In this document: positions 1-28,850 of the stretch, in pieces
Position numbering within the stretch: the stretch's first letter is position 1
Layout of the letters: each line of letters opens with the position of its first letter
From: a virus
Virus record (IMG/VR): IMGVR_UViG_3300030098_002683
Location: 1 to 28,850 of that record
Reading direction: 5' to 3' (one strand)
DNA: 28,850 nt
The notes under the pieces: model-generated
What the model was told of the DNA's origin: nothing
Database searches by the model: none
The model's input: only the letters and a program-made list of their open reading frames with translations
Translations under genes and position numbers: made by a program

Positions 1-1
1 T

Positions 2-64
2 TTTCTTGCAAGTGGTAATAATATTGCAGGTGGCACATTTAAGTTGTATGGACTTGTTAAATAA
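2..64 (+). CDS. C-terminal end of a virion (tail) protein, partial
   Basis: An open frame enters from the left edge and stops at 62-64, giving the last 20 residues FLASGNNIAGGTFKLYGLVK. A Gly/Asn-rich strand ending in a GTFxLYGL-type motif is common at the C-terminus of phage tail-tip or receptor-binding proteins that close with a beta-rich domain. The next gene resembles a tail-fibre assembly factor, which agrees. The rest of the gene is outside the window, so identity is inference from the tail end only. Confidence 0.55.
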   Translation, partial: FLASGNNIAGGTFKLYGLVK

Positions 65-90
65 TATAGTAAGATAAGGAAAGGTAAAAT

Positions 91-408
91 ATGGCAAAGA
101 CAAAAGAACAGTTACAAACAGAGGCAGATGCAGAGATAGAGGCTGCGAAACCTTTGTACAAACAAGTTAATAATGAGCGTATGGAGTTTGAAAAAGCAGA
201 TTACGATCAGGCAAAAATTGACCTAGGTAACTCAAAATGGGAAGATCAACAGTTTGGATATATTCAGGCAAGGCAAGAGGCCTACGGATCAATAGGCGAC
301 CAACTTGATATGTTATACCATGACATGACAGCAGGTAAAGGCGATAAGACTGGCGATTGGTATAAAGCTATCAAAAAGATTAAAGACGATAACCCAAAAC
401 CTAGCTAA
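91..408 (+). CDS. Tail-fibre-assembly / XkdW-like small protein
   Basis: 105 residues, ATG preceded by a GGAAAGG ribosome binding site. The N-terminal 60 residues are charged and helical. The C-terminal half contains RQEAYGSIGDQLDMLYHD and ends WYKAIKKIKDDNPKPS. This (Y)xSIxxQLDMLYHD...WxxxIxxIKxxxPK pattern is known from many phage proteins encoded directly after tail fibre genes and annotated as fibre assembly or XkdW/DUF4376-like. It follows a tail gene end here and overlaps the next start by one base (TAATG). The motif is seen; the chaperone role is inferred from family and position. Confidence 0.6.
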   Translation: MAKTKEQLQTEADAEIEAAKPLYKQVNNERMEFEKADYDQAKIDLGNSKWEDQQFGYIQARQEAYGSIGDQLDMLYHDMTAGKGDKTGDWYKAIKKIKDDNPKPS

Positions 409-1004
409 TGGAAATAGATATAATCCGCACACAATTTGGTAAAGACGCAACCAATGGTCTTTTATTTATTAATGGTGTTTTTGAGTGTTACACATTAGAA
501 GATCAATACCAAGACAAAAAGGTATACGGTGAAACATGTATTCCAGAAGGCTCATATGATGTCGTTTTACGCAAAGAGGGTAGTTTCCATTCACGATATA
601 CCAAAAAATATTCATTTCATAAAGGTATGTTGTGGATAAAAGATGTACCACAATTTGAGTGGATTTTATTTCATCTTGGTAATACAGATGAAAATACCGC
701 AGGTTGCATTCTTGTTGGTGATACACAACAAGACCTAGATGTTTCAAAAGACGGTTTTATTGGTTCATCTGGTAATGCATATAAAAAGTTTTACCCAAAG
801 GTTGCTGATGTATTAGAAAATGGCGAATCGGTAAGGGTAAATATATCAAAGATCAAGATAGTAGATATACCAATAAATCAAGAATTATCAAATAAAACTG
901 GTACAGAATACATTAATGCAAAAGATGTTTACGAAAAATTATCAGAGATTAATGGGCAACTCAAAATACTTACTGCTAAAATGGACGGTAAGTTAATTCA
1001 ATAA
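408..1004 (+). CDS. DUF5675 family protein, possible L,D-transpeptidase-like fold
   Basis: 198 residues. Residues 1-145 match the pattern I know as DUF5675: IRTQF near the start, CYTLED at 27-32, YGETCIPEGSYDV at 40-52, DVPQFEWILFHLGN at 79-92 and TAGCILVG at 97-104. His89 and Cys100 are spaced much like the His/Cys pair of YkuD-type transpeptidases, so a cell-wall role is possible but not shown. Residues 150-198 form a helical, coiled-coil-like tail not typical of the family. It lies directly before the holin, which suggests a lysis-module role. Translation is coupled to the preceding gene by a one-base overlap. Confidence 0.7.
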   Translation: MEIDIIRTQFGKDATNGLLFINGVFECYTLEDQYQDKKVYGETCIPEGSYDVVLRKEGSFHSRYTKKYSFHKGMLWIKDVPQFEWILFHLGNTDENTAGCILVGDTQQDLDVSKDGFIGSSGNAYKKFYPKVADVLENGESVRVNISKIKIVDIPINQELSNKTGTEYINAKDVYEKLSEINGQLKILTAKMDGKLIQ

Positions 1005-1016
1005 GATAGGTGTATT

Positions 1017-1217
1017 ATGACCAAAGATTGGTTTACCAAAGTTGGTATTCGTACTTTAAGAACATTTATTCAGGCATTTCTCGGCGTTCTTGTAGCTAGT
1101 GGCACAGGCATGGTTGAGGTTGATGTTTTAGAAAACGCATTAGTGGCAGGTTTAGTTGCTGGTGTAACTGCTATACAAAATGGTCTTGAAGATTACCAAC
1201 CTAAAAATAAAGGATAA
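1017..1217 (+). CDS. Holin, r1t-like
   Basis: 66 residues, ATG with an AGG ribosome binding site about 8 bases upstream. It has a short N-terminal amphipathic part (WFTKVGIRTLRTFIQAFLGVL), two hydrophobic helices at about 12-30 and 38-53 joined by a loop containing VEVDVLENAL, and a hydrophilic tail. This WxxDxxxRxxxTFxQAxxxxL...VDW-like layout is that of r1t-type holins, which permeabilise the membrane at the end of infection. The neighbouring DUF5675 and membrane proteins fit a lysis cassette. The fold is seen; timing of lysis is family knowledge. Confidence 0.72.
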   Translation: MTKDWFTKVGIRTLRTFIQAFLGVLVASGTGMVEVDVLENALVAGLVAGVTAIQNGLEDYQPKNKG

Positions 1218-1218
1218 A

Positions 1219-1257
1219 GTGGACTGTTGCGGCAACGGTTGTTGCGCAGGGGGATAA
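1219..1257 (+). CDS. Possible 12-residue Cys-rich leader peptide
   Basis: A GTG at 1219 opens a 12-codon frame, MDCCGNGCCAGG, ending at TAA 1255-1257. The AAAGG ribosome binding site (1209-1213) sits 5 bases before this GTG, which is the spacing used elsewhere in the phage. It lies about 13 bases before the TTG of the overlapping long gene at 1227. The peptide overlaps the start of that gene in another frame, so it may act in translational coupling, or it may be chance. Expression is unproven. Confidence 0.22.
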   Translation: MDCCGNGCCAGG

Positions 1258-3236
1258 ACCCTTACCTTAGAATATTATTAGTTTTATTTCTAACTGTTCC
1301 TATACCAGTCTATGCAAATGAGGATCAGACCACAACAACAACAACTACCACAACCACAACTACAACAATACCGGGTGAGGTTGAAGAGGTAGAAACATTT
1401 GATGGACCAGAAATAACAACCACCACAACGGTGCCAGATACTGATAATGTAGGTACAACAACAACGACAACAACATCTTCAACAACAACGACAACTGTTC
1501 CAGAAACATGGGAACAATCAACAGATATTGTTTTACCAGAAGATGAGGTAGATGTTAACGGTAATGAAACCGAGAACAATATACATATAGATAACCAACA
1601 CAGTAAAGGTAATTGGTCTTGTTGTGGCATGACTGATTATCATATGAATTTACATTATCGTAGGCATAGTGATGATTCAGAAAATTACACATTTGATCTA
1701 CCAGACGATCATGATATTTATGAAGTTGGTTTTAGAATAGGTGCATTAAATAATGACGGCACTGTAACGTACACACATACTGATGAAACAACACAGGTTA
1801 ATGTTTTAGAGGGTCAAAATAACTCAAATATACAAACAATGTTTGAAGATGTTGTGTATAACATTTATGATTCATTAGAAACATTTATTGATTCTTTTAC
1901 CATAACAATTAATGATTGGTCTTTGTTAGATGATATAAGTTTTAAATATGTAACCACAACCACAACAACCACCACAACTACTACCACATTACCACCACCA
2001 CCAAAACCACCAGACCCACCACCATTACCACCAGAGCCAGAGGTATTTGTGGTTATTTTAGATAACGGTGAAGAGGCAGAATATGAACAACATGAGATTG
2101 ACGACGGTACGGTTGAAAGAGATAACCAAAGACAAAAGAATTTTGAGATTTACGGGGTAGAATTAACTGACGAACAAATTGAAAGAGGCGACTTAGAGCA
2201 ATATGATATTGAGATCATTGATGAGCAAGATATGGTTGAAAACCGAGAAGAGTTTTCTGATGATGTTGATATATCTGATGTTGATGAAGATAGAGAAGAA
2301 GATGAATCAGAATATAAAACTGAAGAAGAAAGAAATATTAAAAAAGAAATTCAAGAATTTAACAAAACAGTACTTGAGGTTGAAGAATACCTAGAAGATT
2401 TACAAGAAATAGAAATACAAATAATTGATATAGAAGAAATAAAAGATATAGAAATAATAATTATTGAAGAAGAGGAGTTTTTAGATGAAGAAAGTATTAC
2501 AGATAATACAACTGAAAATAGATCAATGGAAATGGAAGATGTATCTGAAGATAGACAAGATGAATTGGGAAGAGATACGACAGGATCTATTGAATTTTCT
2601 GAAGAAGAATTAGAAAAAGAAATTGAAGAATTAGAAGAGGTAGTAGAAATTGAAGAAATATTTACTGAAGAAATTTTAGAAGATGAAGAGGCAAAAGAAG
2701 AGGCAATCGAGCAATATGTTGAAGAGCTTGAAACAGAAGAAGTTATTGAGGTATTGGAAGAAGTTAATGACATTGGACTTGATAATATTGCAGAAGTTAG
2801 CCAAGATGTTATTGAAGTGGTAGCACAGGTGGTTGAAGAGGTAATAACCATTGCACAAGAAGAAGATTTAACTAAAGAACAAGTAGAGGTCGTTGCAGAA
2901 GTTTTAGGGTTTGAAGAAACTGAAGATGTTGAAATTATTGCAGAGGCAGTAAAGACCGATCAAAATGTTGCACAGGCTGTTGATGAATATATCGAAAGAG
3001 CAGTAGAAAATAAAGATGTAGAAAACTACACATTGGCAGATGCAACAACAGAAATAGCATTTGAAACTTTTGTGGCAGACCCTATCAGTGTTATTATTGA
3101 TGTAGATTTAGAGAATATAACTTTAAATAATATAACAAGCGATATGACACAAGACCAAAAAGAAAAAGCGCAAGAAGTCATAGTACCTACATTATTGGTA
3201 AAAATTGCGTCATTGGCTTTTAGGAGGTTTAATTGA
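1227..3236 (+). CDS. Secreted poly-Thr, Pro-rich and acidic coiled-coil protein
   Basis: 669 residues if it starts at TTG 1227; no ATG or GTG lies in frame nearby. Residues 1-30 are a good signal peptide: basic start, hydrophobic core, PVYA before the cleavage point. Then come Thr linkers (13 Thr at 35-47 and further runs to about 92), a roughly 130-residue globular region (100-240) with a CCG motif, another Thr run and a Pro-rich stretch (about 241-271). A long Glu/Asp/Ile-rich helical region follows (about 290-600), and the C-terminus has a hydrophobic helix ending FRRFN. Thr codons are mixed (ACA/ACC/ACT), so the runs are not a pure DNA repeat. It sits in the lysis cassette. I do not recognise a family; cell-surface or cell-wall function is inference from the export signal and linker style. 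Confidence 0.75.
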   Translation: MRQRLLRRGINPYLRILLVLFLTVPIPVYANEDQTTTTTTTTTTTTTIPGEVEEVETFDGPEITTTTTVPDTDNVGTTTTTTTSSTTTTTVPETWEQSTDIVLPEDEVDVNGNETENNIHIDNQHSKGNWSCCGMTDYHMNLHYRRHSDDSENYTFDLPDDHDIYEVGFRIGALNNDGTVTYTHTDETTQVNVLEGQNNSNIQTMFEDVVYNIYDSLETFIDSFTITINDWSLLDDISFKYVTTTTTTTTTTTTLPPPPKPPDPPPLPPEPEVFVVILDNGEEAEYEQHEIDDGTVERDNQRQKNFEIYGVELTDEQIERGDLEQYDIEIIDEQDMVENREEFSDDVDISDVDEDREEDESEYKTEEERNIKKEIQEFNKTVLEVEEYLEDLQEIEIQIIDIEEIKDIEIIIIEEEEFLDEESITDNTTENRSMEMEDVSEDRQDELGRDTTGSIEFSEEELEKEIEELEEVVEIEEIFTEEILEDEEAKEEAIEQYVEELETEEVIEVLEEVNDIGLDNIAEVSQDVIEVVAQVVEEVITIAQEEDLTKEQVEVVAEVLGFEETEDVEIIAEAVKTDQNVAQAVDEYIERAVENKDVENYTLADATTEIAFETFVADPISVIIDVDLENITLNNITSDMTQDQKEKAQEVIVPTLLVKIASLAFRRFN

Positions 3237-3415
3237 TAGATAAATTGTGGAAATGGTTTGTTGAAGCAATCAAAGAAACATTAAATTTAAGTTGGACATT
3301 GGTTGGTCTGATTATTGCAACATTAACATTAACTGGGCAGGCACAACAGGTAACTGCCATTGCAACTGTTATTACATTGGCAATTTGGCTTTTAACAATA
3401 GGATTTAGAAAATAA
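3233..3415 (+). CDS. Small two-helix membrane protein, second holin candidate
   Basis: 60 residues from TTG 3233, with a strong AGGAGG ribosome binding site at 3223-3228. It overlaps the preceding stop by four bases. An amphipathic N-terminus (MIDKLWKWFVEAIKETL) is followed by two hydrophobic segments at about 20-35 and 40-57 and a short basic end (GFRK). The size, topology and position right after the secreted protein and near an r1t-like holin suggest a holin or antiholin partner. No specific family is recognised. Confidence 0.6.
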   Translation: MIDKLWKWFVEAIKETLNLSWTLVGLIIATLTLTGQAQQVTAIATVITLAIWLLTIGFRK

Positions 3416-3501
3416 TGTGTATGGTTACAGAAAAAGAGGACGGCTCTTTTATTCAAATATGTAACTGTGAATATGGAAGTCAGTATTGTCATGGCCGATA
3501 A
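3415..3501 (+). CDS. 28-residue Cys-rich small protein
   Basis: An ATG at 3415 overlaps the stop of the membrane protein (TAATG) and opens a 28-codon frame ending at 3499-3501. The sequence has Cys2, Cys16, Cys18, Cys25 and His26 (ICNCEYGSQYCHGR), a plausible single metal-binding cluster. Its stop overlaps the next ATG (3491) by 11 bases, so the three genes would be translated in a coupled chain. Function unknown. It is supported only by the tight packing and the Cys pattern. Confidence 0.4.
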   Translation: MCMVTEKEDGSFIQICNCEYGSQYCHGR

Positions 3502-3673
3502 CGGTTACACACAAAAAGAAATGCTTGGTTTGGTTATGGAAGATATCGATAAAATATATTCGAAATTAGAAGAAATACAAAATGATCTTGCCACCAGACC
3601 AACAAGACAAGAGATTTACGGTTGGATAATTGCAGGAATATCTATCGCAACATTGATAACTGTTTTAATGTAA
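3491..3673 (+). CDS. Tail-anchored coiled-coil membrane protein (XhlA-like)
   Basis: 60 residues from ATG 3491 (MADNGYTQKEM); a longer in-frame start at TTG 3467 is possible but has no better ribosome binding site. Residues 10-37 form a short coiled coil (DIDKIYSKLEEIQNDLATRP), and residues 42-60 are a single C-terminal transmembrane helix (YGWIIAGISIATLITVLM). This layout is that of XhlA/hemolysin-like phage proteins, which act with holins at the membrane. It is the last gene of the left cassette. Family assignment is by architecture, not by a diagnostic motif. Confidence 0.55.
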   Translation: MADNGYTQKEMLGLVMEDIDKIYSKLEEIQNDLATRPTRQEIYGWIIAGISIATLITVLM

Positions 3674-3732
3674 AAAGCTAGGTTTTGTGAATGAGAAGCC
3701 CTCGTTAAAGGTTTTCAAACCTAGCTAATTAC
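3667..3732 (+). repeat. Stem-loop repeat unit 1 in the non-coding stretch 3674-3918
   Basis: Arms AGCTAGGTTT (3676-3685) and AAACCTAGCT (3717-3726) pair over 10 bases. The loop holds a second small hairpin (3690-3695 with 3701-3706, one G-U pair). The 18-base sequence starting AATGTAAAAAGC at 3667 and the 15-base end AACCTAGCTAATTAC recur exactly in unit 2, 115 and 110 bases downstream. No T-run follows, so it is not a standard intrinsic terminator. The unit overlaps the last bases of the preceding gene. Confidence 0.7.
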
Positions 3733-3781
3733 ATCATAATTGATTTAATATATTTTAATTATATACACATGGTAAGACAAA

Positions 3782-3842
3782 AATGTAAAAAGCTAGGTTA
3801 GATTGTAAAAAATTATAAAAATCTACTAACCTAGCTAATTAC
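3782..3842 (+). repeat. Stem-loop repeat unit 2 in the non-coding stretch 3674-3918
   Basis: Arms AGCTAGGTTAG (3791-3801) and CTAACCTAGCT (3826-3836) pair over 11 bases. The outer sequence matches unit 1, but the loop is unrelated and AT-rich. An alternative inner pairing AGATT/AATCT (3800-3804 with 3820-3824) is possible. Conserved arms with different loops suggest the outer stem is what matters. The remainder of 3674-3918 is very AT-rich, with no other feature I can support. Confidence 0.7.
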
Positions 3843-3918
3843 TTTATCTTTTATATTTAACGATAATTTTATATTAAACAGGCACTATGACAAAATTTTA
3901 GTGTAACCTTAGATTAAT

Positions 3919-4155
3919 ATGCCAGATGCATTTGAAAAATTTATAAACGACAATCCAGAGATTTTGGAAAGAACAAGAAAACAATATTGGGAAAAAACGG
4001 CAGAGAGAAAAAAACAATTTGAAATTGCAATAGAAAAATGTAATGAGGGTTACCCAAGAAAAGCAGTTGTTAAATGGCTTAAAATCGAATGTCATTGGGA
4101 TTTGGCAGAAAAAACAATAAGTGATTATCTAGGTGGTTTTATAGATGTCGAATAG
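3919..4155 (+). CDS. Small basic protein, possible DNA-binding
   Basis: 78 residues from ATG 3919. No ribosome binding site precedes it. The upstream bases (3907-3917) are an inverted near-copy of the AATCTAAGATT operator-like motif. The protein is Lys/Arg/Glu-rich and helical (residues 12-50), and its C-terminal half (YPRKAVVKWLKIECHWDLAEKTISDYLGGF) could form a helix-turn-helix. It overlaps the metallophosphoesterase by 11 bases, so the two are probably made together. I do not recognise the family; DNA binding is inference. Confidence 0.6.
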   Translation: MPDAFEKFINDNPEILERTRKQYWEKTAERKKQFEIAIEKCNEGYPRKAVVKWLKIECHWDLAEKTISDYLGGFIDVE

Positions 4156-5209
4156 ATCATTTGAAGAATTTAGTGCAGAAGATTATTCACAGATAATAAA
4201 TGAAAATAACGATTTAAAAGCCACAAATAGGCGTATTTTAAAATCATTGGAAAAGGCTAAGCAAAAGAAAATTGATCTCGTACAGGCCGTTTATACGGCT
4301 GTTAAGGACAATTTAGGCCTATTAGAGATACCAAAGCCAACAAAACCACCTGTTGATAGAAGAAAAGGCAAAGAAGAGGTTGCAATTGCATTATTTTCTG
4401 ATATTCAATTGGCCAAAACTACACCAGATTACAATTCAGATATTGCCGAAGAAAGGGTTTTATATTATGCAGACAAGATTATTGAGATTGCAAGAATACA
4501 AAGAAAAAGCCACCCAGTAAAAAAGATATGTGTATTTGCCTTAGGTGATATTGTTGAGGGTGAATTAATATTTCCAGGGCAAGAACACATGATAGATGCC
4601 TCTTTATATAAGCAAGTTACAGTTGATGGACCAAGAATCATGATTGGTTTTTTAAATAAATTATTAGAAGAATTTGAAGAGGTTGATTGTCATTTTGTTA
4701 TTGGTAACCATGGTGCATTAGGTGGTAAATCAAGAAGAAACTATAACCCAGAAACCAATGCAGATCGAATGTTATACAAGATTGTAGAAATGGCCTATGA
4801 GGATAATGACAGAATAAATTTTAATATACCAGACGGCGATAGAGAAAGAAATTGGTATACAGTTGCAGATTTGGGTGAAAAATGTAAATTCTTTTTATTT
4901 CATGGCGATCAGGTCAGAGGTTTTGGTGGTTTTCCATGGTATGGTTTTGGTAAAAAATTACTTGGTTGGAAAGCATTGGCTGCAAATGGTCTTATGGAAG
5001 ATTTTAATTATGCATGTGCAGGTCATTATCATACACCAACAACAATGTACGTGAACGATATACGATTATGGGTTAATGGATCAACAGAATCTTATAATAC
5101 ATTTGCACAAGAACAGTTGGCTTCTATGGGTAGACCATGTCAATATTTATTATTTGCTAAAAATGGTCTTGGTGTAACAAGTGAATATTTGATTAATTTA
5201 GAGTTGTAA
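4145..5209 (+). CDS. Calcineurin-like metallophosphoesterase
   Basis: 354 residues from ATG 4145. Residues 10-60 are a helical coiled coil. The catalytic domain shows the family motifs in order: SDIQ (85-88), LGDIVEG (133-139), IGNH (186-189), HGD (253-255) and GHYH (293-296). These bind a two-metal centre that hydrolyses phosphoesters. The first motif is D-x-Q rather than the usual D-x-H, which would change one metal ligand. Substrate is unknown; phage relatives are often suspected of nucleic-acid processing. It is coupled to the small basic protein upstream. Enzyme class is confident, biological role is not. Confidence 0.85.
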   Translation: MSNRSFEEFSAEDYSQIINENNDLKATNRRILKSLEKAKQKKIDLVQAVYTAVKDNLGLLEIPKPTKPPVDRRKGKEEVAIALFSDIQLAKTTPDYNSDIAEERVLYYADKIIEIARIQRKSHPVKKICVFALGDIVEGELIFPGQEHMIDASLYKQVTVDGPRIMIGFLNKLLEEFEEVDCHFVIGNHGALGGKSRRNYNPETNADRMLYKIVEMAYEDNDRINFNIPDGDRERNWYTVADLGEKCKFFLFHGDQVRGFGGFPWYGFGKKLLGWKALAANGLMEDFNYACAGHYHTPTTMYVNDIRLWVNGSTESYNTFAQEQLASMGRPCQYLLFAKNGLGVTSEYLINLEL

Positions 5210-5237
5210 TTGTCTTAATATAAGATTAAAATGTAAA
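5210..5237 (+). promoter_or_regulatory. Promoter with operator-like palindrome variant
   Basis: TTGTCT (5210-5215) and TGTAAA (5232-5237) are separated by 16 bases. The spacer contains AATATAAGATT (5217-5227), one base away from the AATCTAAGATT palindrome found at three other promoters. The arrangement TTGTCTTAAT...TTAAAAT is repeated before the gene at 8376. It directly follows the stop at 5209 and precedes a 46-residue gene. Boxes are read by eye. Confidence 0.5.
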
Positions 5238-5247
5238 TAGGTATTTT

Positions 5248-5388
5248 ATGGCCAAAGAATTAATTGGAATAGAAAACGACGGTTTAAAATCTAAAGTCAT
5301 TTATACAGAAAATGGTACTTGGTATAGCGAGGATTTAAAAGTAGGTATAACAATGATAAAAGATTTAATGCCAGAACAAGCTAGTTAG
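5248..5388 (+). CDS. 46-residue hypothetical protein
   Basis: ATG 5248 with AGG about 7 bases upstream. The product begins MAKELIGIENDGLKSK and ends LMPEQAS. It is soluble, mildly charged and has no recognisable motif; residues 17-36 could form a small beta-hairpin. It is the first gene after the promoter at 5210 and precedes the lysozyme by eight bases, so it is probably in the same transcript. Function unknown. Confidence 0.55.
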   Translation: MAKELIGIENDGLKSKVIYTENGTWYSEDLKVGITMIKDLMPEQAS

Positions 5389-5396
5389 TAGGTTAT

Positions 5397-5801
5397 TTGT
5401 TAGCTGAAGTTCTTATTGCTTGTAGTTTTGTATCGCCTATAACCCCTCAGCAGATTACTGATTTTAGAGATTGTCAATCAAGAAACCAGATCATAATTGC
5501 TATGGAAGAATATATACCTTTATTCAGCCAATATTTTCAAGAAGAAGATTTAGAAACTGCACTTCGCATATCTTGGTGTGAATCAAGAGGCAAACCAACG
5601 GCAGTTGGTATAAATAAAGACGGGTCAAAAGATGTTGGCCTTTGGCAGTTTAATGATAATACTTGGGATTGGTTGAAACCTAAATTAAAAATTACATCAG
5701 ATAGAACAGATGTAGAAGTTTCAACGGCAGTTGCCTCATGGCTTTTCTACAATGACGGCTCACATCATTGGAAACCAAGCAAATTTTGTTGGAAATACTA
5801 A
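5397..5801 (+). CDS. Lysozyme / SLT-type transglycosylase (endolysin or virion lysin)
   Basis: 134 residues from TTG 5397, with TAGG five bases upstream. Residues 53-65 (ETALRISWCESRG) carry the expected catalytic glutamate Glu62, and GLWQFNDNTW (81-90) is the second signature of the lysozyme/SLT/Rpf superfamily, which cleaves peptidoglycan glycan strands. Cys61 and Cys131 could form a disulfide. A short hydrophobic N-terminus (LAEVLIACSF) may be an export segment but lacks a basic start. It lies outside the holin cassette. It could be the main endolysin, since no other classic one is visible here. Confidence 0.78.
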   Translation: MLAEVLIACSFVSPITPQQITDFRDCQSRNQIIIAMEEYIPLFSQYFQEEDLETALRISWCESRGKPTAVGINKDGSKDVGLWQFNDNTWDWLKPKLKITSDRTDVEVSTAVASWLFYNDGSHHWKPSKFCWKY

Positions 5802-5810
5802 ACCTATTTT

Positions 5811-5850
5811 AATCTAAGATTTGACAAGCATATAGTACCTGTTATTGTAC
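5811..5850 (+). promoter_or_regulatory. Promoter with AATCTAAGATT palindrome, likely leaderless
   Basis: The perfect palindrome AATCTAAGATT (5811-5821) touches a consensus TTGACA (5821-5826). A -10 candidate TATTGT (5843-5848) lies 16 bases further. Transcription would begin at about 5855, which is the GTG start codon of the next gene. The block shares about 23 bases with the promoter at 10149. A repressor or activator at the palindrome would contact or block the -35 box. Confidence 0.65.
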
Positions 5851-5854
5851 TTAT

Positions 5855-6250
5855 GTGAACAACAAAAAAACACTTAAAATAAATCAAATAGAAATTAAAG
5901 GCTCTGCATTTACAGTTGTTGATGAAACTGACCTAGAACATTACCAAATAAATTTTGCAGAACATGACATGGGTGATGTCCAAGATAAAGACATAGATAA
6001 CATATTTAATTCTTTAGATTCTTATACCAAAAGAGTTGGTAGAGGTTATGTAACCACATACACAATAAACACCTTACAAGAATGGCTTTATATTTATACA
6101 AAACTCGATCACAACTTTGGTTTTGCCGAATGGCAGGTTCTGGGCAGAGATGAATGGACAGATGTAAACTGCGACAGAAGATTGTACGAATACATAAAAA
6201 CCAAAATGCAAGAATTAGAAAACATCAAAGGTGTCATAATAAAAGAATAG
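5855..6250 (+). CDS. Hypothetical protein, leaderless-type start
   Basis: 131 residues from GTG 5855. There is no ribosome binding site; the start coincides with the predicted transcription start of the upstream promoter. The protein has a beta-rich first half (LKINQIEIKGSAFTVV) and a helical second half ending in KTKMQELENIKGVIIKE. No known motif is visible. As the first gene under an operator-bearing promoter it is a good candidate for an early-expressed protein. Function unknown. Confidence 0.65.
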   Translation: MNNKKTLKINQIEIKGSAFTVVDETDLEHYQINFAEHDMGDVQDKDIDNIFNSLDSYTKRVGRGYVTTYTINTLQEWLYIYTKLDHNFGFAEWQVLGRDEWTDVNCDRRLYEYIKTKMQELENIKGVIIKE

Positions 6251-6264
6251 AGAAAGGGGTTATT

Positions 6265-6411
6265 ATGAAAGACGAAATAAAAAAAGATATTATTACAATT
6301 ATATCTTGTTACTTTGAACAAGATGCTCGTTGGTCAAGAATAAGGGCAACGCTAGAAGATATGGAAGAAAAATTTAATATCGAATACAAACCAGAATATA
6401 AACAGGGATAA
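6265..6411 (+). CDS. 48-residue hypothetical protein
   Basis: ATG 6265 is chosen because a strong AAAGGGG (6254-6260) lies just upstream; the frame is open further back but those starts overlap the previous gene. The product (MKDEIKKDIITIISCYFEQD... to PEYKQG) is helical and acidic-basic mixed, without a recognised motif. It lies in a run of small genes with three-base spacing to the next. Confidence 0.6.
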   Translation: MKDEIKKDIITIISCYFEQDARWSRIRATLEDMEEKFNIEYKPEYKQG

Positions 6412-6414
6412 AAA

Positions 6415-6672
6415 ATGCAAAAAGTAATTCGTGTATATCGAAGTAATATATTTAAAAATCCATTTGATAATAAAACATTGATTGGTAATTACTTTGAAAG
6501 ATTGTACAAAGGTGAATTTATTTGTGCCAGAGATCATGTTGATTTAAGAAAAATGGTACACATGATGAAAAAACAAGGTTACCCAATAGAAAAATTGCAA
6601 TGTGATTGTGATTACAAATACATACACAGTCAGTATTATTGGGAATTTGCAATACAAGTAAACCCTCAATAA
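6415..6672 (+). CDS. 85-residue hypothetical protein
   Basis: ATG 6415 with AGGGATAAAA upstream. It begins MQKVIRVYRSNIF and contains CxC (residues 63-65, QCDCDYKYIH) and several aromatic residues. Small, probably alpha/beta. No family recognised. A hairpin (6671-6692) overlaps its stop codon, so the transcript may end or be stabilised here. Confidence 0.6.
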   Translation: MQKVIRVYRSNIFKNPFDNKTLIGNYFERLYKGEFICARDHVDLRKMVHMMKKQGYPIEKLQCDCDYKYIHSQYYWEFAIQVNPQ

Positions 6673-6692
6673 TCGTCTATTGCTAGACGATT
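6671..6692 (+). other. Stem-loop at the end of the small-gene run
   Basis: AATCGTCTA (6671-6679) and TAGACGATT (6684-6692) pair perfectly over 9 bases with a TTGC loop. It starts in the stop codon of the preceding gene. No T-run follows, so it may be a weak or factor-assisted terminator, or an mRNA 3'-end stabiliser. Confidence 0.5.
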
Positions 6693-6707
6693 ATTGATAA
6701 CAGGGCG

Positions 6708-6734
6708 AATTCCATGAATTTCTAGTATTATTAT
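6708..6734 (+). promoter_or_regulatory. Possible promoter for the ParB gene, leaderless
   Basis: A TATTAT box (6729-6734, with an overlapping TATTAT at 6726-6731) lies 5 bases before ATG 6740, and no ribosome binding site is present. This suggests a transcript beginning at the start codon. A small palindrome AATTC-CAT-GAATT (6708-6720) lies where a regulator could bind. No clear -35 box is visible. Confidence 0.4.
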
Positions 6735-6739
6735 AGCAA

Positions 6740-7384
6740 ATGAATATTGAAACAGTACCTATTGAAAATTTAAAACCACACCCACAAAATTACAAAGAAC
6801 ACCCAGAAAATCAACTCGATCACATAATTAAATCTATTAATGAACATGGTTTTTATCGAAATGTAGTTATATCAAAAGATGATACGATACTGGCAGGTCA
6901 TGGTGTTGTTATGGCATGTATCAAAATGGGTAAGAGAGAAATACCATGCATAAGGTTAGATATTGAATCAGATTCTACACAGGCATTAAAAGTGCTTACA
7001 TCTGATAATGAAATAACAAATTTAGCAAAGGTTGATGACAGGCAATTATCTGAAATATTAAAAGAAATTTTAGATACAGATTTTGATTTGATCGGTACTG
7101 GTTTTGATGAGGATCAGTTAAGTGCGTTGGTGTATACAACAAGGCCTTCTTCAGAAATAGAAACATTTGATGAGGCTACCGAATGGGTTGGTATGGTTGA
7201 TTACAATAACCAACCAGATGATTTAAAAATTATGGTACATTTTGAAACAGAAGAAGATAGAGAAAATTTTATGCAGTTTCTTGGTAACCCACATGTAAAT
7301 TATAAAATGAAAAACACATGGAAGATTTGGTACCCAGAAAGAAAAAACGAAGATCCAAAATCAATAAGATTTGAAAATGGATAA
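6740..7384 (+). CDS. ParB/Srx-domain protein of a DNA-modification type locus
   Basis: 214 residues from ATG 6740. Residues 4-95 form a ParB N-terminal-like domain: IENLKPHPQNYKEHPENQLDHII opens it and TILAGHGVVMACIKMG (49-64) contains the GHG motif (53-55) that corresponds to the phosphate-binding loop. Residues 100-214 hold an acidic region and a DLKIMVHFETEEDRENFMQFL segment. Such proteins often lie beside phage DNA methyltransferases or base-modification enzymes. The next gene overlaps it and encodes a predicted base glycosyltransferase, so a role in targeting or supporting DNA modification is likely but inferred. Confidence 0.8.
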   Translation: MNIETVPIENLKPHPQNYKEHPENQLDHIIKSINEHGFYRNVVISKDDTILAGHGVVMACIKMGKREIPCIRLDIESDSTQALKVLTSDNEITNLAKVDDRQLSEILKEILDTDFDLIGTGFDEDQLSALVYTTRPSSEIETFDEATEWVGMVDYNNQPDDLKIMVHFETEEDRENFMQFLGNPHVNYKMKNTWKIWYPERKNEDPKSIRFENG

Positions 7385-8255
7385 ACCAAAATATCCAATC
7401 TATGTAATAAGCAAAGGTAGATCAGATGTTTGTTATACGGCAAACTTTATGTTGAAAGATAAATTAGATTTTACATTGGTTATTGAGCCACAAGAATATG
7501 ATGATTATGCAAGATTCTATGATGAAAAATTATTATTGGTTACACCATTCAGTAATTTAGGTCAAGGGTCAATACCAGTTAGAAATTTTGTATGGGAAGA
7601 TTCAATTAAAAAAGGTCATGATAAACATTGGTGCGTTGATGATAATATACATTCAGTTAGATATTCTTGGAACGGCAGACGCATAAAATGTGATTCGAAT
7701 ATTGGTTTTGGTGCAGTTGAAAAATTTACAGATAGATATGAAAATATTGCAATATCTGGCATGAATTATCATTTTTTTGTACCACCCGGTACAAGAAAGC
7801 CATTTTACCAAAATTGTAGGGTGTATTCTAATTTATTAATTAGAAATGATTTAGATTTTAGGTGGCGTGGTAGATACAACGAAGATACAGATTTATGTTT
7901 ACAAGCACTAAGCAAAGATTGGTGTACTGTTTTAATAAATGCATACATGATTGAGAAGAATGCCACAATGAGCATGAAAGGTGGGAACGCAACTGAATTA
8001 TATGTTGGCGACGGCAGGTTAAGAATGGCAAGAGAATTACAAGAACAATGGCCTTATGTTGTAGAGGTCAAAAGGGTATACGGTAGGCCACAACATAGAA
8101 TAAAATTTAACTGGCGTCATTTTGATACACCTTTAAAAAGAAGATCAGATTTAGATTGGAATAATATAGAAAAAGAAAAAATAAAAATGCAGATTGTTGA
8201 GGTTGATGAGATCAAATCAGAAACACTAAAGAGAGATGTAAAAAAATATAAATAA
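7377..8255 (+). CDS. TET-associated-type glycosyltransferase (predicted DNA base glycosylation)
   Basis: 292 residues from ATG 7377 (a TTG at 7371 would add two). The N-terminus YPIYVISKGRSD, the CVDDN motif (about 86-90, the metal/nucleotide-sugar DxD-like site), the NYHFFVPPG segment, YSNLLIRNDL and RGRYNEDTDLCLQAL match my memory of the TET-associated glycosyltransferase group, a GT-A fold predicted to add sugars to modified bases in phage DNA. It overlaps the ParB-like gene by 8 bases. No TET/JBP hydroxylase is in the window, so the acceptor base is unknown. Family by motif recall, substrate by inference. Confidence 0.72.
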   Translation: MDKPKYPIYVISKGRSDVCYTANFMLKDKLDFTLVIEPQEYDDYARFYDEKLLLVTPFSNLGQGSIPVRNFVWEDSIKKGHDKHWCVDDNIHSVRYSWNGRRIKCDSNIGFGAVEKFTDRYENIAISGMNYHFFVPPGTRKPFYQNCRVYSNLLIRNDLDFRWRGRYNEDTDLCLQALSKDWCTVLINAYMIEKNATMSMKGGNATELYVGDGRLRMARELQEQWPYVVEVKRVYGRPQHRIKFNWRHFDTPLKRRSDLDWNNIEKEKIKMQIVEVDEIKSETLKRDVKKYK

Positions 8256-8263
8256 TTTATTAT

Positions 8264-8291
8264 TTGTCTTAATCTCTGGTTAAAATATAAT
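8264..8291 (+). promoter_or_regulatory. Promoter of the recombination/replication operon
   Basis: TTGTCT (8264-8269), a 16-base spacer and a perfect TATAAT (8286-8291). The spacer begins TAATCTCTGGTT and resembles the promoter at 5210. Transcription would begin near 8298, giving an approximately 78-base leader that folds well. Confidence 0.6.
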
Positions 8292-8296
8292 TTATG

Positions 8297-8370
8297 TTTG
8301 GCGGGGGTTTGCCTTTCTCTATAAACATAGAAAATGCACCTATATCGGTAACCCCCACCGAACAGAAAGG
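8297..8370 (+). promoter_or_regulatory. Structured 5' leader, candidate cis-regulatory RNA
   Basis: The leader can form a closing stem GGGGGTT (8303-8309) with AACCCCC (8350-8356), extended by GG/CC (8300-8301, 8358-8359) across a C-A mismatch. Inside are a hairpin CTAT-AAAC-ATAG (8319-8330, extendable) and a short ACC/GGT hairpin (8338-8349), giving a three-way-junction outline. The ribosome binding site AGAAAGG (8364-8370) follows immediately. G5 and C5 runs stand out in this AT-rich sequence. I do not match it to a known riboswitch class. Confidence 0.45.
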
Positions 8371-8375
8371 ATTAT

Positions 8376-8591
8376 ATGTTTGATTTATATGAAGATGAAT
8401 TATTTGACCCAATTGGTGTGGCAGAGATCGCAGATAAGTTGGGTGTAACAAGGCAAAAGGTAGCAAGTCTAAAACATCATGGTAAATTACCAGAGCCTAC
8501 AAAAGTTTTAAAGTGTGGTCCATTATGGGACGCAAAAGAAATAGACGACTTTATAAATACAGTCGGCATAAAAGATAACAGGAGGAAATAA
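8376..8591 (+). CDS. Helix-turn-helix DNA-binding protein (AlpA/excisionase-like)
   Basis: 71 residues from ATG 8376 with AGAAAGG five bases upstream. Residues 12-62 form a MerR/AlpA-type helix-turn-helix: IGVAEIADKLGVTRQKVASL, then HHGKLPEPTKVLKCGPLWDAKEIDDFI, where the Leu-Pro-x-P wing and the final W-x-x-x-x-I helix are typical. It heads an operon with recombination and replication genes and overlaps the next gene by one base. It could be a transcription regulator of this operon or an accessory replication factor. Confidence 0.72.
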   Translation: MFDLYEDELFDPIGVAEIADKLGVTRQKVASLKHHGKLPEPTKVLKCGPLWDAKEIDDFINTVGIKDNRRK

Positions 8592-9064
8592 TGACAAACA
8601 GGGAAACACAAATACAATTATCAAAACCATGGAATAATAATTTGATAAAACAAATGGACAAAGGTTTTGGAAAAATTGATTATGTTGAACATACACAGGT
8701 TGTTCAAAAATTAATTGCATTAATACCTGATCTTAATATGAAATTGGGTGATGTTATTTATGATGAAATTACAGATTCTAATGATATAAAAAGAACATTT
8801 GTAACAGGTATAAAGGTTGTTTTATGGGGAACAGTAGACGGTGAAGAAAAACAGGTTGAAGAATACGGCATGTGCGATAAACCATTTTTTCATGATAACC
8901 CTAATAAGGTTTCAAATAATGGACAGAGAATAAAAGAATGCATTTCAGACGGTTACAAAAGAGCCGCAATGAGATTAGGTGTTGGTCTTGAATTATATGA
9001 TACTGATGCTTGGTTATCTAATTATTTAATTAAAGAGGAAAATAAAGTCACTGAAGAAGAATAA
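8591..9064 (+). CDS. Rad52-like single-strand annealing protein
   Basis: 157 residues from ATG 8591, with GGAGG three bases before the overlap. The sequence follows the phage Rad52/Rad22 layout: LSKPWNNNLIKQ, then YVEHTQVVQKL (31-41), a beta-rich middle (VTGIKVVLWGTVDGEEKQVEEYG), and the conserved end GYKRAAMRLGVGLELYD. Such proteins anneal complementary single strands in phage replication and recombination, usually with a single-strand binding protein and exonuclease, neither of which I can name here. An Erf/Sak relative is the alternative. Confidence 0.72.
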   Translation: MTNRETQIQLSKPWNNNLIKQMDKGFGKIDYVEHTQVVQKLIALIPDLNMKLGDVIYDEITDSNDIKRTFVTGIKVVLWGTVDGEEKQVEEYGMCDKPFFHDNPNKVSNNGQRIKECISDGYKRAAMRLGVGLELYDTDAWLSNYLIKEENKVTEEE

Positions 9065-9073
9065 GATACAAAC

Positions 9074-9814
9074 ATGTCAAATCGTGTTGTATCTGAATTT
9101 TATTTTTCTATTATTCCAGAATGGTTGATTGAATCAAGCATTTCTGATAATGCCTTGCGTGTCTATTCTGCACTTTACAGGTTTGCTGATAAAGATGATG
9201 GCAGTTGTTGGCCCTCAATCGCAACGATTGGAAAGAAATGCAATAAATCAACATCATCAGTCAAAAGAGGTATTAAAGAATTAAAAGATCATGGTGCCAT
9301 AGAGGTTAAAGAAAGATATGAAGATGACAAAGGGCAAACATCTAATCTTTATATTTTAAAATTAAACCCTGCATTTAAATCTGAACCACCCCCCCAGTCC
9401 AAAACTGATACAGGGGGTAGGTCAGATATGACACACAAACCAAAGTCATTTAACCATAGTCATAATTACAAGATTGGTAGTAGTAAAAGTGAATTATTTA
9501 TGGCTTTATCTAGTAATTTATATCAGCCAAAAACCAAAAATGAAATATCAAGTTTCAATAAGGTTGTAAAAGATCTTGCAGAGATTGGTGCAACACCACA
9601 AGATGTACAAGAAAGAATTTATATTTATAAAAAGAAGTGGCCGACCATGACACTTACACCATTTGCATTAACCAAAAATTGGACACTGTTAGGTGATATG
9701 TTAGAAAAAGAAAAACCACCTGTAAAAAGAGATTGTTCACAAGAGGGTCATGTGTTTGTAGATTTAGATGTTATTTATTATTGTCATTATTGCAATACTG
9801 AAAAGTCAAAATAA
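9074..9814 (+). CDS. HTH replication-initiator-like protein with C-terminal zinc ribbon
   Basis: 246 residues from ATG 9074. Residues 1-95 are a winged helix of the phage replication type (ISDNALRVYSALYRFAD, CWPSIATIGKKCNKSTSSVK, RGIKELKDHGAIEV). Residues 100-135 are a low-complexity linker encoded partly by a run of seven C (9389-9395). Residues 140-215 are helical, and the end has C-x5-H...CHYC, a probable zinc site. Proteins of this type load host replication enzymes at the phage origin. With no polymerase visible here, this may be the main replication factor. Role inferred from domain order and the Rad52-like neighbour. Confidence 0.62.
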   Translation: MSNRVVSEFYFSIIPEWLIESSISDNALRVYSALYRFADKDDGSCWPSIATIGKKCNKSTSSVKRGIKELKDHGAIEVKERYEDDKGQTSNLYILKLNPAFKSEPPPQSKTDTGGRSDMTHKPKSFNHSHNYKIGSSKSELFMALSSNLYQPKTKNEISSFNKVVKDLAEIGATPQDVQERIYIYKKKWPTMTLTPFALTKNWTLLGDMLEKEKPPVKRDCSQEGHVFVDLDVIYYCHYCNTEKSK

Positions 9815-10146
9815 TGTTGTACAATGAAGATATGTATAATAGTTTTGAATATTTACCAAATGATGATTTAAATTGGGGTGCATTGTCAGTTGCATATTAT
9901 TTAAGTAAATTTCCACAATTGGTTAAATATGATATATCAGTTATACCACCATTAGAAGAAACAGAGGGTGGTTTATCATTTAAAAATGACAACGATTTGT
10001 ATTTTGTTGTTTTATCTAAAAAAAATGAATTTGAGGTTTCTGTTGTAACAAAATTCAATGATCTTGCATATTTAATTGTGCCAGAGGCAGAAGATTTATT
10101 AAATTTTTTATCAGGCCTTTCAAATGGTTATAAAATTTATTTATAA
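9814..10146 (+). CDS. 110-residue hypothetical acidic protein
   Basis: ATG 9814 overlaps the preceding stop by one base; an alternative ATG at 9832 is in frame. The protein is acidic and alpha/beta (DLNWGALSVAYYLSKFPQLV, then LYFVVLSKKNEFEVSVVTKFND). No motif recognised. It ends the operon that begins at 8376, followed by a new operator-bearing promoter. Confidence 0.6.
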   Translation: MLYNEDMYNSFEYLPNDDLNWGALSVAYYLSKFPQLVKYDISVIPPLEETEGGLSFKNDNDLYFVVLSKKNEFEVSVVTKFNDLAYLIVPEAEDLLNFLSGLSNGYKIYL

Positions 10147-10148
10147 TA

Positions 10149-10213
10149 TTTTAATCTAAGATTTGACAAACATTTTAAAATTAGCCTAATATTCTTATAT
10201 AAATAGAGAAAGG
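10149..10213 (+). promoter_or_regulatory. Promoter with AATCTAAGATT palindrome and GAGAAAGG leader
   Basis: Palindrome AATCTAAGATT (10153-10163) touches TTGACA (10163-10168). TAATAT (10187-10192) is the -10 candidate at 18 bases. The leader ATAAATAGAGAAAGG, with the ribosome binding site at 10206-10213, is nearly identical to that of the promoter at 11754. The duplicated block indicates co-regulation of the two transcripts. Confidence 0.72.
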
Positions 10214-10220
10214 TAACAAA

Positions 10221-10355
10221 ATGTGTGAAAACTGTAACAGACCACTTCATAGAAAAACTGCTCATGTTTTATATAATGCAAACAATGATCGATATGAAGA
10301 TATTTGTAGGTTTTGTATCATAGAAAATCCGTCTTATGGCAAAAAAGTGTCATAA
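10221..10355 (+). CDS. 44-residue zinc-finger protein
   Basis: ATG 10221, eight bases after GAGAAAGG. The product has two CxxC knuckles: CENC (2-5) and CRFC (29-32), a likely four-Cys zinc site, with basic residues between (RPLHRKTAHVLY). It is the first gene of an operator-controlled transcript, so it may be an early regulator or a host-interaction protein. Zinc binding is inferred from the Cys pattern. Confidence 0.68.
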   Translation: MCENCNRPLHRKTAHVLYNANNDRYEDICRFCIIENPSYGKKVS

Positions 10356-10393
10356 TCTTTATTTATAATTATTGATATAGAAGAAAGGCAATC

Positions 10394-10693
10394 ATGTCAG
10401 AAATAAAAAGAATTTTACTTGTAGATCATGGGCCAGGGTCAAGATACCTTGGTGAGCCACCAGCAATAGAGGCAGTGGCAGATGTAATTAAATTTGTTGA
10501 AAAAGAATTAGAAGAACAATTACAATTAAGAAAAATATTTTTAAAAAAAGGTGATGAATTTAAAATTACGATTGCAGACATAAACGGTAGATTGTATGTA
10601 CTGCGTGATCTTAAAGCTAGATTAAAAACCCATATAAAAGAGATAGAAGAGGCAGAAATATTACACGATATGGCCGAAGAGGGATCAAGATAA
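10394..10693 (+). CDS. 99-residue coiled-coil hypothetical protein
   Basis: ATG 10394 with GAAAGG seven bases upstream. The first 25 residues (ILLVDHGPGSRYLGEPPAIEAV) are followed by helical heptad-like sequence from about 33 to the end (VEKELEEQLQLRK, LRDLKARLKTHIKEIEEAE). No family recognised. Its stop overlaps the next start. Confidence 0.6.
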   Translation: MSEIKRILLVDHGPGSRYLGEPPAIEAVADVIKFVEKELEEQLQLRKIFLKKGDEFKITIADINGRLYVLRDLKARLKTHIKEIEEAEILHDMAEEGSR

Positions 10694-10824
10694 TGCCCGA
10701 TGTTATTTTTCATTTCGGTGATGATTCAAAAGAATTTGATTTACATGACGCACAATTAAATACAGTTGAGGGTATAAAAGATGTCGTACAAGGTATGATT
10801 AACAAGAAAGGGGAAGAAGAATAA
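10693..10824 (+). CDS. 43-residue hypothetical protein
   Basis: ATG 10693 overlaps the previous stop and its own stop overlaps the next ATG at 10824 (TAATG on both sides). The product begins MPDVIFHFGDDSKEFDLHDA and ends in GEEE. It is acidic with a short beta-like start. The double stop/start coupling is the main evidence that it is real. Confidence 0.55.
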   Translation: MPDVIFHFGDDSKEFDLHDAQLNTVEGIKDVVQGMINKKGEEE

Positions 10825-11012
10825 TGCAAATAGAAATATTAGGTGTTTTATTCATGACCTTTATGTTCGGTCAGTTGATCTGGTCGGTACAAAAAAGATT
10901 GAATAAACCTACCATTAAAGAAGAATTGGCTGATTCTAATATAATTTATTTGACAGGGTCAGATGTTGAAAAATTATTAGATCATGCAGAAAAAAAGGTA
11001 TTTGATGACTAA
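10824..11012 (+). CDS. 62-residue single-pass membrane protein
   Basis: ATG 10824, GGGGAAGAAG upstream. Residues 3-22 are hydrophobic (IEILGVLFMTFMFGQLIW) and form one transmembrane helix, followed by a basic then acidic cytoplasmic part (QKRLNKPTIKEELADSN, VEKLLDHAEKK). The orientation would put the C-terminus inside. Possibly a superinfection-exclusion or host-membrane factor, but nothing specific shows this. Confidence 0.58.
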   Translation: MQIEILGVLFMTFMFGQLIWSVQKRLNKPTIKEELADSNIIYLTGSDVEKLLDHAEKKVFDD

Positions 11013-11310
11013 TGATTTTGTTGATTTAGGCAAATTCAAAAAAGATAAAGAAGAAGAAATAACAGGCTTTAAAGCTAACCCCGATTCTCTCATTTGGGAA
11101 CAGGTTATTTCAAATGAAGAGGGTGAAAAAACAACAGAAAAATGTGTAGGTAGTTTTGGGTTTTTACAGACAGAAACAGAGCCACATTTAGCAATGGTAT
11201 TTGTTGTTTACAAAGATGATGACCCAAAACAAGCCATTGCAATACCAAGATATATTTTAGAAACTGCATTAACTCAAGGGTGGTTTCCTAAAAGAGGAAA
11301 TAAAAGATGA
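11005..11310 (+). CDS. 101-residue hypothetical protein
   Basis: ATG 11005 is preferred because AAAAGG lies 7 bases before it; an in-frame ATG at 10984 has no ribosome binding site. The sequence (MTNDFVDLGKFKKDKEEE..., VGSFGFLQTETEPHLAMVFVVYKDDD) is alpha/beta with a basic end (FPKRGNKR). It overlaps genes on both sides. Function unknown. Confidence 0.6.
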   Translation: MTNDFVDLGKFKKDKEEEITGFKANPDSLIWEQVISNEEGEKTTEKCVGSFGFLQTETEPHLAMVFVVYKDDDPKQAIAIPRYILETALTQGWFPKRGNKR

Positions 11311-11663
11311 GTTACGCAGAAAGAATTGAACAAATATTATCAGACGGTAGGTGGCATTGTATTATGGAATTAATTAATGCAACAGGTCTATCTGCAAGAA
11401 ATAGAATTAGTGAGTTAAATCAATTACATCAATCGAAACATGGTGAAAAAAGATATGTTGGTGAGGCCTGTAAATTAGAAAATCATAAGCATGAAGCTGA
11501 TCTGTATATGTATAAATTAAATAATTCAGAGGTAGAAATATTAAAACCTTTATCAGATCAAACAAACAAACATCAAGAAGAAATACAAGATTGGTTAAAT
11601 AAATCAGAAGAAGAACGGCACGAACATGTTGTAAATCTTCTTAAAAACGCGGGTTTACGATAG
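11307..11663 (+). CDS. Winged-helix-like hypothetical protein
   Basis: 118 residues from ATG 11307 with a GAGG-type site upstream. Residues 5-40 (RIEQILSDGRWHCIMELINA, TGLSARNRISELNQL) look like a winged helix of the type used in small phage regulators, followed by a charged helical tail. It is the last gene before a terminator. It could regulate a phage or host promoter; which one is unknown. Confidence 0.58.
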   Translation: MSYAERIEQILSDGRWHCIMELINATGLSARNRISELNQLHQSKHGEKRYVGEACKLENHKHEADLYMYKLNNSEVEILKPLSDQTNKHQEEIQDWLNKSEEERHEHVVNLLKNAGLR

Positions 11664-11675
11664 AATTAATACAAG

Positions 11676-11756
11676 TATCACACTTATTACCCCTTGTTGT
11701 GATATGCGTACGACCCCCTAGATAGCTTGTATTACTAGGGGGTAATATTTTTTAAT
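11676..11756 (+). terminator. Terminator with a competing upstream hairpin (attenuator-like)
   Basis: ACCCCCTAG (11713-11721) pairs with CTAGGGGGT (11735-11743) and is followed by AATATTTTTT, a rho-independent terminator with a long loop. Upstream, TATCACA (11676-11682) pairs with TGTGATA (11698-11704). The loop of that hairpin contains TATTACCCC (11685-11693), exactly complementary to GGGGTAATA (11739-11747) in the terminator, so the two folds can exclude each other. The T-run merges into the next promoter. Confidence 0.6.
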
Positions 11757-11813
11757 CTAAGATTGACAAAGAATCAGAAAATGGCCTAATATACTCTTAT
11801 AAATAGAGAAAGG
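11754..11813 (+). promoter_or_regulatory. Promoter with AATCTAAGATT palindrome and GAGAAAGG leader
   Basis: Palindrome AATCTAAGATT (11754-11764) overlaps TTGACA (11763-11768) by two bases, one base closer than at the two other sites. TAATAT (11787-11792) is the -10 candidate. The ribosome binding site GAGAAAGG is at 11806-11813. The upstream edge overlaps the terminator T-run. Confidence 0.72.
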
Positions 11814-11818
11814 ACAAT

Positions 11819-12283
11819 ATGTCAACAAGATCAACAATAGAGGTAAGATATACCGCCGATGCAAAAAAAGGTGTAGGTTACGGTGATAGTTTTTACAAAC
11901 ATCATGACGGTTACATAAAAGGTGGTTTAGGGGAATTGTTACAACATTTTGTAGCATACGCAGATTCACTTGATTGGGGTAAATTCAAGGCATCATTTTC
12001 AAAGTTTGCAAAAGAAAATAGAGTTAATTCTGTTGCAGATTATGTAAATGAAATAGAAAAATTAGACAATGTAGAATCTTTTAAAGATAGAGGCGATACA
12101 GAATATCATTACACAATCATGCCTAGCATGAATGGTTGGAAATTGACTGTACAAGAAAGGGATTTTGATGATGCAAGACAAAATTTAGAACATGTGCATT
12201 GGACAGATTTTGCAGAAAGAAAAACAATTGGCCGAAAAGGTTTACTTTTTTCTTCTGAAAAAGGTCCATATACAGAAGTGTAA
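11819..12283 (+). CDS. STRSTI-type conserved phage protein, unknown function
   Basis: 154 residues from ATG 11819 with GAGAAAGG five bases upstream. It starts MSTRSTIEVRYTADAK and has YKHHDGYIKGGLGELLQHF at about 26-44. The STRSTI...(Y/H)xHxDGY...G pattern is known to me from small proteins of many phages whose function has not been settled. It forms a single-gene transcript between an operator-bearing promoter and a strong terminator, so it is probably made early and on its own. Confidence 0.65.
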   Translation: MSTRSTIEVRYTADAKKGVGYGDSFYKHHDGYIKGGLGELLQHFVAYADSLDWGKFKASFSKFAKENRVNSVADYVNEIEKLDNVESFKDRGDTEYHYTIMPSMNGWKLTVQERDFDDARQNLEHVHWTDFAERKTIGRKGLLFSSEKGPYTEV

Positions 12284-12305
12284 AAAAACCATTTACTCTA
12301 GCATG

Positions 12306-12327
12306 ACCCCTCTTATGAGGGGTTTTT
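12306..12327 (+). terminator. Strong rho-independent terminator
   Basis: ACCCCTC (12306-12312) pairs perfectly with GAGGGGT (12317-12323) around a TTAT loop, followed by TTTTT (12323-12327). It isolates the preceding single gene from the late genes. Confidence 0.88.
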
Positions 12328-12332
12328 GCTAT

Positions 12333-12346
12333 TATAATTAAAACGC
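12333..12346 (+). promoter_or_regulatory. Late promoter -10 box, leaderless start of terminase small gene
   Basis: A perfect TATAAT (12333-12338) ends 8 bases before ATG 12347. No ribosome binding site is present. Transcription would start at or just before the ATG. The -35 region falls inside the terminator stem and has no consensus, so an activator or phage factor may be needed. Confidence 0.55.
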
Positions 12347-12793
12347 ATGAATAATAAACCAAAACTCGTAGATCAAGAATTAAAAGAAAGATTATTAGAG
12401 GCAATTAGATTAGGTATGTACACAGAACACGCATGTGCATACGCAGGGATAGCCTCAAGAACATTTAGATTATGGCGTGAAAAAGCAGAGAATGGTGTAG
12501 AGCCTTATGTGTCTTTTTGGTTAGAGGTAAACAAGGCAGAGGCAGATGCGATAATAAGGCGTGTTGCAAGAATAGAACAAGCAGGTAAAGAGGGTCAATG
12601 GCAAGCAGATGCATGGTTATTAGAAAGAAAATACCCAGATAAATTTGGTCGCAAAGAAAAATTACAGTTACAAGGCGACCCAAATGCACCAGTTGAGATA
12701 GAATTAAACTGGTCAGACGGTAAAAAGTTAGATCGTGAGAAAGAAATAATCATAGAGGCAGAAGATGTTAGAACGGTACAAGAAGAAGAATAA
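12347..12793 (+). CDS. Terminase small subunit
   Basis: 148 residues from ATG 12347. Residues 10-60 hold a helix-turn-helix of the terminase small subunit type (LLEAIRLGMYTEHACAYAGI, ASRTFRLWREKAENGVEPYV), then a helical oligomerisation region (EADAIIRRVARIEQAGKEGQWQ) and the WLLERKYPDKFGRKEKLQ segment frequent in this family. It recognises phage DNA for packaging. The C-terminus is acidic. The large subunit follows 756 bases later, separated by the methyltransferase cassette and small frames. Its start appears leaderless. Confidence 0.82.
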   Translation: MNNKPKLVDQELKERLLEAIRLGMYTEHACAYAGIASRTFRLWREKAENGVEPYVSFWLEVNKAEADAIIRRVARIEQAGKEGQWQADAWLLERKYPDKFGRKEKLQLQGDPNAPVEIELNWSDGKKLDREKEIIIEAEDVRTVQEEE

Positions 12794-12875
12794 TGAAGAA
12801 TTGTTTGTCATTGTTGACGGTCAAAGGGTACATGTCTCATGGTTAGAAGATTTAGATAAGGAAGAAGAAGAATGA
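12765..12875 (+). CDS. 36-residue hypothetical protein overlapping terminase small subunit
   Basis: ATG 12765 opens a frame that overlaps the terminase small gene by 29 bases and ends TGA at 12873-12875, overlapping the methyltransferase ATG at 12872. The product begins MLERYKKKNNEELF and ends VSWLEDLDKEEEE. Shorter starts (for example TTG 12801) are possible. The C-terminal part is duplicated at 13425-13463 on the other side of the methyltransferase gene. Function unknown; the coupling supports translation. Confidence 0.42.
   Translation: MLERYKKKNNEELFVIVDGQRVHVSWLEDLDKEEEE
12837..12871 (+). repeat. Direct repeat, left copy, flanking the methyltransferase gene
   Basis: 35 bases starting TCATGGTTAGAAGA, identical at 34 of 35 positions to 13425-13459 (G to A at one place). 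In this copy it encodes the end of the 36-residue frame and its stop overlaps the methyltransferase start. Confidence 0.9.
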
Positions 12876-13417
12876 TCTATATACCATTTCCTGATAAAAA
12901 GTACAACATAATTTATGCTGATCCGCCTTGGAATTATAAAGTTTGGTCAGCTAAAGGCACAGGCAGAAGTGCAGAACAGCATTATTCTACAATGACACTC
13001 AAAGACATACAAGATATGCCCATACAAGATATTGCAGATAATAATTGTATTCTATTTATGTGGGTAACTTATCCATTATTAGAAGATAGTTTTAAAGTTT
13101 TGAAATCTTGGGGTTTTACTTATAAAACTGTTGCTTTTACTTGGGTAAAAAAGAATAAAAAAGCAGATAGTTGGTTTTGGGGATTAGGTCATTGGACTAG
13201 AGCCAACGCTGAAATATGTATTTTAGCAACTCAAGGAAAAATAAAAAGACAATCGGCTAAAGTCCACCAAATAATTGATGAAAGAATACAAGAACACTCA
13301 AAGAAGCCAGACATTGTAAGAGATAAAATTGTTCAATTAGTAGGGGATTTACCACGCATAGAATTGTTTGCCAGACAATCTTATAAGGGTTGGGATAGTT
13401 GGGGAAATGAAATTTAA
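12872..13417 (+). CDS. MT-A70 family N6-adenine DNA methyltransferase
   Basis: 181 residues from ATG 12872, coupled to the upstream stop (AATGA). The DPPW motif (17-20) follows YNIIYA, and MWVTYPLLEDSFKVLKSWGF, NAEICILATQGK and the end DLPRIELFARQSYKGWDSWG are typical of the MT-A70 group that methylates adenine. No restriction partner is present, so this is a solitary phage enzyme, likely protecting DNA from host nucleases or marking it. Six of nine Thr codons are ACT, whereas neighbours strongly prefer ACA, and the gene lies between direct repeats. Both point to later acquisition. Confidence 0.88.
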   Translation: MIYIPFPDKKYNIIYADPPWNYKVWSAKGTGRSAEQHYSTMTLKDIQDMPIQDIADNNCILFMWVTYPLLEDSFKVLKSWGFTYKTVAFTWVKKNKKADSWFWGLGHWTRANAEICILATQGKIKRQSAKVHQIIDERIQEHSKKPDIVRDKIVQLVGDLPRIELFARQSYKGWDSWGNEI

Positions 13418-13424
13418 ACTATAA

Positions 13425-13459
13425 TCATGGTTAGAAGATTTAGATAAGAAAGAAGAAGA
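13425..13459 (+). repeat. Direct repeat, right copy, flanking the methyltransferase gene
   Basis: Matches 12837-12871 at 34 of 35 positions. The frame that reads WLEDLDKKEEE here is preceded by a stop at 13422-13424, so this copy is a remnant without its own start. Its TAA (13461-13463) still overlaps the ATG of the next small gene. Confidence 0.9.
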
Positions 13460-13462
13460 GTA

Positions 13463-13549
13463 ATGTATTGGTTTGATAACCCTATTATGGACGATTTAGA
13501 TGATGAATTGCCCAAAAATTCCGAAAATGCCGACCTAAAAAAAGAATAA
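13463..13549 (+). CDS. 28-residue acidic small protein before terminase
   Basis: ATG 13463 overlaps the stop of the repeat remnant, with AAGAAGAAGAG as a weak purine-rich site. Its TAA overlaps the terminase large ATG at 13549. The product begins MYWFDNPIMDDLDDELP and ends ADLKKE. Its likely value is translational coupling into the terminase gene. Whether the peptide itself has a role is unknown. Confidence 0.45.
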   Translation: MYWFDNPIMDDLDDELPKNSENADLKKE

Positions 13550-14817
13550 TGGACACAGATTTAAAAAATGTTGGCCTAAATAAAAAATATGTAGTTAAAT
13601 TACCAGAATTACATGAGGGTCAGAAAACAGTTGCACAATCTAATGCAAGATTTAAGGTGTTATCAGCAGGTCGTAGGTGGGGTAAAACAAGACTTGGTGT
13701 TTGGTTATGTTTAGAAAAAGCATGGAAAGGTGGCCGTGCATGGTGGATTGCACCAACATATGCTATGGCATTAGAGGGTTGGAAAGATTTAAGAAATATT
13801 GGTATTGAATATGGTACCTTAATTAAAGAATCAGAAAAAACAGTAATTATGCCAACAGGTGGTAGTGTATCGATCAGATCGGCAGACAATCCAGATAGGT
13901 TGAGAGGTGCAGGACTTGATTTTGTAGTTTTAGACGAGTGTGCATTTATGAAACCAAATGTATGGGCAGAGGTGGTAAGACCAACATTGACTGAAAGACA
14001 GGGTGGTGCATTATTTATTTCAACACCAAAAGGTTTCAATTGGTTTGAAGAATTGTACAATAAATCAGAATCATTAGATGATTGGGAAAGGTGGCAGTTA
14101 CCAACAAAAACAAACCCATTTGTACCATTATCTGAATTAGATATTGCAAAAGAAGAAATAGGTACATATCTATATTCACAAGAATATGAGGCCAAGTTTG
14201 TAGAATTTACAGGTGGTATATTTAAAGAAGATTGGATAAAAACATTTACCAAAGACACAGTAAGATTCATGAATAATGCAGGTTATTATGAAGAACGCAT
14301 ACAGTATGATCTTGGTACAGAAAAGGTTTTTGATATAGATTGCCAGAAATTTGCAACTGTTGATCTTGCAACATCAACAAGACAGACTGCTGATTACACA
14401 GTTATTGCATGTTTTGCAAAAACAGAAAATAATAAATTAATTCTTATCGATATGGTAAGAGAACGATTAGAGGGTCCAGATATTGTACCAAAGATAAAAC
14501 AAAAAGTATTGGAACATGGTTTGTCTTATGTTGGTATCGAAAGAGCAGGGTATCAATTATCACTTATACAAATTGCAAGAAGAGAGGGCTTGATTGTAAA
14601 AGAATTAAGACCAGACAAAGATAAAGTCAGTAGGGCATTACCATTATCTGCGTTTATGGAAGGCGGATCAATGTTTTTAAATTCAGCAAACATGCACTAT
14701 GATGATTTGAAAAGAGAATTATTGCAATTTCCAGAGAGTGAACATGATGACATGGTAGACGCACTTGCATACGGCGTTTTGGAAATACGAAATAAAAATA
14801 GATATATAGCTTATTAG
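13549..14817 (+). CDS. Terminase large subunit
   Basis: 422 residues from ATG 13549. The ATPase domain has Walker A GRRWGKT (41-47) and Walker B VVLDE (126-130), with FISTPKG at 154-160 as the coupling motif. The nuclease domain shows FATVDLA with Asp270, a central acidic region and SEHDDMVDALAYG (397-409), which supplies the last acidic residues. The enzyme pumps DNA into the prohead and cuts it. Length is usual. Translation is coupled to the 28-residue gene. It is followed by about 100 non-coding bases with a structured leader. Confidence 0.95.
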   Translation: MDTDLKNVGLNKKYVVKLPELHEGQKTVAQSNARFKVLSAGRRWGKTRLGVWLCLEKAWKGGRAWWIAPTYAMALEGWKDLRNIGIEYGTLIKESEKTVIMPTGGSVSIRSADNPDRLRGAGLDFVVLDECAFMKPNVWAEVVRPTLTERQGGALFISTPKGFNWFEELYNKSESLDDWERWQLPTKTNPFVPLSELDIAKEEIGTYLYSQEYEAKFVEFTGGIFKEDWIKTFTKDTVRFMNNAGYYEERIQYDLGTEKVFDIDCQKFATVDLATSTRQTADYTVIACFAKTENNKLILIDMVRERLEGPDIVPKIKQKVLEHGLSYVGIERAGYQLSLIQIARREGLIVKELRPDKDKVSRALPLSAFMEGGSMFLNSANMHYDDLKRELLQFPESEHDDMVDALAYGVLEIRNKNRYIAY

Positions 14818-14863
14818 GTTGCTAATTTTTATGTATTATGGTAGTAGAAAAAGTTTGGTCAAA

Positions 14864-14913
14864 AGCAAGTTAGTTTTTAGGTGCGTTTCTAACTTGCTGG
14901 CGACCTAGAAAGG
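14864..14913 (+). promoter_or_regulatory. Candidate H-type pseudoknot over the portal ribosome binding site
   Basis: AGCAAGTTAG (14864-14873) pairs perfectly with CTAACTTGCT (14889-14898). The loop contains AGGTGCG (14879-14885), which can pair with CGACCT (14901-14906) if one G bulges, giving a second stem and an H-type pseudoknot. The ribosome binding site GAAAGG (14908-14913) lies two bases downstream, so folding could limit access to it. The short gap 14818-14863 has no clear promoter. Confidence 0.5.
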
Positions 14914-14919
14914 TACACA

Positions 14920-16647
14920 TTGGCAGAAAGAAGATCATTTAGGGAAGTAGTCTTCGGTAACATAACCACAAGAGATACAAGAGAAAAAAGAATTAATTTT
15001 TTTAGAGAAGATCCAATTACACCAAGTAGTTTTATCATGGGTTACAATACCCTTGCAGGTAATTTTGATTTAAAAGATTTAGGCAACGGACAATCAAATA
15101 GTGCTGTAACAGCATGTTTACAGGTTTTAGGAACATCATTTTCAGAAGCAAACCTTATTGTAAAATCATTTGATAGTGACGGTGAAGAACAAATAATTTT
15201 TAACCACCCACTTGAAATTTTAATGGAAAGACCAAACCCATTTATGAGTGGTGAGGTTGTGCAACAATATATAATTAATGCATTACATGTATTCGGTGAT
15301 GCATATCTGTTAAAAGAAAAAAATAATACAGGTCAAGTTACAGCATTGTACCCATTAATACCAGATAGGGTTTCTGCAAAAGGTACAGAAGAACAACTAA
15401 TAACAAATTATGAATATGCAATGGACGATAGAAAATTAATAATTGATCGATCTGATATGATACATTTTAGATTAGGTCTAGACCCAACAAATCATAAACA
15501 AGGTTATGCACCACTTCAAACTGTATTAAGAGAGATTTTCGGTGATGAGGCGGCAGGTCAATTATCAACTGCATTATTATCAAACAGTGGTGTTCCATCT
15601 GTAATTATTTCACCAAAAGATGATTTCACAATTTCTGCTGATGAATCAGATCAGATAAGTAAAACATACCAACAAAAGGTAGGTGGATCAAAAAGAGGAC
15701 AACCACTTGTTTTATCTGGGTCAATGACTGTTGAAAAAATGGCATTTAGTCCAAGTGAATTAGATATTGGAACATTAAGAAGAATACCAGAAGAAAGAGT
15801 TTCAGCAGTATTGGGTGTTCCTGCAATTCTTGCAGGTTTGGGCGCAGGTCTTGAAAGGGCAACCTATGCAAATGCAAGAATGCTTAGAGAATATTTTACA
15901 GAAAATAAATTAATACCATTATGGCGTATGGTTGCAACAGAATTAACATACCAATTATTACAGACAGATTATCAAAGTGAGAACATTGTAAAAGCCCAGT
16001 ATGATTTTTCTAATGTAAGGTCTTTACAATCTGATGAAGAAGATTTGTATAAAAGATTAAATATTGGTGTAAAAGGTGGTTGGATTTCTGTTGCAGAGGC
16101 AAGATCACAGGTTGGTTTACCAACAACTGATGAACAAGATGTATATTATGTTCCATTAAATGTTGTACCAACAAATGCAAAAACAATTCAACCAAAAGAA
16201 AACATGCAAGAAGAAGAACAATTAGAAACACAGGAAGATGTGCAAAATGAATTAGAAGAATCTGCATTTGTTATTGATGAAACCAAAATAATAAAAAAAG
16301 AGGGTGATGAGTTTTGTGTTTACAATGAAGAGGGTACAAGAAGATTTGGTTGTTATCCAACAAGAAAACTTGCAGAGGCACGATTAAGACAAATTCACAT
16401 GTTTGGCGATTCTCAATATGAAGAAGAGGAAGAAATTGATGATGTTGATACTGAATTTGAAGAAATAAAAGCAGAGGTTGGCAAAGATGAATTTACAACC
16501 ATTGAAGAAGCAAGAGAAAGGGCTGAAGAATTAGGTTGTTCTGGTACACATACCCATGATGATGACGGTAGATTAATTTATATGCCATGTTCAACACATA
16601 ATGAATATTTAGCAAGAATTGAAAATACTGAAGATGGCGACTCTTAG
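14920..16647 (+). CDS. HK97-type portal protein with two extra C-terminal modules
   Basis: 575 residues from TTG 14920, six bases after GAAAGG. Residues 30-410 are the portal fold: SAVTACLQVLGTSFSEANL, HPLEILMERPNPFMSG, ALHVFGDAYLLKE, YPLIPDRV, DMIHFRLG and RIPEERVSAVLGVPAILAGL are typical. It forms the dodecameric DNA gate. Residues 457-497 (FCVYNEEGTRRFGCYPTRKLAEARLRQI) and 525-566 (ARERAEELGCSGTHTHDD...YMPCSTHNEYLAR) are two small Cys/His-bearing modules seen in proteins near portals in other phages. They are unusual here as fusions and may bind metal. Confidence 0.9.
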   Translation: MAERRSFREVVFGNITTRDTREKRINFFREDPITPSSFIMGYNTLAGNFDLKDLGNGQSNSAVTACLQVLGTSFSEANLIVKSFDSDGEEQIIFNHPLEILMERPNPFMSGEVVQQYIINALHVFGDAYLLKEKNNTGQVTALYPLIPDRVSAKGTEEQLITNYEYAMDDRKLIIDRSDMIHFRLGLDPTNHKQGYAPLQTVLREIFGDEAAGQLSTALLSNSGVPSVIISPKDDFTISADESDQISKTYQQKVGGSKRGQPLVLSGSMTVEKMAFSPSELDIGTLRRIPEERVSAVLGVPAILAGLGAGLERATYANARMLREYFTENKLIPLWRMVATELTYQLLQTDYQSENIVKAQYDFSNVRSLQSDEEDLYKRLNIGVKGGWISVAEARSQVGLPTTDEQDVYYVPLNVVPTNAKTIQPKENMQEEEQLETQEDVQNELEESAFVIDETKIIKKEGDEFCVYNEEGTRRFGCYPTRKLAEARLRQIHMFGDSQYEEEEEIDDVDTEFEEIKAEVGKDEFTTIEEARERAEELGCSGTHTHDDDGRLIYMPCSTHNEYLARIENTEDGDS

Positions 16648-18487
16648 TGAAATATCGGTTGGCGATACTGTAAGTTGGTCCATACCGAAAGACCCAGACC
16701 CACCGAGTACAGTTCATGGTGTTATTACATCAATAAACAGAGATGAAGAAACCGCAAACATGCGTGTTTGGTCTATAAACGAAGATGGCTCACACGATCA
16801 AACAGATAGAACGGTTACACAACCAGTTTCTAAATTAAGAATCATTAAAGATTTCAGAGAAGAAAAACAGGTTAGTGCAAGAATCGAAAGAATACTTAGA
16901 GATAAGGTAGAAGCACATAATGATAAAAACCCAAGGCATAGGGCAACACTTAGAATGCTTGAAGCAGTATTTAGAAGAGGTGTTGGTGCATATAGAACAA
17001 ACCCTGCATCTGTAAGAGGTAATGTAAGATCTGCCGACCAATGGGCTTTGGCCAGAGTGAATGCCTTTATGACTGGTCTTAGAACAGGTAGATTTCCAAG
17101 AACAGCATTCGATAGGGATTTATTACCAAGATCACACCCACTTTCAAGTAAAAAAAATTATAAGGCACCTTATGATGATTTAGATTTTACAATACCACAG
17201 GGTGCAAAAGAAGAGGCAAGACGAGCATTAGATTGGGTTTCTGAATTTAATAGAGGTGGTACATCTGTTGGTAGGGGTACAGCTAGGTATTTATTATCAA
17301 ATACAATTGCAAGTCCAAATAAGGTAAGACAGATTGCAAGATATTTTCCAAGGCATGAAATTGATAAGAGGGCAGAGGGTTATAGACCGGGTGAAGATGG
17401 ATATCCTAGTAATGGTCGTATTGCATGGGCATTATGGGGTGGTGAGGCAGGTAAATCTTGGTCTAATAAATTAGTTAAAGGTATGAACATAAGAGACGAA
17501 AAAACAAATTCAGTTACAGAAATGGTTATAAGAAAATCAAGATTAAAACAACTAGAAAAAAAAGAAAGATTAGAGAGATTTAACAATCAAGAAATAAAAG
17601 ATATATTATGGAAAAATTATGATTCATTACTTAGAAATTGGGATCTTACGTTAGGTGTTGAATATTACAAACTTTTTACAGAACAAAACAAAGTAATAAA
17701 TGAATTTATAAAAAATAATTCTTTAACAACTGTTGGTAATTTAACAATATTAAATAACCTTATAGATAACCAGACTATCAAATGGTCTGCTGATCTTTAT
17801 GATTTATATTTATCAATGACAACCGATTTTGGTTTTAACCAAATAGAAATACTTTTACCAGAAGAATTTAAATTTACTGAAGAAGAACAAGAACAAATAC
17901 AAAGACAGAGAAGAAGAAAACCAAGACAAGAAGTGATTACAGAGGGTTTTTATCCATTGAGAGGTAGAAGAGGTGTACGAATACCAATTTCAGATTTTAG
18001 AAGAAACAGAACGGCCATTGATTTTGTAAGTAACAGATTAGATACTGTTTTACCAGATTTGGCAAAAACAACAAAAGATAGATTGAATCGTGATCTTAGA
18101 AGATCTGTAACAGAGGCCACCAATTTAGGTCTAAGAGGTAAAGATTTAGAAGATTATGTTGCTAATGGTATATCAGACGCATTAGGTAAAAAAAGATTAG
18201 GTCGTGCCTCAACGATAGCAAGAACAGAGGGTTTGGCATTATCACAATTCGGACAAGATTTAGCAGTAACACAATCTGGTTTAACATTAGAGAAAGAGTG
18301 GGTTGCAACAAGAGATGGTGTTACAAGAGATACACACAGATTGGCTGACGGACAAAGGATCAATAAAAATGGATTTTTTAGTGTTGGTGGCTATAATATG
18401 TTATATCCATCGGATAGTTCTGGTGGTGCGCCTGCAAATGAAACAATTAATTGCAGATGCACGGTAATATATCATGAGGTGTTATGA
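16634..18487 (+). CDS. Minor head protein: Tudor-like, two accessory domains and Mu gpF-type C-terminus
   Basis: 617 residues from ATG 16634; a TTG at 16619 would add five. Residues 1-72 resemble a DUF2945/Tudor-like beta barrel (VGDTVSWSI...VHGVITSI). Residues 80-180 (HRATLRMLEAVFRRGVGAY, ADQWALARVNAFMTGLRTGR, DLLPRSHPL) and 195-285 (RQIARYFPRHEIDKRAEGY, GEDGYPSNGRIAWALWGG) are recurrent phage accessory domains of unknown role. Residues 455-617 match the Mu gpF head morphogenesis domain, with ARTEGLALSQFG, DTHRLADGQ and the final NETINCRC. The gene overlaps portal and protease. Confidence 0.82.
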   Translation: MATLSEISVGDTVSWSIPKDPDPPSTVHGVITSINRDEETANMRVWSINEDGSHDQTDRTVTQPVSKLRIIKDFREEKQVSARIERILRDKVEAHNDKNPRHRATLRMLEAVFRRGVGAYRTNPASVRGNVRSADQWALARVNAFMTGLRTGRFPRTAFDRDLLPRSHPLSSKKNYKAPYDDLDFTIPQGAKEEARRALDWVSEFNRGGTSVGRGTARYLLSNTIASPNKVRQIARYFPRHEIDKRAEGYRPGEDGYPSNGRIAWALWGGEAGKSWSNKLVKGMNIRDEKTNSVTEMVIRKSRLKQLEKKERLERFNNQEIKDILWKNYDSLLRNWDLTLGVEYYKLFTEQNKVINEFIKNNSLTTVGNLTILNNLIDNQTIKWSADLYDLYLSMTTDFGFNQIEILLPEEFKFTEEEQEQIQRQRRRKPRQEVITEGFYPLRGRRGVRIPISDFRRNRTAIDFVSNRLDTVLPDLAKTTKDRLNRDLRRSVTEATNLGLRGKDLEDYVANGISDALGKKRLGRASTIARTEGLALSQFGQDLAVTQSGLTLEKEWVATRDGVTRDTHRLADGQRINKNGFFSVGGYNMLYPSDSSGGAPANETINCRCTVIYHEVL

Positions 18488-19278
18488 GTAAAGAATTTAA
18501 AAATATAGACGCAGTATTCAGTCAAGATGTTGAGGGAAAGGTAGAGGCCGTATTTTCTGTTTTTAATACAATAGATACAGACGGTGATGTTGTTCTACCT
18601 AATTCAATAAAATCAGGTTATGGCGAAAAAGGTGTTGCCATGGTTTGGGGTCATGATTGGAAAGATGTAATAGGCAGAGGTGAAATTACACAAGATAACG
18701 ATAAGGCAGTGTTCAAAGGTGAATTTATTATGGACACTGAAAGAGGTAGAGAGGCATACAATACTGTAAAAGCCATGGGTGATTTACAACAATGGTCATT
18801 TGGTTATGAGGTTGTTGATTCAGAAAAAGGCAAATTTCAAAAAGATAATGCAGAGGTTGATGTTAGATACCTAAAAGAATTAAAAGTTTGGGAAGTTTCA
18901 CCAGTGCTTGTTGGTGCAAATCAAGAAACATACACCATGGCTATTAAAGAACAAAAAGAAGAAGAAAAAGAAACCAAAGAAACTGGTAAAAAATTTACTG
19001 AAGAAATAGAAGAGGCACTTACTGCCTTGGTCTCGGTAACGCAAAGGGCTAAGGAGCTTACTGCCTTACGCCTACAAAAAGATAAAAAGTTATCGCAAGA
19101 GGCTTATGAGTCTATATCTGAATTACAAAGTGAAATACAAGATATTTATGATGATCTTGATAATTTACTTAATGTTGCAGCACCAGAACAAATTCAGTTA
19201 CCAGATGAAGAAGAGGTAGGCGATACAATTAAAAAAACGATTGAGATATTGACAAGTTTACAAACTGTTGATATTTAA
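18484..19278 (+). CDS. Prohead protease, HK97-type (S78), with acidic C-terminal extension
   Basis: 264 residues from ATG 18484, GAGGTG upstream, ATGA overlap with the minor head gene. Residues 10-155 show the S78 protease pattern: FSVFNTIDTDGDVVLPNS, WGHDW with His57, GEFIMDTERGREAYNTVK and QWSFGYEV with Ser105, then LKVWEVSPVLVGANQETY. It matures the capsid. Residues 155-264 are a charged coiled coil that may act as an internal scaffold, since no separate scaffold gene is present; the capsid protein also has its own N-terminal delta-like domain. Confidence 0.9.
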   Translation: MSKEFKNIDAVFSQDVEGKVEAVFSVFNTIDTDGDVVLPNSIKSGYGEKGVAMVWGHDWKDVIGRGEITQDNDKAVFKGEFIMDTERGREAYNTVKAMGDLQQWSFGYEVVDSEKGKFQKDNAEVDVRYLKELKVWEVSPVLVGANQETYTMAIKEQKEEEKETKETGKKFTEEIEEALTALVSVTQRAKELTALRLQKDKKLSQEAYESISELQSEIQDIYDDLDNLLNVAAPEQIQLPDEEEVGDTIKKTIEILTSLQTVDI

Positions 19279-19289
19279 GAAAGGTAATA

Positions 19290-20552
19290 ATGGCAAACAT
19301 TAAAACAATGGAGCAGGAATTACTTGAGTTAAGAGAAGGTACACTTAAAGAATTTAGTGAAGTTGAATCAACAGAAATGGATTCACAGAAACTAGAAGAG
19401 TGGAACAATCGTAATGAGAAAATGTCAGAATTGGTCGAAAAGATCAAAGAGGCTAAAAAATATGAGGCCGAAAAAGCTGACATGGAATCTGAAGTAGAAA
19501 AAGGTAAAGCAGTAGAGCCTAATGCAATTCATGCTGAGGTTAAAGAGGCACCAACAACTCTTGGACAAGAATTATTAGAATCAAAAGCATACCAAGCTTT
19601 TATGAAAGATGGACAAAAAAATATCTCATCAGAGCTTAAGTTTAACCCTGCGTATGAGTTTAAAACAACTCTTACAGAAACTGGATATCCACCTGCAGTA
19701 ACACGATCAGACTTGGTTGTGCCAACAGCAGTTAGAGATCCACAAAATGTTTTGGATTTAATTGATACAATTACAACAGATAATTTTCAATATAAATACC
19801 TAGAAGAAACAACATTTACAAATAACACTGCCGCAACTGCTGAAGGTGGTACCCTTGGTGAAAATGCATTAGCATTTACCGAGAGAACAGAAAACATCAG
19901 AAAGATTGGTGCTTTCTTACCAGTAACAGAAGAATTGCTTGCAGATGTAAGTGCTGTTCAAGGTTACTTAGATTCAAGACTAAGAACAATGGTTAACTTG
20001 GCAGTAACAGACCAGATTATGGCTGGATCAGGTGTTGCACCAAACTTAACTGGTATTTTAAATGCCTCTGGTATAAATACATTTGCCTTTGGTAGCTACT
20101 CTGGTGGCTTAAAAAGAATAGGGCAAATTTATGAAGCTATCACAGAAATACAAAAAGATAGTTTCTTAAACCCAGACGCAATTATTATGCACCCAAGTGA
20201 CTGGTACCAAGTCGTTACAGAAGTAGCTGATACATCTGGAACATCTGGTGCAGGATTCACACAGACCCAACCTCTATTTATTGGAGCAGGTCAATTTGGT
20301 GGTGCAGTTGGACAAACATTATGGGGTCTACCTGTAGTATTAGATACCACAAGACCAGCAGGTACAGCATTAGTTGGTGTATTTGGTGGAGGTCAAGCAA
20401 TTCATGTAGTTGCAAGACAAGGTATGGAAATTGCTATGAGTGATTCACACGATGCCAACTTTACAAAAGATATTATTGTTATGAAAGCAACTGTGAGATT
20501 AGGTCTACCGATCTATCGTGCAGCAGCTTTCTGTTCAATTACAGGTCTGTAA
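19290..20552 (+). CDS. Major capsid protein, HK97 fold
   Basis: 420 residues from ATG 19290 after AAGAAAGG. Residues 1-75 are a coiled-coil delta-like domain likely removed by the protease. The mature part has TTLTETGYPPAVTRSDLVVPT, VLDLIDTITTDNFQYKYLEE, ENIRKIGAFLPVTEELLADV, LAVTDQIMAGSG and AIIMHPSDWYQVV, all typical of HK97-type capsids. The order protease then capsid, then neck genes is as expected. A strong hairpin follows the stop. Confidence 0.94.
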   Translation: MANIKTMEQELLELREGTLKEFSEVESTEMDSQKLEEWNNRNEKMSELVEKIKEAKKYEAEKADMESEVEKGKAVEPNAIHAEVKEAPTTLGQELLESKAYQAFMKDGQKNISSELKFNPAYEFKTTLTETGYPPAVTRSDLVVPTAVRDPQNVLDLIDTITTDNFQYKYLEETTFTNNTAATAEGGTLGENALAFTERTENIRKIGAFLPVTEELLADVSAVQGYLDSRLRTMVNLAVTDQIMAGSGVAPNLTGILNASGINTFAFGSYSGGLKRIGQIYEAITEIQKDSFLNPDAIIMHPSDWYQVVTEVADTSGTSGAGFTQTQPLFIGAGQFGGAVGQTLWGLPVVLDTTRPAGTALVGVFGGGQAIHVVARQGMEIAMSDSHDANFTKDIIVMKATVRLGLPIYRAAAFCSITGL

Positions 20553-20573
20553 AGACTAGTTGAAAAATGGTTT

Positions 20574-20599
20574 TGGGTCATCATGAATTTGGTGACCCA
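20574..20599 (+). other. Stem-loop after the capsid gene
   Basis: TGGGTCATCA (20574-20583) pairs with TGGTGACCCA (20590-20599) over 10 bases with one G-U pair and a TGAATT loop. No T-run follows. It lies between the capsid stop and the GAAAGG of the next gene, so it could stabilise capsid mRNA 3' ends or reduce downstream expression. Confidence 0.6.
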
Positions 20600-20617
20600 T
20601 TTACCAGAAAGGATAAA

Positions 20618-20806
20618 ATGAAGTTAAAAAAACATGTTTGGATAAATGAAGATGGTGATATTAAAGAAACCACAGGTGATTTACCAAAAGGTTGGAAAAA
20701 AGGTAAATTATTAGGTGCAACAGGTCAAGAGATCACTGACGCACAAGGTAAAGAGTGGGGTCTTTCTTCAAAGGCAAAACAACCAAAAGAAAATAAAAGT
20801 AAATAA
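20618..20806 (+). CDS. 62-residue hypothetical protein after capsid
   Basis: ATG 20618 is chosen because GAAAGGATAAA lies directly before it; the longer frame from 20567 would run through the hairpin. The product is very basic (MKLKKHVWINEDGDIKETTG, LPKGWKKGKLLGATG, ending QPKENKSK). The position between capsid and connector suggests a small virion or assembly protein. No family recognised. Confidence 0.6.
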   Translation: MKLKKHVWINEDGDIKETTGDLPKGWKKGKLLGATGQEITDAQGKEWGLSSKAKQPKENKSK

Positions 20807-20819
20807 ATAAGGTTTTAAC

Positions 20820-21458
20820 ATGGCAACAGCAGGTTATATATCGGCTGCCGATTTAAAGGCATATATTGGCCTATCAGGTAGTGGACAAGATACAAACATT
20901 TCTAATGCCATTCTTGGTGCTTCAAGACAAATTGATAGATATTGTGGAAGAAGATTTTGGCAAGATTCATCTGCACAGGTAAAAACATTTACACCGATAA
21001 GCAATTTGTTTTTAGATACACCAGATATTTCAACAACAACTGGTTTGATTGTTAAATTAGATACAACAGATAATGGGTCTTATGATAAGACACTAACAAT
21101 TAATACTGATTTTATAGTTACACCAACAAACCCTAAAACACTTGGTACAGGTGCAGGTGAACATTTTCCATTCACACAAATAAGAATTTTAAATACAAGA
21201 TCAAGTGAAAGATTTGATCCAGATATTATAAATAATGTTCAGATAACAGCAAAATATGGATTTGCAATGGTACCAGAGGCCATAGAACAGGCAACAAGAA
21301 TACAGGCATTAAGGTTATTTAAGAGAAAAGATACACCATTTAATGTTTTTGGTAATGCAGAAACAGGTACAACAGAATTATTTAGTAAATTTGATCCAGA
21401 CGCATTAAATTTACTAAAAGATTTTAAGAAAATGGATCTTGTAGGCCAAGTTCTTTAA
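20820..21458 (+). CDS. Head-tail connector / adaptor protein (gp6-like)
   Basis: 212 residues from ATG 20820 with AAGG upstream. The start YISAADLKAYIGLSGSGQDT, then ISNAILGASRQIDRYCGRRFW, is the helical beginning shared by HK97 gp6-type and related head-completion proteins, followed by a beta-rich middle and a helical end (PEAIEQATRIQALRLFKR). It would sit below the portal. Order relative to capsid and gp10-like gene fits. Confidence 0.75.
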   Translation: MATAGYISAADLKAYIGLSGSGQDTNISNAILGASRQIDRYCGRRFWQDSSAQVKTFTPISNLFLDTPDISTTTGLIVKLDTTDNGSYDKTLTINTDFIVTPTNPKTLGTGAGEHFPFTQIRILNTRSSERFDPDIINNVQITAKYGFAMVPEAIEQATRIQALRLFKRKDTPFNVFGNAETGTTELFSKFDPDALNLLKDFKKMDLVGQVL

Positions 21459-21991
21459 TGGCACAATCGTTTCAAGCCGAGATAAAAGGTATAGATAAAT
21501 TAAAAAGAAGGCTTGATTACGCCAATATGACAAATAAACCAATAAGACAATTATTGAGAAGTACAGGTCAGGTTATAAGAAAAGAAGCTAGAAAAGAAGC
21601 ACCAGAGTTTTCAGGTAGTTTAAAAAATTCAATTCATGCACAAAGGGTACATGCAAAAGGTAGGTTACCTAATTCTGTAAGAGTTTTTTCTTCAAGAAGT
21701 TATGCACCGTTTGTTCATGGTGATCCAAAAATTTCAGGTAGGTTAAAATTAACCAAACCATTTACAAGATCAAAACCACATTTTCCACCAATTAAAAAAT
21801 TAATACCATGGGCAGAGGCAAAAGGTCTCAATCCATATGCAGTACAAAGATCAATAGGTAAAAAAGGTACACCATTGGTACCATTCTTTCTAATTGCAGA
21901 AAAAAACACAAGGCAGGAAAGAATTAATTTGGTAAGATTAACTGCACAGGCAATAGAAATAGAATATAAAAAAGGTAGGTTAGGTGGCTAG
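21458..21991 (+). CDS. HK97 gp10-like neck / tail completion protein
   Basis: 177 residues; ATG 21458 overlaps the previous stop. It is very basic and has IKGIDKLKRRLDYA, then RSTGQVIRKEARKEAPEFSGSLKNSI (about 40-65) and SRSYAPFVHGDP, the gp10-family pattern (aPxdtGxLrxSI...YxxxvExGt), here with HGDP in place of the usual E-x-G. Residues 110-145 include PHFPPIKKLIPWAEAKGLNPYAVQRSI. It joins head and tail. Confidence 0.82.
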   Translation: MAQSFQAEIKGIDKLKRRLDYANMTNKPIRQLLRSTGQVIRKEARKEAPEFSGSLKNSIHAQRVHAKGRLPNSVRVFSSRSYAPFVHGDPKISGRLKLTKPFTRSKPHFPPIKKLIPWAEAKGLNPYAVQRSIGKKGTPLVPFFLIAEKNTRQERINLVRLTAQAIEIEYKKGRLGG

Positions 21992-22391
21992 TTTAACATC
22001 AATTAGAAATGGTATCGGTACGAATCTTGAAAATATATCTTCATTAACTGTTTTTAAATTTGTACCAGATTCAATAGAGCCACCAACAGCAGTGGTTGGT
22101 GTTGTAGAGCTTGTTGAATATGATATTACAATACAAAGAGGTGCTGATAAATATGAAATACCAATTTATGTTTATGTATCAAAGGTTGACGCACAAGACA
22201 GCCAAGAAACATTAGATTCTTTTTTGGCTAGTACAGGATCTTCTTCAGTAAAGGCACAAATTGAATCAGATGTTACACTTGGTGGTGCGGCTAATTCTTG
22301 TAGGGTAATTGAAGCCAAAGAGGTTGGCGTGTATACTATAAATAACATTGATTATTTAGGTGTTGAATATACAGTAGAGGTAATAGCATAA
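21984..22391 (+). CDS. Tail terminator / tail completion-like protein
   Basis: 135 residues from GTG 21984, with AGGTTAGG upstream and an 8-base overlap. It starts MASLTSIRNGIGTNL and has a beta-strand pattern VVELVEYDITIQRGADKYEIPIYVYVSKVD in the middle, then ends with GVYTINNIDYLGVEYTVEVIA. The length, position directly after the gp10-like gene and fold pattern match tail terminator proteins that cap the tail tube. Confidence 0.65.
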   Translation: MASLTSIRNGIGTNLENISSLTVFKFVPDSIEPPTAVVGVVELVEYDITIQRGADKYEIPIYVYVSKVDAQDSQETLDSFLASTGSSSVKAQIESDVTLGGAANSCRVIEAKEVGVYTINNIDYLGVEYTVEVIA

Positions 22392-22627
22392 TGTATGAAG
22401 TTTTAATAGGTTTTGAAACCGATAAAAAAAGATATGAGGTCGGTGATATTGTTAAAAAAGAAGATTTGAAAAATAAAACCTTTAATGAGTTAAAAAAATT
22501 AAATGTTATTGAAAAAGCAGATTTAAATAAAACTGTAAAGAGGGCAAGAAATGACAAAGGACATTTTATTGCTGATGATCCAAACACACCAGAAAATGAA
22601 GCATGGTATGAAACGGAGGAAGAATAA
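22391..22627 (+). CDS. 78-residue hypothetical structural-region protein
   Basis: ATG 22391 overlaps the previous stop; its own TAA overlaps the next ATG. MYEVLIGFETDKKRYEVGDIVKKEDL resembles small phage proteins with a single beta-barrel-like repeat (xRYxxGDxV) found next to head-tail joining genes. The rest is charged. A head-decoration or completion role is a guess. Confidence 0.5.
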   Translation: MYEVLIGFETDKKRYEVGDIVKKEDLKNKTFNELKKLNVIEKADLNKTVKRARNDKGHFIADDPNTPENEAWYETEEE

Positions 22628-22719
22628 TGGGATATGGTAGAGGTACAGGATCAGGTGGCCGAAGATCAAACAGAAATAGACGTAGAAGAAGAAGAAGGCA
22701 AACAAGGAGTATGTTCTAA
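22627..22719 (+). CDS. 30-residue Arg-rich, protamine-like peptide
   Basis: ATG 22627 and TAA 22717-22719 overlap genes on both sides by one base, so it is translated in coupling. The sequence begins MGYGRGTGSGG and contains 12 Arg in 30 residues, seven in a row (18-24), with no acidic residue. The composition is like DNA-condensing or RNA-binding peptides. In this late region it could be packaged with DNA or could simply bind RNA. Function is inference from charge only. Confidence 0.6.
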   Translation: MGYGRGTGSGGRRSNRNRRRRRRRQTRSMF

Positions 22720-23435
22720 TGGCATTTGTACATGGTAAAGATTCAAAAGTTTTTTTGGATAATAATGATTTTGGTGAATATTTTAATAATGTAGATTTTA
22801 CAAAAACAGCAGATGTAACAGAAACAACTGCATTTGGATCTTCAAATAAATCTTATATTGCAGGTGATAAGGACGGCACAGTTAGTTTATCTGGTATGTT
22901 TGATTCAGTTGCAGATGCAGTTCTTCAACCATTTTTAGGATCATCAACAAATACTGATATATGCATTGGTGCAGATGGTATTACAGACGGCAAAAGTATA
23001 TTTTTTGGTACAGGTGTAGTAACAAATTATGGACAATCTTCACCCGTTGGTGATGTTGTTGCCACTACTGTGGATTTACAGTCTAATGCAGGTTTATTTA
23101 CTGGTTTGGTTTTAGATAATGCAACTGTTACTGCAACAGGTAATTCAACAGTAACCGATAATAGTGCTTCAACAAGTAATGGTGGTGGTGCAATCGCCAT
23201 TGTTACTGCAAAATCTGGGTCATCAACACCAACAGCAACAATCAAGATACAACATAGTTCAGATAATGTTACATTTGTTGATCTTGTAACTTTTACAGAT
23301 TTCACGGCCGTAGGTTCACAAGTTAGTGAGGTTGCGAGTGGAACAACAATAAATAGATACCTTAGAGTCAATTATACGATAACTGGTAGTACACCAAGTT
23401 TTTCTGTAATAGTTGGCTTTGGAAGAGTAGGATAG
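22719..23435 (+). CDS. Tail tube paralogue 1 with extra C-terminal domain
   Basis: 238 residues from ATG 22719. Residues 1-115 align by eye with the next gene: MAFVHG, NNVDF, TADVTETT, SNKSYIAGDKDGTVSLSG and SSPVGDVVA are shared. This is a tail-tube-like beta domain. Residues 118-238 (VTATGNSTVTDNSASTS..., IKIQHSSDNVTFVDLVTF, RYLRVNYTITGSTPSFSVIVGFGR) form an added beta-sandwich of the type often used for surface display. It could be the major tail protein with an outward domain, or a minor one. Confidence 0.75.
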   Translation: MAFVHGKDSKVFLDNNDFGEYFNNVDFTKTADVTETTAFGSSNKSYIAGDKDGTVSLSGMFDSVADAVLQPFLGSSTNTDICIGADGITDGKSIFFGTGVVTNYGQSSPVGDVVATTVDLQSNAGLFTGLVLDNATVTATGNSTVTDNSASTSNGGGAIAIVTAKSGSSTPTATIKIQHSSDNVTFVDLVTFTDFTAVGSQVSEVASGTTINRYLRVNYTITGSTPSFSVIVGFGRVG

Positions 23436-23444
23436 GAGAGAAAT

Positions 23445-23855
23445 ATGGCATTTGTACATGGATCGGATAGTGTTTTCAAAATTGATAACGCAAGTGGATC
23501 ATTAACCGATATATCTGCATTTGTGAATAATGTAGACTTTCCAGAAACAGCTGATGTGGCTGAAACAACAACTCTAGGTGCAAGCAATAAAACCTATATT
23601 GCAGGTTTGAAAGATGCGACAATTTCACTTGGTGGAGTTTGGGACGCAACAGCAGACGCAATATTTGGTGCAGTAGTAGGTCAAGCTGCTACATTGTCTT
23701 ATGAATATTCACCAGAAGGTACTGCGTCTGGAAAGATTAAGTACACAGGGGAATGTATATTGACAAATTATGCTATTTCTTCACCAGTAGGAGATGTTGT
23801 TGCATTTTCTGGCGATCTGCAAGTCACAGGTGCAGTAACTAGAGGCACACACTAG
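23445..23855 (+). CDS. Tail tube paralogue 2, probable major tail protein
   Basis: 136 residues from ATG 23445 after AGGAGAG. It is a tail-tube domain alone: MAFVHGSDSVFKIDN, NNVDFPETADVAETTTLGAS, NKTYIAGLKDATISLGGVW and SSPVGDVVAFSGDLQVTG. The gene lies just before the tail chaperone and tape measure, the usual place for the tail tube. It lacks the extra domain of its neighbour. Which copy forms most of the tube cannot be read from sequence. Confidence 0.82.
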   Translation: MAFVHGSDSVFKIDNASGSLTDISAFVNNVDFPETADVAETTTLGASNKTYIAGLKDATISLGGVWDATADAIFGAVVGQAATLSYEYSPEGTASGKIKYTGECILTNYAISSPVGDVVAFSGDLQVTGAVTRGTH

Positions 23856-23862
23856 GTTTACA

Positions 23863-24204
23863 ATGACTGAAAAGAAAAAACGACTAACGCTTGAAGATTT
23901 GGCCTCAATACCAAATGTTCCAACAGAAGAGGTATTTATACCTCAATGGGATAGAACAATATTGGTACAGGGTATTTCAAAGGCAACACAAATAAAATTA
24001 GGTCGGCTAATCAATGCAGATGATACAGATGCATTTGATTACCAAAAAGAATTACTTAAGGTTTCAGTTCTTGAGCCAAAACTAGATGATGACGCAATTA
24101 ATATGCTTTATGAAAAAGAATCTACGGTTATAGATCAGATTTTTGTAGCATTAAACGATATTAATGGTTTAGGGGGTCAAGGCGATCTAGCCGACCAATT
24201 TTGA
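23863..24204 (+). CDS. Tail assembly chaperone, short form (gpG-like)
   Basis: 113 residues from ATG 23863, AGG upstream. It begins MTEKKKRLTLEDLASIPNVP and has PQWDRTILVQGISKATQIKLGR, typical of tail assembly chaperones that coat the tape measure protein during tail assembly. It ends QF then TGA at 24202-24204, and an open extension lies in the +1 frame. The short form would be made in excess, as is known for gpG/gpGT systems. Confidence 0.82.
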   Translation: MTEKKKRLTLEDLASIPNVPTEEVFIPQWDRTILVQGISKATQIKLGRLINADDTDAFDYQKELLKVSVLEPKLDDDAINMLYEKESTVIDQIFVALNDINGLGGQGDLADQF

Positions 24205-24205
24205 A
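24199..24205 (+). other. Putative +1 ribosomal frameshift site TTT TGA A
   Basis: In the short-form frame the ribosome reads CAA TTT TGA. If Phe-tRNA slips forward by one base it still pairs with TTT (24200-24202), and the next codon becomes GAA. The downstream frame is closed by TAG at 24188-24190 just upstream, so the switch must occur within about 12 bases here. A stop codon in the A-site is the same logic as the release factor 2 gene frameshift. Confidence 0.6.
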
Positions 24206-24397
24206 AACGATACTGATTTAACATTTGAATTTAAATTGGCACGTGATCTAGGTATGACTGTGGGTAGTATGCGACAATCAATGTCCATGCTAGAATATCA
24301 ACAGTGGATAGGTTTTTACCTATATGAAAAAAAACGCAGAGATTACCAACAGGCAATGCAAGAGGCAGAATTGAATAAACAAAGGTCAAAAAGATAA
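24203..24397 (+). CDS. Frameshift extension of the tail chaperone (gpT-like)
   Basis: 64 codons plus stop (24395-24397) in the +1 frame, reading ENDTDLTFEFKLARDLGMTV, then MRQSMSMLEYQQWIGFYLYE and ending NKQRSKR. The SMLEYQQWIGFY segment is typical of the second part of tail chaperones. There is no start with a ribosome binding site, which supports a fused 177-residue long form. The stop overlaps the tape measure start. Confidence 0.78.
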   Translation, partial: ENDTDLTFEFKLARDLGMTVGSMRQSMSMLEYQQWIGFYLYEKKRRDYQQAMQEAELNKQRSKR

Positions 24398-26787
24398 TGG
24401 CAGTAGCAGATATATTTATTCGTATTGTTACAAAAGGTGCCGAGCTTGCAGGTAAACAAATGGAAGGTCTTGGTGGTAAAACTGCCAAACTTTCAAAGGT
24501 TGTAAAAGGGGCCGCAGTTGCATTTGGTACTGCATTAGCAATTGGTGTTTCAAAGGCAGTAAGAGAATTTGTTGAATTTGAGGACGCACTAACCCAATCT
24601 CTTGCAATCATGAACACTACTGTTCAAGAACAAGAGAGAATGGTACAGGCCGCTAGAGATGTTGCCACATCTACAAGAATATCTGCAACAGAATCAGCAG
24701 AGGCTTTCTTTTTCTTAGCATCAGCAGGTTTAAATGCAACACAATCTATTGCTGCATTACCACAGGTAGCAAAATTTGCACAAGCAGGTATGTTTGATAT
24801 GTCATTAGCCACCGATCTCGCCACAGACGCACAATCAGCATTAGGTCTAACTGTAAGTGACGCACAAAAAAACTTAGAGAATCTAACAAGGGTTACTGAT
24901 GTTCTTGTAAAGGCCAATACATTGGCAAATGCAAGTGTTCAACAGTTTTCGGAAGCATTAACAACTAAATCAGGTGCGGCATTAAAGGTTGTAAATAAAG
25001 ATATAGAAGAGGGTGTTGCTGTTTTGGCTGCATTTGCAGATCGTGGTGTAAAAGGTGCAGAGGCAGGTGAAAAATTAAACCAAGTTTTAAGAGATATACC
25101 AAGGGCAACTGCAAAGAATAGTGAAGAATTTGCCAAACTAGGTCTAAATATGTTTGATACACAAGGGAACATGAAAAATGTTGCTGATATTGTAGAAGAA
25201 TTGGACGCAGTGCTTGGGCCAATGTCTGATGAGATGAAAGCGGCAACATTAGATCAATTAGGTTTGAATCGTGGTGTTGCAGACGCAGTAAAGATTCTTT
25301 CTGGTGCAGGGGATCAAATAAGAGAATATGAACAGGCATTAAGAGATTCAGCAGGTGCAACAGAAGAGGTTGCTGATAAACAAATAAATTCTCTTGCAGG
25401 TCAGGCAGATATATTAAAAGATAGGTTTTCAGTATTAGGTCAAATAATTATAGAAGAATTTGAGCCAGCAATAAGAGATACCATTGAAGCAACATCTGAT
25501 CTTCTTCAAACCTTTACAGATTCCATACCCGGTATAAAAGCGTATTTTAAAGTTTTAGATGACAATATAGACACGTATGGTTTTTTTGGTGGGATTATAA
25601 GATTTGCAATTAAAGGTAACCAAGAAATTGCATTTGAATTATCAAGGGTTGCAGAAAGGCACAAAACTGCTTCAGATTTTGTAAAAAGAAATGCCGAAAG
25701 AAATAGAGAATATGCAGAAAAATTAAGAATTGCAAATTTAGAACAAATTGACGCAACAAGAAATTCAGAAAGGTATGCAGTAGAACAAGATATGTTGGCA
25801 GTTTCTCTTATGGACACAACAAAACAAGTAGAAGAACAAACAGAGGCAGTAACTGAATTATCTGATGAAATGTTGGATAAACAACTTGGTGCCTTATCAG
25901 CAATGCTTGACGCAGAACAAAATTACCAAGATATATTAAAAGAAAATGAAAGGTTATTAGATAAAAGAAATAAGGCCGATCAAAAGGTAACAGATGTTGA
26001 AAAACAATTAGAAAGACAAAAACAAAAGGTAACCAATATTGAAGAAAAATTATTTGAGGCAAGAAAAAATGCAACAAGAATTACAGACGAAGAAAAACTT
26101 GCAATTTTAAGGCAAGAAGAGGCAGTAAGAAGATTAACTGAAATAGAAGATAAATCAGAATTACAGAAACAAGAATTGATTGTTGCACAAAACAGATTAA
26201 ATGAAATAAGACAACAGGCAATAGGTGATGATCGTGAGGTAATAAGGTTAAAAAATGAATTAGAACAAGCTGAAAGAGAACAGATTAGGTTACTTGATGA
26301 TCTGAAAGACGCACAAGAAAGATTTAATGAGGCAAACAAAGACTTTCAAGAATTAAAACAACCACAACATTTGTTAAAGATTGCACAAGCAAAAAGAGAA
26401 TTAGATAAGGCAATTTCAGATGTTAAGGCATTTGATAATTTAAAGGCAGCTTTAGATTCAATAGCCAAAAGTACAGGTCAAACATTGGCAGATATTTATA
26501 AGGACATATTGGCAGTGATGAATATGAAACCACCAACTGCAACAACTAACGGTGGCGGATCATCACCACCACCATTTATACCTACACCAAGTCCAACAGG
26601 TGATTTAACTTTACCAACAGAAACAACTGCAACACAAAGGGTACTGGCAGATTCAAGATTTAATGGTGGATCAGGTGTTACAACAATTTTAAATATACAA
26701 AATAACATACAGGGTGAATTTAATGCTGATGATGTTGCAGTAAAGGTTGTTGAGGCACAAAAAAGAGGTCTAAAGGTTATATTATGA
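24397..26787 (+). CDS. Tail tape measure protein
   Basis: 796 residues from ATG 24397, overlapping the previous stop. Residues 25-360 are the TP901-type tape measure core: GGKTAKLSKVVKGAAVAFGT, EFEDALTQSLAIMNTT, ATSTRISATESAEAFFFLAS, VQQFSEALTTKSGAAL, ILADRGVKG-like segment at about 212-220, and SLAGQADILKDRFSVLGQ. Residues 490-690 are a long coiled coil. A Pro-rich linker (FIPTPSPTG) and a short C-terminal domain follow. Using the known ratio of about 0.15 nm per residue, the tail would be about 120 nm long. Confidence 0.92.
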   Translation: MAVADIFIRIVTKGAELAGKQMEGLGGKTAKLSKVVKGAAVAFGTALAIGVSKAVREFVEFEDALTQSLAIMNTTVQEQERMVQAARDVATSTRISATESAEAFFFLASAGLNATQSIAALPQVAKFAQAGMFDMSLATDLATDAQSALGLTVSDAQKNLENLTRVTDVLVKANTLANASVQQFSEALTTKSGAALKVVNKDIEEGVAVLAAFADRGVKGAEAGEKLNQVLRDIPRATAKNSEEFAKLGLNMFDTQGNMKNVADIVEELDAVLGPMSDEMKAATLDQLGLNRGVADAVKILSGAGDQIREYEQALRDSAGATEEVADKQINSLAGQADILKDRFSVLGQIIIEEFEPAIRDTIEATSDLLQTFTDSIPGIKAYFKVLDDNIDTYGFFGGIIRFAIKGNQEIAFELSRVAERHKTASDFVKRNAERNREYAEKLRIANLEQIDATRNSERYAVEQDMLAVSLMDTTKQVEEQTEAVTELSDEMLDKQLGALSAMLDAEQNYQDILKENERLLDKRNKADQKVTDVEKQLERQKQKVTNIEEKLFEARKNATRITDEEKLAILRQEEAVRRLTEIEDKSELQKQELIVAQNRLNEIRQQAIGDDREVIRLKNELEQAEREQIRLLDDLKDAQERFNEANKDFQELKQPQHLLKIAQAKRELDKAISDVKAFDNLKAALDSIAKSTGQTLADIYKDILAVMNMKPPTATTNGGGSSPPPFIPTPSPTGDLTLPTETTATQRVLADSRFNGGSGVTTILNIQNNIQGEFNADDVAVKVVEAQKRGLKVIL

Positions 26788-28052
26788 GTGTCGCATTTGA
26801 TTCAAATGTGGACCTTACAGTTGAAATTGCATTTGATTCTAACCCTTTTGATACAAGTCCGTCTTTCACAGATATTTCAACATTTGTTAGATCATTTACA
26901 ACATCAAGAGGTAGGGTCAATGAATTAGGTCAATTTGGTGCAGGTAGATTATCTTTATTACTTTCTAATGTTGATAATAGATTTAATCCAACAAATACAT
27001 CTTCACCATTTTTTGATTCATCAGCAGGTAAAACTAAAATTCAACCACTAAAAAGAGTAAGGGTCTCTGCCGATTTTGATTCTACAACATATAAAATTTT
27101 TGAGGGTTTTTTAGATAAAATACCGGTTTCTTATCCAGCAAATGGTAATGATTCTGTTGTAACAATTACAGCTTCTGATGCCTTTAGAATATTTAAACAA
27201 GGTGATATTCAGGCAAGAGGTTTCAGACTTGGGTTACCAGGATTTTCTGAAATAGGTCAATCTACAAGATTATCTTTTACACCTTCAACAAATGAATTAT
27301 CAAGTACAAGGGTAACAAATATTTTAAATGCAATCGGTTGGCCTTCTGATCGTAGAGATATAAATACAGGTACATTGCAGGTAGGTACACAACAATCAAC
27401 AGATAATGTTTTAACTGCATTACAAGAATGTGAAACTGCTGAAAATGCGCAATTATTTATATCTGCTGACGGCAAGGTAACATTTAGAAATAGAGATTAT
27501 AGGCTATCAAATACAAAAGCCATAAATGTTCAAGCAACATTTAGTAATGACGGATCTAATTTACCTTATACAGATGTTGGAATCTCTTTTGATGATGAAG
27601 AAATAATTAACATTTATGAATGGACAAGAGAGGGTGGTACAACACAATTTACAGCAGATACAGATTCTGTTCTTTCTTATGGTGCCTTTGTAAACCAAAC
27701 AACAACAATAAATATTTCTGATACAAACGTTGCCTCTTTAATATCACAAAAGGTTGCAGAAACATCAACACCACAAATAAGATTTGATAAATTGGTAATA
27801 AATCCAAGACAAAATACGCTAATATGGAATCAAGCACTTGGTAGAGATTTTGGCGATAGAATCAAAGTCAAGGTTGTGAATCCAGACGGATCAAGTTTTG
27901 ATGATGAGGTACTGATAGAATCAATAACCCATGAGGTGTCAGCACTTGCACAATCATGGAATTGGACGCTAACATTAAGTCCAGCAGGTTCTTCAGCATG
28001 GATTTTAGGACAAGCTAAACTGGGTGAGGGTACAAGATTTGCTTACGCATAA
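26784..28052 (+). CDS. Distal tail / minor tail protein
   Basis: 422 residues from ATG 26784 (ATGA overlap). TFVRSFTTSRGRVNELGQFGA, AGRLSLLLSNVDNRFNPTNTSSP, QPLKRVRVSADFDST and YKIFEGFLDKIPVSYP are characteristic of the minor tail proteins after the tape measure in actinobacterial siphophages. Residues 180-330 hold a baseplate-hub-like part (QESTDNVLTALQECETAENA-type helix, LFISADGKVTFRNRDYR). It probably starts tail tip assembly. Family by motif recall. Confidence 0.75.
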   Translation: MSVAFDSNVDLTVEIAFDSNPFDTSPSFTDISTFVRSFTTSRGRVNELGQFGAGRLSLLLSNVDNRFNPTNTSSPFFDSSAGKTKIQPLKRVRVSADFDSTTYKIFEGFLDKIPVSYPANGNDSVVTITASDAFRIFKQGDIQARGFRLGLPGFSEIGQSTRLSFTPSTNELSSTRVTNILNAIGWPSDRRDINTGTLQVGTQQSTDNVLTALQECETAENAQLFISADGKVTFRNRDYRLSNTKAINVQATFSNDGSNLPYTDVGISFDDEEIINIYEWTREGGTTQFTADTDSVLSYGAFVNQTTTINISDTNVASLISQKVAETSTPQIRFDKLVINPRQNTLIWNQALGRDFGDRIKVKVVNPDGSSFDDEVLIESITHEVSALAQSWNWTLTLSPAGSSAWILGQAKLGEGTRFAYA

Positions 28053-28064
28053 AGAAAGGTAAAA

Positions 28065-28538
28065 ATGGCAGGCGCAGGTTTTAAGGTATATGCAACTGGT
28101 GATCTAATCACCGCAACAGAATTTAACACTTTTTTGCAAGAACAGGTGATAATGGTTTTTGCTGATAGCTCTGCACGAGATTCTGCCGTTTCAAGTCCAA
28201 GTGAGGGCATGTTTTGTTTTCTTAAGGATTCAGATACATTGCAATTTTACAATGGTGGGTCTTGGGCAAGTTTTATTGGCGATGGAGATATTACAGGTGT
28301 AACAATTACAACAAGTAGCACCTCTGGTTTATCTGGTGGTGCAACTGCCTCATCAGGTGCATTTTCATCAACATTGGTAATTGCACCAAATCAGGCAACA
28401 TCGGCCACAGTTGCAGGTTCTGATATTGTTTTGATCGGTGATGCTGATGATAGCAATAATTTAAAAAAGACAACTGCACAAGATATTGCAAATTTGGCAG
28501 GTGGCGTAACATTAGGATTAGTATTAGCATTAAGCTAG
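28065..28538 (+). CDS. Tail tip / fibre-associated protein
   Basis: 157 residues from ATG 28065 after GAAAGG. It begins KVYATGDLITATEFNTFLQEQ and has RDSAVSSPSEGMFCFLKDSD, LQFYNGGSWASF, a pattern common in phage tail proteins near the tip. A Ser/Gly/Thr-rich stretch (about 80-105) and VAGSDIVLIGDADDSNNLKK, TTAQDIANL follow. These repeats occur in fibre-like proteins. No receptor-binding domain can be named. Confidence 0.65.
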   Translation: MAGAGFKVYATGDLITATEFNTFLQEQVIMVFADSSARDSAVSSPSEGMFCFLKDSDTLQFYNGGSWASFIGDGDITGVTITTSSTSGLSGGATASSGAFSSTLVIAPNQATSATVAGSDIVLIGDADDSNNLKKTTAQDIANLAGGVTLGLVLALS

Positions 28539-28551
28539 AAAGGATAAAAAA

Positions 28552-28850
28552 TTGGCAGATGTATTAGAAGGCGTTGTAGGAACATTAGGAACAAGTAACG
28601 CAGATTTATTAGACGCAGTAGGGTCATCAACAACAGAAACAATTATTGGTATGTCTTTTGCTAATGTTAATTCAAGCAGTCAAGATGTAACAATAGATAT
28701 TGAAATTGTTAAATCTGGTGGATCTACTACACCACATCTTCTCAATGATGTAACTGTACCAGCAGGAACAACGCTTGTATGGGAAACAAAGGTAGTTTTG
28801 ACAACAGGTGATAAGATACAGGGATTGTGTTCAAGTGCTTCAAGTATAGA
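28552..28850 (+). CDS. Tail-region protein, C-terminus beyond window
   Basis: TTG 28552 lies eight bases after GAAAGG and opens a frame that runs off the right edge (99 complete codons seen). It begins MADVLEGVVGTLGTSNADLL, then ETIIGMSFANVNSSSQDVTI, VKSGGSTTPHLLNDVTVPAG and LTTGDKIQGLCSS. This matches small beta-sandwich proteins found beside tail genes that resemble fibre-tip or decoration proteins. Incomplete, so the call is tentative. Confidence 0.6.
   Translation, partial: MADVLEGVVGTLGTSNADLLDAVGSSTTETIIGMSFANVNSSSQDVTIDIEIVKSGGSTTPHLLNDVTVPAGTTLVWETKVVLTTGDKIQGLCSSASSI

Follow-up and report, generated by a model that had tools for sequence, protein, structure and literature searches.

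Probable microhomology-assisted capture of an MT-A70 methyltransferase gene in the terminase interval of an uncultured phage

In the lactococcal 936-type phages Phi93 and Phi145, methyltransferase genes are found between the genes for the small (TerS) and large (TerL) terminase subunits, an interval described as an insertion hotspot (PMC4190342). These methyltransferases are unrelated to one another and include the Dam type; an anti-restriction role has been proposed for them, and protection from restriction enzymes was tested (PMC4190342). Repeat-flanked gene gains are known from mycobacteriophages. In LRRHood, 29-bp direct repeats surround an inserted segment, while Island3 gene 68 is accompanied by a ~50-bp repeat of the end of the preceding gene (PMC3029335). 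The boundary-sequence model of phage mosaicism, as cited in the same work, places exchange at short sequences common to gene borders (PMC3029335). Methyltransferase hotspots between the terminase genes and gene gains beside repeats are therefore already known, and the case described here is an unusually complete one.

The DNA analysed is a 28,850-nt stretch of a viral record (IMG/VR IMGVR_UViG_3300030098_002683, positions 1 to 28,850), hereafter the window, in which an MT-A70 adenine methyltransferase gene separates two short genes between TerS and TerL (Table 1). As in Phi93 and Phi145, the cargo occupies this place in the packaging module, and related phages hold unrelated methyltransferases there, including a Dam type. 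In contrast to the 936-type phages, which have HNH homing endonucleases nearby, none was seen here; the enzyme is an MT-A70 protein, the boundary is an overlap of Glu codons and ribosome site, and both the footprint and a donor-type locus can be resolved. Like LRRHood and Island3, the window has gained a gene beside a short direct repeat; relatives have one copy of it, and the repeated sequence is the end of a gene. For those two phages no donor locus was known, whereas here a 95% identical donor-type copy shares a junction with the window, and the cargo varies between relatives. Exchange at a short shared gene-border sequence is also what the boundary-sequence model describes, although in this case the border is a translational start and ribosome site that bridges unrelated regions, an early slot and the packaging slot.

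Table 1. Features of the window that bear on the inserted gene
Feature	Position	Strand	Remarks
Rad52-like single-strand annealing protein	8591..9064	+	PF04098, 21.9 bits against a cut-off of 20.3; PHROG 3290
TerS, terminase small subunit	12347..12793	+	Ends GAAGAAGAATAATG; PHROG 4102, E=3e-31; weak match, under cut-off, to the Sf6_terminase profile
36-aa gene	12765..12875	+	C-terminal end ..VIVDGQRVHVSWLEDLDKEEEE, then stop
Direct repeat, left copy	12837..12871	+	35 nt; coding, the end of the 36-aa gene
Left junction GAAGAAGAAGAATGATCTATAT	12861..12882	+	Exact match to L096 1926-1947
MT-A70 adenine methyltransferase, cargo gene	12872..13417	+	YADPPW motif; PF05063, E=1.4e-30; PHROG 359, E=1e-85
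Block shared with donor-type locus	12881..13422	+	542 bp, 95.4% identical (nt) to L096 2065-2606
Direct repeat, right copy	13425..13459	+	Untranslated remnant; purine-rich, ribosome-site-like stretch ahead of the TAATG of the 28-aa gene
28-aa gene (M-x-WFD..LDDLDDEL..)	13463..13549	+	Coupled to TerL
24-nt conserved element CGAAAATGCCGACCTAAAAAAAGA	13522..13545	+	Once per genome; candidate packaging site
TerL, terminase large subunit	13549..14817	+	PF03237, PF17289

The sequence-only reading had described the methyltransferase gene as flanked by a near-perfect direct repeat and translationally coupled to both neighbours, and sequence comparison bears this out. The two copies agree at 34 of 35 positions (91% when taken to 44 nt). 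Among the repeat families listed for the window, they form the only direct pair of at least 30 nt and more than 90% identity within 5 kb, the other large families being low-complexity, promoter-like or diverged paralogues. On the left, the stop of the 36-aa frame overlaps the methyltransferase start as ATGA. The right copy has no start codon and an in-frame TAA immediately 5' of it; it ends GAGTAATG, where its TAA and the start codon of the 28-aa gene overlap; that gene's stop, TAA as well, overlaps the TerL ATG at 13549. The junctions thus read ATGA, TAATG and TAATG in order. Removal of the gene together with one repeat copy had been expected to restore a simple chain; done in silico, it yields the frame MLERYKKKNNEELFVIVDGQRVHVSWLEDLDKEEEE and its stop, then ATG, a perfect succession from the 36-aa to the 28-aa gene. 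The right copy has probably been retained because the 28-aa gene takes its start region, GAAAGAAGAAGAG-TAATG, from it; we infer that this copy serves as the gene's ribosome site.

Relatives were collected from IMG/VR by TerL and TerS. An empty site, as had been predicted for phages without the gene, is present in five of them (L007, L010, L011, L013 and L015). Here a homologue of the 36-aa gene, which in relatives keeps the form ..VIVDGHRVHISWLP..EEE before its stop, leads directly into a homologue of the 28-aa gene, and TerL follows. In the closest relatives (L001-L005, five contigs of one lineage; TerL 92% identical in amino acids), the same slot holds an unrelated Dam-type methyltransferase (PF05869) after the same GAAGAAGAAGAATAATG boundary. 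Other cargo includes mutually homologous small ORFs of 65 aa in L008 and 56 aa in L006, a second Dam lineage in L151 and L153 (44% aa identity between the two Dam lineages), a SAM-methyltransferase-like gene in L152, and unknown genes in other relatives. A PAPS-reductase/SspD-like gene lies between the 24-nt element and TerL in L012 and L077, and between TerS and the element in L155, L156 and L158. The PAPS-reductase-like proteins of L012 and L158 share 57% aa identity, and the one from L012 has a match in PADLOC, to SspD (5e-19).

Across about 30 other contigs the slot varies. The TerS-TerL gap ranges from 148 to 1408 bp, the TerL-portal gap measures 55-117 bp in all lineages but one (542 bp), and the portal and MuF genes overlap. 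As related phages carry different, mutually unrelated cargo genes between TerS and TerL, this interval is a recurrent insertion hotspot for several cargo types. Single events can be read from pairs of relatives: L008 against L011 shows a precise gain, its insert bordered by TAATG, and L152 against L153 a gene-for-gene swap between near-identical flanks, both at the same kind of boundary. The clade of the window is uncultured. Its best cultured TerL match is about 27% identical over most of the length, another reaches 41% with half the length covered, and a search of GTDB genomes with the window's TerL found no relative, hence no host or prophage link.

The closest copy of the MT-A70 gene is in L096, which belongs to a different phage lineage and has a Rad52-like annealing gene of its own; the copy lies in its early region. 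The homologous block stops at window position 13422, two bases short of the right repeat. To the left of its MT-A70 gene, L096 carries the 22 nt of the window's left junction without a mismatch; there a 63-aa gene (..NEEEE, then stop) ends and a 42-aa gene starts within them. The L096 methyltransferase begins about 126 nt after this sequence, with a TTG start and the N-terminus IPFP, which is canonical and present in many relatives. In the window, the methyltransferase has the start of the 42-aa gene (ATGATCTAT) joined to it, giving MIY+IPFP, an N-terminus that looks chimeric. Because the extension is in the window and the canonical start in L096, the window lineage is the more likely recipient and an L096-like arrangement the more likely source. 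L096 is not itself the donor but related to it, and the right junction is thereby limited to comparison with a relative. A 17-nt leader, GAAGAAGAATGATCTAT, was set aside as a donor marker, as seven further viral contigs carry it without an MT-A70 relative.

The Dam enzyme of L001 has its best relative (70% aa) in L218, a phage related to L096 by its annealing gene (72% nt), the same neighbouring genes and a homologous 62-aa gene ending ..QEEE. The slot that follows this 62/63-aa gene, with its ..EEE(E) end, is occupied by MT-A70 in L096 and by Dam in L218; therefore, each of the two phage groups has a slot in which the two enzyme types alternate. Both recur in both slots, each time 3' of a GAAGAAGAAT(A)ATG boundary, which is read as Glu codons plus a ribosome site common to the two slots. 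Between the window and L096, the MT-A70 genes differ by 13 synonymous changes in 178 codons (95.4% nt identity over 542 bp), against 103 in 422 for TerL between the window and L001 (87.6%). These fewer changes suggest that the gene was acquired once the lineages of the window and L001 had split. If rates are comparable, both the gene and the duplication, whose copies differ at 1 of 35 positions, would be younger than that split.

Taking together the repeat, the frames, the empty site, the donor-type copies, the junctions and the alternation of enzymes, we put the probability at roughly 80% that microhomology-assisted recombination placed the MT-A70 gene between the 36-aa gene and the 28-aa gene, with the duplicate re-supplying a ribosome site. 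The source would have been an MT-A70 gene like the one that another phage lineage carries in its early region. The left exchange would have occurred at a purine-rich gene boundary common to both partners, where Glu codons form the ribosome site (GAAGAAGAAGAAT by the start codon). On the right, the join back to the recipient would have fallen 35 nt further upstream, where homology was slight or absent, and this offset between the recipient ends would have duplicated the 35 nt. In the product, the 36-aa gene would stay intact and the methyltransferase would be started via the stop/start overlap, while the 28-aa gene would gain a second copy of the ribosome site and its TAATG start, so that translation through to the terminase would be kept. 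The exchange was probably carried out by the Rad52-like annealing protein that the phage itself encodes. Phage recombinases of the Rad52-like kind are able to recombine stretches of homology that are short and diverged, and efficient pairing by Red-beta has been reported at 23-27 nt (PMC3945230). The left stretch shared on the recipient side is about 14-15 nt, below this range, and 'microhomology-assisted' was therefore chosen as a cautious term.

Other histories could leave a gene between two copies of a sequence. A donor cassette that already had the 35 nt at its right end could have entered by homologous recombination at the repeat, or as a circle by one crossover. Recombination at a repeat is expected to leave a gene flanked on both sides by a common sequence, and it has been used to explain both LRRHood (29 bp) and Island3 (~50 bp) (PMC3029335). 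This route is nevertheless unlikely here: outside the window, the only contig with the duplicated arrangement, the repeat core occurs in the viral collection, which may leave out records very close to the window, as single copies confined to the L001 group, which is without MT-A70, and the L096 sequence downstream of MT-A70 has no such repeat. If instead the border of the 36-aa and 28-aa genes had been tandemly duplicated before the methyltransferase entered between the copies, the ends would look the same, and the boundary is purine-rich and repetitive. Among the empty sites, however, no relative has two copies and no insert, and we consider this order of events very improbable.

Nor is an assembly artefact a convincing source of the structure. 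A metagenomic chimera is suggested by its being known from a single contig, but the sequence shared at the joins (14-22 nt on the left, ~2 nt on the right) is short for an assembly overlap, a misjoin would not readily make a diverged 34/35 duplicate with working frames on both sides, and the slot is also variable in the other contigs, about 30 in number; the chance of a chimera is slight. The sequence-only reading had called the repeat a target duplication, a term that fails in the transposition sense, with no transposase or inverted termini seen and 22 nt shared with the donor-type locus. An insert between direct repeats is what transposition or integrase-type insertion would give, the 35 bp being a target duplication or att core. 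Yet the sole ORF of note in this insert is MT-A70, with no recombinase, and the edges of other cargo differ (5-nt TAATG in L008, none in L001); this origin was rejected as scarcely credible.

The term moron had also been applied to the gene and fits it in part. As with phage morons, a segment present in one genome is absent between the adjacent genes of related ones (PMC3029335), here at five empty sites. In the strict sense the term does not hold: promoter-like and terminator-like sites do not rise above background and do not bracket the gene, the only terminator-like site lying upstream of TerS. Unlike morons with their own signals, this gene is inferred from the overlaps to be expressed by translational coupling. 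Codon usage contributes little to the case. The Thr counts given by the sequence-only reading are correct (6 ACT and 3 ACA, against a background of 109 ACT of 585; nominal p=0.002, in one of many possible comparisons), but the argument drawn from them is weak because Thr is one amino acid of 18 and the gene's overall codon usage and GC3 lie within the range of the window's other genes. Codon bias was accordingly discarded as proof of foreign origin. The insertion case rests on relatives, not codons, and it is the relatives and junctions that support a single-gene insertion of foreign origin with coupling preserved on both sides.

The methyltransferase contains the MT-A70 domain with its DPPW motif (YADPPW; PF05063, 1.4e-30) and matches solved MT-A70/METTL3 chains. 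From this family assignment, it is predicted to act as a DNA adenine methyltransferase. It would most likely mark progeny DNA late in infection, and so may protect it against restriction in the next host.

The TerS-TerL interval also contains a 24-nt conserved element with the consensus CRAAAATAGCGACTATAAAAAAGA. It is found once in each of the 33 distinct gaps scanned (TerS at least 55%, TerL about 60% or more), whatever the frame or cargo, and cargo lies on either side of it. Its distance to TerL ranges from 27 to 946 nt (element positions include 3971 in L010, 3116 in L077, 3441 in L148 and 3971 in L149), and it falls in at least two reading frames and also in non-coding DNA. In 21 held-out gaps, its score exceeded all 60 shuffles. 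Searching every IMG/VR contig for the core pattern gave 24 hits, of which 21 fall in the TerS-TerL interval in the same orientation; the element is absent from L173-L175 and more distant phages. Its position, uniqueness and frame-independent conservation make it a candidate packaging site (cos or pac), which would offer a possible cause of the hotspot. Contig ends, compared by eye, do not coincide with it (one starts 56 nt away, others are scattered) and thus lend no assembly support to a cos end. In L190, ten CAGTATT/AATACTG 7-mers occur within ~270 bp of the gap (0.18 expected in the gap), an iteron-like array between the element and TerL.

A broader scheme can be proposed only tentatively. 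The element would be the clade's cos/pac site, and cutting by terminase would make the interval a recombination hotspot. The annealing protein would load cargo, mostly DNA-modification genes, via shared ribosome-site/Glu-codon boundaries, with methyltransferases circulating between the early slot in one phage group and the packaging slot in the other.

Several other features of the window were recorded. A repeated promoter-like unit (TTTTAATCTAAGATTTGACA .. CCTAATAT .. TATAAATAGAGAAAGG), probably a shared phage promoter or operator, occurs at 5805-5831, 10147-10213 and 11748-11813. A TET-associated glycosyltransferase (PF20691, 2e-37) adjoins a ParB-like/methyltransferase N-terminal protein (7371-8255 and 6740-7384), a pair with a possible role in DNA hypermodification. 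Adjacent major-tail-protein-like genes at 22719-23435 and 23445-23855 are diverged tandem duplicates (~71% over 109 nt).

It is not common to have the product of a single-gene capture alongside both its empty site and a donor-type locus. The case shows how an operon with tight translational coupling can take up a gene without a break in translation, and it suggests that gene boundaries which also serve as ribosome sites act as bridges for recombination. If the 24-nt element is the packaging site, it would provide a testable cause for the presence of cargo beside terminase in some phages.
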